DNA of 64,000 nt from Pararhizobium gei (GTDB lineage Bacteria > Pseudomonadota > Alphaproteobacteria > Rhizobiales > Rhizobiaceae), in contig NZ_CP119409.1 of the NCBI RefSeq assembly GCF_029223885.1, positions 956,001-1,020,000 of the forward strand, read 5' to 3'. The position numbers were made by a program, and so were the translations under genes. Positions 1 through 64,000 of this stretch are shown in pieces. Position 1 is the first letter of the stretch; every line of letters starts with the position of its first letter. The notes beneath the pieces are model-generated. The model saw only the letters and a program-made list of their open reading frames with translations, searched no databases and was not told the origin of the DNA.

Positions 1-1616
1 GATTTCTTCAAAATCTGCGCACCGAGGAGATCGATCAGTCCCGAACGCTCGGCCAAGGGAATGAAGATGTCCGGGCTGATGCTCTCCCCGGTCTCCGTAT
101 GCCACCGCGCCAATGCCTCGATACCACAAATCCTGCCGGAGGCGGCATCGATCAGCGGTTGAAAGGCCACGCCGATGTCCTGATTGTTGAGGGTTGCCCG
201 CAAAAGCCCCTCAAGTCGGGTCAATCGGGTCGTGTCCTCGTCGAAGCTGTTGTCGAACCCGACAGTGATGCCCCGTCCCAGCGCCTTGGCGCGATAAAGG
301 GCGGTATCGGCCCGGCGGATCAGCTCGCTTGCCTCGATCCGGCCAAAGGGTGAAACTGCCACCCCAACGCTGGCGCCGATTTCGATCGTTCGGTCACCGA
401 TCAGGAATTCCGTTGTAATGGCCTGTTGAATCTGTTGCCCGAGTTCTGTGTCATATGCCTGCGACGCGACTACTGCGAATTCGTCACCGCCCAGACGCGA
501 GATTACCGCGTCCTTCGGCAAACGATCGCGAAGCCTGTGTGCGACAGCGACGATCAGATCGTCACCCACCATGTGCCCCCAGGCGTCGTTCACCCCCTTG
601 AAGCCGTCGAGATCGATAAAGTAGAGCATTACCGGGAAATCACCGGACGCGGCGGCAGACAGGCTTGTTGCAATTTTCTCCAGCAGGCCCGCGCGGTTGA
701 ACAGGCCGGTCAAGGCGTCGTGCGATGCCCTGTCGCGCGATCGCTGCTCGCTTGCCTTGAGATTGAGGATCGTGAGTGCGCCAGCCGCCCCGATACCGCA
801 AAGGAACACGACAAGAAGAACGGCCGCAGCCTGCAGATCGCCTTTGACCCGTCCCAAACTTTCCGTGCCCGGAGCTTCGGAAGGCCATGCCGCGAAGGCA
901 ACCTTGTCGCCGGAGACATCCAGAAGGGCAACGTTCAGAAGACCTTGCGCCGGAAGGTCGGATAGCCGGAGACCAGGCAGGTTAAAAGTCTGGGATAGTT
1001 CCTCGATCAATTGCGGTGTGATCTGTTTGGCGAATACCAGAACATGAAGATCGTCGCCTTTTGCCGATGGCAGGGGTTCACTCGGCTGGATTGCCGCCGC
1101 GCCGATGATCGCCGTTCCACCAGGTGTGCGAACGAAGTGAACCGGGACCGGATCGTCCATTCCAGTCTGCCGCGCGGCATCAACAAGTGCATCGAATCCG
1201 CCGAAGAATTGGGATGGCTGATTTTGCATCGGTTCGCCGTCCCGGTAAGCCATGACAGGCTTGCCGCCGCGACCGATAACGGCGGCTGTATCGTAAAGCG
1301 GGTAGTCGGCGCTGACACTGCCCCAGGTCTCGATGCTCCAGTTCGGTCCGTTGGACGAGGTAACCTGATTATAGGCGTCGTCCCAATAGGCATTGTCGCG
1401 TAACGTCGCGCCTAGTTGTTTCGTCAGAGATTGCATCGCACTGTCGGCTGCATGCCGCGCGCGGTTGTCGTCGATCTCGTTTGCTGTGGCCGTCAACGTA
1501 CCGACAGCGCGTGCCACGAGGCCGCCCAGTATCGACGCCACGACAATAAATACGGAAGCGACGGCGACGACCGACAGCTGCCGTACATGGCTTGCCGAAA
1601 GGACGCGTTTTTGCAT
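1..1616 (-). CDS. CHASE4-GGDEF-EAL cyclic-di-GMP protein, 3' end outside the window
   Basis: The frame is open from an ATG at 1616 to the window edge, so the C-terminus is missing. Reading the minus strand gives an N-terminal membrane helix (about residues 12-36), a periplasmic CHASE4-like region (YWDDAYNQV motif), a second helix near residues 260-282, then a GGDEF domain with intact RLGGDEF near residue 375. An EAL domain begins with EALARW near residue 499. The GGDEF active site suggests diguanylate cyclase activity; the phosphodiesterase half cannot be judged because most of EAL is beyond the edge. It is probably an inner-membrane sensor that tunes c-di-GMP to an extracytoplasmic cue. There is no partner gene in the window. 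Domain identity is confident; ligand and net activity are unknown. Confidence 0.9.
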   Translation of the reverse strand, partial: MQKRVLSASHVRQLSVVAVASVFIVVASILGGLVARAVGTLTATANEIDDNRARHAADSAMQSLTKQLGATLRDNAYWDDAYNQVTSSNGPNWSIETWGSVSADYPLYDTAAVIGRGGKPVMAYRDGEPMQNQPSQFFGGFDALVDAARQTGMDDPVPVHFVRTPGGTAIIGAAAIQPSEPLPSAKGDDLHVLVFAKQITPQLIEELSQTFNLPGLRLSDLPAQGLLNVALLDVSGDKVAFAAWPSEAPGTESLGRVKGDLQAAAVLLVVFLCGIGAAGALTILNLKASEQRSRDRASHDALTGLFNRAGLLEKIATSLSAAASGDFPVMLYFIDLDGFKGVNDAWGHMVGDDLIVAVAHRLRDRLPKDAVISRLGGDEFAVVASQAYDTELGQQIQQAITTEFLIGDRTIEIGASVGVAVSPFGRIEASELIRRADTALYRAKALGRGITVGFDNSFDEDTTRLTRLEGLLRATLNNQDIGVAFQPLIDAASGRICGIEALARWHTETGESISPDIFIPLAERSGLIDLLGAQILKK

Positions 1617-1783
1617 TTCGAAACTCCGGCATGGATTGACCATGTTCCGTGACCTTGGAACTGCAGAAAGGCATCATGCCCCGCTCAGCGCTGCGGTTAC
1701 ATCCTAACAGCGACCCAATTAATTCTTCGTAGCTTGCTTTGTTCTATACCGGGACAGTTGCGAAAATACTTGGCTAACCGCCG

Positions 1784-2413
1784 TCAGATGTAGGGAGAGG
1801 CACAGAAGCGGCGGTGACCGCGAAACGAGCGGTAGGTATTGTCCTGCGCGTTGTAGGAGCGATACCGGTCGGAACACCATTGGACGTGCGCATCCTCGGT
1901 ATAGGCTGCTTCCGCGGCAAATTGCCGGTCTGGGGAAAGCTTGTCTTGCTCCGGTTCCGGGAGAGACACCACAACCGGCGGCTCACACCGGCGGCGGGGG
2001 CCGCTGTAGGGCTGGTAGCTGTTGTCGGAAGCGCGATAAGACCGATACCGTTCGCTGCACCACTCGATTCTCGCCAAATCCGGCTCGGCTGCGACGACGG
2101 CGGAGTTTCCCAATGTCTCGGTTTCGGACAGGGCTGCTTGCACGATCCGGTTGCCAAATACTGGATCCGGATTCCGCTTCGAGCTTAAGCTCGCGGTCTT
2201 TACATTTGGAACGTTCAGAGCCGGAAGGCGCTCGAAATTCTGTTTGCTTCGATCCACTTTCACAGGATGAGGGGTCCACAGTGAAGCGATATCGATATTC
2301 CTGAGACCTGTCGGCTCCCCTTCGGGCAGGAAAGACGAAACTGCACTGACGCTGCCAACGAATGCCGTCAGTGAAAACGCTATACCCAGCAAAGGTAGCA
2401 ATAGCTGTCTCAT
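1784..2413 (-). CDS. Secreted BA14K-family protein with two BA14K motifs
   Basis: A 209-residue protein with a clear signal peptide (hydrophobic residues 4-24, cleavage after SVSA). Two copies of the Cys-containing BA14K signature are visible: [19 protein letters not shown] near residue 118 and [19 protein letters not shown] near residue 179, each followed by a basic stretch and a second Cys. Family members were first described as an immunoreactive, lectin-like protein of Brucella and are common in Rhizobiales. Most have one copy, so the doubled motif is unusual. The product is expected in the periplasm or envelope. It is transcribed in the same direction as the small proteins above it. Function beyond family assignment is not known. 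Confidence 0.8.
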
Positions 2414-2440
2414 GGTTTTTTCCTTGCGTTTCGAAACGGG

Positions 2441-2641
2441 TCAGATTGCAATTTTTGATTGTATGAATGCCAAATGTTCTTTGATGTAGATGTCACCGCC
2501 CGGCGTGCTGAGCCGCGTATGCTTGCTGTCATCGACGGGATAAATGCCGATCACCTGAGCGAAGTTGACGTAGATTTTCTCATCGTCCCTGGTTGTTAGT
2601 TCGACCCAGCTTGCTCCATCTCCATAAGGGTGCTTCATCAC
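2441..2641 (-). CDS. Small conserved hypothetical protein (66 aa)
   Basis: A 66-residue soluble protein. It reads as a compact beta-rich fold with alternating hydrophobic residues (WVELTTRDDEKIYVNF, then a second strand pair ending GGDIYIKEHL). The pattern of a short strand, a YVNF-like turn and a C-terminal IKEHLAFIQSKI helix faintly resembles the small FlbD-type domain, but the similarity is too weak to name. It lies between the BA14K gene (27 nt downstream) and a 56-residue membrane protein (9 nt upstream), suggesting one transcript. No catalytic or metal-binding residues stand out. Confidence 0.55.
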   Translation of the reverse strand: MMKHPYGDGASWVELTTRDDEKIYVNFAQVIGIYPVDDSKHTRLSTPGGDIYIKEHLAFIQSKIAI

Positions 2642-2650
2642 GATCGCCCC

Positions 2651-2821
2651 TCACCCTTGAACTGCGACAGTCGCCGCCGCCGGCACGAAGACCTTGGATC
2701 GCTGGGGATTGGTGGCTGACCCGGATGCGATAAACAGGCAGATCACGACAATCGCCAATACCGCGCAAAGAAGCGGGCGGGCGATAGGGAGATCGGTCTT
2801 TGCAGATTGGTCGTAAGACAT
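2651..2821 (-). CDS. Small single-pass membrane protein (56 aa)
   Basis: An ATG at 2821 opens a 56-residue frame found by reading the gap. It has a short polar N-terminus (MSYDQSAKTDLP), one hydrophobic helix of about 20 residues (LLCAVLAIVVICLFIASG) and a short tail ending VAVQG. It ends 9 nt before the 66-residue protein gene, consistent with an operon. The single-helix layout is typical of small rhizobial envelope proteins of unknown function. Not recognised as a named family; moderately sure it is real because of the sharp helix and the tight spacing. Confidence 0.5.
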   Translation of the reverse strand: MSYDQSAKTDLPIARPLLCAVLAIVVICLFIASGSATNPQRSKVFVPAAATVAVQG

Positions 2822-2896
2822 TGTCCGGGCTCTTCTTCACATGTTTGCTTTTTTTGGAAAGGACCGAGGCAGGCTGTGCGCCTGCCTCGCCTCGTC

Positions 2897-2971
2897 TCAG
2901 GCTAAGCCGATGAACGAGAGGATCACCGCGATGATGACGACAGCGCCAACCAACCAGATCAAGCTGTTCAT
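2897..2971 (-). CDS. Tiny membrane protein (24 aa)
   Basis: A 24-residue frame beginning MNSLIWLVGAVV and ending SFIGLA, almost entirely one membrane helix. The ATG at 2971 is preceded by GGAGATACAAA, a good Shine-Dalgarno at proper spacing. Peptides of this length and pattern recur in Rhizobiaceae, often beside stress or envelope genes; their role is unknown. It lies in the same orientation as its neighbours. Confidence 0.5.
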   Translation of the reverse strand: MNSLIWLVGAVVIIAVILSFIGLA

Positions 2972-3027
2972 TTTGTATCTCCTTTATCGAGCGGAGAGAC
3001 AAATCACCCCGCAACCCAGTCGTTTTT

Positions 3028-3423
3028 TTACTGAATGACCTGGACAACGTTTCGGGTGCCGGGATCGACGATCACCCGCTGCTCGTTAACGACGGTGTAC
3101 GAGTAACGCGGATCCTCGGCGACCGGCACGAGGACAACGTCCTGCGGCAGAGGTTTGCCGACGACGATCGGCTGCTCGATGACGACCGACTGCTGAACCG
3201 GCTGCTCGCGAACATAGGTGACGACCTTTTCCGGCGGCGGATCGATGGCGGTACCCACCGCAGCACCGACAACCCCGCCGACGGCTGCGCCGACCGGTCC
3301 GCCAACGATGGCGCCGGTGACGGCTCCGCCCGCCGCTCCCTGAACTGTGCTTTCCTGTGCGGATGCGATCCCCGTGAGGGAGACGAAGACGACAGCGCCT
3401 GCGGCAATCAACTTGATAGTCAT
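3028..3423 (-). CDS. DUF1236-type secreted protein with glycine-zipper segment
   Basis: A 131-residue protein with signal peptide MTIKLIAAGAVVFVSLTGIASA. It is followed by a Gly/Ala-rich segment of GxxxG steps (residues about 30-60: GGAVTGAIVGGPVGAAVGG) that could insert in or oligomerise at a membrane. The C-terminal part (residues about 70-131, ending YTVVNEQRVIVDPGTRNVVQVIQ) matches the DUF1236 pattern seen repeatedly in rhizobial periplasmic proteins. An AGGAG-like site precedes the ATG. Function is unknown; envelope location is inferred from the signal peptide. Confidence 0.75.
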   Translation of the reverse strand: MTIKLIAAGAVVFVSLTGIASAQESTVQGAAGGAVTGAIVGGPVGAAVGGVVGAAVGTAIDPPPEKVVTYVREQPVQQSVVIEQPIVVGKPLPQDVVLVPVAEDPRYSYTVVNEQRVIVDPGTRNVVQVIQ

Positions 3424-3698
3424 GGTCTACTCCTTTTCGAATGTTATTTCCGGGACCAAAACGCCGGTCATCAATGGCTGTTCCGCTCAAAACTGCCGAT
3501 TGGCGCCGACCAGGCCCTTTGCCTTTCACGCATAGGACTAAGGTCCAGTTTCGGATTTTCAGAAGTCCGGCTGCGCGGTGACAGTGAAACTGCGGGGTTG
3601 GATTTTGCGTTGCTCTTTTCCGCAGCCGTGGCTTTATAATGAGCGGGCTGGGAATGCAGTCAGCGAATGACACGGATGGTTCACTACTCGGAGAGATC

Positions 3699-4184
3699 AT
3701 GGTCTCGCGTCGGAGCCCAGCCTACAAAATCCTATTATTTCTGTTAACGCTCTCGGCTTCAGCCTTACCTCTCAGGCTGGACCTGCAGGGTCACGCCTTC
3801 CCATCGGAAATCGCCGCCTTGGCAAAAGATGGTGGAAAAGGTGGAGGAAACGGCAATGGCGGCGGGAATGGGAACGGCGGTGGGAACGGGAATGGTGGTG
3901 GGAATGCTGGCGGCGGAAACAAAGGCGATAACGGTGAAGGCAATGCCGGCAGCAATGGCAATGGGTCAGGCAAGTCGAGCGACGCCAGGGGGAAGGGCAA
4001 AGACAAGGCTGGAACCTCCCGGCAAGTGTCGGTCCAAGGGGGCGCGATCGAGGTTCGCCACGTGGATGGCATCGTCGAATCGCTGAGAGGTAGCCGCTAC
4101 ATCATGAAGGACGGAAAAGGGCGTATCATCATCAGTCGCAAGGCAACCGCCGCCGATCGCAGGCGTCTGTCCTCATTCAGGTAA
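3699..4184 (+). CDS. Secreted Gly/Asn-repeat protein (161 aa)
   Basis: The start at 3699 is chosen because GGAGAGATC precedes it and the following MVSRRSPAYKILLFLLTLSASALP reads as a signal peptide; an in-frame ATG 60 nt upstream lacks these. Residues about 43-75 are a low-complexity run of GGGNGNG units. Residues about 85-108 are Lys/Ser/Gly-rich, and the last 50 residues (QVSVQGGAIEVRHVDGIVES onward) look folded and basic. The repeat may form a flexible linker. The last 12 nt overlap the convergent regulator gene. The family is not recognised; a secreted or surface role is inference. Confidence 0.6.
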   Translation: MVSRRSPAYKILLFLLTLSASALPLRLDLQGHAFPSEIAALAKDGGKGGGNGNGGGNGNGGGNGNGGGNAGGGNKGDNGEGNAGSNGNGSGKSSDARGKGKDKAGTSRQVSVQGGAIEVRHVDGIVESLRGSRYIMKDGKGRIIISRKATAADRRRLSSFR

Positions 4185-4859
4185 GTGCGACCATGCCGTA
4201 GCCACCTGCGGCCGGTTCAAGGACATGTTCATGAAAATCATGGCGGCTTCCGTGCGGTTCGTGGCGCCGAGCTTGACGAAAATACTCGTCAGATGATGTT
4301 TTACCGTCTTTTCATGCACATCGAGCTTCAGGGCGATCCGTTTATTGCTGAGGCCGGCTGCAACGAGTTGCAGTACACCGTGTTCCCGCGCCGTCAGATC
4401 CGCCAGAGGGTTCCTGTTTGCCGCATCGGTTTGACGCGTTGCCAGGGATGACAGCAACCGGGCTGAGAGCGAAGGCGAAACATACGTCTCGCCGGCGCCG
4501 ACCGTCCGCACGATTTCGGCAAGCGTTTCGGAACCCACGCCCTTGAGAACATAGGCCTTGGCGCCCTTGTTCAGCGCGGCCAGCACATCGTCGCTCGCTT
4601 CAGAAACGGTGAGCATGACGATCTTCTGGGCGGGTGCTACATCGAGTATGGGAGAGATGGCGTTCAATCCACCGCCCGGCATGGAGATATCCATCAGCAG
4701 AATATCGGGTTGCAAATCGGCGCAGAGCCTTATCGCATCGTCTCGGCTGCTGCCCTGGCCGACGACTTCGAAACCGTCGACCTCGGACAAAATACGCATG
4801 ACGCCCTCCCTGAAAAGCGGATGATCGTCCACGATCGCTATGGTCAGATTTTTTGTCAT
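4173..4859 (-). CDS. NarL/FixJ-family response regulator
   Basis: A 228-residue protein with an N-terminal receiver domain (acidic pair D11-D12, phospho-acceptor D57 in LLMDISMP, Lys in KAYVLKG). The C-terminal LuxR-type helix-turn-helix lies at about residues 152-215 (LTAREHGVLQLVAAGLSNKRIA and KTVKHHLTSIFVKLG). It is a DNA-binding transcription factor activated by phosphorylation. Its ATG overlaps the stop of the upstream kinase gene by 4 nt (ATGA), so the two are translationally coupled and form a cognate pair. Its 3' end overlaps the convergent Gly/Asn protein gene by 12 nt. Targets are not evident. Confidence 0.93.
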   Translation of the reverse strand: MTKNLTIAIVDDHPLFREGVMRILSEVDGFEVVGQGSSRDDAIRLCADLQPDILLMDISMPGGGLNAISPILDVAPAQKIVMLTVSEASDDVLAALNKGAKAYVLKGVGSETLAEIVRTVGAGETYVSPSLSARLLSSLATRQTDAANRNPLADLTAREHGVLQLVAAGLSNKRIALKLDVHEKTVKHHLTSIFVKLGATNRTEAAMIFMNMSLNRPQVATAWSHLPE

Positions 4860-6268
4860 GCTGCCTCAAGTTCTCTCGTGTCGAGCGACATGGTCACGAC
4901 GGTGCCGTCTGCCGAAGTCGACAGATCGAACCGTCCTCCGAGGCTTTCGACCCGTTCCCGAAGCCCCGCAAGGCCGAGGCTTTCCTGTCCGATCCGATCA
5001 GGATCGAAACCCGGTCCTCCGTCTCTGACTTCAACAAGAATGCGGCCATTCTCGATGCTCTGCGTGACACGCTGTGCGACGCCGCCGCCGTGCCGAAAAC
5101 CATTGTTCAAGGCTTCCTGGACAAAGCGGAAGACGCATATTTTCGTCGTTACCGACAAGGGCTGTGGCGCATGGGAAAATTGCAGATCGACACGGGTGCC
5201 AGTGCGCTGTTCGTGCGCTTGTACAACGCGCATCAGCACGTCGTTTATTCCAGCGGCCTCGATCTGCGGAAGCACGAGCCCGGTGCAAAGATTGCGGATG
5301 TCCTGCATCGCTTCGTCGAGAATGGCCTTGATCGCTGAGATTTCCTCCTCTCTTTCCGCCGGCGCAAGATTTCCTTTCTTCAGGTACGGACTGTCGATCC
5401 GCAGCGCAGCCAGTGCCAACAACTGCGCTGGTCCGTCATGCAGGTCGGCGCCGATGCGTCGGAGATAACGTTCGTTGAGCGCGGATGTTCGCTGGGAGGC
5501 CCGCTGGACACGCGCGCGCAACACTTCGTTCTGCGATAGCAAGTCCGAGAGTTCGCCGATGCGTTCCTTGAGGTTCTGCCTTTGGCTATCGATGACACGG
5601 CTGCCACGAAACACGAGGGCCGAGAGGGATAGGAAGAAGCAGATGGTAAATCCAAAAATGGCAAGCCAGCTGATCCGCCGCGCGTGATTGAGGCTGTGCT
5701 GGAAATCGTCGGCAACCTCGTAGAATTCGGATACCGCAACCACTTCGCCCGACCACGGCTGAAGAACCGGATTGTAGATCTCCAGCAGAGGCTGCCCGCT
5801 GTCCCGTTCGGCGGAACTGTCGATATCATCGAGTTGATCGAATTCCGCGACGATCTTTCCTGTGAAGGCCGTTCGCAGATCCTCGCTAAGCTCGAATTTC
5901 CGGCCCATCAGGTTCTTGTCGTTGGAGTAAAGGATCGTTCCGTCCTTGCGCCACAACTTGAAGGTCATCAGCCGCTCGCTCAAAGCCCCTTGAGACAATG
6001 TTTCGTCGAGGGCCTGGATCACACCCTCGCCGAGCTCTTGGCTGGACTGCATGTCAGGGAGAAGCGGCGCGATAATGCTATCGACGTACAGCGCTGTCGA
6101 TGCTGCGGAGTTTTGCGTAACGGCCCGTTCGATCACCATACCCACGGCGGCGCCGACACCAATGGCAGCCACAAACGAAATCAGTCCTCCGGAAAGCAGA
6201 AACTGCCATGCCAAGGATCGCGCATTCCAGCGGTCGAGCAGTCCGAAAAAGTGCACAGACCTACCCAT
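4856..6268 (-). CDS. NarX/DegS-type sensor histidine kinase
   Basis: A membrane histidine kinase of the HisKA_3 class. From the first ATG (6268; an in-frame TTG at 6331 is an alternative) it has a membrane helix (SGGLISFVAAIGVGAAVGMVI) and an extracytoplasmic sensor region of about 150 residues. A second helix (WLAIFGFTICFFLSLSALVF) and a coiled linker follow. The dimerisation/phosphotransfer motif is LRRIGADLHDGPAQLLAL, with His as acceptor, and the HATPase_c domain ends in the G box GLAGLRERV. It should phosphorylate the coupled NarL-type regulator. The sensed signal is unknown; the sensor region shows no Cys cluster or nitrate P-box that I can recognise. Confidence 0.9.
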   Translation of the reverse strand: MGRSVHFFGLLDRWNARSLAWQFLLSGGLISFVAAIGVGAAVGMVIERAVTQNSAASTALYVDSIIAPLLPDMQSSQELGEGVIQALDETLSQGALSERLMTFKLWRKDGTILYSNDKNLMGRKFELSEDLRTAFTGKIVAEFDQLDDIDSSAERDSGQPLLEIYNPVLQPWSGEVVAVSEFYEVADDFQHSLNHARRISWLAIFGFTICFFLSLSALVFRGSRVIDSQRQNLKERIGELSDLLSQNEVLRARVQRASQRTSALNERYLRRIGADLHDGPAQLLALAALRIDSPYLKKGNLAPAEREEEISAIKAILDEAMQDIRNLCTGLVLPQIEAAGINDVLMRVVQAHEQRTGTRVDLQFSHAPQPLSVTTKICVFRFVQEALNNGFRHGGGVAQRVTQSIENGRILVEVRDGGPGFDPDRIGQESLGLAGLRERVESLGGRFDLSTSADGTVVTMSLDTRELEAA

Positions 6269-6463
6269 GCCGATTGTAAAGTTTCCCGTCGCCGCAACTC
6301 TTTGAGCGTAAAAATGTTCCCTTTGAACCAAGGGAATCTGGTAGATGTTGCAGTGCCGACGGAGCTACCTGCGGCAAACATCCAACCGTCGGGATTGATA
6401 TTTATCTCGGCAAAAGGCCGACGTTAATACACTGGCCGACCGATCTCGCCATCTTCGAAAGAC

Positions 6464-6994
6464 ATGTCAATGACCCTCTACAGTCTGGACGGAATATCGC
6501 CCTCCTTGCCTTCGGGCTTCGTCTGGATCGCGCCGACAAGTCATGTCATCGGCGCCGTGCATCTTGGCGAAAATGTCGGTATCTGGTTCGGTGCCGTGCT
6601 GCGTGGCGACAACGAACCCATCACCATCGGTGCCGGCACGAATATTCAGGAGATGACCATGGTCCACACCGACCCGGGCTATCCGGTAACGCTCGGTGAA
6701 GGCTGCACCATCGGCCATAGGGCAATTCTTCACGGCTGCACGATCGGCGACAATTCGCTGGTGGGCATGGGGGCAACAATTCTGAACGGTGCGAAAATCG
6801 GACGGAATTGCCTGATCGGCGCCGGAGCGCTGGTCACGGAAAACAGGGTCATACCCGATAACAGTCTGGTCGTTGGAGCGCCGGGGAAGGTCGTCCGCGA
6901 ACTGGACGATGCAGCAGTTGAAAAACTGCGCATCTCGGCCGAAAACTACGTTCGCAATGCCCGGCGCTTCTCCAAAGGTTTGAAAGCCCAGTGA
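6464..6994 (+). CDS. Gamma-class carbonic anhydrase-like hexapeptide protein
   Basis: A 176-residue left-handed beta-helix protein built of hexapeptide repeats ([32 protein letters not shown], and so on), with a C-terminal helix. Three His residues at the family's zinc positions are visible: MVHTD, TIGHR and ILHGC. The length fits the YrdA/CaiE/PaaY group, trimers that bind a metal between subunits; some hydrate CO2 and others have no proven activity. It stands alone, with a divergent promoter gap to the kinase gene and a convergent terminator shared with the next gene. Fold and metal site are confident; substrate is not. Confidence 0.85.
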
Positions 6995-7013
6995 AATGGA
7001 TCGTCCCCGGGAA

Positions 7014-7039
7014 AAGCCGGCCAAAATAACGGCCGGCTT
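7014..7039 (-). terminator. Hairpin terminator between convergent genes
   Basis: A 9-bp perfect stem AAGCCGGCC/GGCCGGCTT with an 8-nt loop. On the minus strand it is followed by a short T run, so it best serves the PNPOx-like gene that ends 11 nt away. It may also stop plus-strand transcripts from the carbonic anhydrase-like gene. Confidence 0.7.
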
Positions 7040-7049
7040 GCGCTGCTTG

Positions 7050-7538
7050 CTAAAGTTCGACCTTCGCATTGTCGCCCATGTCGGGCCGCGTACCTGAAAC
7101 CGCAGCAGCGAACATCTTGATGTAGCTGACGACCGTGCCCGGACTATCCCAGTATTCGGCGGCTTGCGGTTCCACCTTGAGGATACGGATGGAGGGATCG
7201 TCCGCATTATCCCACCAGGCTTTTGACGGTGTCGAGAAGAGATCCCTGATTTTCTCGCGGTCGTTCGAAACGGTGGCTCTCCCGCTGACCGAAACATATT
7301 TCTGGCCTTTGGAATCGGCGAATGCGAGGCAAACTTCCGGCTCCCGCTCGATCTCGTCGTCCTTATGGCTTTCGACATCTGTCAGGAAATAAACCGCATT
7401 TTCCATTCGCTCGACATGGGCGGCCATTGGTCTCGCACGCAATTCACCGCTTTCGGAACGGGTCGTCAGCATGCAGAACACGATCTTCTCCATGAGATCG
7501 TAAGCGCGTGTTGCATCGTCGGTATGATTCTGTGTCAC
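7050..7538 (-). CDS. Pyridoxamine 5'-phosphate oxidase-fold general stress protein
   Basis: A 162-residue protein of the split-barrel flavin/heme-binding group, close to general stress protein 26. Typical features are the opening strand KIVFCMLTT, RARPMAAH, the central VYFLTDVESHKDDEI, VCLAFADSKGQKYVSVSG and a C-terminal WWDNADDPSIRILKV. These proteins bind FMN or F420-like cofactors and are usually induced by stress; the substrate is not known here. It is a single gene ending at a hairpin. The ATG has a GGGAGAATGCCGTG-like upstream element, a moderate ribosome site. Confidence 0.85.
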   Translation of the reverse strand: MTQNHTDDATRAYDLMEKIVFCMLTTRSESGELRARPMAAHVERMENAVYFLTDVESHKDDEIEREPEVCLAFADSKGQKYVSVSGRATVSNDREKIRDLFSTPSKAWWDNADDPSIRILKVEPQAAEYWDSPGTVVSYIKMFAAAVSGTRPDMGDNAKVEL

Positions 7539-7714
7539 GGCATTCTCCCTTTTTGTCGGCTGGGAAACACGTCAAACGGCGTATAGTTCCTTTGGCCGGT
7601 CTGATCCGCCTTCCTTGGGATGCCGACATAAGACAGTCGATATTGCCGCCAGCGAAAGCCGACGGATGCGAGCGCACCCCGGAATGGATCATCCCTGCAC
7701 CGATTCGAACGGTG

Positions 7715-7984
7715 CTAATCGAAGCCGAAAAAATCGTCTTTGATAACGTCACGTCGGATCAGGGTGAGCGATCGATCCGGCTCGATCCTGTAGGTTTCAA
7801 TTGCCTGACGTCCATATTCATCGGTGATTTGATTGGTGAAGGTACTGCCGACCGGCGCTTTGGTCAGCTTGGTCCGCGGCTGATGCCCACCATAGGTGAT
7901 GCTGCCCGGGATGGGTCGAACCTCTGCCGCCGTGCAGGCGCTGAGGGCAAAAGCTGCGGACCAGATGAGAATTATGGTTTTCAT
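7715..7984 (-). CDS. Small lipoprotein (89 aa)
   Basis: An ATG at 7984 preceded by GGAGTCGTTTCC opens an 89-residue frame with a lipoprotein signal: MKTIILIWSAAFALSAC, with Cys 17 as the lipidation residue. The mature part is polar (GSITYGGHQPRTKL, GSTFTNQITDEYGRQAIETY) and ends DDFFGFD. It probably sits in the outer or inner membrane leaflet facing the periplasm. A longer in-frame reading upstream has no start signals and overlaps the neighbouring gene, so it was discarded. Family not recognised. Confidence 0.65.
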   Translation of the reverse strand: MKTIILIWSAAFALSACTAAEVRPIPGSITYGGHQPRTKLTKAPVGSTFTNQITDEYGRQAIETYRIEPDRSLTLIRRDVIKDDFFGFD

Positions 7985-8133
7985 GGAAACGACTCCTTGC
8001 ATCAGCGCGGTCACGGCAGATGGAAATGCGATGCAGCGTGTTCCTGTGCCGAACTGTACCGGAGCAGACTTGTTCCATTGCGCCTTTAGCTCGCGGCATT
8101 TGCAATTGCCGCGGGGCCAAGGGTCGGATGGTG

Positions 8134-8946
8134 TCAAACCGGCAGAACGGCCGACGCTTCTCGCATCAGGCTCATGAGATGCCCCTCGCCGGTACCCCAG
8201 ATGATCGTTGCGAGCATCCACAAGGCCATCGCGACCATCATGACGTTCTCGGTCAGAGACACGAAGCCCAGCGGCACATTGCTGCTGCCGCCGACGCAGG
8301 CGCATTTCAGTTCCCGTTTGTCGATATAGACGGCTTTGAAGACGGAGACGGCGCCGATGGTTCCAATGAACAGCGCAACGGGGATGGACAGCCAGTTGAG
8401 CGTTCCCGCGATCATCAGGATTCCTGCCCCGGCTTCCGCGAAAGGGTAGATATAGCCATAGCGCACCCATCGTTTGGCGAGCAGATCGTAGTTGAGGAAC
8501 ATCGTTGAGAAGGTTTCGATATTCTGAAGCTTCAAAATGGCGAGTACGGCCATGCTGAAGGCGATGAACCACTCGCCGGCACGAAAGGTCAAAATTGTGC
8601 CGTAAGCGGCATAGCTGGTGGCAAGGGCCATCAGGGCCGTCACCGCGAACACGGCAATGACGGGGCGATAGCTGACGGCCTTCGGATCGTGCACCACCTT
8701 GCCGAAGTGCCGGCGCAGGTCGTCATAACCACCGATCCTCTGGCCGCCGATAAACGTCTGCGGCGTCGTCTTGACATTGTGCTGCGCCTTGAAAGCGTCG
8801 GTTTCTTCGCGCGAGGTCAGCCAGCGATCCTCCACCGTGTAGCCCTTCCGCTCGAGAAGGTCCTTTGCTTTCAGGCCGTAAGGGCAGACATGGCTGTCCA
8901 TCACCATCCGATGAAGGGTGGCTTTCTTGGAGACATTGTCGAGCAT
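8134..8946 (-). CDS. Glutaredoxin-MauE/DoxX fusion membrane protein
   Basis: A 270-residue fusion. Residues 10-85 are a glutaredoxin domain with a single-Cys CPYG active site at 21-24 and the TPQTFIGGQRIGGYDDL glutathione-binding block. Residues about 95-255 form four or more membrane helices of MauE/DoxX type with a cytosolic or periplasmic Cys pair C215/C217 (KCACVGGSSNVPLG). MauE-like proteins are linked to disulfide chemistry, so this likely passes reducing or oxidising equivalents across the inner membrane. The gene diverges from a MerR regulator and has a MerR-type promoter, suggesting induction by a thiol-reactive metal or oxidant. The substrate is unknown. Confidence 0.82.
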   Translation of the reverse strand: MLDNVSKKATLHRMVMDSHVCPYGLKAKDLLERKGYTVEDRWLTSREETDAFKAQHNVKTTPQTFIGGQRIGGYDDLRRHFGKVVHDPKAVSYRPVIAVFAVTALMALATSYAAYGTILTFRAGEWFIAFSMAVLAILKLQNIETFSTMFLNYDLLAKRWVRYGYIYPFAEAGAGILMIAGTLNWLSIPVALFIGTIGAVSVFKAVYIDKRELKCACVGGSSNVPLGFVSLTENVMMVAMALWMLATIIWGTGEGHLMSLMREASAVLPV

Positions 8947-8965
8947 GGGGCAATCTTCTTTTCAG

Positions 8966-8995
8966 TTGGATTCGGTTGATTGCCCGGAGTATAAA
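8966..8995 (+). promoter_or_regulatory. Candidate promoter of the merR-like gene
   Basis: Plus strand: TTGGAT (8966-8971), an 18-bp spacer and TATAAA (8990-8995). Its -10 overlaps the -10 of the opposing promoter, and the operator dyad lies just downstream. Bound regulator would therefore repress its own gene, as in classical MerR systems. Confidence 0.5.
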
Positions 8996-9019
8996 CTCAG
9001 GACCATGGTACGGAGTCAA
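8988..9019 (-). promoter_or_regulatory. MerR-type promoter/operator for the glutaredoxin-MauE gene
   Basis: Minus strand: -35 TTGACT (9019-9014), a 20-bp spacer and -10 TATACT (8993-8988). The over-long spacer is the hallmark of MerR-activated promoters. A dyad centred on ACCATGGT, with arms ACTC...GAGT matching at 9 of 11 positions per half, spans 8995-9016 and sits almost exactly in the spacer, where a MerR dimer binds and untwists DNA. Confidence 0.8.
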
Positions 9020-9021
9020 GC

Positions 9022-9426
9022 ATGAAAGAACTGACCATTTCGGGGTTGGCACGTGAGGGCGGCGTCGGCGTAGAAACCGTGCGATATTATCAGCGGCGCG
9101 GCCTGATCGCGACACCTGAGCGCAACGGCTTCTCCGGTTCCGGCGGGGGCATCAGGCGTTATGGCGACGCCGATATTCGCCGCTTGCGCTTCATTCGCTC
9201 CGCCCAGGCTGCCGGGTTCACCCTGGAGCAGATCGGCGAATTGCTGGAGCTGGACGCGGGCGAGGATCGTGATCGAGCCCGCTCTCTGGCGCGGGAAAGA
9301 ATAGCAGCGCTCGATGAAAAGATTGCCGATTTGCAGGCCGCCCGCCATTCGCTTCATCGGCTCGCCGAGGCCTGTGGAGCCAGTTCTGCCGGGCCTTGTC
9401 CGATCATCACGGCTTTCGACAGCTAG
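9022..9426 (+). CDS. MerR-family metal/thiol-responsive regulator
   Basis: A 134-residue MerR-type regulator. The N-terminal winged helix (ISGLAREGGVGVETVRYYQRRGLI) is followed by the RRYGDADIRRLRFIRSAQAAGFTLEQI core, a long dimerisation helix and a C-terminal Cys motif (C118 and C126 in EACGASSAGPCPI). It aligns well with mercury MerR, whose ligand Cys residues are 82, 117 and 126. Here the residue equivalent to Cys82 is Arg83, so the classical three-Cys mercury site is incomplete. It probably senses another metal or thiol-reactive agent and activates the adjacent glutaredoxin-MauE gene while repressing itself. Confidence 0.88.
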   Translation: MKELTISGLAREGGVGVETVRYYQRRGLIATPERNGFSGSGGGIRRYGDADIRRLRFIRSAQAAGFTLEQIGELLELDAGEDRDRARSLARERIAALDEKIADLQAARHSLHRLAEACGASSAGPCPIITAFDS

Positions 9427-9714
9427 AGGCGGACAGGGCCGGATTATATCTCCGCAAGCCGCTGCGTTGGAGCCCACCAAGGGGAGAAATCCTCGAGCTG
9501 CGCGGCCTGCCGATCGACTATGTCGAGCAGAATGGTCCTTCCCGGCTGGCCCGGCTGACTTTTAAGACGCCGTTCTGGATGCGCTCGACCTCGAACAGCA
9601 ATCGAGCGGGCATGCGGAACGGCCAATGTTCTGCATGGACAAAAATAGGGCATATGCCTATAGACTGAGCACTCATATTCGGCAGCGGAAGCTGCGCGGC
9701 ATGTCCGGGTCCCT

Positions 9715-10851
9715 ATGTCCTTATCCAAAGTGCCGAAGGCTCGTTTTCGAATCTTCGTTCCGATCCTCGCCGGTGCGACTTTGCGCGAAAGGCTCTTTGC
9801 CTGCCTCGGCGCACTGATCGCCATCGGTTTGACTGGCTTGATCAGCGGCTATATCTTCGGCCAAGGGCCGCATCTGCCGCTGATCGTGGCACCCATGGGC
9901 GCGTCTGCGGTCCTCCTGTTTGCCGTGCCGGCCAGTCCTCTGGCACAGCCTTGGTCGATCATCGGCGGCAACACGATCTCGGCGTCGATGGGCATTTTGG
10001 CAGCCTATCTGATCAGAGACCCTGTGATCGCCATCGGAGTCGGGGTGTCGCTGGCAATCGGCGCCATGTCGGTCACCCGTTGCCTTCATCCCCCCGGCGG
10101 AGCGGCTGCCTTGACCGCGGTGCTTGGCGGCCCGGCTGTGACCGGGTGGGGGCTGCTCTTTCCCTTCATCCCTGTCGGTCTGAATTCCTGCATTCTCGTC
10201 GGTCTGGGACTGGTGTTTCACCGATTGGCGCGGCGCAGCTACCCGCATGCCGCGGCAAAGCCGGTCAATACGCATCAGACGGCTGACCCGCCTCCCTCAA
10301 TGCGCACCGGCTTCGATCAATCCGATGTCGATGCCGCGCTCGCTGCCCTGGATGAAACCTTCGATATTGGCCGCGACGATATCGGGCGATTGCTCCGGCA
10401 GGTGGAACAGCAGGTTCTCGGGCGAATCCACGGTGATGTCAGTTGTCGCGAGATCATGTCGCGCGATGTGGTCTCTATCGACCTGCCTGCCACGCCGGCG
10501 CAGGCGCAGGCGCTTCTTTTGAAACACAACATTCGCACCTTGCCGGTTCGCGACGGGTCAGGCAGGCTCGCCGGGACGGTTGGCCTGCGGGAACTGGCAA
10601 AGGGAAACCCCGGACTTGAGGAAGCGGTAAGCGAGGTCGCCACGGCTGGGCCGGACGACGCCGCGCTTTCGCTTCTGCCCGTGCTGACGGATGGCCGCTC
10701 CCATGCCGTAATTATCGTTGATCCTGAAGGACAGATTGTCGGCCTCATCTCGCAGACCGATCTTTTGTGCGCGTTGGCGCGTATCCTGCCAGCGTCTGGT
10801 CCAGCGCAGGAAATGCCAGCGTCTATTCCGCTGTCTCGCCTGGCACGTTGA
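9715..10851 (+). CDS. HPP-family membrane protein with C-terminal CBS pair
   Basis: A 378-residue protein. Residues about 20-170 contain four or five membrane helices with the family's conserved APMGASAVLLFAVPASPLAQPWSIIGGN and CLHPPGGAAALTAVLGG blocks (HPP motif). Residues about 235-365 hold two CBS domains (SREIMSRDVVSIDLPATPAQA and a second ending GLISQTDLL) that usually bind adenine nucleotides. Some plant and cyanobacterial HPP proteins move nitrite across membranes, but no such link is visible here. The CBS pair suggests energy-dependent gating. Its last 29 nt overlap the convergent DUF2161 gene. Confidence 0.88.
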   Translation: MSLSKVPKARFRIFVPILAGATLRERLFACLGALIAIGLTGLISGYIFGQGPHLPLIVAPMGASAVLLFAVPASPLAQPWSIIGGNTISASMGILAAYLIRDPVIAIGVGVSLAIGAMSVTRCLHPPGGAAALTAVLGGPAVTGWGLLFPFIPVGLNSCILVGLGLVFHRLARRSYPHAAAKPVNTHQTADPPPSMRTGFDQSDVDAALAALDETFDIGRDDIGRLLRQVEQQVLGRIHGDVSCREIMSRDVVSIDLPATPAQAQALLLKHNIRTLPVRDGSGRLAGTVGLRELAKGNPGLEEAVSEVATAGPDDAALSLLPVLTDGRSHAVIIVDPEGQIVGLISQTDLLCALARILPASGPAQEMPASIPLSRLAR

Positions 10852-11494
10852 CGGGCCATCGGATCAAGGCTTCCGCACCCGCAGCCGTTAAACCGTAAAT
10901 GCCGCGATCGATGCGTTCGAACCAGCCATACACATTGTCGCGCAGGATATTGCCTGCCTTGGGCACGGCCTCCTTCATATCCCGTGGGTGAACCGTGCCG
11001 GATTGCAGGGCGGCTGCGCAGGACAGGGCCTGTTGCCGATAGGCAGTCATGATCGGCGACCGGGTACTGCCACCGACGGCCGGATCTCCCTTGCGGCGCC
11101 TGTGCTCGTCCACCAGACGCGATCGCTTGCGCGGGTTCTTGCGCGGCATCGGAGAGACCGGGCTGACGAGGATTTCGACGGTGCCGGCGTCCGAAACACC
11201 AAGCATGCCAAAACCCAGCCTGCGGCACAGGTCGCGGTAGCGGCGGTCGCTCTCGCGTCCTTTGCCCCTGGCCGAGACACGGGCCGCAATCCAGACTTCA
11301 TCGCCGGCGCTGGCCCTGTCGACTGCTTGCAGAATAAGCTCAAGATTGAAGCTGAGCTTCAGTTCGCAGATCACCACGAGGGGTGGTTCGGCAGCGCTCA
11401 ACCCGACAATATCGCACCCGGCGATCTCACCCTTGACCGTGTAACCGGCCGTTTCGAGAAAGCATTTGATCGGTCGGTAGAGGGTGGTCTCCAC
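10823..11494 (-). CDS. DUF2161 protein, putative PD-(D/E)XK phosphodiesterase
   Basis: A GTG at 11494 preceded by AGGAGTGCAC gives 223 residues beginning VETTLYRPIKCFLETAGYTV, the usual start of this family; the longer upstream frame lacks a ribosome site. The core carries the nuclease-like D...ELK signature (DIVGL then VVICELKLSFNLELILQAVDR). The C-terminal third has a winged-helix look (VPKAGNILRDNVYGWFERIDRGIYGLTAAG). A PD-(D/E)XK fold has been proposed for DUF2161; the activity is not established. It is a single gene converging on the HPP-CBS gene with a 29-nt overlap. Confidence 0.75.
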   Translation of the reverse strand: METTLYRPIKCFLETAGYTVKGEIAGCDIVGLSAAEPPLVVICELKLSFNLELILQAVDRASAGDEVWIAARVSARGKGRESDRRYRDLCRRLGFGMLGVSDAGTVEILVSPVSPMPRKNPRKRSRLVDEHRRRKGDPAVGGSTRSPIMTAYRQQALSCAAALQSGTVHPRDMKEAVPKAGNILRDNVYGWFERIDRGIYGLTAAGAEALIRWPVNVPGETAE

Positions 11495-11945
11495 GTGCAC
11501 TCCTGTCGGGATAGTGTCACCGACTCGCCCGCGTTCGATACGTGCCCTGAAGCGATGGGCCTCGCAACCAAATTTCGCGCCAACGTCGCAGTTTGATCCC
11601 GTAGACGGGACCGCAGGCAGGAACGCCTCGCGGTTATGGCCCGACCAGTTTCTACCCCCGGTCAACGGCCTTCTCCAATGCCGATTTCTTGTGTGCATCT
11701 GCGTTCATTTCAGGATGACACGGATTTTGAATAATGTAATCTACGGCTCGGAGTGCCTCCACAAATGCTGGTGGAATCGTCATACACTTGAAATCATTGT
11801 TATTTAACGACAGGCAGCTTGGTCAGATACGCTCTTCGACTGTGCGATTGATATGCGCAGCCGGTAGGCTAGCCAGATGTAATCTTTGGAAAAACAAGCC
11901 GTCCGTCACACGGAATGCGACATGCACGCTTCAGGGGACCTATAC
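11495..11945 (+). other. Intergenic region upstream of the efflux operon
   Basis: About 450 nt between the divergent DUF2161 and RND adaptor genes. It should hold both promoters and is AT-richer near 11700-11810. I see no convincing coding frame, no linked regulator gene and no clear operator dyad. A frame beginning at 11886 in phase with the adaptor is treated as an unsupported N-terminal extension. Confidence 0.5.
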
Positions 11946-13097
11946 ATGATACCGATCCGCAACTGGCTGATCCCGGCATTTCTGCTGCTAGCGACGTCTA
12001 TGTATCCCGCCGCCGCCCAGGAGCAGCAGAAGGCACCGGTCACGGTCGCCAAGCCGGTTGTCCGTGACGTTGTCGACAGCGACGAATTCATCGGCCGCTT
12101 CGAGGCCGTGGATGAAGTGACGATCCGGTCACGGGTCGGCGGCTATCTCGATCAGGTTGATTTCAAGGACGGCGCAATGGTGAAGAAGGGCGAACAGCTC
12201 TTCGTGATCGACCAGCGTCCGTTCAAGACGGCCTTTGACGTCGCGACATCGTCGCTCGAAGTGGCGAAATCGACGCTGACCTTCGCACAAAGCGAATTTG
12301 CCCGCACCGAACCTCTGGTGCAGAAAGGCACGCTGGCCGTCTCCGTGCTCGACGACCGGCGCCGGGAATTGCGATCGGCCGAAGCCAATCTGCGGGGTGC
12401 GCAGGCAAGTCTGGCACGTGCCGAACTCGATCTTGCCTATACCAAGATCATCGCCCCGCTGGATGGCCGCATCGACCGCCGGCTGGTCTCGGTTGGAAAT
12501 CTGGTGCAGGCCGACCAGACGGCGCTGACGACGATCGTGTCGCTCGACCCCATCGACTTCTACTTCGATGTCGATGAGCGCCGGCTGTTGAACTATGCCC
12601 GCCAGGCGCGCGACCATGGCAGCAATCTGCAGGAGGGCGGCGGTTCGCTGGATGTGTTCGTCACGATCGCCGACGCCACCGAAAAGCCGTTCAAGGGAAA
12701 ACTGGATTTTGCTGAGAACCGGGTCGATCGCGAGACGGGAACGATGCGCGTGCGTGCGCGCTTCGACAATCCGGATTTCATTCTTCAGCCCGGCCTGTTC
12801 GGCCGCATCGAGGTGTCCGCCTCCAATACCTACAAGGGTATTCTCGTTCCAGACGATGCTGTCGGCTCCGACCAGGACCAGCGCGTCGTCTATGTCGTCA
12901 ACGAGGATGGCAGTTTCACGACAAAGCCGGTCCGCCTTGGCCCGACGCTTTACGGCTATCGCGTCATCCGTAGCGGCATGACCGGCGATGAAACCATCGT
13001 CATCAATGGCCTGCCCCGTTTGCGTCCCGGCGTGATTGTTGAGCCCAAGATGGTCACCCTGCCACCGGAAGCCGTTGGCTCGGAGAGCGGCCAATGA
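11946..13097 (+). CDS. RND efflux periplasmic adaptor (membrane fusion protein)
   Basis: The start at 11946 is chosen because AGGGGA lies upstream and MIPIRNWLIPAFLLLATSMYPAAA follows as a signal peptide. The 383-residue product has the adaptor layout: a lipoyl half (SRVGGYLDQVDFKDGAMVKKGEQLFVID), an alpha-hairpin (about residues 90-155), a second lipoyl half (LAYTKIIAPLDGRIDRR), a beta-barrel and a membrane-proximal domain. It links the inner-membrane pump to an outer-membrane channel. It overlaps the pump gene by 4 nt (ATGA). No TolC-like gene is adjacent, so a distant outer-membrane factor must serve. Confidence 0.93.
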   Translation: MIPIRNWLIPAFLLLATSMYPAAAQEQQKAPVTVAKPVVRDVVDSDEFIGRFEAVDEVTIRSRVGGYLDQVDFKDGAMVKKGEQLFVIDQRPFKTAFDVATSSLEVAKSTLTFAQSEFARTEPLVQKGTLAVSVLDDRRRELRSAEANLRGAQASLARAELDLAYTKIIAPLDGRIDRRLVSVGNLVQADQTALTTIVSLDPIDFYFDVDERRLLNYARQARDHGSNLQEGGGSLDVFVTIADATEKPFKGKLDFAENRVDRETGTMRVRARFDNPDFILQPGLFGRIEVSASNTYKGILVPDDAVGSDQDQRVVYVVNEDGSFTTKPVRLGPTLYGYRVIRSGMTGDETIVINGLPRLRPGVIVEPKMVTLPPEAVGSESGQ

Positions 13098-16000
13098 GAT
13101 TTGCCCATTTCTTCGTGGACAGGCCGATCTTTGCGTCGGTCCTGTCGATCGTGCTCCTGATTGTCGGCGGCATTGCCTATTTCCAGCTTCCGATTGCGCA
13201 ATATCCGGAGATTGCGCCGCCCACCATCGTCATCCGCACAGCCTATCCGGGCGCGGATGCAGAGACGATCGCCAACACGGTTTCGACTCCCCTCGAACAG
13301 GAAATCAACGGCGTCGAGGACATGCTGTACATGTCCTCCTACTCGACCGCCGACGGCTCGATGGCGCTGACGGTGACCTTCAAGCTCGGCACGGACCTCG
13401 ACAAGGCGCAGGTTCTGGTCCAGAACCGTGTCGCGATCGCGGAACCGCGCCTGCCCGAAGAAGTCCGCCGCATCGGCATAACAACGGCGAAAAGCTCGCC
13501 TGATCTGATGATGGTCGTGCATCTTCTGTCGCCGAACGACCGTTACGACCAGCTCTACGTATCGAACTATGCCCGAACCCGCGCCCGCGACCTTCTGGTG
13601 CGGCTTGACGGCGTGGGCGACGTGATCCTGTTCGGAGAGCGTGAATATGCCTTGCGCATATGGCTGGATCCGGAAAAGCTTTCGGCCTACAGCATGACGG
13701 CTGGCGACGTTGTTCAGTCGCTGCGCGACCAGAACGTTCAGGTCTCGGGCGGCTCCATCGGCGGCCCGCCAAACCCCGGCAACAACGCCTTCCAGTACAC
13801 CGTGACGACGGAAGGGCGGTTCAGCGATGCCCGTCAGTTCCGCTACGTCATCGTCAAGGCGACGGAAAGCGGCCGTCTCGTCCAGCTTCAGGATGTCGCG
13901 CGCATCGAGCTCGGCGCCAAGGATTATGTCACCAACAGCTACCTGAACGGCAAGGCCGCGGTGGCCATGGGCATTTTCTCGCGACCCGGCACCAATGCTC
14001 TGGATGCGGCCGAGGAGATCAAGGCGACGATGGAGACCCTGAAGAAGGATTTCCCGCCGGGTCTCGAATACACCATCGTCTACAATCCGACGGAGTTCAT
14101 CTCCGAGTCCATCAACGAGGTCTACAAGACCATTCTCGAGGCGGCGGTTCTCGTTGCCATCGTCGTTCTCGTCTTTCTCCAGTCCTGGCGCACGGCGCTG
14201 ATCCCGATCGTCGCCATTCCGGTTTCGCTGATCGGCACCTTCGCGCTGCTTCTGGCCTTCGGTTTCTCGCTCAACATGCTGACGCTGTTCGGGCTTGTGC
14301 TGGCAATCGGGATCGTCGTCGACGACGCGATCGTCGTGGTGGAAAATGTCGAGCGAAATCTGGCAAAGGGCATGACGCCGAGGCAAGCGGCGCATGTGAC
14401 GATGGACGAGGTCGGCACTGCCGTTATCGCGATTTCCCTTGTTCTCATCGCGGTCTTTGTGCCGACGGCCTTTATCCCCGGCATTTCCGGGCAGTTCTAC
14501 CTTCAGTTCGCCGTGACGATATCCGTCGCGACCGCGATCTCTGCCCTGAATTCGCTGACACTTTCGCCGGCGCTGGCGGCGCTGATCCTGCGTCCGCACC
14601 AAGAACATCACGAAAGCCGCAATCCCGTTACCCGGATTGGCCGCGGGTTGGCGAACGGCTTCAACAATGGCTTCGACCGCATGACGCAGGCCTATTCCTG
14701 GGCCGTCCGCCATCTGGTCTCGACCAAGGTGGCCCTTGGCGCGAGCCTGATCGTGTTCTTCGGCCTTCTGGCTGGCACCTGGTACATGGGTCAACTGGTG
14801 CCACGCGGCTTCGTGCCGACCATGGACCAAGGCTATGCCATCGTTGTCGTGCAGTTGCCGGAGGGCGCTTCGCTGGCGCGCACCGACGCGGTCGTCAAGA
14901 AGGCGACGGACATGATCCGCAAGGTTCCGGGTATCAAGGATGCCGTCTCTTTTGCCGGTTTCAATGGCGCTACCTTCACCAATGCGTCGAATTCCGGCGT
15001 CATCTTCACGCCATTCGCCTCTTTCGAAGAGCGGCTGGAGCACGGCCAGAGTGCCGACCAGATCATCGGCCAGCTTTACGGCACCATGCAGGCGATCCAG
15101 GAGGCGTTCTCCATCGCGGTGCCACCGCCATCGATCCGCGGCATCGGCAATTCCGGTGGCTTCAAGATGCAGATCGTCGATCGCGAAAGCGCCGATATGC
15201 GCCGCGTGCTTGGCCTTGCCTATCAGATGATGGGTGCGGCCAATCAAACGGAAGGATTGACCGGGGTGTTTACCACTTTCTCCGCGTCCAGCCCGCAATA
15301 TTTTCTGGCGATCGACCGCGACAAGGCGCGGGCGCTCAACGTACCGATTCCCAACATCTTCGAGACCCTCTCGATCAATCTCGGCACGTCCTATGTCAAC
15401 GACTTCAACGCCTTCGGCCGCGTCTACCAGGTGCGGGCGCAGGCAGACCAGCAGTACCGGCTCGAACGTGACGATATCCTGAACCTGAAGGTCCGCTCCG
15501 CCACCGGCGCGCTGGTTCCGATGGGAACACTGGTCGATATCCGCGACACGACGGGTCCGGCTCTTGTGCAGCGCTACAACATGTATGTTTCGGTTCCATT
15601 GCAGGGAAATCCGGCGCCGGGAATTGCCACGGGCACCGCGCTTGACAAGATGGAGCAACTGGCAGCCGAGATTCTGCCGCCGGGCACCTCGTTCGAGTGG
15701 ACCGATCTCGCCTACCAGGAGCGCGACACCGGCAATACCGCGATCTTCATCTTCGCGCTCTCGGTGATCTTCGTGTTCCTGGCGCTCTCGGCGCAGTATG
15801 AAAGCTGGGTGCTGCCTCTGGCGATCATCCTGGTCGTGCCGATGGCTGTGCTCTCGGCCCTGGTCGGAGTGCATCTGCGCGGGCTCGACAACAATATCCT
15901 GACCCAGATCGGCCTGATCGTGCTGATCGGCCTTGCGGCGAAGAACGCGATCCTGATCGTCGAATTTGCACGCCAGGCCCAGGACGATGGGATGAATCCT

Positions 16001-16267
16001 GTCGACGCAGCCATCGAGGCAAGCCGGCTGCGGCTGCGCCCGATCCTGATGACGGCCTTTGCCTTCATCCTCGGCGTCGTGCCTCTGATGATCGCCACCG
16101 GCCCTGGAGCGGAAATGCGCCAATCACTCGGCACGGCCGTCTTCTCGGGCATGCTCGGGGTGACCGTGCTCGGACTGTTCCTGACGCCGGTCTTCTACGT
16201 CGCTCTCCGGTCCTTCGGCTACCGCCCGACGGAAAAGCCGATTGCGCCGGAAGCCGGCATGATCTGA
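13094..16267 (+). CDS. RND multidrug efflux permease (AcrB/MexB, HAE1 type)
   Basis: A 1057-residue inner-membrane pump starting MRFAHFFVDRPIFASVLSIV, the HAE1 signature. Twelve helices are expected: one at the N-terminus, a bundle at about 335-560, one near 550, and a C-terminal bundle at about 860-1040. Two large periplasmic loops lie between them. The proton-relay Asp pair is visible in IGIVVDDAIVVVENVERNL, and the C-terminal GLAAKNAILIVEFA motif is intact. Length is normal for the family. It is translationally coupled to the adaptor and followed by a strong hairpin. It probably exports amphiphilic drugs or plant phenolics; specificity cannot be read from sequence. Confidence 0.95.
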   Translation: MRFAHFFVDRPIFASVLSIVLLIVGGIAYFQLPIAQYPEIAPPTIVIRTAYPGADAETIANTVSTPLEQEINGVEDMLYMSSYSTADGSMALTVTFKLGTDLDKAQVLVQNRVAIAEPRLPEEVRRIGITTAKSSPDLMMVVHLLSPNDRYDQLYVSNYARTRARDLLVRLDGVGDVILFGEREYALRIWLDPEKLSAYSMTAGDVVQSLRDQNVQVSGGSIGGPPNPGNNAFQYTVTTEGRFSDARQFRYVIVKATESGRLVQLQDVARIELGAKDYVTNSYLNGKAAVAMGIFSRPGTNALDAAEEIKATMETLKKDFPPGLEYTIVYNPTEFISESINEVYKTILEAAVLVAIVVLVFLQSWRTALIPIVAIPVSLIGTFALLLAFGFSLNMLTLFGLVLAIGIVVDDAIVVVENVERNLAKGMTPRQAAHVTMDEVGTAVIAISLVLIAVFVPTAFIPGISGQFYLQFAVTISVATAISALNSLTLSPALAALILRPHQEHHESRNPVTRIGRGLANGFNNGFDRMTQAYSWAVRHLVSTKVALGASLIVFFGLLAGTWYMGQLVPRGFVPTMDQGYAIVVVQLPEGASLARTDAVVKKATDMIRKVPGIKDAVSFAGFNGATFTNASNSGVIFTPFASFEERLEHGQSADQIIGQLYGTMQAIQEAFSIAVPPPSIRGIGNSGGFKMQIVDRESADMRRVLGLAYQMMGAANQTEGLTGVFTTFSASSPQYFLAIDRDKARALNVPIPNIFETLSINLGTSYVNDFNAFGRVYQVRAQADQQYRLERDDILNLKVRSATGALVPMGTLVDIRDTTGPALVQRYNMYVSVPLQGNPAPGIATGTALDKMEQLAAEILPPGTSFEWTDLAYQERDTGNTAIFIFALSVIFVFLALSAQYESWVLPLAIILVVPMAVLSALVGVHLRGLDNNILTQIGLIVLIGLAAKNAILIVEFARQAQDDGMNPVDAAIEASRLRLRPILMTAFAFILGVVPLMIATGPGAEMRQSLGTAVFSGMLGVTVLGLFLTPVFYVALRSFGYRPTEKPIAPEAGMI

Positions 16268-16273
16268 AAACCC

Positions 16274-16304
16274 ATAAGCCGGGCGGCCCCGCTGCCCGGC
16301 TTAT
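16274..16304 (+). terminator. Hairpin after the RND operon
   Basis: An 11-bp perfect stem ATAAGCCGGGC/GCCCGGCTTAT with a 9-nt loop, 6 nt after the pump stop codon. No long T run follows, so termination may be partial, or the hairpin may protect the mRNA end. Confidence 0.6.
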
Positions 16305-16409
16305 CGATCCGGAGCGATCAGGTTTACGGTCGGGAAGTAGATCTTGTAGCGCGCCGGCCGCTTCGTTAAAGCGGCGTGCATGCATCGCGAGGAGAGAAAG
16401 AACGAGCGG

Positions 16410-17435
16410 TCAACTCGCCCGCGGAGATACCCAGTCGTGCCAATCCTGTTCGCTGCCATGGAAAACGTTCAGGTCGATCTTTCCTTCGACACCCTGGGAA
16501 AGACCCGAACCGGAATATTGCCAGAACAGCCATTTGCGCCCGGGATAAACAGTGGAGGGATGGGCTGCAACCGCACGCAACCAGAACGGATGGCTCTTGA
16601 ATTCCCCGGCCAGATTGTCGCGGTAGAAATCAGGGGCCGTATAGATCACTGGGCGCTTGCCGTAGTGACGCTCCAGCTTGTCCATGAAGACCTGCATCTT
16701 TTCCAGCACCTTGGCGCGCGAAAGACGAAACCGGCAGCTTGACTCGCCATTATATTCCACATCGATCACCGGCGGCAGCGCATCGGGATCGCGTGGGACA
16801 TTGCGGATAAACCAGTCCGCCTGCTCGCCAGCGGTGCGGCACCAGTAGAAAAAGTGGTAGGCGCCCCGCTTCACACCGGCCTTCTTGGCACGGTTCCAGT
16901 TCTTCATGAACATCGGGTCAAGGTGGTCGCCGCCATCCGTTGCCTTGATATAGGCGAAATTTGCTCCCTGCGTTCTCAGCCGCGGCCAGTCGATCTCGCC
17001 TTGCCAACGCGAGATATCCACCCCGTGCACGGCATGCCTGCGCGGTGAGGCTTTGCCGAAATTGATCGGCTTGGCGTCGCGGAACTGGTGGCTGTAGATC
17101 CGCGACCGCTGACCCGGCGCCAAATCGATCGCCGGATTGTCAGGCATGACCGCTGCGACCGGTCGCTCCATCGGCACGGACATGCCCTCCGTCCGGTCCA
17201 GCGTCTCGAAGACCTGGGTCTGCGTCGCCTGTCCCGCCCAGGCGAGTTGTTCCGGATGCGAAGCGTTCTGCTCCGGGACCTGCCCGACATCGGCGCTGGG
17301 CACAGGCATCTTGACCGAACTGGTGGTTTCTTTCGATGGCAATCCTGCCGTAAGGCTGTCAGGGCCGGCGTTTGAGGCACAGCCGGATAGACCGAGGCCA
17401 AGGAGAAATATCGCTGGAACAACCGACAAACGCAT
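16410..17435 (-). CDS. GH25-family lysozyme-like lipoprotein
   Basis: From the ATG at 17435 the protein has 341 residues, with a lipoprotein signal (MRLSVVPAIFLLGLGLSGC), a disordered stretch of about 100 residues and a GH25 domain at about residues 130-335. Catalytic acidic residues of the family are visible in HGVDISRWQGEIDW and PPVIDVEYNG, with YIKATDGG, GAYHFFYWC and FWQYSGSG also matching. GH25 enzymes cleave the beta-1,4 muramyl bond of peptidoglycan. Membrane anchoring suggests a role in wall remodelling rather than phage lysis. The ribosome site is weak, and an ATG at 17459 is an alternative start. Confidence 0.85.
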   Translation of the reverse strand: MRLSVVPAIFLLGLGLSGCASNAGPDSLTAGLPSKETTSSVKMPVPSADVGQVPEQNASHPEQLAWAGQATQTQVFETLDRTEGMSVPMERPVAAVMPDNPAIDLAPGQRSRIYSHQFRDAKPINFGKASPRRHAVHGVDISRWQGEIDWPRLRTQGANFAYIKATDGGDHLDPMFMKNWNRAKKAGVKRGAYHFFYWCRTAGEQADWFIRNVPRDPDALPPVIDVEYNGESSCRFRLSRAKVLEKMQVFMDKLERHYGKRPVIYTAPDFYRDNLAGEFKSHPFWLRAVAAHPSTVYPGRKWLFWQYSGSGLSQGVEGKIDLNVFHGSEQDWHDWVSPRAS

Positions 17436-17617
17436 AGGAACCCGCACGCAAAACAGCATTCGACAGCACCAGCGCCGTCGATGAACTATGATTGCTAACG
17501 GAAAATTACCAAGAAAGACTGAATCCGCCTGATTCGGCGCAACGATATGGAGTTTCAGGGTCCGGCAACAATCGGGGCGAGGAGAGGCCTCATGGTGGCA
17601 CAAAACGCAAGCCTGAA

Positions 17618-17785
17618 ACAAAAAAGCCTGCCGCGGGAGGAGGTGCGGCAGGCTTCTAATAGAACCGAACGGCAACTGGGAGGAGGAGTGTTGCCATTCC
17701 GCAGGTGCCCTCTGGGAGGAGGAGTAAGGACACTTGCAAATCGAAGCTCTGCGGGAGGAGGTGCATCACTTCGATGAGTTCAATA
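17618..17785 (-). ncRNA. Tandem CCUCCUCCC small RNA ('cuckoo'/alpha-r14-like), four hairpins
   Basis: Read on the minus strand, four successive hairpins each show CCTCCTCCC in the loop; on the plus strand the 9-mer GGGAGGAGG lies at 17753-17761, 17714-17722, 17678-17686 and 17635-17643. Stems: TCGAAG/CTTCGA (17741-17774); an 11-position stem with one mismatch and one G-U (17701-17737); GGCAAC/GTTGCC (17671-17695); and an 11-bp perfect stem (17624-17655) followed by T6, an intrinsic terminator whose own loop carries the motif. CCUCCUCCC-loop RNAs are known as CcsR (cuckoo) RNAs in Rhodobacter and alpha-r14 RNAs in Rhizobiales; the motif can pair with Shine-Dalgarno sequences. Four tandem units could be one RNA or be processed to several. 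The 5' end and promoter are not resolved. Confidence 0.8.
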
Positions 17786-17936
17786 TACACGGGTTTCGCT
17801 CGAAAAGTAGGCAGAATTTCGCAGGGCAGCCATGCGCCATGCGCGTAGCGGGTGGCTTGGCTGGATATCAATCGTTTCAAGGATGTCCGGAACGAATAGC
17901 TCTGCTTTGCCTTGAGGCTGAAAAAGGATCATTGCA

Positions 17937-18440
17937 ATGAAGATCGAAACACTTGCCCTCGGACCGCGGGACTGGGTGCCGAACAATCCGACGCTGCCGG
18001 TGCTGATTTACCGTCAGGCAGTCACCGATGCCATGGACGTTGCGGCGGCGTTCGAGCAGCGTTTTCACGACAATGGCTGGGTCGATTGCTGGCGCAACGG
18101 CATCTTTTCCTACCAGCATTATCATACACAGGCACACGAAGTGCTTGGCGTTGCCCTCGGGCACGCCCGGCTTGTCATTGGCGGGCCGGGCGGCTGCGAG
18201 ATTGTCCTCGCCTCCGGTGACTGCATCGTCCTGCCGGCAGGCACCGGGCACTGCAGGATGGAAGCGTCAGGTGACTTTCTGGTCATCGGTGCCTATCCCC
18301 CAAACCAGCATGCCGATATCAACACCCAGGCGCCGAGCGCGCAAGACCTTGAGCGGATGCTGAATGTTCCCTTGCCATCGGCCGATCCGGTAGCTGGAGA
18401 AGGCGGCCCGCTCATGACTGCGTGGAGATCTGGGAAATAG
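17937..18440 (+). CDS. Cupin-domain protein (YjlB-like)
   Basis: A 167-residue single-domain cupin. The first cupin motif is recognisable as YQHYHTQAHEVLGVALG and the second as GDCIVLPAGTGHCRMEASGDF; their His/Glu residues would bind a metal. Length and the LPVLIYRQA opening match the YjlB group, whose function is unknown. It starts at an ATG preceded by AAAGGATCATTGCA. It lies divergent from the small RNA and converges on the DUF4112 gene with a gap of only 7 nt. Confidence 0.8.
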   Translation: MKIETLALGPRDWVPNNPTLPVLIYRQAVTDAMDVAAAFEQRFHDNGWVDCWRNGIFSYQHYHTQAHEVLGVALGHARLVIGGPGGCEIVLASGDCIVLPAGTGHCRMEASGDFLVIGAYPPNQHADINTQAPSAQDLERMLNVPLPSADPVAGEGGPLMTAWRSGK

Positions 18441-18447
18441 AATTGGC

Positions 18448-18852
18448 TTACGGCACGGTATCCATTCCGAAATGATCGAGGATCAAGCGGATGTTGCGCT
18501 TGTGCGACTTGAAGTACAGATCGAAGACATCGCCCAGCACTGGCACGCTGCCGACTGCGGCGTCCACGCCCAGATTGTAGAGCATCCTGACCAGCTTGTG
18601 CTTCGGCACGCCAAGCTTGCGGGCCTCGTTGACGATCGCGAGCCCGATCAGGGCGCCGCTTGCATCTCCAACCACTGGAAGCAGCCCGAGTACGGAATCC
18701 GCTCCGAAACGAATATTGGTGCCGGGAATGCGAAGCGCCGTATCCATCAGGCGCGCCACCCCACTCAGGCGCCGCAGCCGGCGCAGGCGTTCCTCCGTTG
18801 CGAAAGCTTCCGGTTCGAGTTCATAGCGTGTCCCGCCCCGCGTACCGTTCAT
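18448..18852 (-). CDS. DUF4112 membrane-associated protein
   Basis: A 134-residue protein from the ATG at 18852, chosen because GAAGGGTGCGAG precedes it; an ATG 27 nt upstream lacks this. The family signature is clear: RRLSGVARLMDTALRIPG, then RFGADSVLGLLPVVGDASGAL (a hydrophobic hairpin), NEARKLGVPKHKLVRMLYNLGVDAAVGSVPVLGDVFDLYFKSHKRN. DUF4112 proteins are small inner-membrane-associated proteins of unknown role found widely in bacteria. It stands alone, converging on the cupin gene. Confidence 0.82.
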   Translation of the reverse strand: MNGTRGGTRYELEPEAFATEERLRRLRRLSGVARLMDTALRIPGTNIRFGADSVLGLLPVVGDASGALIGLAIVNEARKLGVPKHKLVRMLYNLGVDAAVGSVPVLGDVFDLYFKSHKRNIRLILDHFGMDTVP

Positions 18853-19338
18853 CTCGCACCCTTCCGTCAACATAATCACGACTGCCTCTGTTGGTCTGTT
18901 TCGACGATAACATCTCCCGAAGACGGGAAGTTCCGATTGTCGTCAAACCGTTCTCACATGCTGCGGCGGCCGGCAGAGCCCTGGCCTGCAAGTGATGGTG
19001 CTGTATGATCGAGCGCCAGATCGACGGCGCTGGCGAAACCGCTTTCAGAAGCCGGCTCGATATCTGTCGTACGGAGCAGGTGTAGGCCACCGTTTGGCCT
19101 AGTGCGTCATTCGGTCGCAATTCGTCTCGCAAGCCTTTTGGCACTGCCCTGTCGATGCCATCGCACAGAATCCGCAATACTGTTGAATTTACAAAACCGA
19201 TCTGGTTATAAGACTTTGCTTGCCGACTGTGGCTCTGTCCTGCGTGCGGTGCCGAAGAGTGCCGCGCACGCATGGAATGAACCGCAGATATTTCCCTGGC
19301 CGGTAAACGGCGTTTTTAAAAATTGGGATTCCTGAAAT
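18853..19338 (+). other. Intergenic region upstream of UDP-glucose dehydrogenase gene
   Basis: About 490 nt between the divergent DUF4112 and dehydrogenase genes. Short frames exist on both strands but none has a ribosome site with a plausible protein. No tRNA or strong hairpin with a T run was seen. It probably contains the promoter of the polysaccharide island. Confidence 0.45.
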
Positions 19339-20508
19339 ATGATAAAAATTGCCATCGCGGGAACCGGATATGTTGGTCTTTCCAACGCGCTTCTTCTTGC
19401 TCAACATAATGAAGTTGTCGCTTACGATATCCTTTCCGACAAAGTGGACATGCTCAATCGGCGGCAGTCTCCGATTGTCGATGATGACATCGAAGAATAT
19501 CTGAAGAACAAGCCGTTGAATTTCCGTGCGACCTTGGACAAGCATGACGCATTTGAGAAGGCGGACTATGTCATCATCGCGACGCCGACAAATTACGACA
19601 CGGAGACCAACTACTTCGATACGCGATCGGTCGAAGCCGTTATTCGGGATGTGAAGGAGATAAATCCGACTGCCGTCATGATTGTCAAATCGACAGTCCC
19701 GGTTGGTTTCACCGATGGCGTGCGCAAGAAGCTTGATACCCAGAATGTGATCTTCTCGCCGGAATTTCTACGCGAAGGCCGCGCGCTTCACGACAATCTC
19801 TATCCGTCACGGATCGTGGTGGGTGAACAATCCGAGCGGGCAGAGATATTCTCAAGCCTTTTAAGGCAGGGAGCCATAAAGGCGGACATTCCCGTCCTGT
19901 TTACGGGATCGAGCGAGGCTGAGGCAGTCAAGCTGTTCGCGAACACGTTTCTTGCCATGCGCGTTGCCTATTTCAATGAATTGGACACCTATGCGGTCAT
20001 TCACGGTCTGGACACACGGCAGATCATCGACGGGATCGGCCATGATCCAAGAATTGGCAGCCATTACAACAATCCATCCTTCGGATATGGCGGATATTGC
20101 CTGCCGAAAGACACAAAGCAGCTGCTTGCCAACTACAGCGAGGTGCCGCAGAACCTGATCCGCGCGATTGTGGAAGCCAACAGCACCCGCAAGGATTTCG
20201 TCGCCGACAGTATCATCAAGCGAAACCCGGCGGTGGTCGGCATCTACCGGCTTACCATGAAGGCCGGCTCGGATAATTTCAGAGATTCCTCTGTCCAGGG
20301 CGTCATAAAACGGATCAAGGCAAAGGGTATCGACGTTATAATTTACGAGCCGACCTACAAGGAAGCGGATTTCTTTCGCTCAAGGGTGGAGCCGGATTTT
20401 GCTTCTTTCAAGAGAGATGCCGACGTGATCGTTGCAAACCGCCTGACGGAAGAGCTGATGGATGTCAAGGACAAGGTCTATACACGCGACCTTTTTGGCG
20501 TAGATTAA
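19339..20508 (+). CDS. UDP-glucose 6-dehydrogenase
   Basis: A 389-residue enzyme of the short Ugd type. The N-terminal Rossmann NAD site is [19 protein letters not shown]. The central helix contains [22 protein letters not shown], and the catalytic Cys lies in [15 protein letters not shown]. It oxidises UDP-glucose twice with NAD to UDP-glucuronate, a precursor for acidic exopolysaccharide, capsule or LPS sugars. The length matches the E. coli/Klebsiella type rather than the longer rhizobial RkpK type. It leads the polysaccharide island and is followed after 260 nt by a giant glycosyltransferase that may use its product. Confidence 0.92.
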
Positions 20509-20767
20509 CGGCACGGTGCGTTCGTTTTTACGTGAAATGGCTTGGCGGCCATTGCAGTCATCTACTCGTCGCCGCCAGCCGACATGATCGACGGAACTGT
20601 CATCGATCAAGGTTTGCTTGGCCTTTGCTGGACTTTGTTCGAAACGGTAAGTATCGTGTTAAATTGACGTTAAATTTAGACCACAATTTTCTTTTCATCG
20701 CGCGTTGTTGTGACTGTTTTAAAGTGCCGTGACTATGTGGCGTGGACTTCCAGTTTAGGGGAATGGC

Positions 20768-23700
20768 TTGGATAATATGAGCGAGTTGAACAGCGTCGTT
20801 ATCGGCAACATCGACAGCTTCGACGGTCGACAGATACGTGGCTGGGTGAGGCGCGAGGGGTGGGATATGCCGTTGGCCGTCGATATTTTTATCGATGGCC
20901 AGCTTCTGTTTCAGAGCGAATTTGCCGGTGTTTTCAGAGCAGATGTCGCCGACGCCGGCATTGGCGACGGATGTTTCGGTTTCGATTGCTCCATTGCCCA
21001 GGGATATGTATCGGAGGGGGAGGTCGCAAGCGTTTCGATAAGGCTGGCCGGCACGGACACCGAGGTCCTTTCAAAAATTTTCCAGGGTCCTTTCGCGGCG
21101 CCTGCAGATCCGGATCTGACGACATGGGCCGGCAATATAGACGGCGTTGCTGGTCGAAGAATCTTCGGTTGGCTCGCCGTTCCCGATAGCCTCGCCCCGC
21201 AGACATTCGATCTTTTTCTGGGTGAGACGCGTGTGCTTGAGGGATGCGTAGCAAACCTGTTCCGGGCGGATGTCTACGATGCCGGCATCGGCGATGGATA
21301 TTGCGGTTTCGATCTGACGGTCATCGACGCTCCCCATTGCCCGGACGACCGTTTGCAAATTTCCCTGCGGGCGCCGCAGGACGGCACTATTCTCCTGCAA
21401 ACGGTGATCGACGGTCATGTCTTCAAGGACATGTATGTTCTGAGACTTGATAAAACCGATGACACCTTCATCAAGGGCTGGTTTGTCAATGCCAACCGAT
21501 CAAACGAAGTTTTCAACGTCGATCTCTTCGTGGACAATATTTTCTACAAGACCGTTTCCAACTCTGTTTCCAGAAAAGACCTTCTGAAAAAAGGGATTTC
21601 CGGCGGGCTTGGCGGGTTTTCGATCAGCAGCCCGATCCCCTATATGGGGCCTTCAGCACATTCCATTTTCTTCCGTTTTCCGGACGGTTCCGAATCTGCC
21701 GTTTTCAATATCGATAGAAAGACGAAGCGCCAGCGTTTTTTCCCCTCAGATCCCACCTTTATGCAGCGCGGCGTTACTGTGATCGTTCCGATCTACAACG
21801 CACCGGAAGATGTCCAGATCTGCATCGAGAGGCTGCTTGACTATACGCCCTCCTTCGCCAGCATTCTGCTGATCGATGATTGCTCTCCGGATCCCGCAGT
21901 TGGCACGATCCTGGCGAAGTACGACGGCACGCCTCGTCTGCGCATCGTGAAAAATGAAAAGAACCTGGGCTTTACACGCACAATCAATCGCGGGCTGGAA
22001 ATATCCGGCGGCGATGACGTCATACTTCTCAATTCCGACGCCAGGGTAACGCCAGGCTGGTTGGAAGGAATGGTCGTGGCCGCAATGTCCTCACCGAGAA
22101 TTGCGACCGTCACCGCCATGTCGGACAGAGCCGGCGCATTTTCCGCGCCGCGGATTGGAAACGACAATGCACTGCCGGAAGGCGTCGATGAAATAATGTA
22201 CGCAAAGGCGTTCCGCCGGTCCAGTCTGGGGCTTTATCCCCAGGTCCCGACTGGCAACGGCTTCTGCATGTATGTCAGCCGCGCGGCGATAAAGGCGCTG
22301 GGGCCGTTGGACGCCGCTGCGTTTCCGCGCGGATATGGCGAGGAAAACGATTTCTGCATGCGTGCGCTGCGTGCTGGCTGGCGCAACATTATCGATGATC
22401 GAACCTATGTCTTTCACGAGCGCTCGAAAAGCTTCGGCGAGGCAAAAACCGATCTTCTTGCGGCCGGTCGTGCTGTCATCGACGAACGCTATCCGGAGTA
22501 TAAAACGGCGATCACCGTTTTTCATACCGATGAGAAGATTTCTCTGGCGCGATACTACGGCGCCGTTGCGCTCAAGGAGTGCTTGAGCAGGGAGAAGATT
22601 CTTCCGCGCATTCTCTTTGTCGTGGCGACGCAGACCGGAGGTACGCCGCAGACAAACAGAGATCTTATGGAAGCATTGGGTGACGCGGCTGAGACCTATA
22701 TGCTGAGATGCGACAGCAGCCTCCTCGAGTTGACCTGCATCTCTCACGGAACTGTGGAGGTTGTCAGGGAGCATAGACTAAGACAGGCTATCGAGCCGTT
22801 TTCGCATCGCTCGCCCGAATATGACGCTGTTGTCACGCAGTGGCTGTTCGATCTCGACATCGACCTTCTGCATATCCGCCATCTGGCGTGGCACAGCCTT
22901 TCCCTTCCCGAGATCGGCAAACAGCTTGGCAAGAAGGTGATCTTTTCTTTCCACGACTTTTACACTCTGACTCCGACGGTCAAATTGCTGGATGACACCG
23001 GGACGTTTCTTGGCGATACGTTTTTCCAGGAAGGTTCCATCTATCGCGACAACCTTTGGCCAGGTAGCCCGCTGCCGACCCCGAGGGGCAGTTGGGTGGA
23101 CGCGTGGCGCCGGCGTTTCGCTGCTTCGCTTGAATGCTGTGACGCGCTGGTGACCACGTCAGACAGTGCGCGCGCCCTGATACTGGAAAAATTGCCGACA
23201 CTGGACGCCGAACGATTTCTGGTCATTCCGCACGGTCGTGATTTCGCACGTTTCGACGAGGTGCGGACCAGGCCCGTTCATGGTGAGCCGGTCCGCCTGC
23301 TCATCCCCGGCAATATCAGCATGGCCAAGGGCCTGCAGGTGATCTTCGATTTGCTGGATCACGATACGGCCGGTCTGCTGGAATTCCACGTTCTCGGCAA
23401 GATGCAGTCATCTCATCCCCGCATCATCGCGCATGGCAAATATGATCGCGACGACTTTGCCCGGAAAGCGGCAATGACCCGGCCGCATATGGGCGCCGTG
23501 TTCTCGATCTGGGATGAAACATATTGCCATACGCTAACAGAACTCTGGTCAATCGGCGTTCCGGCAATCGTCTTTGATTTCCCGACACTCGCAGGGCGGG
23601 TCCGCAAAAGCGGCTGCGGCTGGGTCATGGATCATCACAACATCCCGGCTCTCTACGAAGAGATTTTGAGAGTGGCTTTCGACGGGCAGGAGCAGAACAA

Positions 23701-24886
23701 GGTCGCCACGGCCCTGAGTGACTGGCAAAGCGGCTACGGCGCTGCAAATTCAGTGCGGGTTATGGCGGCCCACTACCTGGATCTCTATCGCAAGCTGATC
23801 AAGAGCCAGTCGGTCAAGATCGACTCGCCGGCCACGTTGCGGGTCGGTGTCGTCTGCGAGGATACGCGTTTTCTGGCCGCAGGGGCTGCGGCGAGACCGG
23901 GCCGGATCGGTCAAGCCACACGCAACGGAATCGATCGGGACATCGTCTATATCGACATGACGGCGCAAACTCTCCTTGCCAACGCAAAAGAGAAGAACAT
24001 CGATTGCATGGTGATCGAGCAGAACACAATCCCTCGGACGATGGTCAACGAATTGATTACCGTCTCGAAGCAGTTGAAAGTCCCCTATGTGATTGATTTG
24101 GCAAGGGATGTTTTCGACACATCGGAAGGTCCGGTCGATACCGTCGATTATATGCCATTTCTCGAAAAACTCATCGGCGCCGCATCCAAGGTCACAACGG
24201 CGACAGAGCACCTGTCGAAGAAAATACGTTCGGTCAATGAGAACGTTGCGGTACTTGCCGGGGCGATCGATGATCATATTCTCCGCGGGGACGGAGTGGC
24301 TCGCAGTGCTGACTCCTGTGTTCGGGCCATTTATGTCAACGAAGGTGACAATACATCCGGTCTCCAAGCGGTTCTGCCGGCACTCGACCTGATTGCAAGC
24401 GAACATGCCAACTTCCGTCTGGCTGTGTTGGGCGCTGGAGCAGACTACGAACTGCTGAGGGACAGGGCCGACTGGGTGGAATTCGTTCCGCTGATTGCCG
24501 GAGGTTCGGGGGCGGAGAATTACATATCCTACATCGAAAAGCGGGCTGCTAATGTCGATTTTGCGATCATGCCTTACACCGCTGCACCGGTAACCCAAAG
24601 CAAAGCGATGCAGAAGCTTTTGATTTTTGCTGCCTTCGGACTTCCGGTTCTGGCATCTTCGATCGGTATTTTTCCGACCGATGCGCCAGCGGTGAATTTT
24701 GTCGAAAGCCAGGATGACGAATGGGCAAAAGCTCTGGTGGAGAAGATCGGTTCTGTTCAGAGTGGATCGATCGACCGAACAGCGCAACGTGAATGGGTAA
24801 AACGACTCCATTCGTTGCAGGGCACTTGGATGGATTTCGATCATTTGATCGCTGATATCGTGAAGCCCAACGGTACAAGACATTGA
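20768..24886 (+). CDS. Giant multidomain glycosyltransferase (GT2 plus two GT4-like domains)
   Basis: A 1372-residue protein. Residues about 10-310 hold three diverged repeats of about 105 residues (GNIDSFDGRQIRGWV..., then FRADVADAGIGDGCFGFD; copy 2 FRADVYDAGIGDGYCGFD; copy 3 weaker). Residues about 335-560 are a GT2 domain (VTVIVPIYNAPEDV, LLIDDCSPD, LLNSDARVTPGWL, GYGEENDFCMRALRAGW). Residues about 610-1000 and 1015-1365 are GT4-like halves (KVIFSFHDFYTLTP, LIPGNISMAKGLQVIF; RAIYVNEGDNTSGLQ). A TTG at 20768 fits the AGGGGA ribosome site better than the ATG at 20777. It likely assembles several glycosidic bonds of a surface polysaccharide in the cytoplasm. Confidence 0.82.
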   Translation: MDNMSELNSVVIGNIDSFDGRQIRGWVRREGWDMPLAVDIFIDGQLLFQSEFAGVFRADVADAGIGDGCFGFDCSIAQGYVSEGEVASVSIRLAGTDTEVLSKIFQGPFAAPADPDLTTWAGNIDGVAGRRIFGWLAVPDSLAPQTFDLFLGETRVLEGCVANLFRADVYDAGIGDGYCGFDLTVIDAPHCPDDRLQISLRAPQDGTILLQTVIDGHVFKDMYVLRLDKTDDTFIKGWFVNANRSNEVFNVDLFVDNIFYKTVSNSVSRKDLLKKGISGGLGGFSISSPIPYMGPSAHSIFFRFPDGSESAVFNIDRKTKRQRFFPSDPTFMQRGVTVIVPIYNAPEDVQICIERLLDYTPSFASILLIDDCSPDPAVGTILAKYDGTPRLRIVKNEKNLGFTRTINRGLEISGGDDVILLNSDARVTPGWLEGMVVAAMSSPRIATVTAMSDRAGAFSAPRIGNDNALPEGVDEIMYAKAFRRSSLGLYPQVPTGNGFCMYVSRAAIKALGPLDAAAFPRGYGEENDFCMRALRAGWRNIIDDRTYVFHERSKSFGEAKTDLLAAGRAVIDERYPEYKTAITVFHTDEKISLARYYGAVALKECLSREKILPRILFVVATQTGGTPQTNRDLMEALGDAAETYMLRCDSSLLELTCISHGTVEVVREHRLRQAIEPFSHRSPEYDAVVTQWLFDLDIDLLHIRHLAWHSLSLPEIGKQLGKKVIFSFHDFYTLTPTVKLLDDTGTFLGDTFFQEGSIYRDNLWPGSPLPTPRGSWVDAWRRRFAASLECCDALVTTSDSARALILEKLPTLDAERFLVIPHGRDFARFDEVRTRPVHGEPVRLLIPGNISMAKGLQVIFDLLDHDTAGLLEFHVLGKMQSSHPRIIAHGKYDRDDFARKAAMTRPHMGAVFSIWDETYCHTLTELWSIGVPAIVFDFPTLAGRVRKSGCGWVMDHHNIPALYEEILRVAFDGQEQNKVATALSDWQSGYGAANSVRVMAAHYLDLYRKLIKSQSVKIDSPATLRVGVVCEDTRFLAAGAAARPGRIGQATRNGIDRDIVYIDMTAQTLLANAKEKNIDCMVIEQNTIPRTMVNELITVSKQLKVPYVIDLARDVFDTSEGPVDTVDYMPFLEKLIGAASKVTTATEHLSKKIRSVNENVAVLAGAIDDHILRGDGVARSADSCVRAIYVNEGDNTSGLQAVLPALDLIASEHANFRLAVLGAGADYELLRDRADWVEFVPLIAGGSGAENYISYIEKRAANVDFAIMPYTAAPVTQSKAMQKLLIFAAFGLPVLASSIGIFPTDAPAVNFVESQDDEWAKALVEKIGSVQSGSIDRTAQREWVKRLHSLQGTWMDFDHLIADIVKPNGTRH

Positions 24887-25026
24887 GCGGCAAGATAATT
24901 CCGTGCGGGCGAGGGTACTGCCGGATGGGCGTGCAGCAGACAGCTCTTGCCGCCGCCCTCTCCTGCGACATTTTACCCAGTCTAATCGACCTGTTCGAAC
25001 GAAGCCAATAGAAGCATATTCGGAAA

Positions 25027-25680
25027 ATGGAGATGGTTATTTCAAATATTCCGCTAGTGAAACAACAGGGTAAAGATAATCAACTGGATATTGATCCGAC
25101 TGTTCGTGGGGCAGGGGCAGTCATTACCATAACCGGGGATAACAACCACATATCCATCGGTCCGGGCGTGAACCTGAATACCACGAAGATCATGATCCGC
25201 GGCAGCAATTGCGTGGTCAGCATTCGCGAGAGATCGCGTTTCAAGAATGGCGTTTTATATCTTACGGACAGTGGAACCGAGTTTTACTGCGGGGTCGGGA
25301 CGAGCTGGGAAAGCGGGCACATCCTTGTGCAGGAACGTTGCAAGATCACTCTTGGCGACGACTGCATGCTGTCCAACGGCATTATGATCCGCACCTCAGA
25401 TAGTCACGGTATTTTCGATATGGACACCCGTGAGTTGGTCAATCCTGCCAGGGACGTGTCGGTAGGCGACCATGTCTGGATCGGCAATGGTGCGCGACTG
25501 AACAAGGGCGTGTCCATCGACAAGGGGTCCATCATCGCCCAGCTTTCCGTGGTCAGCGGTCAAATTGAAGCCAACTGTGTTGCAGCAGGAATCCCGGCCA
25601 AAGTTATCCGCAGAGGCGTCGTATGGTCACGATCGATGCAATTTCCGCTGGAGCAATTAGTCGCCGGGCATCCAGATTAA
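25027..25680 (+). CDS. Left-handed beta-helix acyltransferase
   Basis: A 217-residue hexapeptide-repeat protein. An N-terminal irregular helix turn region (ITITGDNNHISIGPGVNLN) leads into canonical coils (ILVQERCKITLGDDCMLSNGIMIRTSDSH, then VSVGDHVWIGNGARLNKGVSIDKGSIIAQLSVVSG) and closes with the loop VAAGIPAKVIRRGVVWSR typical of O-acetyltransferases. His in SDSH is the expected catalytic base. It probably acetylates a sugar of the polysaccharide made by the upstream genes. Its 3' end overlaps the convergent BNR-4 gene by 24 nt. Confidence 0.82.
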   Translation: MEMVISNIPLVKQQGKDNQLDIDPTVRGAGAVITITGDNNHISIGPGVNLNTTKIMIRGSNCVVSIRERSRFKNGVLYLTDSGTEFYCGVGTSWESGHILVQERCKITLGDDCMLSNGIMIRTSDSHGIFDMDTRELVNPARDVSVGDHVWIGNGARLNKGVSIDKGSIIAQLSVVSGQIEANCVAAGIPAKVIRRGVVWSRSMQFPLEQLVAGHPD

Positions 25681-27039
25681 TGGTGACGGGGGCGGATTGC
25701 AGGCTTTCGGAGCCTCTACCGTGCATGCGCGGGGTCTGTCAAAATTAACCTTTTGAGCGAACCATCTCAGGCGGCCCCTGCTGGGGCCGTCCACGCCGTT
25801 TTCGCGAACATTGGCTGTCCTGTTGGAAGCCTCTGCCAAACCCGCAGGTATTGCAATCACGTCACCGGGGCTTCGCGCAGTTCTCCGGGCGGGCGCCCGA
25901 TTGCTCGACAGGGACATGGTGTCTGCGTCAAGCCAAGTATTCACCTGTTCGCCTGGCGAGAAAATGGCCCGAATTTGCATGCCGTCTTCGCTGGAACTGG
26001 ATAAGAAGGCGCCGTATGGGAGATTGGGAATCGACCCTCCACCTTTGATCTCCGTCCTTTTGTCTGAAGCCGCAACTTGTATCGTTTGCCATCGTCCATC
26101 AATGCGGCCGGAGGCAAAGACCGCGTTTTTTCCATCGGCATTGAATCGGGTGAACAGGATGACCGGTACTCCAGTGTCCGAAATGGCCAATTTGGCATTG
26201 TTGACCAAACCCTGTCCTTCCCCCGGCAGATCCACTTTTTCCATCGCGCGCGGCGTCAGCGGACCTTCTGCTGTGCGGCGCCCGACCTGCCAGGTTTTGA
26301 AATCCCATGTTGCAGCATAGGTCACCGCGAAATTGGAGCTGACATCCATGGTGTGGCGCCACACCACGGCCACGTGGTAGAGGCCATTCTTGTCCTTTAC
26401 AAACTCAGTTGGATAGGCACTGACGGCTTTTCGTCCGTCGCGGTCGGTGAAGACCGCAGGGAGCCGGTGCCATTTTCCGTCGGTCCACCGGTTGACCTGC
26501 CAGCTCCCGTCCCCGGACGTACCGCTGCGATACAGAAAAAGAAGGTTGCCTGCCCGGTCCTTCAGAAAATGGGGATAGGTCACACTCTCCTCGTCTTGTC
26601 CGGTCATCGGGATGAGTTTGATGCGGTCCAGATCCGATGCGGGACCTTGAGCATAGACCATGGGGTCTGCATGCATATTGCCCGAAATATGGGCTGTGCC
26701 ATCGTCGCTGATAGCCAGGGTCAACGAATTATGGGCATCCCACCCATCGAACCTGGAGTCGAGGCTTTTTTCGCAAAGCGTGCCGTCTTTGGGATTGAAC
26801 GATGCCAACCGAATGTAACGGTCGGGGCCGAAATAGGCGGTCAATAGAGCGCCGTCTTTGGTTGTGGCCGCGCCGATTCCGGTTCCGACACCGGACCAGG
26901 TTTCGCCAATTTGAACTTGCCCGGCTTCACCCGTTTGCGGCTTTGTACAAACCTGTGCACTTGCGTCGGGAGACAGCGCCATCGCTGTGTTTCCCGTCAG
27001 CAATAACGCCAACAGGGCGCCGTTTCGAACTGTCGTCAT
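25657..27039 (-). CDS. Secreted BNR-4 family protein, possible polysaccharide lyase
   Basis: The start at 27039 is supported by GGAGG 8 nt upstream and a signal peptide (MTTVRNGALLALLLTGNTAMA); the protein has 460 residues. It forms a predicted beta-propeller of BNR-4 type (WSGVGTGIGAATTKDGALLTAYFGPDRYIRLASF, WDAHNSLTLAISDDGTAHISGNMHADPM, TYPHFLKDRAGNLLFLYRSGTSGDG, VWRHTMDVSSNFAVTYA). Some relatives are ulvan or other uronate-polysaccharide lyases; others are uncharacterised. Beside a UDP-glucuronate-producing gene it could trim or depolymerise the exported polymer. Substrate is inference; the family call is fairly firm. Confidence 0.75.
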   Translation of the reverse strand: MTTVRNGALLALLLTGNTAMALSPDASAQVCTKPQTGEAGQVQIGETWSGVGTGIGAATTKDGALLTAYFGPDRYIRLASFNPKDGTLCEKSLDSRFDGWDAHNSLTLAISDDGTAHISGNMHADPMVYAQGPASDLDRIKLIPMTGQDEESVTYPHFLKDRAGNLLFLYRSGTSGDGSWQVNRWTDGKWHRLPAVFTDRDGRKAVSAYPTEFVKDKNGLYHVAVVWRHTMDVSSNFAVTYAATWDFKTWQVGRRTAEGPLTPRAMEKVDLPGEGQGLVNNAKLAISDTGVPVILFTRFNADGKNAVFASGRIDGRWQTIQVAASDKRTEIKGGGSIPNLPYGAFLSSSSEDGMQIRAIFSPGEQVNTWLDADTMSLSSNRAPARRTARSPGDVIAIPAGLAEASNRTANVRENGVDGPSRGRLRWFAQKVNFDRPRACTVEAPKACNPPPSPLIWMPGD

Positions 27040-27161
27040 GGCAGCGACCTCCATGAGCCTATAATCATGGAAACCAATTGCTCAGTCATAATGGCTATTT
27101 TGTGCCCCATCGAGGCAAGGCAGCCAGAAGATGTGCCCGATGGCAATTCCTGACCGCGGAG

Positions 27162-27187
27162 CGGAGGGGCGCTTGCACGCCCCTCCG
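27162..27187 (-). terminator. Hairpin after the RTX gene
   Basis: A 10-bp perfect stem CGGAGGGGCG/CGCCCCTCCG with a 6-nt loop, 19 nt past the stop codon of the RTX gene on the minus strand. No T run follows, so it may act as an mRNA-stabilising end or a weak terminator. Confidence 0.5.
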
Positions 27188-27205
27188 GTTGTCAGTTTCG
27201 CCGTC

Positions 27206-29893
27206 TCAGACGATCAGGAAGTCCGACGAGGTGAGGGACGGGCTTCCGCTCAATGTCGCGAACTGGGTCGCGCCGCCTGCACCATTGCCGTTGGTGTCGT
27301 AGAAGAGACCGCCGGTCGTGGTGTTGTAGACGATGAAGTCATTGCCGTCGCCGGCCGTACCGGAGGCGTTGGCAACAAAATTCGCCGCAGAGAGAGCGCC
27401 TGCCGGCAGAAGCGAGAAGATCGTGTTTTTCAGCGCGATCGTATCATTGTTGCCTGCCGCACCAGCAAAGCCGGTGATCGTGTCGACATTGTTGATGCTG
27501 CTCAGCGTCGTGTTGAAATAGTAGACGTCGTCTCCGTCGCCACCAATCAACGTGTCATTGCCGTTGCCGCCATTCAGCGTGTTGGCGCCAACATTGCCGA
27601 TAATCTGTTGGCCGATGTTGTTGCCTGTCAGGTTCAAGGCAGTATTGCCTGTCGATGCTGCAAGGCGCAGAACCTCGACATACTGGTTGACGTCCAGACC
27701 ATAGCTCACTGTGGAGACAACGGTGTCGGTGCCGTTTCCAGTCGCCTCGAGAACATCGTCGCCAGCTTCGGAAACGACATAGGTGTCGTCGCCGCCGCCG
27801 CCGGACATGGTATCGTTGCCGCCGTTGCCTGTCAGCACATTGCTGCCAGCATTGCCGGTCAGTTCGTTGTCGAACTGGTTGCCCTTGAGGTTGAGCGCAG
27901 TCGTGCCAGTGGACGCAGCAAGACGCAGGATTTCGATTTCCTGACCAGCCCCAAGTTCGAAGCTTACCGTGGAAACGATGGTATCGTTGCCTCCGGCAAC
28001 CGATTCAAACACAGTGTCGCCGGTTTCCGTCACGACATAGGTGTCGTCTCCGCCAGCGCCGCGCATTTCATCGTTTGCACCGCCGCCCTTCAAGGTGTTC
28101 TTGCCGGCATTGCCGATCAACTGGTTGGCGAACTCGTTTCCGGAAATGTTCAGCGCCGTGGAGCCGGTGCTAAGGGCAAGCTGCAGGACTTCGATTTCCT
28201 GACCTGCTGCGAGACCGAAACTCGTCAACGAGACAACCCTGTCCGTACCACCGCCGACCGATTCGAAAACCTGGTCATTGAAAACGTCGACCACATAGAT
28301 ATCGTCGCCGCCGCCGCCCGTCATGCTGTCGACGCCGCCGCCGCCACTGAGCGTATTGGCGTTGCCGTCGCCGATGATAATGTCAGCGAAGCCGGTGCCG
28401 ATGATCTTTTCGAAGCCAACCATGACCTCGGTGCTGCCGTTAAGGGAAACTGTACCGAGCCCAAGATCGAAAACGACGCCGTCTTCCAGGGAAAAGTTCT
28501 GCGACCAATCGATTGTGTCGATACCGTCTCCGCCGTCATGAACGTCGGAATTGATCGGTGACACCGCGATTAGCGTGTCATTGCCTTCGTCGCCGAAGTA
28601 GGAACGGATCTGCCCATTTTCGGTTATGATGTCATTGCCCGTCCAGCCATGAACGAATTCCGATTCATTGTCCGCCGTAAAGACGTCATCGCCGATCGTG
28701 CCGATCTGGTACTGATCCGGAGAGTAAACGCCCGGATTGTTCGGTTGATCGCGGAAATCAAGGATTTCCATGGCAATCTCGCCAAGGTCATTCTCGAAAC
28801 TGATCGCAAGCCGGCCATCCGCCAGAATTGTAGCTGTCGGATTGGTAATGCTGAAGCCGGTTGCAATGGTGAAGACGTCACCGACGAGCGCGCCGGTTGA
28901 CGAATGCCGCTCGATCTTGAGAGCGCCAACCTCGTCATCGTCATACACGACGGCAAAGCCGCCATCGGCAAGGGCCACGACAACCGGTTCGTTGTCACTA
29001 TCCGTACTGCCGCCGGTTTCAATGTTCACGATCCCGCCGACAAGCGTGCCGTTGGCATCGAATATCTGGGCTTCGATGTCGGTGTCGCTATCCGAATTTT
29101 CCCACGCCACGACGAACCCGCCGCCGGTCAACGCGGTGATGCTGGGGTTCAGGTCCCCGTCCGTGTCGCCGCCCCCGGTCGAGGCGATCAATGTCGCTCC
29201 CTTAACATTTGCTCCGGTCGCGTCGAGAATGCGGAGGAAGATTTCGCTGGCTCCACCATTGGTGTGCGCTTCAGCGATGGCATAGTTGCCGTTGGAGAGT
29301 ACGGTTATGTCAGGCGCAAAGTTCTGCCCGCCCGTGATCACGCTAAAAGCCGCGCTGGTGAACGTATTTGTCGTGCTGTCGTAGATCCGCCCCATTACCC
29401 TGCTGGTCGTCGCATCGATCGTTTCCTGCCACAAAATCAGCGCCGAGGTGGCGGAACTGACGGCGACGACCGGATCGAAAGCTGCCGGAGCGGCATTGAC
29501 GTTCGAATCGAAGAAAACATTCACCGTCGCCTCGACCGTGCCGTTCGGCGTGAATTCAGTTAAGACGATATCGGTGAAGCCGCTGGATGTAATCCGTTCG
29601 TATGCAGCAAGGAAGCCGCCATTGGGCAATGCCGCCATATCGACGTCCTGCTCGGTTTCGCTACCGTCGCCATTGACGAGAAACTCGCCGCCGATGGCAT
29701 TGCCGAGCGGATCATAAATCCGGCCGATAATGTCGTTGCCAGCGGGGGCGCCAACGCCGATATCCGAACTGGATGTCCAGGATACAAGGATATTGCCATT
29801 AGCCAGTTGAACGATGTTTGGATCGAACTGGCTGCCGTCCGTGTTCGAGTTTACAATAAACTCTTCGAGCCAGGTTACAGGTGTTGCAGGCAT
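27206..29893 (-). CDS. RTX calcium-binding protein, likely type I secreted
   Basis: An 895-residue acidic protein starting at an ATG preceded by GAGGAGATATTTT, with no classical signal peptide. Residues about 1-410 consist of repeats of the form ALPNGGFLAAYE and LTGGGFVVAWENSDSDTDIEAQIFDANG, a seven-blade-like beta architecture. Residues about 415-800 carry RTX nonapeptide units (GGGGDDIYVV, GNAGSNVLTGNGGND), arranged in exact 86-residue modules. The C-terminal 90 residues (TGFAGAAGNNDTIALKNTIF, ending SDFLIV) fit a type I secretion signal. No transporter genes are adjacent. Function is likely surface binding or biofilm; enzyme motifs were not seen. Confidence 0.85.
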   Translation of the reverse strand: MPATPVTWLEEFIVNSNTDGSQFDPNIVQLANGNILVSWTSSSDIGVGAPAGNDIIGRIYDPLGNAIGGEFLVNGDGSETEQDVDMAALPNGGFLAAYERITSSGFTDIVLTEFTPNGTVEATVNVFFDSNVNAAPAAFDPVVAVSSATSALILWQETIDATTSRVMGRIYDSTTNTFTSAAFSVITGGQNFAPDITVLSNGNYAIAEAHTNGGASEIFLRILDATGANVKGATLIASTGGGDTDGDLNPSITALTGGGFVVAWENSDSDTDIEAQIFDANGTLVGGIVNIETGGSTDSDNEPVVVALADGGFAVVYDDDEVGALKIERHSSTGALVGDVFTIATGFSITNPTATILADGRLAISFENDLGEIAMEILDFRDQPNNPGVYSPDQYQIGTIGDDVFTADNESEFVHGWTGNDIITENGQIRSYFGDEGNDTLIAVSPINSDVHDGGDGIDTIDWSQNFSLEDGVVFDLGLGTVSLNGSTEVMVGFEKIIGTGFADIIIGDGNANTLSGGGGVDSMTGGGGDDIYVVDVFNDQVFESVGGGTDRVVSLTSFGLAAGQEIEVLQLALSTGSTALNISGNEFANQLIGNAGKNTLKGGGANDEMRGAGGDDTYVVTETGDTVFESVAGGNDTIVSTVSFELGAGQEIEILRLAASTGTTALNLKGNQFDNELTGNAGSNVLTGNGGNDTMSGGGGDDTYVVSEAGDDVLEATGNGTDTVVSTVSYGLDVNQYVEVLRLAASTGNTALNLTGNNIGQQIIGNVGANTLNGGNGNDTLIGGDGDDVYYFNTTLSSINNVDTITGFAGAAGNNDTIALKNTIFSLLPAGALSAANFVANASGTAGDGNDFIVYNTTTGGLFYDTNGNGAGGATQFATLSGSPSLTSSDFLIV
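27545..28318 (-). repeat. Three in-frame 258-bp tandem modules in the RTX gene
   Basis: Three consecutive 86-residue modules, each starting GxGGDDxYVV and containing a QEIEVLRLAAS-type segment, TALN and GN, span 774 nt exactly (3 x 258). A fourth partial start (GGDGDDVYYF) follows. Equal lengths without gaps suggest duplication from one unit. Confidence 0.85.
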
Positions 29894-30550
29894 AAAATAT
29901 CTCCTCAGATGATCTATAAATAGGGATCACGACGAAGCTTATTCCCGATCAGCAAATCAGAAACATATCGTGTGAACTCGTGTCTGCCATGTTACTTAGG
30001 TATTGTATGTTCCCGCAGTGACAGAATGAAATGATGCCATCAGCGGTTATATCTATGTCAAAGTCTTTTGACTGCCGAATACACATCCTGAAGCAGCTCG
30101 ACATCAAAGCATCGAACTGACAAACATTATGGTGTGTTCAAAGTATTACGGAGCTAGTCAGTGTGATTGTTAGAGATGTCTACTAAATGTCATGAAAATA
30201 TGAAAGATGAAGCGCTGATAGCGCCGCATTACAATAAAAAAGAACTCCTCATGAAATAGAATATTAGAATTATCGACTAAGCAATTTTAGTGAGCAAACC
30301 TTTAAACGCCTGACGTCGGCGCGTCAATATACCCAGCGCGCTAAAAATGAACAATCGTAAGTTTCATCCATTCCCACGCCAAATTCGGCAAGTGATTGTT
30401 AATAAATGGTTTTTTATGAAATTTGAAGATTTAAACTGATTTTTTTGATTTCAACTTGGCCGGTACGCGAACGAATCGCACCGGCCAAGCATCTCGTCCG
30501 CAATCATGACAAGCTTGGCCCGGTGCCGAAATTCACCGATATAAAAGTGG
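29894..30550 (-). other. Long AT-rich intergenic region
   Basis: About 650 nt between the RTX gene start and the GSCFA gene end, clearly richer in A and T than its surroundings, notably 30120-30450. No supported coding frame on either strand and no RNA gene recognised. The part near 29900 should contain the RTX promoter; a hairpin at 30455-30489 lies at the other end. Confidence 0.5.
30455..30489. terminator. Hairpin downstream of the GSCFA gene
   Basis: A 10-bp perfect stem CTTGGCCGGT/ACCGGCCAAG with a 15-nt loop, about 60 nt past the stop of the GSCFA gene. The T runs at 30430-30450 lie on the plus-strand side, so orientation is unclear. It may terminate or insulate the SGNH-GSCFA operon. 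Confidence 0.4.
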
Positions 30551-31612
30551 TCAGGCGTCCTGGCCTGCCTCTTCGCAATCCAGATCCATCAAGCGGCGTG
30601 AGAGAGCGCCGATCTTGTCCGCATTGTTTTGAGGCACCACGTCCGCCTTCCGTTCCAGAAACGCATGCGTACTCGTTTCGCAGTTCGCCAAAAAAGCCGA
30701 CATGACTGTATCGACGGCTTTCACCGTGACATTCCGTTTGTCGGCTTCAAAGAAGTCCGCCGGCGCCTGCGGACCGGTGACGATCTCATAGGCTGGAAAG
30801 TAGGTGACCTGATCCATCTCGTTCGCAATCACCTCGGCGGCAACGCGCAAAACGGATTTGCTGTAGACCGTGGCAGGAAGGACATGGCGATCGGAGGCAG
30901 TCGCAACCAGCGGAACCGGGGAAACTGTCAAAAGAACGCGGACAGACGGATTGATGCGTCTTAGTACGGTTATGAAGTCCCGCAGATCGTCGGTAACTTC
31001 GGCAACCGTAAAGTTGACGAAGCCGTGCTTGCTGTCGTCATAGGTGCCCGCGATCGTGCCCGGGCAGGCAGGAAAGACCGCGCCATCGGCCTTGGAGATC
31101 CAGCCCTCGGTAAGGCCAAGCGTAAAGATCAGCACGTCGCATTCTTGAAAAGCGCGCAACGCGGCCTGGAGGTGCTGCTTCGTCAGGAGATCGAATTCTC
31201 GTTCGGTTCGCGCGCGGTACAGCAAACCGGGTCTGAACGGATCGATGATCCCGTCTGGCGTGACCCATCTGTCTTCGACGGGGGTAAATTCCCCCAGGCA
31301 ACGTTTCAGCAACTGCAGCATCTGCCGGGCTGTATAAATATTGCCATATCCGGCACTGAATTTCGCGTAGCTCAAATTTTCAGTCGGGACTTCGCGAAAG
31401 ATTGGGTGATTATATTCGGTGCGAAGATACTCGAAGCCATTTTTTTCGAGATACGGAACGAGATTTGCCGCGAAACAGCTGCCTGCGGTAACGATCTTGT
31501 CGCTGGACATCAGAAGAGGCTTTTCGGCATTTGGCGCCTGCGTTGCGTCGAACCCTTGCGATACGGCCCTGGACCAGAATTGTTTCGCGGGAAAGGTTTT
31601 ATAGGGATGCAT
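30551..31612 (-). CDS. GSCFA-family protein
   Basis: A 353-residue protein from the ATG at 31612, chosen because GGAGGTCGTC lies directly upstream and MHPYKTFPAKQFW is the usual family start. The naming motif is present as VTAGSCFAANL, with FRTEY/EYLRTEYNHP, NIYTARQMLQLL, VLIFTLGLTEGW and LLTVSPVPL also matching. GSCFA is distantly related to SGNH hydrolases, so Ser of GSCF may be catalytic. Members often occur near polysaccharide genes. It overlaps the upstream SGNH-like gene by 14 nt, so the two are coupled. Substrate is unknown; an esterase or acyl-transfer role on a surface glycan is inference. Confidence 0.85.
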   Translation of the reverse strand: MHPYKTFPAKQFWSRAVSQGFDATQAPNAEKPLLMSSDKIVTAGSCFAANLVPYLEKNGFEYLRTEYNHPIFREVPTENLSYAKFSAGYGNIYTARQMLQLLKRCLGEFTPVEDRWVTPDGIIDPFRPGLLYRARTEREFDLLTKQHLQAALRAFQECDVLIFTLGLTEGWISKADGAVFPACPGTIAGTYDDSKHGFVNFTVAEVTDDLRDFITVLRRINPSVRVLLTVSPVPLVATASDRHVLPATVYSKSVLRVAAEVIANEMDQVTYFPAYEIVTGPQAPADFFEADKRNVTVKAVDTVMSAFLANCETSTHAFLERKADVVPQNNADKIGALSRRLMDLDCEEAGQDA

Positions 31613-32414
31613 GACGACCTCCGCCGAATTGTACATTGAGATCTTGCGCTTGCGTCGCGGAAGCCTCGTTCAGGTATCGTTCCACATCCGCCACAAGAAG
31701 CTTTCCATAGTCGATATTGGCATGCGTGGCATCTTCTGCCCAGAGTTCCCTGCGCAGAAAGCCATCTTCGTCCTGTGCGCTGGCTGGCGAAGGCAGAAAA
31801 AAGACGCCGTGCTCCTCGGCAGCCAACCGGTAGATATCTTGAAGAAGCAACCATAGCTTGTACTGAAGCAAGAGTGGCGACAGTTCAACGGTCGATGCGT
31901 CCACCCCGGCTGATTCCATGGCGGTGCGGAAATGCCGTTCACGGGCAAGCACCTCGCGCAGGAACCCTATGTCGCCCTTTGGCGGGGGAGTGCCAGCAAA
32001 TATAACCTGCGCTGCTTTAGCCTTGAGCAGCTTGAAGATGTTGTCGAGCTCCTCTTTCCCGCGGCTCAACTGTGCTCTCAAGGCATCTTCCGGAACGAGA
32101 AGTGCTGTTTCGTCAACGGAGAGCGAGGGATCCGTGCTGGAGACGAAATCAAACCTTTCGGGGCCGGCGATAAGATGTTGTGCGAGATGCTGATTGCCTT
32201 TCCACAAGAGGATCACGGTCTTGTTCTGCGCCACTTCGGCCAGCGAGTGCCAATAGGTGCGGCTTCGCGGCCATTCACCCGAGTAGGCCATCATGCTTTC
32301 ATCGAAGCCCGCCATGGGCATGAGACTATTCTCGCCGCTATCCTTGTCGAGAAGCTTTACCCCAAGCGAAGTCAGATGCGAGTTTCCCGCAAAAATAATC
32401 GAACTGTCTGTCAT
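31599..32414 (-). CDS. SGNH-like hypothetical protein
   Basis: A 271-residue protein without signal peptide. The opening IIFAGNSHLTSLGVKLL resembles SGNH block I with Ser/His near a Gly-Asn, and the closing EDATHANIDYGKLLV resembles block V (D-x-x-H). The centre (TVILLWKGNQHLAQHLI, AAQVIFAGTPPPKGD) fits an alpha/beta Rossmann-like core. I do not recognise a named family. It is the first gene of the two-gene unit with GSCFA and probably works with it. Both proteins may act in the cytoplasm since neither has an export signal. Confidence 0.6.
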   Translation of the reverse strand: MTDSSIIFAGNSHLTSLGVKLLDKDSGENSLMPMAGFDESMMAYSGEWPRSRTYWHSLAEVAQNKTVILLWKGNQHLAQHLIAGPERFDFVSSTDPSLSVDETALLVPEDALRAQLSRGKEELDNIFKLLKAKAAQVIFAGTPPPKGDIGFLREVLARERHFRTAMESAGVDASTVELSPLLLQYKLWLLLQDIYRLAAEEHGVFFLPSPASAQDEDGFLRRELWAEDATHANIDYGKLLVADVERYLNEASATQAQDLNVQFGGGRHASL

Positions 32415-32736
32415 GAACTGCCTCGCCTATCCGATGAAAGCCGCGATTGGCGAAACATTTGCCCTCTACGGTGTTATCAACGGTATCTAATTTCCAGCCG
32501 ATAGATCCTTGAATACCTACCGACTCTGGTTTCCGAACTGGACAACCACCATACGAGAATGACGCCGTTTGGCAAGCGACGCAATATTGGCATCAGGTTG
32601 CTGACCCCGGCTGCAGGAGATCTTCCCGTTTATCCACGTAAAAATTCGCGTCCGCTAATTTGTCAGTCGCTGGGCCCCATATACCCAAAATTCTCAAGCG
32701 AACTGGCCGCTCGGACCTATCCTTTTGCGGAGGCGT
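32415..32736 (-). other. Intergenic region upstream of the SGNH/GSCFA unit
   Basis: About 320 nt between the SGNH-like gene start and the hybrid kinase gene end. No convincing coding frame, RNA gene or strong terminator was seen. It should hold the promoter of the SGNH-GSCFA unit. Confidence 0.4.
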
Positions 32737-35700
32737 TCAAGGCTGATCCAGGATCTTGCGAACTTTGGAGGCGAGATCCTCGATGTTGAAAGGCTTGGTC
32801 AGGAGCTGGGTGCCGGCTTCGAGAACGCCGTTGTGGACGATCGCGTTGCGGGTATAGCCGGTCGTATACAGTACCCTCAACTGGGGATCGCGTGCCCGCA
32901 ACCGATCGACGAGCATGCGTCCGGACATACCGGGCATGACGACGTCCGTGAACAGCAGCGACACGCGCTGGCCGTCCTCGAACATTTTCAGCGCATCGAA
33001 AGGCCCCTGAGCTTCAATGACGGTATAGCCCAATTCCCGCAAGGCTTCTGCCGAGACGGCACGGACCCGCTCCTCGTCCTCGACAACCAGGATCACTTCA
33101 TCGACATGACCGCCGACAATCTCCTTGTCCTTCGGGGTCGGCGGGCGCTCGGCGGCATCACCGTAGTAGCGCGGCAGGTAGATCTTGATCGTCGATCCCA
33201 AGCCGACTTCCGAGTAAATCTTCACGTTGCCGCCGGATTGCCGAACGAACCCATAGACCTGGCTCAGCCCGAGCCCTGTTCCCTTGCCCACATCCTTGGT
33301 CGTGAAAAAGGGATCGAACGCGCGCGACATAATGTCCGGGGTCATGCCGGTGCCGGTGTCTGTGACGGCGATCAGAACATATTGACCAGCAGACAGGGCG
33401 TGATCCTCCGCGTAACTGTCATCGATATAGGCATTCGATGTCTCGATCGTGAGACGCCCGCCCCCCGGCATGGCATCGCGTGCGTTGACGCAAAGATTGA
33501 GCAGGGTGCTTTCCAGCTGCCCCGGATCGACGTTCACATCCCAGAGACCGGCCGCCAGCACGGTCTCCATCTGAATGGTCTCTCCAAGCGTTCTCGCCAG
33601 CAAGTCACTCATGCCGCTGACGAGGCGATTGGCGCCAAACGGTTCCGGCGATAGCGGCTGGCGTCTGGAAAAGGCCAGAAGGCGTTGCGTCAGCCCGGCG
33701 GCCCGCTGGGCTGCGTCCATGGCGCCTTCAACGAAGCGCCCGACGTTGTAGTCGCCCTTCTGCAGACGCCGCTGCAGGATATTGAGGCCGCCGATCACAA
33801 CAGCGAGCATATTGTTGAAGTCATGAGCAATGCCGCCGGTCAATTGCCCGACAGCTTCCATCTTCTGAACCTGCCTTAACTGGTCCTCCGCCTTGCTGCG
33901 CTCGGCGACCTCTGTCTCGACACGGTCTTCGAGGGTTGCATTGAGCGCCTGCAGCGCGGCTTCCGCGCGCCGTCTTTCCGCGAGTTCAAGTTCTACCTTC
34001 TGGAACAGTCTCGCATTATCGATTGCCGTCGCGGCGTGACCTGCAATACCGAGTAGCGCCTGTTCGTGTTCAGGCATGAACCGGCCGGTCTCCTCGTGTC
34101 CGAAAAACAGGCCGCCGAGAACCTCTCCGGAGCGTGATATGACCGGAACGGCAAGATAGGAGCGCACGGGCAGATGCCCTTTGGGCATGCCCTGGTTCGG
34201 CGCATTCCTGCCGTAGCGGGGATCGGCAAGAATGTCATCGGAGCGGATAACGCCGGTTCCAAGAAAGGTGGGCTTGAAGATCTCGGTTGCCCGCGGCATC
34301 GGATATTCGTCGAAGGCCGACCGCGGCGCGCCGGAGAGCGCATACAGCATGTAGCTGCCGCCTTGCGCATCGAGGACATTATAGAAAAATGCGCCAAACT
34401 GCGCGCCGGACAGTTCGACACCGGCATCCGTCACCGTCTGGACGATTTTTTCCAGGTTGAGCTCCGCGGCGACAACAGCGCCCGTCTCGTTCATGATCTT
34501 CAGATGCCGCTCGGCTTTCTTGCGAGCGGATATATCCCGCAAGGTTCCGATAAAGCGGACGGCCTTGCCATTCTCGAAAAGAACATTGCCGTGTGCGGCG
34601 AGCCAGCGCTTCTTGCCGTCTTCCAGGCCTATTGATCGATATTCCGTTTCAAAACGGCTTTGAGCCGGAGAGGCCAGCGCGGTACGCACGGCTTCATCGA
34701 CCCGGTCGCGGTCGTCGGGATGAAGACCCGCCAGGAACGTGCCTTCATAGGAAACCAGTCGGTCCGGCGACAGACCGAACAGCGCCTTGCAACGCGCGTC
34801 CCAACTCAGTGTGCCACTGTTCAAATCATAATCCCAGGTGCCGATGGAAGCGGCACTGGTGGCCAGTTGCAGCCTCTCGGCTATGCTCCTCGCGTTCGTT
34901 TCTGAGCGCGCCCGTTCGATGTGAGCCCAAGACCGCTCCGCGACCTCATTGAGCAATGCCAGCTCCCGGTCGTTCCACAGCCGGGGCGCGGCATCGTGAA
35001 TGGCCATCAAAGCCGTCAGACGACCCTCTTTGATCAACGGCATGCAAATCGTTGCGGTAATGCCGATGCTGCGGAATGTTGCCGCCTCTTCCGGTGCAAG
35101 TTCCAACCGATTGTCCTGAATGACCAGGGGTTTTCCAGCATGCAGGTTTGCAACTGCCAGCGCGCCGAATGCGGTCAGGCTGTAGTAGCCGCGAATGCTC
35201 TCGGAACCTTGAGCACTCCAGTCACCACGGATGGTGAAGTGGTCCCCGTCCTCCTCCATGTCGGCATAAGCGCAAATCGAAACACCCAAGTGCTCACCGA
35301 CCATCCGCGTGGTCGTCGCAAGAATTGTGTCTGCATCGGTGCTTCTTGCCGTCTCCCGACTGAGGCTGTCGAGGAAGCGCAGGCGGGCCTCGTTTTCCGT
35401 CAGCGCCGCTTCGGCCCGCCGCCGTTCGACGGCGGTTCGCGTCCGCTCCGCGACCTGACGGATGAAGCTCAGTTCGTCATCGGTCCAGACCCGGGGCAGG
35501 GTATGGTTGAGATAAAGAAGAGCGACAAGGCCGCCTTGCTCGGTAACCGGCATATTGACGAAGGAATGCGCGCTGATTGCCTTGAGCGATTGCGCGTTTG
35601 CCGCCGTGCGCGGATCCTCGTCGGCGTTGCCGCAGATGACGGTTTCCCCGCGTTTCAGTTCTTCTATGTAGGAACCATAATCCCGAAAGTGGAGCGTGCC

Positions 35701-36324
35701 GGCGAGCGTTTTGATACCGGGAGCGTTCCAATCCCTCTCGATATGAATTGTCTCCCGGCGCTTATCGATCGTGCCGTAGCCGGCGCGGCTGACGCCGATT
35801 TCGCGCCCGAGGATTTCCGCTGCGGCATAGGCGAGTTCGTCCGGATCCTCAACATTGCGAATGAGATCTTCCAGCGCCGCGAGGGCCGTCGTGCGTTGTT
35901 GCGTGCGCTGCAACCCGGTAACGTCGAAGCCCTCGCAGAATATGCCGGTGATGCCGCCGTCCCTGTCATGGACCGGAGTAAAGAGGAAGGTAAAATAGCC
36001 CGTTTCCTCCGGCAGTTCTGCGGCACGGCGATAACGGACTTTGACAGCCTGAGCCGGGTAGCTCTCGCCCGTCTTGTAGACATGGTCGAGCAGTTCGAAA
36101 AACCCCTGTCCTTCTATGCTCGGAAAAGCCTCGCGGATCGGCCTGCCTGACCATTCGTGGCTATTGAAAACGGCCTCGTGTGCATCGTTGACGAAATCGA
36201 CATGATGGTGCGGCCCGCGCGTGACGATGATGAATCCGGCAGACTGGGCAGACCAGTTAGCCCGTTGAATTCCCAACCCGGCTTTGCCTCCGGCGGCAGG
36301 AAAATCATCACTCCCTTCTGTCAA
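32737..36324 (-). CDS. Hybrid histidine kinase with PAS and GAF sensor domains
   Basis: A 1195-residue cytoplasmic kinase with no membrane helices. Order by eye: PAS (about 25-135), GAF (150-310), GAF (330-490), PAS/PAC (500-625), GAF (640-790), a coiled linker, HisKA (about 830-900, QLTGGIAHDFNNMLAVVIGG), HATPase (930-1050, NARDAMPGGGRL, GTGLGLSQVYGF) and receiver (1070-1190, VVEDEERVRA, LFTDVVMPGMSG, LTKPF). It starts at a TTG with GGGAG 9 nt upstream; no early in-frame ATG exists. Multiple GAF domains suggest integration of several small-molecule or redox/light signals. It is divergent from the KaiC-like gene and shares its 240-nt promoter gap. Confidence 0.9.
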   Translation of the reverse strand: MTEGSDDFPAAGGKAGLGIQRANWSAQSAGFIIVTRGPHHHVDFVNDAHEAVFNSHEWSGRPIREAFPSIEGQGFFELLDHVYKTGESYPAQAVKVRYRRAAELPEETGYFTFLFTPVHDRDGGITGIFCEGFDVTGLQRTQQRTTALAALEDLIRNVEDPDELAYAAAEILGREIGVSRAGYGTIDKRRETIHIERDWNAPGIKTLAGTLHFRDYGSYIEELKRGETVICGNADEDPRTAANAQSLKAISAHSFVNMPVTEQGGLVALLYLNHTLPRVWTDDELSFIRQVAERTRTAVERRRAEAALTENEARLRFLDSLSRETARSTDADTILATTTRMVGEHLGVSICAYADMEEDGDHFTIRGDWSAQGSESIRGYYSLTAFGALAVANLHAGKPLVIQDNRLELAPEEAATFRSIGITATICMPLIKEGRLTALMAIHDAAPRLWNDRELALLNEVAERSWAHIERARSETNARSIAERLQLATSAASIGTWDYDLNSGTLSWDARCKALFGLSPDRLVSYEGTFLAGLHPDDRDRVDEAVRTALASPAQSRFETEYRSIGLEDGKKRWLAAHGNVLFENGKAVRFIGTLRDISARKKAERHLKIMNETGAVVAAELNLEKIVQTVTDAGVELSGAQFGAFFYNVLDAQGGSYMLYALSGAPRSAFDEYPMPRATEIFKPTFLGTGVIRSDDILADPRYGRNAPNQGMPKGHLPVRSYLAVPVISRSGEVLGGLFFGHEETGRFMPEHEQALLGIAGHAATAIDNARLFQKVELELAERRRAEAALQALNATLEDRVETEVAERSKAEDQLRQVQKMEAVGQLTGGIAHDFNNMLAVVIGGLNILQRRLQKGDYNVGRFVEGAMDAAQRAAGLTQRLLAFSRRQPLSPEPFGANRLVSGMSDLLARTLGETIQMETVLAAGLWDVNVDPGQLESTLLNLCVNARDAMPGGGRLTIETSNAYIDDSYAEDHALSAGQYVLIAVTDTGTGMTPDIMSRAFDPFFTTKDVGKGTGLGLSQVYGFVRQSGGNVKIYSEVGLGSTIKIYLPRYYGDAAERPPTPKDKEIVGGHVDEVILVVEDEERVRAVSAEALRELGYTVIEAQGPFDALKMFEDGQRVSLLFTDVVMPGMSGRMLVDRLRARDPQLRVLYTTGYTRNAIVHNGVLEAGTQLLTKPFNIEDLASKVRKILDQP

Positions 36325-36564
36325 TGGCCGCGCTCCCGTCCTCGCACTTTCGCTGAACTAGATGGAGAAGGAACGGTATTTGACAAGCGCTGCAAATACA
36401 AAAAATACGATGGAAGACAAGGGTTCGCGCGGGACTGCATCTTCGTATGTCCAGCACGCTGCATATCACCGGCTATTGAAAGATCCATTGCCCTCTCTAT
36501 GTCTCAAAAGCGCAAATCATTGTGGCCAACACATTGCGATTGTGGATGTAAACAGGGGATTTTT

Positions 36565-38055
36565 GTGAAGGCGCGAACGGGTGTAGACGGACTTGACGAT
36601 ATATTGGTCGGTGGCTTGGCGAAGGGACACGTGTTCCTTCTGGAAGGCAACCCCGGCACTGGCAAGACAACGATTGCATTGCAGTTTCTTTTGTCCGGAG
36701 CGCAGGATGGTGAGCGTGGACTTTACGTGACACTGTCGGAAACCGAACAGGAACTGCGTGGCGGAGCTGCGTCCCACAATTTGGTCATCGACGACAATGT
36801 CGAGATTTTCGAACTGACGCCGCCCGAATCGCTGCTCGACCCGGAAAATCAACAAAGCCTGCTTTACTCGTCCGACCTTGAGTTGGGTGAGACGACCAAA
36901 CTCATTCTGGACGCTTTCGATCGCGTGAAGCCCCACCGTCTCGTGATCGACAGCCTGTCGGAAATTCGTCTTCTCGCCCAGAACTCACTGCGATATAGGC
37001 GGCAAATTCTTGCGCTGAAGCATTTCTTCGCCAGAAAGAACGCGACCGTTCTCCTGTTGGACGATCTCACCTCCGATGCGCATGACAAGACCGTTCACAG
37101 TGTTGTCCATGGTGTCGTTCGTCTTGAGGAACTCGCGCCCAATTACGGGCCCGAGAGACGCCGGCTGCGCATCCTCAAATATCGCGGACAGGCCTACCGT
37201 GGCGGTTTCCATGATTTCGCGATCAAGGCAGGGGGCGTCAAAGTCTACCCCCGTCTCATCGCCGCCGAGCATCGAAAGGATTTCAACCGCGACCCGCGAT
37301 CGACAGGCGTGCCGGAACTCGATGCTCTGCTTGGCGGCGGAGTCGAGAACGGGTCGAGCACGCTGATACTTGGGCCGAGCGGCACCGGTAAAAGCCTGTT
37401 TTGCAGCCAGTTCGTGGCGGCCGCTGTGCGGCGCGGCGAGAAGGCGGCCTTTTTCGTCTTCGATGAGGAACTTGGTCTGCTCTTTTCGCGCATGCGGGTC
37501 TTGGGCATTGATCTCGAAGCCATGCGCGATGAAGGCATGCTGCATATCGAGCAGCTGGACGCGGTCGAACTGTCTCCCGGCGAGTTCACGCAACGGGTCC
37601 GCGATTGCGTCGATCGGCTCAACGCGAAGACCGTCGTGGTCGACAGTCTCAACGGCTATCAGGCCTCTATGCCCGAAGAAAACGCCTTGATCCTGCATTT
37701 GCATGAGCTCTTGCAATATCTGAACCGGCAGGGCGCGAATACGTTTCTCACCGTCGCGCAACACGGTTTGGTCGGGGACATGAAATCGCCTGTCGACGTG
37801 ACCTACCTGGCCGACACCGTTGTGCTGCTCCGATACTTCGAAGCGATAGGCAGGGTGCGGCGCGCCGTATCGGTCTTTAAGAAACGCACCGGACTGCATG
37901 AGGATACGATCCGCGAATTTACCATTGGCAAGGGCGGCCTGAAATTGGGTGAGCCTTTGAACGAGTTCCAGGGGGTACTTCGCGGTATTCCCTCTTTCGT
38001 TGGGAAAGCCGGTCCGCTTATGGCTGCCTCCAGCGCGAGTGACGACAATCAGTAG
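36565..38055 (+). CDS. KaiC-like double RecA ATPase
   Basis: From the GTG at 36565 (AGGGGA upstream; ATG at 36499 is an alternative) the protein has 496 residues and starts VKARTGVDGLDDILVGGL, typical of KaiC. Domain CI has Walker A GNPGTGKTT (28-36) and Walker B RLVIDSLSE. Domain CII has Walker A GPSGTGKS and Walker B TVVVDSLNG. The CII end (TYLADTVVLLRYFEAIGRVRRAVSVFKKRTGLHEDTIREF) aligns with KaiC around the phosphorylation segment, where the cyanobacterial S431/T432 pair reads Thr-Tyr. No KaiB or KaiA gene is adjacent. It overlaps the next kinase gene, so it probably acts in stress or redox signalling rather than a true clock. Confidence 0.88.
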   Translation: MKARTGVDGLDDILVGGLAKGHVFLLEGNPGTGKTTIALQFLLSGAQDGERGLYVTLSETEQELRGGAASHNLVIDDNVEIFELTPPESLLDPENQQSLLYSSDLELGETTKLILDAFDRVKPHRLVIDSLSEIRLLAQNSLRYRRQILALKHFFARKNATVLLLDDLTSDAHDKTVHSVVHGVVRLEELAPNYGPERRRLRILKYRGQAYRGGFHDFAIKAGGVKVYPRLIAAEHRKDFNRDPRSTGVPELDALLGGGVENGSSTLILGPSGTGKSLFCSQFVAAAVRRGEKAAFFVFDEELGLLFSRMRVLGIDLEAMRDEGMLHIEQLDAVELSPGEFTQRVRDCVDRLNAKTVVVDSLNGYQASMPEENALILHLHELLQYLNRQGANTFLTVAQHGLVGDMKSPVDVTYLADTVVLLRYFEAIGRVRRAVSVFKKRTGLHEDTIREFTIGKGGLKLGEPLNEFQGVLRGIPSFVGKAGPLMAASSASDDNQ

Positions 38056-40081
38056 CGGCAGGACAACGTCAGCACTCATTCTGGCGCCGCAGGGACGGGA
38101 TGCCCATGTTGCCGAAAACCTGCTCCGGGAACTTGATATATCCTGCGAAATCGCCGGCGATCTGGCCTCTTTCAGTGCCCTTCTTGGTGACGATGTCTGG
38201 TTCGCCGTTGTTACCGAAGAGGCTTTGCGTTTTGGTGATCTCAGGCAGATCACCGCATGGATCGAGAGCCAGCCGAGCTGGTCCGACCTTCCCTTTATCG
38301 TTCTGACACATCGCGGCGGCGGCGCCGAGCGCAATCCGGCTGCCACCAAATTGTTTGAGTTGCTGGGAAATGTGACCTTTCTGGAGAGGCCGTTCAGTGC
38401 CCTGACCTTTGCCAGTGTGGCGCGCACCGCCAGAAAGGGTCGCCGCCGGCAATTCGAGGCCCGCTCGCGGATCGAGGAATTGCGCGAAGGCGAGGAGCGG
38501 CTGAAGACAGCGCTGGTGGCAGGCAGGCTCGGAACATGGGAGCTGGATGTGGACGGCAAGAGCCTGCTGATGTCCGATACCTGCAAGGCTGTTTTCGGGC
38601 GGCAGCCCGACGATGATTTTGATTTTGAGGCGGTGGTTGCTGCGCTGCATCCGGAAGACAGGGATAGGATTCTGGAAACTGCAGAACGCAGTGTGAGCCT
38701 TGGGATCGATTACGCCGTCGAACACCGGACAATTTGGCCCAATGGCACGGTCCACTGGACGGAGGTACGGGCCCGCGTCGTGAAGGATAAGTTTGGCCGA
38801 CCGAGTCGCCTCACCGGCGTTGCCTCGGACATCACCAGCCGGAAGCTCTATGAAGATCACCTTCGTCATCTGAACGATACACTGGAGGAACGGGTTACCC
38901 AGCGGACGGCAGAACTGCGGCAGGCGCACGAAACGCTGCTGGCGGAAGTTGCCCAGCGCGAACGCGCAGAGGAACAATTGCGCCACGCTCAGAAGATGGA
39001 GGCGATCGGTCAACTGACCGGTGGCGTCGCACATGATTTCAACAATCTCCTGATGGCCGTTCTCGGCAATATCGAACTCCTGCAAAAGCAGCTAGCCGGC
39101 GATCCAAAGGCCAAGCGGCTTCTCGATGGTGCGATGCAGGGAGCCAAGCGGGGGGCGGCGTTGACGCAGAGATTGCTGGCATTTGCGCGCAAGCAGGACT
39201 TGCACGTGGAGCCAGTGGACATGGCAGGGCTGCTTCACGGCATGACCGATCTGCTGGAGCGTTCGGTGGGAGCGTCGATCCACATTGACTGGAGTATTCC
39301 CGCCGCTTTGCCCCATGCACTCGTTGATGGCAACCAGGTGGAGCTCGCGCTGCTCAATCTTGCGGTCAATGCGCGTGATGCGATGCCGAATGGGGGGCAA
39401 TTGCGGTTGGAACTTGATATAGTGGAGGGCGGGATATCCAGCCGTGCTGCACCTGGTCGCTACCTGCGCGTTGCCGTGACGGATACGGGACACGGCATGG
39501 ATGCCGAAACGCTGGAAAAGGCGATCGATCCATTTTTTTCCACCAAGGAACTGGGTAAGGGAACGGGCCTCGGTTTATCGATGATCCATGGCCTGGCGGT
39601 ACAACTGAACGGCGCCTTCCATCTCGCAAGCACCCCCGGCAAGGGAACACGCGCCGAACTCTGGTTTCCGGCCACCGACGAGAAGCAAATGAAAAACGAC
39701 GGCGAAATTCCGCAGGAGCAACACGCTGTGCATGCCAGAATATTGATTGTCGATGACGACGCCCTCATCGCGATGAGCACCGTTGACATGCTGGAAGATC
39801 TTGGCCACGAGGTCATTGAAGCGAACTCAGGAGAGCGAGCGCTCGAGATATTGGCCGGTGATGACCGTATCGACCTGATGATTACCGACTATTCAATGCC
39901 AGGTATGAACGGGGCTCAATTGGCTAAGGCGGCGCTGGAATTGAAGCCCAAGCTGCCCATTCTCGTTGCAACCGGCTACGCGGATCTTCCTCCGGGTGCC
40001 GGTATCGACCTACCCCGGTTGGGCAAGCCCTATACACAGGAGCAGATGGCGACTGAAATCGTCAAGGTACTGCAGCGCTGA
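38039..40081 (+). CDS. Hybrid histidine kinase with N-terminal degenerate receiver
   Basis: From the GTG at 38039 (in-frame ATG 38000 is possible) the protein has 680 residues and overlaps the KaiC-like gene by 17 nt. Residues about 8-125 form a receiver-like domain whose phosphorylation site is replaced (WFAVVTEEAL where a receiver has LxxxD). A PAS domain follows (about 155-275), a coiled coil, HisKA (QLTGGVAHDFNNLLMAVLGNI), HATPase (NARDAMPNGGQLRLEL, GTGLGLSMIHGL) and a true C-terminal receiver (ILIVDDDALIAMSTV, DLMITDYSMPGMNG, LGKPY). It is soluble. Coupling to KaiC suggests that the pseudo-receiver or PAS domain reads KaiC state; this is inference. Confidence 0.88.
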   Translation: MTTISSGRTTSALILAPQGRDAHVAENLLRELDISCEIAGDLASFSALLGDDVWFAVVTEEALRFGDLRQITAWIESQPSWSDLPFIVLTHRGGGAERNPAATKLFELLGNVTFLERPFSALTFASVARTARKGRRRQFEARSRIEELREGEERLKTALVAGRLGTWELDVDGKSLLMSDTCKAVFGRQPDDDFDFEAVVAALHPEDRDRILETAERSVSLGIDYAVEHRTIWPNGTVHWTEVRARVVKDKFGRPSRLTGVASDITSRKLYEDHLRHLNDTLEERVTQRTAELRQAHETLLAEVAQRERAEEQLRHAQKMEAIGQLTGGVAHDFNNLLMAVLGNIELLQKQLAGDPKAKRLLDGAMQGAKRGAALTQRLLAFARKQDLHVEPVDMAGLLHGMTDLLERSVGASIHIDWSIPAALPHALVDGNQVELALLNLAVNARDAMPNGGQLRLELDIVEGGISSRAAPGRYLRVAVTDTGHGMDAETLEKAIDPFFSTKELGKGTGLGLSMIHGLAVQLNGAFHLASTPGKGTRAELWFPATDEKQMKNDGEIPQEQHAVHARILIVDDDALIAMSTVDMLEDLGHEVIEANSGERALEILAGDDRIDLMITDYSMPGMNGAQLAKAALELKPKLPILVATGYADLPPGAGIDLPRLGKPYTQEQMATEIVKVLQR

Positions 40082-40094
40082 ATATCTTGGGAAG

Positions 40095-40115
40095 GCCCGC
40101 CACTGCGGCGGGCCA
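40095..40115. terminator. Hairpin between convergent genes
   Basis: An 8-bp perfect stem GGCCCGCC/GGCGGGCC with a 5-nt loop, 13 nt after the kinase stop and 14 nt before the end of the opposing small gene. Likely a shared end signal; no T run on either side. Confidence 0.55.
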
Positions 40116-40129
40116 AAGGGGCGACGAAG

Positions 40130-40321
40130 TCAGCCATGTCGGACGGGATGCCGGCCCTTGGCGGACATCAAAAGATCGAGCTCGATAGACGAAGGGCCGA
40201 AACGCTTGAACAGGGCCTCTGCCTCTTCCGGGTCAAGGCCGTATTTTTCCTGAAACTCTTCAAGAGTATAAGGCTTGCCGCGAACAAGCCTTGGTCTGCT
40301 GCGCACTTCCCTCGATTGCAT
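40130..40321 (-). CDS. Small conserved hypothetical protein (63 aa)
   Basis: A 63-residue basic protein whose middle reads as a helical pair (GKPYTLEEFQEKYGLDPEEAEALFKRFG) and whose tail is SSIELDLLMSAKGRH. The helix-turn pattern with Glu/Leu repeats is seen in small rhizobial proteins of unknown role. Its ATG overlaps the stop of the upstream 85-residue gene (TAATG), so the two are translationally coupled. No annotated domain recognised. Confidence 0.6.
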   Translation of the reverse strand: MQSREVRSRPRLVRGKPYTLEEFQEKYGLDPEEAEALFKRFGPSSIELDLLMSAKGRHPVRHG

Positions 40322-40578
40322 TACCAGAACCTGCGCGGCGGCGGAGCCAGTTGTTGTTCAGCCGATCGAAATCCTGCGGCATGCCCCAAAAGATAGCCCG
40401 CGATACCGACGACTGCGATGAGCAGACTGAATGAATGGGGATGTTCGGCGGCGACAGCCTTGACCGCCACAGCCTCGTTCTTCACCGCTTTTGCAACATC
40501 CGCCGCTCGTCCTGATGAACTGGCGTCGTCCTGGGTTTTGCCCGGCAAGTCCGGGCGAAATTCCGTTTTGTCTGGCAT
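40321..40578 (-). CDS. Small protein with one C-terminal membrane helix (85 aa)
   Basis: An 85-residue protein: a polar N-terminus (MPDKTEFRPDLPGKTQDDASSSGR), an Ala/Val/Lys amphipathic helix (AADVAKAVKNEAVAVKAVAAEHP) and one membrane helix (FSLLIAVVGIAGYLLGHAAGF). The plan resembles ElaB/DUF883 ribosome-associated stress proteins, though the sequence match is too weak to assign. It is the first gene of a two-gene unit with the 63-residue protein. A GGAGACAAACA-like site lies upstream of the ATG. Confidence 0.6.
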   Translation of the reverse strand: MPDKTEFRPDLPGKTQDDASSSGRAADVAKAVKNEAVAVKAVAAEHPHSFSLLIAVVGIAGYLLGHAAGFRSAEQQLAPPPRRFW

Positions 40579-40877
40579 TGTTTGTCTCCGGTTGGTGAAA
40601 CGAAAAAACAGCTGGAGAGCTATTCTGTTCCATGGAAAGACAAACTTTAAACCGCCGGCTCGTGCGCAACCGCTGGAACCATTAGGCGAGATTCCAATTG
40701 TTTCGTCAGGATGCAGGTCATGTCAAGCCGACCTGACGGAGATGGTGAACATGGCGGTTTTTCGGCTTTCTCGTCATGGCCAACGAAACGGCAGTCGAGC
40801 ACCCGACCTGTCTGGCCTGCATCCGCTCTCCGAGCTATTGTTCATTCCGATATCCGCAACCTCTGTGTGGAGTGGCA

Positions 40878-41423
40878 GTGGACAAAGCGCGTTTCTTCAG
40901 TCGTCCGGCACATCTTGTCGCCCCTGATCTGATCGGTGCGACTCTTCTGCTTGATGGCGTCGGTGGTTTCATTGTCGAGACCGAGGCCTATGCCGCAACG
41001 GATCCTGCGTCTCATAGCTTCGCAGGGCAAACGCCGCGCAACCGCTCCATGTTCGGGCCACCGGCGCATATCTACGTTTATCGGTCCTATGGCATCCACT
41101 GGTGCCTCAATTTCGTTTGCGAAACCGGCAGCGCCGTCCTCATCCGCGCCATCGAACCGACAAAGGGACTGCAGATCATGCGGGAGCGGCGGCGTGTCGA
41201 TGCTGTCAGGCTCCTCTGCAGCGGACCCGGAAGAGTGTGTCAGGCATTGGCCATCACGGGAGAAATGGACGGAACAAGCCTCGATCAGCGGCGCATCGAC
41301 CTGAGATTGCCGGACGCCGCGCCACGCGTGGTTGTCGGCAAGCGCATCGGCATCAGCAAGGGCGCGGATATGCCGTGGCGCTTCGGGTTGAAGGATTCGC
41401 CGATGGCCAGCCGAAAATTCTAG
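40878..41423 (+). CDS. DNA-3-methyladenine glycosylase (Mpg/AAG family)
   Basis: The GTG at 40878 has GGAG 5 nt upstream and gives 181 residues beginning VDKARFFSRPAHLVAPDLIG, the usual family start; the longer frame upstream is unsupported. Conserved blocks are IVETEAYAATDPASHSF (with the catalytic Glu region), TPRNRSMFGPPAHIYVYRSYGIHWCLNFVC, VLIRAIEPTKGL, SGPGRVCQALAI and PWRFGL. The enzyme excises alkylated purines to start base-excision repair in the cytoplasm. It lies alone, preceding a small hypothetical gene by 76 nt. Confidence 0.9.
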   Translation: MDKARFFSRPAHLVAPDLIGATLLLDGVGGFIVETEAYAATDPASHSFAGQTPRNRSMFGPPAHIYVYRSYGIHWCLNFVCETGSAVLIRAIEPTKGLQIMRERRRVDAVRLLCSGPGRVCQALAITGEMDGTSLDQRRIDLRLPDAAPRVVVGKRIGISKGADMPWRFGLKDSPMASRKF

Positions 41424-41499
41424 GGGTTGATTTTCCTCTTGCGATAAAGCTTCGAACAAGGAACCTGTGTGAGGATAAGGCTTGGCATAGGAGATATCC

Positions 41500-41799
41500 A
41501 TGACGCTGCGTGTCATCGAAGGTGGTCGTTCGACGCTTTTGGAAAGTGAAAATCCTTTGAAGAGCACCGATGCCCACAAGGTGCGGGTAGAAGCATTGAG
41601 ACGGTTGAAAGAGGCGGGCTATGAGCAATACCGCGTTCGTAGCATGGCCACCGGCCAACCGATCCCTAGAGAGTTGAAGCATTTCCAGATGCAGATCGAT
41701 CTCGTGGCGGAAAAGCTGGCGGGATTGTGCCCCATTCCAACCGATTATACCGAGGATTTATACTGGCCGGCACGCACGGCAAAGTCTGCAGATTCTTGA
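41500..41799 (+). CDS. Conserved hypothetical protein (99 aa)
   Basis: A 99-residue soluble protein starting at an ATG with GGAGATATCC upstream. The centre (HKVRVEALRRLKEAGYEQYRVRSMATGQPIPRELKHFQMQIDLVAEKLAGL) is mostly helical with many charged residues. The tail has PIPTDYTEDLYWPAR. It looks like a small rhizobial protein of unknown function, without Cys or His motifs. A strong terminator follows. Confidence 0.6.
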   Translation: MTLRVIEGGRSTLLESENPLKSTDAHKVRVEALRRLKEAGYEQYRVRSMATGQPIPRELKHFQMQIDLVAEKLAGLCPIPTDYTEDLYWPARTAKSADS

Positions 41800-41812
41800 G
41801 GCGGTAGACGAA

Positions 41813-41837
41813 AAAGCCGCCCTGTACAGGCGGCTTT
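41813..41837. terminator. Bidirectional terminator
   Basis: A 9-bp perfect stem AAAGCCGCC/GGCGGCTTT with a 7-nt loop and extra A/T on the minus-strand exit (T5). It sits between two convergent genes, 14 and 25 nt from their stops, so it probably serves both. Confidence 0.75.
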
Positions 41838-41861
41838 CCGAGAACGACGGGCAAGACAAGG

Positions 41862-42362
41862 TCAAGCGCTCTTGCGCGTGCCCTTTTTGTTTGCCGAACC
41901 TTCGCCAAGCTGGGTGAGCTTTTCGTCCGTGGCAACTTCTTCCTGCAAAGTAGCGTCGAGAAGGACTACGGCTTCCTTCATGCCGAGCTGCGTCGCCCAA
42001 GCTTTCAGCGTGCCGTAACGAGCGATCTCGTAATGTTCGACAGCCTGTGCAGACGAGATGAGACCGGCGTCCAAGGCGGGAGATCCCTTGAATTCTTCGA
42101 TGATCTCTTCACCTTCGGCGATGATGCCGAGAATGGCCTCGCAGGTCTTGCCCCTAGCCGGCTTGCCAAGCAGTTCGAACACCTGTTCAAGACGCTCGAT
42201 CTGCCCTTGCGTTTCTTCCCTGTGCTGCAGGAAAGCAGCCTTGCCTTCTTCCGACTGGGAAGCGCGGGCCATCTTCGGCAACGCCTTCAAAATCTGCTTC
42301 TCTGCAAAGTAGATATCCTTGAGCGTATCAAGGAAGAGATCGTTCAATGTCTTTTCGGCCAT
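41862..42362 (-). CDS. DUF892 / YciE-like ferritin-like protein
   Basis: From the ATG at 42362 (CAGGAGCTACAC upstream) the protein has 166 residues. It opens MAEKTLNDLFLDTLKDIYFAEKQILKALPKMA, the signature of the YciE/DUF892 family. Glu and His residues at ferritin-like positions (YFAEKQ, FLQHREET, VEHYEIARYGTLKAWA) suggest a di-iron four-helix bundle. Members respond to osmotic or general stress; catalytic role unproven. The Lys/Arg tail (NKKGTRKSA) may bind nucleic acid. It is a monocistronic gene with a shared terminator. Confidence 0.88.
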   Translation of the reverse strand: MAEKTLNDLFLDTLKDIYFAEKQILKALPKMARASQSEEGKAAFLQHREETQGQIERLEQVFELLGKPARGKTCEAILGIIAEGEEIIEEFKGSPALDAGLISSAQAVEHYEIARYGTLKAWATQLGMKEAVVLLDATLQEEVATDEKLTQLGEGSANKKGTRKSA

Positions 42363-42472
42363 GTGTAGCTCCTGCGGCTGGGTTGTGATGCCAGTCAACG
42401 CAAGCTTTCGTCAAAGGTTCCGGACGGAGCGCCTTAACGACGCCGACGAGAGGCGACATCCAGCAAAGCCAT

Positions 42473-43738
42473 TCAGGCAGACCGTGACGAGCAATTGATG
42501 AAATCGATTTCACTGCTGGGCTCGAAGGCAAAGACATCAACCGGCTCGGCGAGACCCCGGAGCATCTGCGGACCAAGATCTTCCATATCCATCCGGCAGC
42601 CAGCCATCTCGACAAAATCGCGCGACAAAAGCACCGGACGTTTCAAATCCTTGGTCAGTGTTTCAAGGCGCGATGCAATATTCACCGCCGGGCCGATGAC
42701 GGTAAAATCAAGACGCTGCCGCGATCCGATATTGCCATACATGACATCTCCCACATGCACGCCAATGCCGTAACCAAGATGAGCATGACCCATCTTCCTG
42801 TTCTCTTCATTCAAAGCACGCATGGCGACCTGGGCTTCGTGAATGGCCTGCAGCAGGCCTTTGCATGCATTGTCATTGCTCAATGGAAAAATGGCCAGCA
42901 AGCCGTCTCCCATGAATTTCAGGATTTCTCCGCCATGTTTCTCGATGGGGTCGGACATCGCGTCGAAATATCCGTTGAGGAGTTCGATGACATCGTCGCG
43001 GGGCCAAAGGTCGGAAATGCCGGTGAAATCCCTGAGATCGCAGATCAGGATCGCAGCGCCGACGGTGACACCACTACCCCGCGTTGTCGCGCCGGCCAGG
43101 ATCTGTTCGCTGGCATGCGGCCCCACATATGTGTCGAGAAGGGAGCGCGCCATTCGGTTCTTCAGGCGGATTTCGCTGACAAGCGCGAAGGCCGGCAGAA
43201 GCTCGGCGAGAGAGATGATGTCGCTGTCGTGAAAACCGCCCGGTCTGTCACTGGCAAATGTTATGATGTGTCGCTTGCCCTGGGTGTGCAGGAGCGGCCA
43301 CGCGACATAATCCGTGTGCCCTTCGGCACGCAGTTCGTCATAGAGCGGGTAACGCGGCACGACGCCGGGGGCGAATTCGAGATTCTGGCGAACGATCGTG
43401 GCGCCACTGTTTATCTCATAGGCGGGGCTGTTGAGATATCCGGATGTATCCTCGACACCGTGACCGAAGGTCTCGATCTCCGACTCCGCCAGCCCCCTGC
43501 GCCAGAGAATGCGTGCTCCGAGCCATTGGGGGTGAAGAATGCGAAAATGCAGCGTCCCGCGCGACACGGGGATTCCGGCGGCATTCAATCTTTCGCAAAG
43601 GTCGAGGAAAATATCGTCTATGAAGCGCTGATCGCGCGTCTCGGTCATCAGCCAATCGATGATGTCGCTGCTGTCGGCTGGCAGGGTGTCGGGTCGTCCG
43701 GAAAGCAGCCCAGATCCGGCGCTGGATGGATTAGGCAT
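42473..43738 (-). CDS. Class III adenylate/guanylate cyclase
   Basis: A 421-residue soluble protein. Residues 1-200 are a putative sensor region (DQRFIDDIFLDLCERLNAAGIPVSRGTLHFRILHP, common in rhizobial cyclases). Residues about 220-400 are the catalytic domain with metal-binding Asp residues (AAILICDLRDFTGISD and KFMGDGLLAIFP) and the transition-state region (RLDFTVIGPAVNIASRLE). The Thr-Val-Ile substrate position and the surrounding sequence fit adenylate rather than guanylate cyclases, but this is tentative. Rhizobia have many such enzymes, making cAMP in response to host or stress cues. A single gene. Confidence 0.88.
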   Translation of the reverse strand: MPNPSSAGSGLLSGRPDTLPADSSDIIDWLMTETRDQRFIDDIFLDLCERLNAAGIPVSRGTLHFRILHPQWLGARILWRRGLAESEIETFGHGVEDTSGYLNSPAYEINSGATIVRQNLEFAPGVVPRYPLYDELRAEGHTDYVAWPLLHTQGKRHIITFASDRPGGFHDSDIISLAELLPAFALVSEIRLKNRMARSLLDTYVGPHASEQILAGATTRGSGVTVGAAILICDLRDFTGISDLWPRDDVIELLNGYFDAMSDPIEKHGGEILKFMGDGLLAIFPLSNDNACKGLLQAIHEAQVAMRALNEENRKMGHAHLGYGIGVHVGDVMYGNIGSRQRLDFTVIGPAVNIASRLETLTKDLKRPVLLSRDFVEMAGCRMDMEDLGPQMLRGLAEPVDVFAFEPSSEIDFINCSSRSA

Positions 43739-43880
43739 GGTACCTCGTGACGGTCTTTGGCGTTGGTCCCTAACTTAAGGACTGCCAAGCGGGAATACCA
43801 GTGCATAGCCGAGAATTCGAAAGCGCCGGTTGCCGGCCGCAACGAAACCAAAAAAAGCGTTTTAAGGTCACAAACGCAAT

Positions 43881-43911
43881 CGTGGCGTCGTTCCAGCGAA
43901 ACGACGCCACG
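43881..43911 (-). terminator. Terminator of glnII
   Basis: A 12-bp perfect stem CGTGGCGTCGTT/AACGACGCCACG with a 7-nt loop, 10 nt downstream of the glnII stop on the minus strand. The T content that follows is modest. Confidence 0.7.
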
Positions 43912-43920
43912 GCAGTTCGA

Positions 43921-44961
43921 TCAGGCAGCGGCCGAAACCTTGCCTTCGAGCGGTACTTCCGAGATCGTTTTCAGAATCTGGGACGCGATCTGGTAGGGGC
44001 AGCCCTGCGAGTTCGGGCGGCGATCTTCGAGATAGCCCTTATAGTCGTTCTTGATGAAGGAATGCGGGACGCGGATCGACGCGCCGCGGTCGGCAACGCC
44101 GTAGGAGAACTTGTTCCATGGCGCCGTTTCGTGCTTGCCGGTCAGGCGCTTGTCATTGTCCGGTCCATAGACGGCGATATGATCCATCAGGTTCTTGTCG
44201 AAGGCAGCCATGAGCGCCTCGAAATAGTCCTTGCCACCGACTTCGCGCATATATTTTGTCGAGAAGTTGGCATGCATGCCCGAACCGTTCCAGTCGGTGT
44301 CGCCGAGCGGCTTGCAATGATATTCGATATCAATGCCATACTGTTCGGTCAGGCGCTGCAGCAGGTAGCGCGCCATCCAGATTTCGTCGGCGGCCCTTTT
44401 GGAGCCCTTGCCGAAGATCTGGAATTCCCACTGACCCTTGGCCACCTCGGCATTGATGCCTTCGTGATTGATGCCGGCTTCGAGGCACAAATCCAGATGT
44501 TCTTCGACGATCTGGCGCGCGATGTCGCCCACGTTCGAGTAACCGACGCCGGTGTAATACGGGCCCTGCGGAGCGGGGAAACCATTTTCCGGGAAGCCGA
44601 GCGGTCGGCCGTCCTTGTAGAAGAAGTATTCCTGCTCGAAGCCGAACCATGTGCCTTCGTCATCGAGGATCGTCGCGCGGGCGTTGGTGGAGTGCGGGGT
44701 GACGCCGTCCGGCATCATCACTTCGCACATGACGAGCGCGCCGTTCGTGCGGGCCGGATCGGGATAGATCGCAACCGGCTTGAGCACGCAATCGGAGCTG
44801 CGGCCCTCAGCCTGCATCGTCGAGGAGCCGTCAAAGCCCCAAAGCGGGAGTTGGTCGAGCGTCGGGAACGTTTCGAATTCCTTGACCTGCGTCTTGCCGC
44901 GCAGATTGGGAACCGGAGTGTAGCCATCGAGCCAGATGTACTCGAGCTTGTATTTCGTCAT
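43921..44961 (-). CDS. glnII: Glutamine synthetase type II (GSII)
   Basis: The ATG at 44961 (GAGAGGTTCGAA upstream) gives 346 residues beginning MTKYKLEYIWLDGYTPVPNLRGK, the eukaryotic-like GSII. Conserved blocks are LPLWGFDGSSTMQAEG, GFEQEYFF, GINAEVAKGQWEFQIFG (metal/glutamate site), NGSGMHANFSTKYMR and the ammonium-site region KHETAPWNKFSYGVADRGASIRVP. It makes glutamine from glutamate, ammonia and ATP in the cytoplasm. In rhizobia glnII is transcribed from an NtrC/sigma-54 promoter under nitrogen limitation, and one is visible upstream. A gstI-like gene lies divergently. Confidence 0.95.
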   Translation of the reverse strand: MTKYKLEYIWLDGYTPVPNLRGKTQVKEFETFPTLDQLPLWGFDGSSTMQAEGRSSDCVLKPVAIYPDPARTNGALVMCEVMMPDGVTPHSTNARATILDDEGTWFGFEQEYFFYKDGRPLGFPENGFPAPQGPYYTGVGYSNVGDIARQIVEEHLDLCLEAGINHEGINAEVAKGQWEFQIFGKGSKRAADEIWMARYLLQRLTEQYGIDIEYHCKPLGDTDWNGSGMHANFSTKYMREVGGKDYFEALMAAFDKNLMDHIAVYGPDNDKRLTGKHETAPWNKFSYGVADRGASIRVPHSFIKNDYKGYLEDRRPNSQGCPYQIASQILKTISEVPLEGKVSAAA

Positions 44962-45041
44962 TTCGAACCTCTCATGGGTTGATGATGGGCAGCCACGGAA
45001 GAGCCCGCATCTGCCACGCCGCCAACGGCTGATTTCCCACA

Positions 45042-45057
45042 TGCAGGACGCGTGCCA
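45042..45057 (-). promoter_or_regulatory. Sigma-54 promoter of glnII
   Basis: Minus strand TGGCACG, 5 nt, TGCA: the -24 GG and -12 GC are separated by exactly 10 nt, matching the sigma-54 consensus. It lies about 80 nt upstream of the glnII start. A short TGCA inverted repeat at 45098-45111 could be part of the NtrC enhancer, though its spacing differs from the usual site. Confidence 0.82.
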
Positions 45058-45314
45058 ATTCGCTCATTGAAATATGCGGAATGCTCATTTGCGGCAATGC
45101 AGACCAGTGCACAAGTCGCAACAATGACGACTGCCCTAACCGGTGCGCGCGAACCATTTGGTAGGATTGAGCTTTTGGGCTCGATCCCTGCCTGTCGCGA
45201 TATCCGAAGGATTAAAAGCACGGCCCGTGCATAATTTTTACACAATTTTTCGGTTACGGCGCTTGGCATGCACACGCCCAAAATTTGTCGCGATCCAGAC
45301 GAACCCGCGCGTAC

Positions 45315-45358
45315 GCCTAAAAAATAGCCTGTTTTTTAGGCTATATGATTTTTTTTTA
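45315..45358. terminator. Overlapping alternative hairpins with T tract
   Basis: Two mutually exclusive stems share sequence: GCCTAAAAAA/TTTTTTAGGC (10 bp, 45315-45341) and ATAGCCT/AGGCTAT (7 bp, 45324-45344) followed by nine T's on the plus strand. On the minus strand the second stem is followed by six T's. It acts as a potential bidirectional terminator between two divergent genes. Confidence 0.6.
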
Positions 45359-45436
45359 ATCAATAGGCACAAATCTCGTACAGATCTGTTATAAGAGGGA
45401 AGATGGATCGCACGAGTTTGAAAAAGGAGGCGGCGG

Positions 45437-45631
45437 ATGGCAAATGTTACAGTAATCGGCTCAGGCAATGTTTATGAGTTCCCCGTGTTAAGTCGAAAAT
45501 CAGGTGGGCGCCGCTTCGATGCCGCAGCCGTTGTCACGGACTTCAGGCCCAAGCCCTCGCTGGTCGTTGATTACAGCAACTGGTATCATCAGGAAGCCCT
45601 GCGAGACGCCGAGACCAAGCCGCAGTCTTGA
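45437..45631 (+). CDS. gstI: GstI-like glutamine synthetase translational inhibitor
   Basis: A 64-residue protein starting at an ATG with AAAGGAGGCGGCGG upstream. It begins MANVTVIGSGNVYEFPVLSRK and contains FRPKPSLVVDYSNWYHQEAL. In Rhizobium leguminosarum a gene of about 63 codons, gstI, lies divergent from glnII and its product lowers glnII translation; NtrC regulates the pair in opposite ways. Position, orientation, size and the sigma-54 promoter of glnII all match that arrangement. Identity rests on context more than on recognised motifs, so it is likely but not certain. Confidence 0.75.
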   Translation: MANVTVIGSGNVYEFPVLSRKSGGRRFDAAAVVTDFRPKPSLVVDYSNWYHQEALRDAETKPQS

Positions 45632-45944
45632 TCTCGGCAATTCCCGCATCTATGCAGGTGTGGTAATTTTCCCGGCAGCGTGTTTCACCGCTGACGTCGT
45701 CCCCGCCGTTCATCGCTATCGGCCTCGCGCAGTTCAGCCATGCTGTATCTGGTGCGGCTGCCGACGTTAGATCCTGCAGCTATCTCTGCATTAGATGCGG
45801 CGAATGTGACGTAATTTTAATCATTCAGGCGCAATTTTGGTCAGGGTTCACTTGGCATGGATCAAAATACAATCTTGATCGTTCAGCGAAGGAGAGTCCG
45901 CGCTAAATCCTAGCGCAAACCGGAAGCGTTGGAGGATGACGCGC
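45632..45944 (+). other. Intergenic region after gstI
   Basis: About 310 nt with no supported protein. A 6-bp perfect hairpin GCGCTA/TAGCGC at about 45899-45915 lies upstream of a 28-residue frame. No RNA family was recognised; the area 45810-45870 is AT-rich and could hold a promoter. Confidence 0.4.
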
Positions 45945-46031
45945 ATGGCTGACCACATTATGAAGACGCTCTTGAATATAATGGCAGCACTTTCATGTGG
46001 AGCGTTTATGGTTCTTTACATCATCCTGTAA
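45945..46031 (+). CDS. Tiny membrane peptide (28 aa)
   Basis: A 28-residue frame (MADHIMKTLLNIMAALSCG... ending VLYIIL) from an ATG with GGAGG about 10 nt upstream. It consists of a short polar start and one hydrophobic helix. Such micro-proteins are widespread but rarely characterised. The ribosome site and sharp hydrophobic span support reality; function unknown. Confidence 0.4.
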   Translation: MADHIMKTLLNIMAALSCGAFMVLYIIL

Positions 46032-46063
46032 CGCTCGCGGTTTAAAGCTCCCGCAAGACGATC

Positions 46064-46534
46064 TCACCGCAGGCTAAGATCACAGACGTCGATCCATTCG
46101 GCGGAGACGATTTGAGCCATCTGGTGAGGGTCTATCCTGACTGCCGCGTTCGGCGCCCCTGCCGCCGGAACAACCTCATCGAACGATCTTAGAGAAATAT
46201 CGCAATAAATCCTGTGCGGCTTGATAAGCCCGAAAGGGCAGACGCCACCGACAGGATGGCCGGTTTCAGCCTCAACCTCGTCCAGCCCCAGCATCCGCGG
46301 CTTTGCTGAAAACAGAGCCCTGAACTTTCTGTTGTCGATCCGCGCATCGCCCCGGGTAACGATGAGGATCACCTCTTGCTGCAGCCTCAGGGCGAGTGTT
46401 TTTGCAATTTGTGCCGGTTCAACACCATGGCCTTCCGCAGCTTGGGCAACCGTTGCCGTGCTGCGGGACAGTTCGATAATGCCGATTTCCGGCGCATGTT
46501 CGGCGAAAAAGGCTTTGACTGACGAAAGGCTCAT
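46064..46534 (-). CDS. YbaK/EbsC-family aminoacyl-tRNA deacylase
   Basis: A 156-residue protein of the Ybak/ProX fold. Blocks include IAKTLALRLQQEVILIVTRGDARID with the key Lys, RMLGLDEVEAETGHPVGGVCPFGL and DISLRSFDEVVPAAGAPNAAVRID. The family hydrolyses mischarged aminoacyl-tRNA in trans (for example Cys-tRNAPro or Ala-tRNAPro). The opening region (VKAFFAEHAPEIGIIELSRSTATVAQAA) is typical of the freestanding form. It is near a small hypothetical gene but with no obvious functional link. Confidence 0.87.
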   Translation of the reverse strand: MSLSSVKAFFAEHAPEIGIIELSRSTATVAQAAEGHGVEPAQIAKTLALRLQQEVILIVTRGDARIDNRKFRALFSAKPRMLGLDEVEAETGHPVGGVCPFGLIKPHRIYCDISLRSFDEVVPAAGAPNAAVRIDPHQMAQIVSAEWIDVCDLSLR

Positions 46535-46605
46535 GGGCTCGTTTCACGGCGTTAGGCGAAGTAGGACGTGGCGGTGGTCGCCGATACGCGCGGTATTGCC
46601 GGTTT

Positions 46606-46794
46606 TTAGTCGTCGTTCGACGCGTCAAGATCCTCCGGCCGGGTGCCTTCCTGCGCATGCGGCAGGTAGCCGTGGTTCGTGAACCAGTTCGTCAGAATGG
46701 CGGCGACGGCCTGGTCGCGTGTGTCGATCTCCGGATGGTCGGATATGAAGGCCTGCAAGGCCTGCTCGACAGTGGGATCGTAGATATCCGGCAT
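46606..46794 (-). CDS. Small conserved hypothetical protein (62 aa)
   Basis: From the ATG at 46794 (AAGGAGAGAAACCA upstream) the protein has 62 residues: MPDIYDPTVEQALQAFISDH, a helical core (RDQAVAAILTNWFTNHGYLP) and an acidic tail ending DASNDD. The core looks like a ribbon-helix or small helical dimer, but I do not recognise a family. A longer reading upstream lacks a ribosome site. Same orientation as the GlsB-like gene. Confidence 0.6.
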   Translation of the reverse strand: MPDIYDPTVEQALQAFISDHPEIDTRDQAVAAILTNWFTNHGYLPHAQEGTRPEDLDASNDD

Positions 46795-46866
46795 TGGTTT
46801 CTCTCCTTGCGGAGAGCAGTCAGCCCGCCTTTTGAGCGAACTGTTGCTGCTCGTGGTGGAACGCAA

Positions 46867-47121
46867 TCAGGCGCGCTTGACGATCCTTATCAGGACGAGG
46901 AGAATCACTGCCCCGAGCGTCGCGTGGATGATCGCCCAAACGATACCGCCACCGGTGCCGAAGCCGAGCCTCGGGAAAAGGGCGCCGGCTATGAAAGCGC
47001 CAATGATGCCGATGACGATATTGCCCAGAAGACCGAAGCCGAAGCCGGAGACGATCAGCCCGGCCAGCCAGCCTGCAATCGCGCCGATGAGAATGAAGAT
47101 GAGAATACTTTCGATACCCAT
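46867..47121 (-). CDS. GlsB/YeaQ/YmgE stress-response membrane protein
   Basis: An 84-residue protein with three membrane helices and glycine-rich turns: MGIESILIFILIGAIAGWLAG, SGFGFGLLGNIVIGIIGAFIAG and GTGGGIVWAIIHATLGAVILLVLIRI. This is the transglycosylase-associated (GlsB/YeaQ) family, associated with envelope or general stress. The protein is complete and the ATG has AAAGGAACC upstream. Confidence 0.9.
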   Translation of the reverse strand: MGIESILIFILIGAIAGWLAGLIVSGFGFGLLGNIVIGIIGAFIAGALFPRLGFGTGGGIVWAIIHATLGAVILLVLIRIVKRA

Positions 47122-47271
47122 GGATGGTTCCTTTCCGTTGTATCTGCGAAGGCAAGATAGAGCGTAAAGTCGAATACGTTAGAGGTAAAATCGGAAACTT
47201 ATGGATTTTTTGAAATCAATGTGCGCCTGACAAGTCAAGCGCGCCTGCTGAACAGAAAGTAGCGACGAAAA

Positions 47272-47294
47272 ACCCGGCGATTGGGGTGCCGGGT
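47272..47294 (-). terminator. Intrinsic terminator of the rhaD-rhaI transcript
   Basis: Minus strand: stem ACCCGGC/GCCGGGT (7 bp), 9-nt loop, then T5. It lies 24 nt past the rhaI stop, in the right orientation to end the rhaD-rhaI message. Confidence 0.75.
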
Positions 47295-47318
47295 CTAACG
47301 ATCATTGTCGTCAATCTG

Positions 47319-48614
47319 TCAGACGATACCGCCGCCGCCGCTTTTCGAAGCCGGGCGTTCGCCGGAGACCTTGGCGCGGTAGCCGCTGGCGCGGTAGGCC
47401 GCAACCGGCGAAATCGCGCCGCCGGCCTCGTAGCGCGACATGGCGAGAATAGGCTCGACATGGATGCGGAACGCGGCTTTCAGCGTTTCCGTCGCCATTA
47501 GCGCGTCGTTGCCGTCCTGATAGGCTTCGAGCGCTTTGCGATCGACGAGCAGCGCCTGCGCATAGGCTCGGCTGACTTCGGTCGCGCTGTTCATCAGGCT
47601 CTCGATCGGGTCGGTGACATTGTGGCTCTGGTCGAGCATGTGCATCGGCGCAAAGCCTTCCGCGGCGCGCGTTTCCGCATCCACCAGTTCGTTGAAAACG
47701 AGAAACAGGCGGTAAGGATCGATCGACCCCGTATCCAGATCGTCGTCGCCATACTTCGAATCATTGAAATGGAAGCCGCCAAGCTTCTTGAACTGGATCA
47801 GCCGCGCGACGATCATCTCGATATTGACGTTCGGCGCATGATGGCCGAGATCGACGAGGCAATACGCCTTAGGGCCGAGTTCCTGGGCAATTAGATAGTT
47901 GGTGCCCCAATCCTGAACGACGGTCGAGTAGAAGGCCGGCTCGAACATTTTGTGCTCGGAGAAAATCTTCCAGTCGTCCGGCAGTCCCTTGTAGATCGCC
48001 TTCATCGCATCGAGGTAACGCTCGAAGCTTTTGGTGAAATTGCTCTGGCCGGGAAAGTTGGAGCCGTCGCCGATCCAGACGGTGAGGGCTTTCGAGCCCA
48101 GCGCCTTGCCGATCTCGATACATTCGAGATTGTGATCGACCGCCTGTTGCCGGGTTGCCGAGTCGGCGTGGCTGAGCGAGCCGAATTTATAGGAATGCGC
48201 CTGGTCGGGCGCGTCGGAGAAGGTGTTGGAGTTCATCGCGTCGAAGCCGAGGCCGAGTGCGTTGCCCTTCTCCTTTAATTCCGAGAGGTTATCCACCTTG
48301 TCCCAGGGAATATGCAGCGAAACCGTCGGCGTCGCCTTGGTCAATTGCTGGATGACCGAGCAATCCTCGATCTTGTCGTAGATATTGCGCGGTTCGCCGG
48401 TACCAGGAAAACGGGCAAAGCGCGTTCCGCCGGTGCCCACGCCCCAGGAGGGAACGGCAACGCCGTAGGCTGAGACTTTCGCTTTTACGCTGTCAATATC
48501 GATGCCGCGACGGGCAAGCTGTGTACCAAGGTGATCGTAGTCCGCCTTGATGTCGGCGATGCGCGCCTCGTTGTCCCGGGCAATGATGTCGGGCTCGATG
48601 ATGAAGTCGCTCAT
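47319..48614 (-). CDS. rhaI: L-rhamnose isomerase
   Basis: From the ATG at 48614 (GGGGAGGAAACC upstream) the enzyme has 431 residues, matching the Pseudomonas-type L-rhamnose isomerase used by rhizobia. Conserved stretches: VPSWGVGTGGTRFARF, SLHIPWDK, KIFSEHKMFEPAFYSTVVQDWG (metal-site Glu region), CLVDLGHHAPNVNIE and GGFHFNDSKYGDDDLDTGSIDPYRLF. It interconverts L-rhamnose and L-rhamnulose in the cytoplasm, the first intracellular step after RhaU. It lies downstream of rhaD on the same strand, but a 260-nt gap with an antisense Pmp3 gene intervenes, and it ends at an intrinsic terminator. Confidence 0.95.
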   Translation of the reverse strand: MSDFIIEPDIIARDNEARIADIKADYDHLGTQLARRGIDIDSVKAKVSAYGVAVPSWGVGTGGTRFARFPGTGEPRNIYDKIEDCSVIQQLTKATPTVSLHIPWDKVDNLSELKEKGNALGLGFDAMNSNTFSDAPDQAHSYKFGSLSHADSATRQQAVDHNLECIEIGKALGSKALTVWIGDGSNFPGQSNFTKSFERYLDAMKAIYKGLPDDWKIFSEHKMFEPAFYSTVVQDWGTNYLIAQELGPKAYCLVDLGHHAPNVNIEMIVARLIQFKKLGGFHFNDSKYGDDDLDTGSIDPYRLFLVFNELVDAETRAAEGFAPMHMLDQSHNVTDPIESLMNSATEVSRAYAQALLVDRKALEAYQDGNDALMATETLKAAFRIHVEPILAMSRYEAGGAISPVAAYRASGYRAKVSGERPASKSGGGGIV

Positions 48615-48693
48615 GGTTTCCTCCCCAGCATTTGAACTTTTTCTTGCTCGTCGCGTTCCACGTCTCGATTGTTGAACCCCCTTGGAGGCCATC

Positions 48694-48852
48694 TTGGACG
48701 TTGTCCGTATTCTTCTCGCCATTCTTCTGCCGCCTGTCGGCGTTTTCCTGCAGGTCGGCATCGGCCTGCAGTTCTGGCTGAATATTCTCTTGACGCTGTG
48801 CGGCTACATCCCAGGCATCATTCACGCCATCTGGGTCATCCTCAGGCGATAA
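48694..48852 (+). CDS. Pmp3/YqaE-family membrane peptide, antisense within the rhaD-rhaI gap
   Basis: A TTG at 48694 with GGAGG 5 nt upstream opens a 52-residue frame: DVVRILLAILLPPVGVFLQVG, then FWLNILLTLCGYIPGIIHAIWVI. This is the Pmp3 (UPF0057) signature with the LPPxGVFLQ and GYIPGIIHA blocks. Pmp3 proteins are two-helix inner-membrane proteins linked to membrane potential and salt or cold stress. The gene is on the strand opposite to rhaD and rhaI and lies wholly between them. The non-ATG start and short length make it easy to miss; family match is strong. Confidence 0.85.
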   Translation: MDVVRILLAILLPPVGVFLQVGIGLQFWLNILLTLCGYIPGIIHAIWVILRR

Positions 48853-48874
48853 CCGGCATCACCGCGTGAAGCCA

Positions 48875-50974
48875 TCAGCGTGTAAAGGATTGTGCATTGC
48901 CCGCATCGACATTGATGATGTTGCCGGTGGATTTGGCCGACATGTCGGATGCCAGGAAATAGATCGCTTCGGCAATGTCTTCCGGAAAGACGCTGAGCTT
49001 GAGCATGGAGCGCTCGCGATACATCGCTTCCAGCCCCTCCATGTCCGTCTTGTAGACGGCAGCGCGCTGTTCCTTCCATTCGCCGGTCCAGATCTTCGAC
49101 CCACGCAGCACTGCATCCGGGTTTACGACGTTGACCCGGATCTGCGCGGATGCGCCTTCCAGCGCCAGGCACCGGGCAAGATGGATTTCAGCGGCCTTGG
49201 CCGTGCAATAGGCAGATGCGCCGGGGGATGCGGCAAGACCGTTCTTGGAAGCGACGAAAACGACATTGCCGCCGGCCTTCTGGTTGCGGAAAATCCGGAA
49301 CGCTTCGCGCGAGACAAGGAAATACCCGGTCGCCAGAATGTCCAGGTTCTTGTTCCACAGCGCCAACGTCGTGTCTTCGATCGCCGCGGATGAGGCTAGG
49401 CCTGCATTGGAAACGAGAATGTCGAGGCCCCCGAATTCCAGCAGCGCGTCGGCAAAACTCGTCTGCACGGCGACCTCATCCGTGACATTCATGGTGACGG
49501 CGCGGACGAAGTCCTTGCCGTAACGGCCGCCGAGTTCGCTCAGGGCCGAGGCAAGCGCCGTCTCGTCGATATCGGCGAGCACAACGCAGGCGCCTTCCTG
49601 CATCAGCCGGTTGGCTGTCGCCTTGCCGATGCCGCCGGCGCCGCCGGTGACAAGCGCAATCTTGCCGGCCAGCATCTTCGGCTTGGGCATGCGCTGCAGC
49701 TTGGCTTCCTCAAGCAACCAGTATTCGATATCGAACGCTTCCTGTTCCGGAAGGCCGACATAGGTGGAGACGCCGGACGCGCCGCGCATGACGTTGATGG
49801 CATTGACGTAGAATTCGCCGGAGATCCGGGCCGTCGCCTTGTCCTTGGCAAAGGTGATCATGCCGACGCCGGGGATTAGGTAGACGACGGCATTCGGATC
49901 GCGCATCGCCGGGCTATTATAACGCTTGCAGCGCTCGTAATAGGCGGCGTAACCGGCGCGGTACTCGGCAATCGCCGCTTCGAGGCCGGCAAGCGTCCTG
50001 TCGATATCCGGATTGGCCGGGTCGAAATCGATCACCAGCGGGCAGATCTTGGTGCGCAGGAAATGGTCCGGGCAGGATGTGCCGAGGGCGGCCAACGGCG
50101 CAAGGTTCTTCGAGGTGACGAAATCAAGCACGGCCTGACTGTCGTCGAAATGGCCAAGCTTGCGTTCGTCGACACTGATCATGCCACGGATGACCGGCAT
50201 CAGTTTCTGCGCCACGGCGCGGCGTTCTTGAGCTGGCAGGACCGGCTTCACCGCGCCGCCGAAGGCCGGCGCCATATTGGTCGTCTCGAACCATGCAATC
50301 GCCTTGTTGATGATCTCGATCGTCGTCTCGTAGGCTTCCTTGGCCGTGTCGCCCCAGGTGAACAGGCCATGGCTTTCCAGGATCAGCCCGCGTGCGCCAG
50401 GGTTTTCGGCACAGAATTTCGACAGCCAGAGGCCCAGTTCAAAGCCGGGACGCTTCCAGGGCAGCCAGCCGATATCGTCGCCGAAGATCTGCTGGGTCAG
50501 CTCGCGGCTGTTCTTGGACGCGGCAATGGCGATGATTGCGTCGGGGTGCATGTGGTCGACATGTTTCTTCGGCACATAGGCGTGCAGCGGCGTGTCGATC
50601 GAGGCTGCGCGCGGATTGAGGTTGAAGGTGCAGTGCGGCAGGTAGCCGACCATTTCGTCTTCATGCTCGAGGCCACGGTAAAGACCCTTCAGCGCTTCCA
50701 GCTTCTCCATGTACAGCGTCGAGAAGCCGTCCATCTTGATGGTGCCGACGTCGCCGCCCGAACCCTTGACCCAGAGAACCTCGACCGTACCACCGCCGAG
50801 CGGATCCTTTTCCATGACTTTGGCGGAGGTATTGCCACCGCCGTAATTGGTGATGCGCTTGTCGGAGCCAAGCAGGTTGGAGCGGTAAAGCAGCCGCTCG
50901 GGCTCGCTCATGCCGGCTGCCTTGGCATCGTCCCAGAGATTGGCAAGGCGCAAGCCTTGTTGCTTGTCGAGCAT
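48875..50974 (-). CDS. rhaD: Bifunctional rhamnulose-1-phosphate aldolase / short-chain dehydrogenase
   Basis: The ATG at 50974 follows GGGAGG at 8 nt, better than the ATG 6 nt upstream; the product has 699 residues. Residues about 1-420 are a class II aldolase/adducin domain (YGGGNTSAKV, HVDHMHPDA with zinc His, LILESHGLFTWGD). Residues about 430-699 are an SDR domain (VTGGAGGIG cofactor loop, YCTAKAA catalytic Tyr-Lys). This fused enzyme splits rhamnulose-1-phosphate to dihydroxyacetone phosphate and L-lactaldehyde and probably oxidises or reduces the aldehyde. It starts the minus-strand rhaD-rhaI unit and shares a regulatory gap with rhaR. Confidence 0.95.
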   Translation of the reverse strand: MLDKQQGLRLANLWDDAKAAGMSEPERLLYRSNLLGSDKRITNYGGGNTSAKVMEKDPLGGGTVEVLWVKGSGGDVGTIKMDGFSTLYMEKLEALKGLYRGLEHEDEMVGYLPHCTFNLNPRAASIDTPLHAYVPKKHVDHMHPDAIIAIAASKNSRELTQQIFGDDIGWLPWKRPGFELGLWLSKFCAENPGARGLILESHGLFTWGDTAKEAYETTIEIINKAIAWFETTNMAPAFGGAVKPVLPAQERRAVAQKLMPVIRGMISVDERKLGHFDDSQAVLDFVTSKNLAPLAALGTSCPDHFLRTKICPLVIDFDPANPDIDRTLAGLEAAIAEYRAGYAAYYERCKRYNSPAMRDPNAVVYLIPGVGMITFAKDKATARISGEFYVNAINVMRGASGVSTYVGLPEQEAFDIEYWLLEEAKLQRMPKPKMLAGKIALVTGGAGGIGKATANRLMQEGACVVLADIDETALASALSELGGRYGKDFVRAVTMNVTDEVAVQTSFADALLEFGGLDILVSNAGLASSAAIEDTTLALWNKNLDILATGYFLVSREAFRIFRNQKAGGNVVFVASKNGLAASPGASAYCTAKAAEIHLARCLALEGASAQIRVNVVNPDAVLRGSKIWTGEWKEQRAAVYKTDMEGLEAMYRERSMLKLSVFPEDIAEAIYFLASDMSAKSTGNIINVDAGNAQSFTR

Positions 50975-51071
50975 CTGCATTTCCTCCCGGTCAATTCCGC
51001 GCCGGCCTGCTGAGATTCCAGGGCAAAGACGCTTTCGTTGCCGCCAGATCACATAAAATCCGTGCCTGTGT

Positions 51072-51138
51072 CAATCAGAAACGATCAATAACAATCATAT
51101 TGCACTGCACAATGAAAATATATGACTGAATGTGATTG
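51072..51138. promoter_or_regulatory. CAATCA-type repeats in the rhaD-rhaR regulatory gap
   Basis: CAATCA occurs at 51072 and 51092, 20 nt (two turns) apart, with the inverse TGATTG at 51133-51138 and a related GATCAA between at 51083. TTGACA boxes overlap the outer copies on both strands. These are plausible operators for the DeoR-type RhaR controlling both divergent units. Confidence 0.5.
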
Positions 51139-51185
51139 ACAATGCGCGGTCGTGATGGAAGCATAGAACATGTTGGAGGAGAGCA

Positions 51186-51998
51186 ATGCACGAGAAAGAG
51201 CGACACAGGATCATCCTGTCGGCGGTCCAGGGCAAGCCGGTGATTACCGTGCCAGAACTTGTGGAACTGACAGACAGTTCCGAAGCGACGATCCGCAGGG
51301 ATATCGCGGCGCTGCATGTGCAGAAGCGTCTCCGCCGGGTGCGCGGCGGCGCCGAAGCTATCAATCCACCGCAATTCGTCGGCCTCGCCGGCCGGCCGTT
51401 CAGCGTCAACGAAGGTCTGCATGCCCGCCAGAAGCAGGCCATTGCGAAAGAGGCCGTCGCGCTCTGCCAGGATGGCGAGCCGATCATCATCAATGGCGGC
51501 ACGACGACGTTCCAGATGGTGCATTTTTTGGCCAACCGCCGCATGCAGGTGTTCACCAATTCCTTCCCGATCGCCGAGCATCTGCTGAAGCACTCGAAGA
51601 ACACCGTGATGCTGTCCGGCGGCACCATCTACCGCGAGCAGAACATTATCCTCAGCCCGTTCGACAACGACGTGACGCGCAATTTTTACGCGCGCCGCAT
51701 GTTCATGGGGGCTCAAGGGCTCGGTCCACTCGGCCTGATGGAAGGGGATCCGCTGCTTATCCAGGCGGAACAGAAACTGATCGATCAGGCCGACGAACTC
51801 GTCGTGCTGATCGACTCGTCGAAATTTCACAAGCGCTCCAGCCTCATCCTGTGCGGGCTGAAGCGCATCACGACCGTGATTACGGATTCGGGCATCGAGG
51901 ACCGTCACGTCCAGATGCTCGAGGATGCCGGCGTCGGCTTGGTTATCGCCAATACGCGGTCGGGCATCGTTGAGGAGAATGCTTCGTCGTCGGCTTGA
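51186..51998 (+). CDS. rhaR: DeoR-family regulator of rhamnose genes
   Basis: A 270-residue protein with an N-terminal DeoR helix-turn-helix (ERHRIILSAVQGKPVITVPELVELTDSSEATIRRDIAALHVQ) followed by the RRVRGGAEAI linker and a DeoR effector domain (NGGTTTFQMVHFLANRRMQVFTNS, LSGGTIYREQN, IDQADELVVLIDSSKF). The GGAGGAG site precedes the ATG. In Rhizobium leguminosarum RhaR is a DeoR-type negative regulator, relieved by a rhamnose catabolite. It lies between the divergent rhaD and rhaS units and probably binds the CAATCA repeats upstream of its own gene. Confidence 0.92.
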   Translation: MHEKERHRIILSAVQGKPVITVPELVELTDSSEATIRRDIAALHVQKRLRRVRGGAEAINPPQFVGLAGRPFSVNEGLHARQKQAIAKEAVALCQDGEPIIINGGTTTFQMVHFLANRRMQVFTNSFPIAEHLLKHSKNTVMLSGGTIYREQNIILSPFDNDVTRNFYARRMFMGAQGLGPLGLMEGDPLLIQAEQKLIDQADELVVLIDSSKFHKRSSLILCGLKRITTVITDSGIEDRHVQMLEDAGVGLVIANTRSGIVEENASSSA

Positions 51999-52077
51999 GA
52001 CCGGCGGGAGGCGGGGAGAAGTCGCCAAATGGCCAAGGCATTTTCAGCCGGAAGCATGGGGCAAAATTTGAAAAAAC

Positions 52078-52118
52078 AAAGCCGGATGAAGGCGGTCGCT
52101 GTGACCGCATGCGGCTTT
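52078..52118 (+). other. Compound hairpin in front of rhaS
   Basis: Nested stems: outer AAAGCCG/CGGCTTT (52078-52084 with 52112-52118) and inner GCGGTC/GACCGC (52092-52097 with 52103-52108). The rhaS ribosome site GGGAGGAG (52122-52129) starts 3 nt after it. It may be a rhaR terminator or a leader structure controlling rhaS translation. Confidence 0.5.
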
Positions 52119-52135
52119 AACGGGAGGAGAATGTC

Positions 52136-53125
52136 ATGAAGATTTTGAAGGCTCTGATGGTCACGACGGCGGTTTCGCTGGCGCTGATGGCAGGCACGGC
52201 AAACGCTGCCGACAAGAAGATCGCGCTCGTCGTCAAGGCGCTCGGCATCGGCTTCTTTGAGGCCGCCAACAAGGGCGCGCAGGAAGCCGCCAAGGAACTC
52301 GGCGATGTCGAGATCATCTATACCGGCCCGACAACAACGACGGCTGAAGGCCAGATCGAAGTCATCAATTCGCTGATCGCCCAGAAGGTCGATGCGATTG
52401 CTGTTTCCGCCAACGACACGGACGCGCTCGTTCCGGCCCTGAAGAAGGCGATGGACCGCGGCATCAAGGTTATCTCCTGGGATTCGGGCGTCGCCAAGGA
52501 AGGCCGCTCGATGCATCTGAACCCGTCTTCCAGCCCGCTGATCGGCAACATGATTATCAAGCTGGCTGCAGACCAGCTGCCGGAAGGCGGCGACGTTGCT
52601 GTTCTCTCCGCAACGGCGACATCCACGAACCAGAATGTCTGGATCGAGGAAATGAAGAAGGTGCTGCCAAACTATAAGGGCATCAACGTCGTTGCCACCG
52701 TTTACGGCGATGACCTTGCCGACAAGTCCTATCGCGAAACGCAAGGCCTCATCCAGTCCTACCCGAACCTGAAGGCGATCATCGCACCGACCTCTGTCGG
52801 CATCGTTGCCGCAGCGCAGGCCGTCACGGATGCCGGAAAGACAGGGCAGATCAACGTCACCGGTCTCGGCCTTCCCTCCGAAATGGCAGGCCATGTGAAG
52901 TCCGGCGCGTCAAAATCCTTCGCGATCTGGAACCCGATCGACCTCGGCTATTCCGCCACCATGATCGCCTATGACCTGATCGGCGGCGCGGAAGCAAAGC
53001 CCGGCGCCGAGCTGAAGATGGGCCGCATGGGCTCCGTCAAGCTTGATGACAACAACGAAGGCGCGATGGCCGACCCGTTCGTCTACGACGCTTCGAACGT
53101 CGAAGAGTTCGCCAAGATCTTCTGA
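52136..53125 (+). CDS. rhaS: Rhamnose ABC transporter, substrate-binding protein
   Basis: A 329-residue periplasmic binding protein of the ribose/galactose type, with signal peptide MKILKALMVTTAVSLALMAGTANA. The mature part has two Rossmann lobes (KIALVVKALGIGFFEAANKGAQEAAKELG, TGPTTTTAEGQIEVINSLIAQKVDAIAVS, AVLSATATSTNQNVWIEEMKK, APTSVGIVAAAQAV). It delivers L-rhamnose to RhaPQ. The start has an extremely strong GGGAGGAG ribosome site just after a hairpin. It is separated from the ATPase gene by a RIME-like palindromic element, which could favour its higher expression. Confidence 0.94.
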   Translation: MKILKALMVTTAVSLALMAGTANAADKKIALVVKALGIGFFEAANKGAQEAAKELGDVEIIYTGPTTTTAEGQIEVINSLIAQKVDAIAVSANDTDALVPALKKAMDRGIKVISWDSGVAKEGRSMHLNPSSSPLIGNMIIKLAADQLPEGGDVAVLSATATSTNQNVWIEEMKKVLPNYKGINVVATVYGDDLADKSYRETQGLIQSYPNLKAIIAPTSVGIVAAAQAVTDAGKTGQINVTGLGLPSEMAGHVKSGASKSFAIWNPIDLGYSATMIAYDLIGGAEAKPGAELKMGRMGSVKLDDNNEGAMADPFVYDASNVEEFAKIF

Positions 53126-53135
53126 TCTGGTACCT

Positions 53136-53260
53136 CTTCTCCCCGCCGGGGAGAAGATGCCCGAAGGGCAGATGAGGGGGCGGTTCGGCAAACACAGTGT
53201 CTGCGGAAAGCCCCCTTATCGCCTCGCTGGCACTCGGCACTTCTCCCCGCTGGGGAGAAG
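53136..53260. repeat. RIME-like palindromic intergenic element
   Basis: Two 21-nt palindromes CTTCTCCCCGCCGGGGAGAAG (53136-53156, given with its centre) and a one-base variant (53240-53260) flank an inner GATGAGGGGGC ... GCCCCCTTATC inverted repeat. The layout and sequence match the Rhizobium intergenic mosaic element RIME1, a repeated, non-coding, palindromic unit of rhizobial genomes. It sits between rhaS and rhaT. Confidence 0.8.
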
Positions 53261-53324
53261 AGGGAGTCTGCGGTTTGCAACATGCCTAGATATTTCAAAG
53301 TCAACACCACCGGTGGATTGCCTC

Positions 53325-54863
53325 TTGCTGCAGGAAACGACCAAATCGCGGATAAAACCCGCCATAACGCTGGAGGGCATATCCAAGTCCTTTCCGGGCG
53401 TGAAGGCGCTGTCCGATGTCTCGCTGTCGCTCTATCCGGGCTCCGTCACGGCGCTGATCGGCGAGAACGGAGCGGGAAAATCGACGTTGGTCAAGATCCT
53501 CACCGGCATCTATCAGCCCGACGGCGGAACGATCCGCATTGATGGTGGTGACACCCATTTTCCGACGGCGATGGCGGCATCTCATCAAGGCGTCACGGCC
53601 ATCCATCAGGAAACCGTGCTGTTCGATGACCTTTCGGTTGCCGAAAATATTTTTCTTGGGCATGCGCCGCGGGGCCGGTTTGGCCTGATCGACTGGAAGA
53701 AACTTAACGGCGATGCCAGGGCGCTTCTCGCCCGCGTCGGCGCCGAAATCGACCCGACCATTCGTCTGCGCGATCTCGGCATTGCCAACAAGCATATGGT
53801 CGCGATTGCCCGCGCACTGTCGATCGACGCCAGCGTCGTCATCATGGACGAGCCGACGGCAGCATTGTCGCATAAGGAAATTCACGAACTCTACGATCTG
53901 ATCGACCGGCTGAAGGCGGACGGCAAGGCGATCCTGTTCATCAGCCACAAGTTCGACGAGATTTTTCGGATCGCCGATCGCTACACCGTTTTCCGGGATG
54001 GCGGCATGGTCGGCGAGGGGCTGATTGCCGATGTCACTCAGGACCAGTTGGTGAAAATGATGGTTGGTCGCGACGTCGGCCAGGTTTTCCCGAAGGTGGA
54101 TGTCGATATCGGCGAACCGGTGCTGACCGTCTCCGGCTATCGCCATCCCACAGAGTTCGAGGACATCAATTTCGAGCTGCGGCGCGGTGAAATCCTCGGC
54201 TTCTACGGCCTGATCGGTGCCGGCCGCTCCGAGTTCATGCAGTCGCTGATCGGGATCACCCGCCCGTCGGCCGGCGCTGTCAGGTTGAACGGCAAGATAT
54301 TGGTGATCCGCTCGCCTGCGGAAGCGATCGAGGCCGGGATTGTCTATGTGCCGGAGGAGCGCGGTCGACAGGGGGCAATTATTGGTCTGCCTATTTTCCA
54401 GAACGTCACGCTCCCCTCACTGCAGAAAACGTCGCGGGCGGGCTTCCTGAAGCTTGCCAATGAATTCGCGCTGGCGCGGGAATATACCTCCCGACTCGAT
54501 CTGCGGGCCGCTTCGCTCGATCAGGATGTGGGCACTTTGTCCGGCGGCAACCAGCAGAAGGTGGTGATCGCCAAATGGCTGGCGACGCAGCCGAAGGTCA
54601 TCATCCTCGACGAACCCACCAAGGGGATCGATATCGGCTCGAAGGCCGCCGTGCATGCCTTCATGAGCGAACTGGCAGGGCAGGGATTGAGCATCATCAT
54701 GGTTTCCTCGGAAATTCCTGAGATCATGGGCATGGCGGACCGGGTCATCGTTATGCGCGAAGGCCGGATCGCCGGACGGTTCGAACGCTCGGAACTGACC
54801 GCCGAAAAACTGGTGCGGGCCGCGGCCGGTATTGCAACGCAAGCCGAAGGCGGGATCGCGTGA
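53325..54863 (+). CDS. rhaT: Rhamnose ABC transporter, ATP-binding protein
   Basis: The start is uncertain: a TTG at 53325 with GGTGG 8 nt upstream gives 512 residues; a GTG at 53313 is the other choice. A longer frame across the RIME-like element is not credible. Two ABC cassettes are present: first Walker A GENGAGKST, signature region LGIANKHMVAIARALSI (degenerate as usual for the sugar type), Walker B VVIMDEPTA. The second cassette has Walker A-like GLIGAGRSE, signature LSGGNQQKVVIAKWL and Walker B VIILDEPTKG. It energises rhamnose uptake. The stop overlaps the rhaP start (TGATG). Confidence 0.9.
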   Translation: MLQETTKSRIKPAITLEGISKSFPGVKALSDVSLSLYPGSVTALIGENGAGKSTLVKILTGIYQPDGGTIRIDGGDTHFPTAMAASHQGVTAIHQETVLFDDLSVAENIFLGHAPRGRFGLIDWKKLNGDARALLARVGAEIDPTIRLRDLGIANKHMVAIARALSIDASVVIMDEPTAALSHKEIHELYDLIDRLKADGKAILFISHKFDEIFRIADRYTVFRDGGMVGEGLIADVTQDQLVKMMVGRDVGQVFPKVDVDIGEPVLTVSGYRHPTEFEDINFELRRGEILGFYGLIGAGRSEFMQSLIGITRPSAGAVRLNGKILVIRSPAEAIEAGIVYVPEERGRQGAIIGLPIFQNVTLPSLQKTSRAGFLKLANEFALAREYTSRLDLRAASLDQDVGTLSGGNQQKVVIAKWLATQPKVIILDEPTKGIDIGSKAAVHAFMSELAGQGLSIIMVSSEIPEIMGMADRVIVMREGRIAGRFERSELTAEKLVRAAAGIATQAEGGIA

Positions 54864-55840
54864 TGGCAAAGCTGCTTAAAAATCGTGAAGTGCTTCTGGT
54901 TGTCGCCATCGTCATATTGCTGGTCGCCATCACTCTGCGCTTCCCCGGTTTCATCGCCCCCGCCAATCTGGCGCGTGTCTATAACGATACGTCGATCCTG
55001 ATCATCCTTGCGCTCGGCCAGATGGCTGTCATCCTGACGCGCTGCATTGACCTGTCCATGGCCGCCAATCTGGCGCTGTGCGGCATGGTCGCAGCCATGA
55101 TCAATGCCGCTTTCCCGGGCGTACCGATCCCGCTCCTCGTGCTGGGTGTCGCGGCCCTTGGCGCCGCCCTCGGTTCGATCAACGGCCTGCTCGTCTGGAA
55201 GCTCGATATTCCGCCCATCGTGGTGACGCTCGGCACACTGACGATCTTTCGCGGCACGATCTTCCTTTTGAGCAATGGCGCCTGGATCAATGCCCACCAG
55301 ATGAGCGACGCCTTCAAGGCTTTGCCGCGTGCGTCGGTGATCGGGTTGCCGATGCTGACCTGGCTGTCTGTGGCAGCCGTCGGCGCCATCTATATTGTCA
55401 TGACGCGCACGCCAGTCGGACGCGCCTTCTATGCTGTCGGCGGAAACCCGCATGCGGCTGTCTATACCGGCATCGACGTCGGCCGCACGCGGTTCCTCGC
55501 CTATTGTCTCTCGGGCGCGCTTGCCGGGCTTTCGGGCTATCTCTGGGTCTCCCGCTACGCTGTCGCCTATGTCGATATCGCCGCCGGATTCGAACTCGAT
55601 ATCATCGCGGCCTGCGTCATCGGCGGCATTTCGATTGCCGGCGGCATCGGCTCGGTGGGCGGCGCCGTGCTCGGTGGCCTGTTCCTCGGCGTCATCAAGA
55701 ATGCCCTGCCGGTGATCAACATCTCGCCCTTCGCGCAACTGGCTATTTCCGGAACGGTGATCATCGTCGCGGTCGCGGTCAACGCCCGGTCGGAGAAGCG
55801 CAAGGGCCGTGTCATTCTGAAAAAGGCGGAGGCGATCTGA
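54863..55840 (+). CDS. rhaP: Rhamnose ABC transporter, permease
   Basis: A 325-residue permease of the ribose/AraH type, with about ten membrane helices (VLLVVAIVILLVAITLRFPGF at the N-terminus). It carries the conserved cytoplasmic loop AVGGNPHAAVYTGIDVGRTRFLAYCLSGALAGLSG. The ATG at 54863 overlaps the rhaT stop, and its own stop overlaps the rhaQ start, giving a tightly coupled transporter operon. RhaP forms the membrane channel together with RhaQ. Confidence 0.93.
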   Translation: MAKLLKNREVLLVVAIVILLVAITLRFPGFIAPANLARVYNDTSILIILALGQMAVILTRCIDLSMAANLALCGMVAAMINAAFPGVPIPLLVLGVAALGAALGSINGLLVWKLDIPPIVVTLGTLTIFRGTIFLLSNGAWINAHQMSDAFKALPRASVIGLPMLTWLSVAAVGAIYIVMTRTPVGRAFYAVGGNPHAAVYTGIDVGRTRFLAYCLSGALAGLSGYLWVSRYAVAYVDIAAGFELDIIAACVIGGISIAGGIGSVGGAVLGGLFLGVIKNALPVINISPFAQLAISGTVIIVAVAVNARSEKRKGRVILKKAEAI

Positions 55841-56844
55841 TGGCGCAGGCGCAACTTTCACCCAGGCTTATCCCCGATCGGCTTCGCAGCCGCAGCAGCC
55901 GATTGCTGAAAAGCTGGGAAAGCCTGCTTCTCGTTGTTGCCATTATGATCTTCGCGATCAACTCCTTCGCCTCGCCGTATTTCCTCGATCCGTGGAACCT
56001 GTCGGACGCGACCTTCAACTTTACGGAAAAGGCGATGATTGCCTTCGCCATGGCGCTTGTCATTATCGCCGGTGAGATCGATCTTTCCGTTGCCGCGATC
56101 ATTGCACTCTCCTCGACCATGATGGGTTTGGGGATGAGCCTCGGCTTCGATACGCCGATGCTTGTCATCATCGGCCTCGGAACAGGTCTGCTTTGCGGTG
56201 CAGTCAACGGGTTGTTGATCACGGGCCTCGGCCTGCCGTCGATTGTCGTCACCATCGGCACGATGAGCCTGTTTCGCGGCCTGTCCTTCATTATACTGGG
56301 GGACCAGGCCTATACGGGTTATCCAGCGAGCTTTGCCTATTTTGGCCAAGGCTATGTCTGGTGGGTGTTCTCGTTTGAATTCGCGCTGTTCGTGCTGTTT
56401 GCCATTGTCTACAGCGTGCTGCTGCACAAGACGAATTTTGGCCGCGCCGTCTACGCCATCGGCAACAATCAGACGGCGGCGATGTTCTCCGGCGTTCGCG
56501 TCGGCCGCGTCAAGTTTATCCTGTTTCTGCTCACGGGCCTTATGGCCGGCATTGCCTCGATCTGCCTGACCTCGCGCCTCGGCTCCACCCGCCCGTCGAT
56601 TGCCTTGGGTGTCGAACTCGAAGTGGTGACGATGGTGGTGCTTGGCGGGGTGAGCATTCTCGGCGGTTCGGGCACCATTCCCGGCGTCGTGCTGGCCGCC
56701 TTCATCATGGGCATGGTGACCTTCGGCTTTGGCCTGCTCAACGTACCGGGGATCGTCATGTCGATCTTCATTGGCGCGCTACTGATCTCGGTCATCGCAA
56801 TGCCCATTCTCTGGTCCCGGACGCGCCGCCGCGGCGCGCATTGA
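55840..56844 (+). CDS. rhaQ: Rhamnose ABC transporter, second permease
   Basis: A 334-residue permease starting at the ATG that overlaps the rhaP stop (TGATG). It is related to RhaP, with helices such as [21 protein letters not shown] and [25 protein letters not shown], and the loop [35 protein letters not shown]. The two permeases form a heterodimer, unlike ribose systems with one gene. The tail ends in a basic [11 protein letters not shown] frame extending upstream through rhaP was rejected as a shadow. Confidence 0.93.
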
Positions 56845-56854
56845 GGAGCGGATC

Positions 56855-57169
56855 ATGGAAAAATATGCATTTCGCATGCGGCTCAATCCGGGCCAGAGCG
56901 AAGAGTACAAGATACGGCACGATGCAATCTGGCCGGATTTGTTGGGGCTGCTCAAGCAGGCCGGCGTTTCCGATTATTCTATCCACCTCGATGAGGAGAC
57001 CAATCTCCTGTTCGGTGTTCTCTGGCGACGCGATGACCACGGCATGGCCGACCTTCCCGATCACCCTGTGATGCGGAAATGGTGGGCCTATATGGCCGAT
57101 CTGATGGAGACCAAGGCCGACAACGAGCCTGTCGCAGTGCCGCTCGTCACTGTCTTCCACATGAAATGA
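56855..57169 (+). CDS. rhaU: L-rhamnose mutarotase
   Basis: A 104-residue protein of the RhaU/YiiL family. It has the typical [29 protein letters not shown] start with the catalytic His, [18 protein letters not shown] and [22 protein letters not shown]. It speeds conversion between alpha and beta L-rhamnose before the isomerase. It lies 10 nt after rhaQ and 7 nt before rhaK, inside the operon. Confidence 0.95.
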
Positions 57170-57176
57170 GTGCCGC

Positions 57177-58553
57177 ATGAAAATCGTCGCCGTCATCGAT
57201 ATCGGCAAGACCAATGCCAAGGTGGCGCTTGTCGATCTCGACCGGTTCGAGGAGATTGCGGTGCGCAAGACCGCCAATGCGGTGTCCACGGACGGTCTCT
57301 ATCCGCATTTCGATGTCGAACGCCTGTGGGGTTTCATCACGCGTGGATTGGCGGAGTTGAACGCGTTGACGCCGATAGAGGCGATTTCGGTGACAACACA
57401 CGGCGCGACCGCCGTTCTCCTTGATAGCCGAGGCGAACTTGCGCTGCCCCTGCTGGATTACGAGTTTACCGGGCCGGACAGGCTCCGAACGGACTATGAC
57501 CGGGTCCGCCCGCCTTTCGCCGAGACCGGATCCGCCCGTTTGCCGATGGGGCTCAATATCGGCGCGCAGATTTATTGGCAGGAGCAGACCTTTCCCGCCG
57601 AGTTCGCCCATGTCTCCGCAATCCTCACCTATGCGCAATATTGGTCCTACCGGTTGACGGGCGTCCCATCGACGGAGTTGACGTCGCTTGGATGCCACAC
57701 CGACCTCTGGAACCCCCATAAGGCCGATTTCTCGACCATGGTCGATCAGCGCGGCTGGCGCTCGCTGTTTGCGCCCGTGCGGCGGGCAAGCGAACGCCTG
57801 GGCGGGCTGACCGATCAGGCGGCGGCGGAAACCGCCTTGCCCGCCGGACTGCCTGTGTTTTGCGGCATTCACGATTCCAATGCCTCTCTGCTTCCGCATG
57901 TGGTGACGCGGCAAACACCGTTTTCCGTCGTATCCACAGGCACCTGGGTCGTCATCATGGCAGTCGGGGCGAAACCCATGAGCCTCGATCCGGCCCGCGA
58001 CATCCTCATCAACGTCAACGCGCTCGGCGATCCCGTGGCCTCCGCCCGCTTCATGGGTGGCCGTGCATTTGCAACTCTGATCACCGCCGCCGATATCGAG
58101 CTTTCCGATACGGCGGAAGCGGATGTTGTCGCCCGGCACTGCATGCTCATGCCCTCGGTGCCGGAAGGCTCCGGGCCGTTTCCGAATTCAACGGCGCGAT
58201 GGACATGCGAAGAGCAAAGCCTGACGCCTGCGGAGCGGTTCGCCGTCGTATCCTTCTATCTCGCCATGATGAGCGCAACATGTCTCGATCTCATCGGAGC
58301 CCAGGGAGAGATCGTGGTGGAAGGACCGTTTGCGTCCAACCCTTGTTACCTGCGCATGTTGGGCGCGGCCACAGGACGCCCCATTTTAATCGGCAGCAAC
58401 AGTGCGACAGGCACAAGCCTTGGCGCAGCCTGCCTGGCCGACGGGAACCGTGCGCGGGCTCATACGGTGGAATTGAATAGCCCTGTGCCGGACATCTATA
58501 GAGTATATGCGGACAAATGGCGCTTGGAGGCAAATCGCGCTGAAGGACTTTAG
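57177..58553 (+). CDS. rhaK: Rhamnulokinase (FGGY family)
   Basis: A 458-residue sugar kinase. It begins MKIVAVIDIGKTNAKVALVDL (ATP-binding phosphate loop), with VTTHGATAVLLDSRGELALPLLDYE, CGIHDSNASLLPH (catalytic-region Asp) and STGTWVVIMAVG. It phosphorylates L-rhamnulose to rhamnulose-1-phosphate in the cytoplasm. In Rhizobium leguminosarum RhaK is also required for activity of the rhamnose ABC transporter, an unusual kinase-transporter link. It is the last gene of the plus-strand rhamnose operon; no strong terminator was seen just after it. Confidence 0.93.
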   Translation: MKIVAVIDIGKTNAKVALVDLDRFEEIAVRKTANAVSTDGLYPHFDVERLWGFITRGLAELNALTPIEAISVTTHGATAVLLDSRGELALPLLDYEFTGPDRLRTDYDRVRPPFAETGSARLPMGLNIGAQIYWQEQTFPAEFAHVSAILTYAQYWSYRLTGVPSTELTSLGCHTDLWNPHKADFSTMVDQRGWRSLFAPVRRASERLGGLTDQAAAETALPAGLPVFCGIHDSNASLLPHVVTRQTPFSVVSTGTWVVIMAVGAKPMSLDPARDILINVNALGDPVASARFMGGRAFATLITAADIELSDTAEADVVARHCMLMPSVPEGSGPFPNSTARWTCEEQSLTPAERFAVVSFYLAMMSATCLDLIGAQGEIVVEGPFASNPCYLRMLGAATGRPILIGSNSATGTSLGAACLADGNRARAHTVELNSPVPDIYRVYADKWRLEANRAEGL

Positions 58554-58616
58554 GCGCAGGCGGCTGGCAAAAGCGGCCGAAGGTCTGTTTGCAGTGCAGG
58601 CTTGCGGGATGTGTTT

Positions 58617-58730
58617 TCAGAATACCTGCAGGTGGACTGCCTTGCGATCTTCTTCAATGTTCAAGAGGATTGAAATAGCCGCGAGCGTCAAGACGGCAAT
58701 CAGTGTGGCGCACAGTCCCAGAACAATCAT
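58617..58730 (-). CDS. Small membrane peptide (37 aa)
   Basis: A 37-residue frame on the minus strand, MIVLGLCATLIAVLTLAAISI followed by the polar tail LLNIEEDRKAVHLQVF. GAGGG lies 8 nt upstream of the ATG. One membrane helix with a charged tail; family not recognised. It lies antisense just past rhaK, possibly a stand-alone stress peptide. Confidence 0.4.
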   Translation of the reverse strand: MIVLGLCATLIAVLTLAAISILLNIEEDRKAVHLQVF

Positions 58731-59257
58731 TGCCCATTCCCTCTACGCCACCCTCATGGTGACGCTTCAAATCGGTCTGCTATGCTTTGCATCGCTCTCG
58801 CAGCCAGAATAGAAGTGCTTTAACGGCATTGTCAGGCAAGCTCAATTCCCAAGTTTAATCCATAAAAACCTGTGGTTTTCTTGTCACGCCGCACAACGGC
58901 CTGACCGATAAAGGTTCAATTTTAGCTAAAGCAGATACAGAGTACCAACCGTTAACCTTCAAGCAACGAATTAACCATAAACATGGTCGCTAAGCGTCGG
59001 AGCAGGAAGCCATTCCTGGCAAGGCATGAAGCCGCACCGACGAACCGGTTCTGATCCGGTATGGTTTCCCGGGCAATTTTCGAAAATGCGGTCGATCGCT
59101 GCCATCGTGGCACGGGCTTTGAAAAGTCTGCGCCTTGCCCCTGGAAACATGACGCCAAACAGCCTGCAACGGCCATGCCGTGACGATTTTCATTTTAGGA
59201 CTACTCTCTGGAGGCCGTTCCGGTTTTGCAGAGTTTCTTCCAGACCGGGGAACACGC
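58731..59257 (+). other. Intergenic region upstream of the chemotaxis operon
   Basis: About 530 nt with an AT-rich middle (58850-58985) that should contain the operon promoter. A small AAAACC/GGTTTT hairpin lies near 58865. No supported coding frame other than the 37-residue peptide to its left; the GTG at 59180, in phase with the receptor gene, lacks a ribosome site. Confidence 0.45.
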
Positions 59258-60868
59258 GTGAGGCACGAAACGTCGCCAGATCAGACCAGGAAGGCGCAGG
59301 CGGGCAGCCTGCTTGAGCGCCTGCGGTTTGCCGGGCTCGACGATGGCCAGACGGAAGTCCTTCGCCGCAACCGGCAGGCATTGGGCGCGCAGGTCGAGCT
59401 GGCGTTGCGCGATCTCTTCCAGCGTCTGCAAACCTTTCCGGAAGCGGCTCGGCATTTCACCAGCGATCGTCAGATCGATCGCCTGCACGATCTTCAGTCC
59501 TCGCATTGGAATGTTCTCACGGACGCCCGTTTCGATAGCCTCTATGCCGAGCGCGTCAAGCTTCTTTCCGATGCGGAAGGCAAGATGGGTCTGGACCCGC
59601 GCTGGCAGATCGCCGGCCATTCAGTTGTTTTGGAACGGCTGATCTGCGCGATGATCGAAGAACTCTGGCCGAAATCCGTGCTACCGCTCGGCAAATCGCG
59701 CAAGCAGGAACTGGCCGATCTCGTCGCTGCCCTTGTCCGCACGGTGTTCGTAGACACCGAAATTTCCGTGTCCTTGCGCTTCAACGAACTGCGCCACAGC
59801 CATCAGCGCCAGCTTGCCGAACAGCGCAAGGCCGGTGAAGCCGAGGCGCTTGCACTTTTTTCCGACGTAGCGCTTGCGCTTGAACGCGGTGATCTCACAG
59901 TCCGAACGGACAGCGAGACCGCCCCCGCGTACCAGCCGCTTGCGCAGCAACTGAACGGCGCGCTCGACCTGTTTCAAGACAGGATCGCCGGACTGTCCGA
60001 CCGGGCGGCGGCGATGGAAACCGCATCCGCCGATCTTCGTGGACGGACGACGGGTTTTGCCGAACAGGCGAGGGAACAGTCCGGCGCGCTTGCGGATACG
60101 GTCAAAGCGCTTGGCATCATTGTCGATCGGGTCAAAACCAATGCCGTCCAGGCGCGCTCCGCCGAGCAGGGCGCCGCAGCGGCGCGGCAGTCGGCCGAAG
60201 ACAGCGGCGAGATCGCGGGCCAGGCGATTTCCGCCATGGCCGACATCGAGGCGTCGGCTGAAAAGATCGGTCAGATCATCGGCGTCATCGACGAGATTGC
60301 TTTCCAGACCAATCTGCTTGCCCTGAACGCCGGGATCGAAGCTGCGCGCGCGGGCGAAAGCGGCCGCGGCTTCGCTGTCGTGGCGCAGGAAGTCCGTGCC
60401 CTTGCACAGCGCTCCGGCGATGCCGCCCGCGAGATCAAGCAGCTTGTCTCCAATACCAAGTCTCAGGTCGAGGCCGGCGTCGCACGGGTCGGCCGCACTC
60501 AGGATGCAATCAGCAGCATTGTTGACCAGGTTCGTGGCATAAACGATGCAGTCGCCGGAATTGCCCGTGAGACTGCGGAACAGGCGGCAGGCATGGAAGC
60601 CGCCGTCTCCGAGCTCGGCCATATCGGTCTGCAGGTTGTCGCCGGCGCGGCACTCGCTGCCGATGCAGGCCAAAGCTGCGCAGATCTTCACACGGTCATC
60701 CTCGAACTTGGTCAGACGATCCGCGAATTCCATGTTGAGCGACAGGCGCCGAAATTCCCGGCTGCTGTTTCCGCGGCGCGGATTGCCGTCTCGGCGCGCC
60801 CTCGCGATGAGGATCAAGATTTTGACGATGACGGCCTTCAGGGTCGTCTCGCCGGATGGGGCCGCTGA
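59258..60868 (+). CDS. icpA: Soluble globin-coupled-type chemoreceptor (IcpA-like)
   Basis: The GTG at 59258 with GGGGA upstream gives 536 residues. Residues about 15-160 resemble the sensor globin of globin-coupled receptors ([13 protein letters not shown], then [12 protein letters not shown], matching the usual HxRIGLxPRWYIGG), but the position of the heme-binding His is Glu107. Residues about 185-500 are the chemotaxis signalling coiled coil with the conserved hairpin [21 protein letters not shown]. There are no membrane helices, so the receptor is cytoplasmic. As the first gene of the che operon it corresponds to icpA of Sinorhizobium meliloti. The C-terminus lacks an obvious CheR-tethering pentapeptide. 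Confidence 0.88.
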
Positions 60869-61001
60869 TGCAGTGCCCTCACGAATACATGCAGCCCTCG
60901 GCAAGTTTTTATCAGTCATGGCACGGGAATTCCCGTGGTCGCGGCGGAAATCTGCGAAACCGGTTTTGTAAATTGCTCCCTGTCAGAGAAGGAAAGTAGC
61001 A

Positions 61002-61295
61002 ATGGCACCCAAGAAGTCCGCTTCGAAAATTTTAAGTCTCGCGCCCGTCCTCGATCTCAACGAGGCAACCACGCTGCACGGAAAGCTGATGGGATTGCGC
61101 GGCAGCAACATCGTGGTTGACGCCTCCGCAGTCGAGCGCGTCGGCGCGCTTTGCATTCAGGTGCTGATGGCCGGAGCGAAAAGCTGGGAAGAAGACAAAC
61201 AGTCTTTCACCTTTTCCAAGGTGTCGGACGCATTTACGAAAACGACACAGCTGATCGGGGTCAATATTGATCACCTGATAGCAAAGGAGATTTGA
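61002..61295 (+). CDS. cheS: Chemotaxis STAS-domain protein CheS
   Basis: A 97-residue protein with a STAS-like fold (LAPVLDLNEATTLHGKLMGLRGSNIVVDASAVERVGALCIQVLMAGAKSWEEDKQSF). In Sinorhizobium meliloti the same-sized, same-position CheS binds CheA and speeds drainage of phosphate from CheY1; the gene is called cheX in some Rhizobium papers. The expected regulatory Ser is not obvious; the DASAVERVGA segment holds the usual site. It is 3 nt upstream of cheY1. Confidence 0.88.
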   Translation: MAPKKSASKILSLAPVLDLNEATTLHGKLMGLRGSNIVVDASAVERVGALCIQVLMAGAKSWEEDKQSFTFSKVSDAFTKTTQLIGVNIDHLIAKEI

Positions 61296-61298
61296 GAC

Positions 61299-61664
61299 AT
61301 GAAAAAGAAAGTTCTTACGGTCGATGATTCCAGAACCATCCGGAACATGCTTCTCGTGACGCTGAACAATGCCGGTTTCGAAACGATCCAGGCCGAAGAC
61401 GGTATTGAAGGCCTCGAGGTGCTTGAGGATGCCAATCCGGATGTCATCGTCACCGACATCAACATGCCGCGTCTCGATGGCTTCGGCTTCATCGAAGGCG
61501 TGCGCAGGAACGAAAAATTCCGGGCGATCCCGATCCTCGTTCTCACGACCGAGAGCGATGCGGAAAAGAAGAACCGCGCCCGCCAGGCAGGCGCGACCGG
61601 GTGGATCGTCAAGCCATTCGATCCTACCAAACTGATCGATGCAATCGAGCGCGTAACCGCTTAA
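61299..61664 (+). CDS. cheY1: Chemotaxis response regulator CheY1
   Basis: A 121-residue stand-alone receiver. Acidic pair D9-D10, phospho-acceptor D53 in VIVTDINMPRLDG, the conserved Thr in ILVLTTESD and Lys in WIVKPFDP are all intact. In rhizobia CheY1 is a phosphate sink that competes with the motor-binding CheY2 for phosphate from CheA. It is coupled to cheS and cheA (3 and 16 nt gaps). Confidence 0.93.
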   Translation: MKKKVLTVDDSRTIRNMLLVTLNNAGFETIQAEDGIEGLEVLEDANPDVIVTDINMPRLDGFGFIEGVRRNEKFRAIPILVLTTESDAEKKNRARQAGATGWIVKPFDPTKLIDAIERVTA

Positions 61665-61680
61665 GCCAGGATTCCTCCCC

Positions 61681-63930
61681 ATGGATATGAACGAAATCAA
61701 AGAGATTTTCTTCCAGGAATGCGAGGAGCAACTCGCTGAGCTGGAATCCGGTCTCCTGCGGCTCAATGACGGTGATCGCGATCCGGAAACGGTGAACGCC
61801 GTTTTCCGTGCGGTCCACTCGATCAAGGGTGGTGCCGGAGCTTTCGGTCTGGATGATCTCGTCTCCTTCGCACATGTGTTCGAGACCACGCTTGATTGCG
61901 TTCGTTCCAACAAGCTGGAGCCGACCCAGGACGTCCTGAAGGTCATGCTTAAGTCGGCCGACGTGCTCGCCGACCTGACGAATGTCGCCCGCGACGGCGG
62001 CAGCGTCGATCAGGCGCGCTCGGCGCAACTGATCCGGGAGCTCGACGCTCTCGCCAAGGGCGAGGCCCCGCCACAGGCGGCGGCGGTTGTCGCGGCACCC
62101 AAGCCCGTTGCCGCGGCAACGCCGGCACCCGTTGCCAATGATCAGGGTTTCATGCCCGTTGCCTTTTCCTTCGATGATTTCGGCGGAGAGGACGAGCCCT
62201 TGATGGAAATCCCGGTTTACGAGATTACCTTCAAGCCGAAGTCCGAGCTCTACAGCAAGGGCAACGAAGCGGCCCTGCTCCTGAGGGACCTGTCGCGCCT
62301 TGGCGAAATGAGCATCCATTGCAACATGGATGATCTGCCGCCGCTCGACCAGATGGATCCCGAGACCGCATATTTCTCCTGGAAGGTCTCTATCAAGACG
62401 GACAAGGGCGAAGATGCCATCCGGTCCGTCTTCGAGTTTGCCGAATGGGACTGCGAGCTCGACATCAGCAGTGTCGACTCCGGCGAAGACAGCGGACCGG
62501 CTGGGGACGAATTGCCTATGCAGCCGGTGCCGTTCGATCTCTCGGCGCTTGATGACGAACTGGAAGTGCCCCTCGGCGTGGTCGAGGAAGAGGAACAGAT
62601 CGCTGCCGCAGAGACCGCATCCAATGTTGTCCAGCTGAGCGCCGCCACGGCGCGCGGCGCCGATAAAGGTGCGGCAGCGGCTGTCGCGGCGGCGCAGAAC
62701 AATGCCCAGCAGGCCGCTTCCGCGGCGGCGCAGACGATCCGTGTCGATCTCGATCGTGTCGATCGCCTGATCAACCTGGTCGGCGAACTCGTCATCAACC
62801 AGGCGATGTTGTCGCAGAGCGTGATAGAAAACGATTCGAACGGCGTGTCGTCGATCAACATGGGCCTGGAAGAACTCCAGCAGCTGACGCGGGAGATCCA
62901 GGACTCGGTCATGGCGATCCGCGCGCAGCCGGTCAAACCCGTGTTCCAGCGCATGGCCCGCACCGTCCGTGAAATTGCCGATATCACCGGCAAGTCGGTA
63001 CGCCTCGTCACCGAGGGGGAAAATACCGAAGTTGACAAGACCGTCATCGATAAGCTCGCAGAGCCCTTGACGCACATGATCCGCAACGCCGTCGATCACG
63101 GCCTGGAAATGCCGGAAAAGCGCCTTGCTGCCGGCAAGAGCGCGGAAGGCACGGTCAAGCTGACCGCCAAGCACCGTTCGGGTCGCATCGTCATCGAACT
63201 GTCCGACGACGGCGCGGGGATCAATCGTGAGAAGGTGCGTCAAAAGGCGATCGACAATGACCTGATCGCTGCAGATGCCAATCTTTCGGACGAGGAAATC
63301 GATAACCTGATCTTCCATGCAGGCTTCTCGACTGCCGACAAGGTCTCCGACCTCTCCGGCCGCGGTGTTGGCATGGACGTCGTTAAGCGCTCCATCCAGG
63401 CGCTCGGCGGACGCATCAACATTTCCTCGAGACCTGGCCACGGCTCGGTCTTCACCATGAGCCTGCCGCTGACGCTCGCGGTTCTCGACGGCATGGTCGT
63501 CACCGTCGCCGGCCAGACACTGGTCGTGCCCTTGACGGCCATCGTCGAAACGCTCCAGCCGGATGCAGCTGCCGTCCATTCATTCGGCGCGACACAGCGC
63601 CTGATCTCGATCCGCAACTCCTTCTGCCCGCTGGTCGATGTCGGGCGCATCCTGAACTTCCGGGCGACGCAAGCCAATCCGGTCGAAGGCGTAGCGCTTC
63701 TTGTGGAATCGGAAGGCGGCGGACAACGCGCCTTGATGGTCGATGCCATCCAGGGTCAGCGGCAGGTCGTCATCAAGAGCCTGGAGGCCAACTATACCCA
63801 TGTGCCGGGAATTGCCGCTGCGACCATCCTTGGCGACGGCCGCGTTGCCCTCATCCTTGACGTCGACGCCGTGGTTTCGGCATCACGCGGCAACCCGCTC
63901 CATCTCGAATCCCTCGCTGCTGCCGGTTAG
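61681..63930 (+). CDS. cheA: Chemotaxis histidine kinase CheA
   Basis: A 749-residue kinase. Hpt domain P1 has the acceptor His46 in FRAVHSIKGGAGAFG. A linker and P2-like region (about 130-330) are followed by dimerisation P3 (IRVDLDRVDRLINLVGELVINQAMLSQ). P4 ATPase motifs are HMIRNAVDHGLE (N box), ELSDDGAGIN (G1) and GRGVGMDVV (G2). The C-terminal P5 CheW-like domain is at about 610-745. It phosphorylates CheY1, CheY2 and CheB in receptor complexes. The ORF ends 5 nt before the cheW-like start. Confidence 0.95.
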   Translation: MDMNEIKEIFFQECEEQLAELESGLLRLNDGDRDPETVNAVFRAVHSIKGGAGAFGLDDLVSFAHVFETTLDCVRSNKLEPTQDVLKVMLKSADVLADLTNVARDGGSVDQARSAQLIRELDALAKGEAPPQAAAVVAAPKPVAAATPAPVANDQGFMPVAFSFDDFGGEDEPLMEIPVYEITFKPKSELYSKGNEAALLLRDLSRLGEMSIHCNMDDLPPLDQMDPETAYFSWKVSIKTDKGEDAIRSVFEFAEWDCELDISSVDSGEDSGPAGDELPMQPVPFDLSALDDELEVPLGVVEEEEQIAAAETASNVVQLSAATARGADKGAAAAVAAAQNNAQQAASAAAQTIRVDLDRVDRLINLVGELVINQAMLSQSVIENDSNGVSSINMGLEELQQLTREIQDSVMAIRAQPVKPVFQRMARTVREIADITGKSVRLVTEGENTEVDKTVIDKLAEPLTHMIRNAVDHGLEMPEKRLAAGKSAEGTVKLTAKHRSGRIVIELSDDGAGINREKVRQKAIDNDLIAADANLSDEEIDNLIFHAGFSTADKVSDLSGRGVGMDVVKRSIQALGGRINISSRPGHGSVFTMSLPLTLAVLDGMVVTVAGQTLVVPLTAIVETLQPDAAAVHSFGATQRLISIRNSFCPLVDVGRILNFRATQANPVEGVALLVESEGGGQRALMVDAIQGQRQVVIKSLEANYTHVPGIAAATILGDGRVALILDVDAVVSASRGNPLHLESLAAAG

Positions 63931-63935
63931 ACACA

Positions 63936-64000
63936 ATGACGGTTCTCGCAAAAAATCTGACGAACAAGGCGCGCGAGCTCATCGCGTTCCGTATTCAGGA
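63936..64000 (+). CDS. cheW: CheW coupling protein, 5' fragment
   Basis: Only the first 21 codons are in the window: MTVLAKNLTNKARELIAFRI. The ELIAFRI strand is the usual start of the CheW SH3-like fold, and cheW follows cheA in rhizobial che operons. CheW links CheA to receptors. The rest lies beyond the window edge. Confidence 0.75.
   Translation, partial: MTVLAKNLTNKARELIAFRIQ

Follow-up and report, generated by a model that had tools for sequence, protein, structure and literature searches.

The window analysed here, a 64 kb stretch of DNA, contains at 17619-17776 on the minus strand a predicted small RNA of about 158-160 nt with four anti-Shine-Dalgarno hairpins, delineated from its alignment to the S. 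meliloti RNA SmelA099 and its match to the Rfam family RF02344. On its downstream side lies a gene for a GH25 lysozyme-type protein (16413-17435, minus strand; Pfam PF01183) and on the other side a divergent gene for a cupin-like protein (17937-18440, plus strand; a weak Cupin_2 match just below the Pfam cut-off), both of which we place outside the system. Among the listed open reading frames of at least 80 amino acids, the only one that overlaps the region is a TTG-started minus-strand frame (16410-17675), an upstream extension of the GH25 gene, which has a plausible ATG at 17435.

The 9-mer GGGAGGAGG occurs exactly four times in the window, always on the plus strand and with spacings of 43, 36 and 39, in agreement with the four copies spaced 36-43 nt that a first-pass annotation had noticed; the mean expected by chance is 0.52, and four copies were reached in none of 100 shuffles. 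Read on the minus strand, the copies are CCUCCUCCC. The predicted fold of the minus-strand RNA (-69.9 kcal/mol, z -6.96, with no equally stable sequence among 200 shuffles) consists of four successive hairpins with one motif copy per loop, as had been proposed, and every base of all four copies has a computed unpaired probability of at least 0.98. Hairpin 1, the 5'-most (17740-17775, minus strand, as are the others), carries the copy at 17753-17761, hairpin 2 (17701-17737) the copy at 17714-17722, hairpin 3 (17667-17699) the copy at 17678-17686 and hairpin 4 with its T6 (17620-17656) the copy at 17635-17643. In addition to the fold, these assignments draw on pairing in 92 relatives (hairpin 1), on compensatory changes (hairpins 2 and 3) and on sequence and pairing (hairpin 4). 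Hairpin 4 is GC-rich and is followed by T6 at 17625-17620, so that it is a probable intrinsic terminator, again as first suggested. A simple terminator scan did not list it, probably because the scan permits loops of 3-8 nt and the predicted loop here has 10 nt. Very probably, the locus is a minus-strand gene for a small RNA in which each of the four loops can pair with ribosome-binding sites.

Lying on the same strand as the GH25 gene and about 180 nt upstream of its start, the hairpins might instead act in cis on that gene, as its leader or attenuator. The terminator with T6 speaks against this, and so does the gene context in relatives. Of the other 25 genomes of the genus, 18 have a counterpart of the window copy and its promoter that is 87-91% identical over approximately 235-242 nt, and a search of about 1.5 kb around these 18 close copies gave no homologue of GH25 or of the cupin. 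The RNA unit thus occurs in differing gene contexts, and fragmented microsynteny has been reported for this RNA family (PMC3927594). On the absence of GH25 beside the close copies we reject the leader reading, which we consider scarcely credible.

Family membership, predicted transcript ends and the upstream box

A covariance-model search, which the first-pass annotation had recommended as a check of its alpha-r14 assignment, matched the Rfam ar14 model (RF02344) to minus-strand positions 17619-17743; the score of 105.4 bits exceeds the cut-off of 58.8. The match spans hairpins 2-4 and leaves hairpin 1 outside except for its last few bases. In the same window, 40711-40818 on the plus strand matches another rhizobial small RNA, Atu_At1 (RF02496), with 92.6 bits against a cut-off of 60. 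By BLAST, the locus matches positions 1328169-1328381 (minus strand) of the S. meliloti 1021 megaplasmid pSymA with 79.7% identity over 92% of the query. This region coincides with SmelA099 (smrA6), a 160-nt RNA at 1328175-1328334 on the minus strand known from deep sequencing (PMC2873474; table in PMC7143759), whose ends enclose all four corresponding hairpins, and promoter and hairpins align. Already in 2011, three hairpin loops were described for RFMSmelA075 and four for RFMSmelA099, with similar loop motifs CCUCCUCCC (PMC3927594). The window RNA likewise has four CCUCCUCCC loops besides its homology to SmelA099. Taken together, the Rfam match, the homology to SmelA099 and the published four-hairpin description place the window RNA, at the sequence level, in the SmelA099 branch; its four-unit form is the already described type and no special local expansion.

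The start at about 17776 and the end at about 17619 were taken from the alignment to SmelA099, the first base of which is the foot of hairpin 1; a generic sigma-70 promoter scan had given no promoter at the locus, no clear -35 element was recognised, and the 5' end was therefore placed by homology. These ends agree within a few bases with the interval 17618..17785 that was initially assigned to the hairpins. Relative to the 5' end of SmelA099, the sequence GTATAT at -12 to -7 (17783-17788, minus strand) is a probable -10 element, partly conserved upstream in relatives.

Farther upstream of the start, at about -60 to -46 (17822-17836, minus strand), is a box resembling the sites of LsrB and of VtlR, which we take to be the Brucella counterpart of LsrB. 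The box has three mismatches to the published VtlR motif, defined in Brucella and used here as quoted in PMC12595884. Among 92 diverse four-hairpin loci, 84 have a box within four mismatches of this motif, compared with 0 of 92 in the reversed and 3 of 92 in the shuffled control, and in 86 of the 92 the best match starts in the same 4-nt upstream interval. The LsrB site of NfeR1, a related three-hairpin RNA, is reported at -72 to -60 (PMC10746234). In the present genome, genes of the LysR and ArsR types are grouped with an AbcR-type RNA pair, as described around lsrB in S. meliloti (PMC8844928), and the candidate lsrB gene was identified by this arrangement. Control of the window RNA by LsrB is likely, because the upstream box is conserved and the LysR-type, AbcR-type and ArsR-type elements are grouped in this way.

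Conservation and distribution of the hairpins

The first-pass annotation had staked its reading on stems conserved by compensatory change in relatives, and the stems are indeed so conserved. For the structure alignment, 155 four-unit arrays with enough flanking sequence (136 distinct) were thinned by similarity to 92. Compensatory, that is double-sided, changes occur in 28 of the 39 stem pairs, and standard pairs fill 97.3% of the cells, a proportion that falls to 35-47% when partners are slid by 1-3 columns. Neither the pairing value nor the double-sided value was matched in any of 500 shuffles, which ignore relatedness and are judged against a structure derived from the same alignment. Compensatory changes occur at all 8 consensus pairs of hairpin 2 and at all 10 of hairpin 3, and hairpin 4 is paired in 99.7% of cells. 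The two helices of hairpin 1 are paired in 98.3% and 99.3% of cells, and this hairpin hardly varies, which is why it has only 9 double-sided cells; as judged from the alignment, its support is more from conservation than from covariation, which is thin.

Sequences fitting the four-hairpin branch pattern were found at 62 distinct places in 25 of 26 genus genomes, the present one included; G009 was the only one of the 26 scanned to give no match. A scan of named genomes returned at least 120 stretches, with Rhizobium, Ensifer, Sinorhizobium, Shinella, Neorhizobium and Pararhizobium among them. Four units were present in 161 of the 187 arrays of three or more units among the matches listed, a proportion that is no census, since the patterns mainly favour the four-hairpin branch and duplicates are present. 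Longer arrays were also seen. Two five-motif arrays (L088 in G007, and L238), each with one 63-nt gap, apparently arose by partial duplication inside a four-hairpin RNA. Among the matches listed, six arrays (L147, L153, L161, L189, L197 and L211; four Loktanella records, one Salipiger and one uncultured Rhodobacteraceae) contain 7-15 anti-Shine-Dalgarno motifs and thereby exceed the 2-4 hairpins of the cuckoo family.

Three places in the present genome match the ar14 model above the cut-off, and all three belong to the four-hairpin branch; one of them (L003) has a degraded third loop. Two weaker matches, of 46.4 and 40.9 bits, adjoin two DUF1127 genes outside the window and form an eroded tandem pair of the NfeR1 type (L004 and L005; C1:2229746-2230078). 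When this pair is aligned with five intact ones, all six of its loop motifs prove to be altered. NfeR1-type tandem pairs also stand beside DUF1127-like open reading frames in six relatives scanned (L014, L015, L017, L023, L028 and L033). Typed by spacing (matches 260-310 nt apart), the pair has at least one copy over the cut-off in all 24 other genus genomes compared and both copies in 23, G024 having one; in 21 of the 24 (all but G015, G017 and G024) the first copy was also inspected as sequence. It is conceivable, though we hold it with more doubt than belief, that the three-hairpin pair was lost by loop erosion and that the three four-hairpin loci with LsrB boxes took over anti-Shine-Dalgarno control of uptake genes. 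If this is true, one anti-Shine-Dalgarno RNA has been naturally replaced by a longer paralogue. The eroded pair is a natural case in which to test how fully such paralogues can substitute for each other.

DUF1127 genes bear on a further reading, in which the window RNA would be of the CcsR type and would be processed along with a DUF1127 protein, as at the CIN1 locus. The CcsR RNAs (CcsR1-4) of Rhodobacter sphaeroides have the same anti-Shine-Dalgarno loop motif. They are described as sharing a transcript with a DUF1127 gene and arising from a cluster by processing (PMC10253847). The six DUF1127 matches of the present genome all lie away from its three four-hairpin loci, and no DUF1127-like open reading frame turned up when about 1.5 kb on each side of L001, L002 and L003 was scanned for signatures. 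The likeness to CcsR put forward by the first-pass annotation thus stands for the loop motif and fails for the CIN1 arrangement, the association with a neighbouring DUF1127 gene being largely refuted by gene context, and we consider the CcsR-type reading highly improbable. Elsewhere in the same order, a locus in G034 (L040, 1301-1924) has nine motif-like copies 3' of a DUF1127-type small open reading frame and resembles the CIN1 locus.

Candidate targets and proposed mode of action

At a single place in the genome, the full 9-nt complement of the loop motif stands 3-10 nt ahead of an ATG, and two more listed sites are 2 nt ahead of one. Start sites open to perfect 9-nt pairing are therefore rare, which is why we searched for targets with the 7-mer GGGAGGA. 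This 7-mer was found 4-12 nt before an ATG at 101 places, against 8 for the reversed pattern. The comparison class AAGGAGA was found at 161 places, against 10 for its reverse; since it is enriched as well, enrichment before ATG is a general property of such sites.

The two classes differ in the genes that they precede. Among proteins of at least 200 codons, a limit chosen once the control frames had been seen to be shorter, solute-binding protein families account for 18 of 51 in the GGGAGGA class (L111, L117, L123, L129, L303, L312, L318, L321, L322, L327, L330, L332, L333, L339, L345, L347, L351 and L357) and for 1 of 22 (L422) in the AAGGAGA class (one-sided Fisher p 0.004). For this comparison we fetched 100 of the 101 GGGAGGA places and 98 of the 161 AAGGAGA places, leaving aside two AAGGAGA rows in which a site already listed is paired with a second ATG. 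After removal of 31 and 33 places, respectively, without a 60-codon open frame and of one GGGAGGA duplicate, 68 and 65 were left. The E-value limits of the protein-family searches were unequal, 0.001 in some and 0.00001 in others. LacI-type regulators with a binding-protein fold (L131 and L323) were not counted as solute-binding proteins, and the NMT1-like L333 was. Family tallies for the whole sets agree, among the first 25 of 71 and the first 25 of 55 families. Several carbon-metabolic genes and sugar-type regulators also belong to the GGGAGGA class; the AAGGAGA control class includes ribosomal proteins, IF3 and chaperones, and causes other than small RNAs may account for its difference in gene function.

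Three candidate sites of the GGGAGGA type lie within the window. They precede a protein with weak, under-cut-off sugar-isomerase matches (48612-48625, minus strand), an aldolase/dehydrogenase (50972-50988, minus strand) and a Peripla_BP_4 binding protein (52122-52138, plus strand). The documented NfeR1 target ntrB, in contrast, is not supported as a target in this genome, where its inferred start has only a short AAGGA site and no 7-nt complement. The bias of the GGGAGGA class fits silencing of nutrient uptake and provides a testable list of candidate targets. The enrichment is not creditable to the window RNA alone, because AbcR RNAs carry nearly the same seed, CUCCUCCC.

The anti-Shine-Dalgarno action suggested by the first-pass annotation gains support by analogy with the relative NfeR1, for which such a mechanism is published, with three redundant loops and seed-dependent silencing of particular mRNAs (PMC10746234). 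We assign a probability of roughly 0.86 to the reading that the locus encodes a trans-acting alpha-r14/cuckoo small RNA of the SmelA099 type, switched by LsrB, that blocks ribosome binding on mRNAs with GGGAGGA-type sites. Transcription would start at about 17776 on the minus strand, with LsrB, a LysR-type regulator, activating it from the upstream box, and hairpin 4 would end it. The unpaired CCUCCUCCC in each loop would then pair with purine-rich Shine-Dalgarno sequences and block ribosome binding on mRNAs with GGGAGGA-type sites, notably those for transporter solute-binding proteins and for some carbon-catabolic genes. The computations show the family match, the four covarying hairpins, the homology to a sequenced transcript, the upstream box and the composition of the candidate target set, and predict expression in this organism, LsrB control, silencing and targets. 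On this basis the window RNA would most likely silence mRNAs for uptake and catabolism by masking their Shine-Dalgarno sequences.

The RNA could also be a general sponge, either titrating Shine-Dalgarno sequences or, in stress, vying with the anti-Shine-Dalgarno end of the 16S RNA. Its four identical loops, all predicted to be open, have near-equal duplex energies with a GGGAGGA test site (-14.6 to -14.7 kcal/mol); with a longer test site, loops 1 and 4 pair more strongly (-23.5) than loops 2 and 3 (-20.1). Seed-dependent silencing in NfeR1, directed at particular mRNAs (PMC10746234), and the functional bias of the complementary site class in the genome, which fits selective targets, make a general sponge improbable.

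Comparison with known small RNAs

The window RNA resembles SmelA099 (smrA6, SMa6570) in several respects: the four CCUCCUCCC hairpins, their order, the terminator core and the aligned 5' boundary are common to both, and the upstream box is similar. The sequences of the middle stems differ, and SmelA099 lies on a symbiotic megaplasmid, whereas the window copy is on the largest contig of its genome. With NfeR1 and the alpha-r14 family (RF02344) it has in common the unpaired CCUCCUCCC loop in each hairpin and a terminator hairpin with a motif copy. For NfeR1, the founding member of alpha-r14, a length of 123 nt with three hairpins is given (PMC10746234), whereas the window RNA has four, the extra 5' hairpin being present and conserved; its stems and terminator are also unlike those of the three-hairpin RNAs of the genus. 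The present locus extends a known rhizobial riboregulator to one more strain, and the Rfam model leaves one of the four hairpins of the widespread SmelA099 branch uncovered.

With 2-4 adjacent hairpins, a conserved loop motif and variable stems, the cuckoo family (PMC4504443) accommodates the window RNA, and no difference between the two was found. Anti-Shine-Dalgarno loops are also reported for RS0680a of R. sphaeroides (PMC3927594); from CcsR1-4 the window locus differs in having no DUF1127 gene nearby. AbcR1 and AbcR2 (alpha-r15) have an 8-nt seed, CUCCUCCC, nearly the same as that of the window RNA, and silence transporter mRNAs, but are described with a different architecture and two distinct seeds (PMC8844928). 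They interact with Hfq (PMC8844928), whereas NfeR1 is reported as Hfq-independent (PMC10746234).
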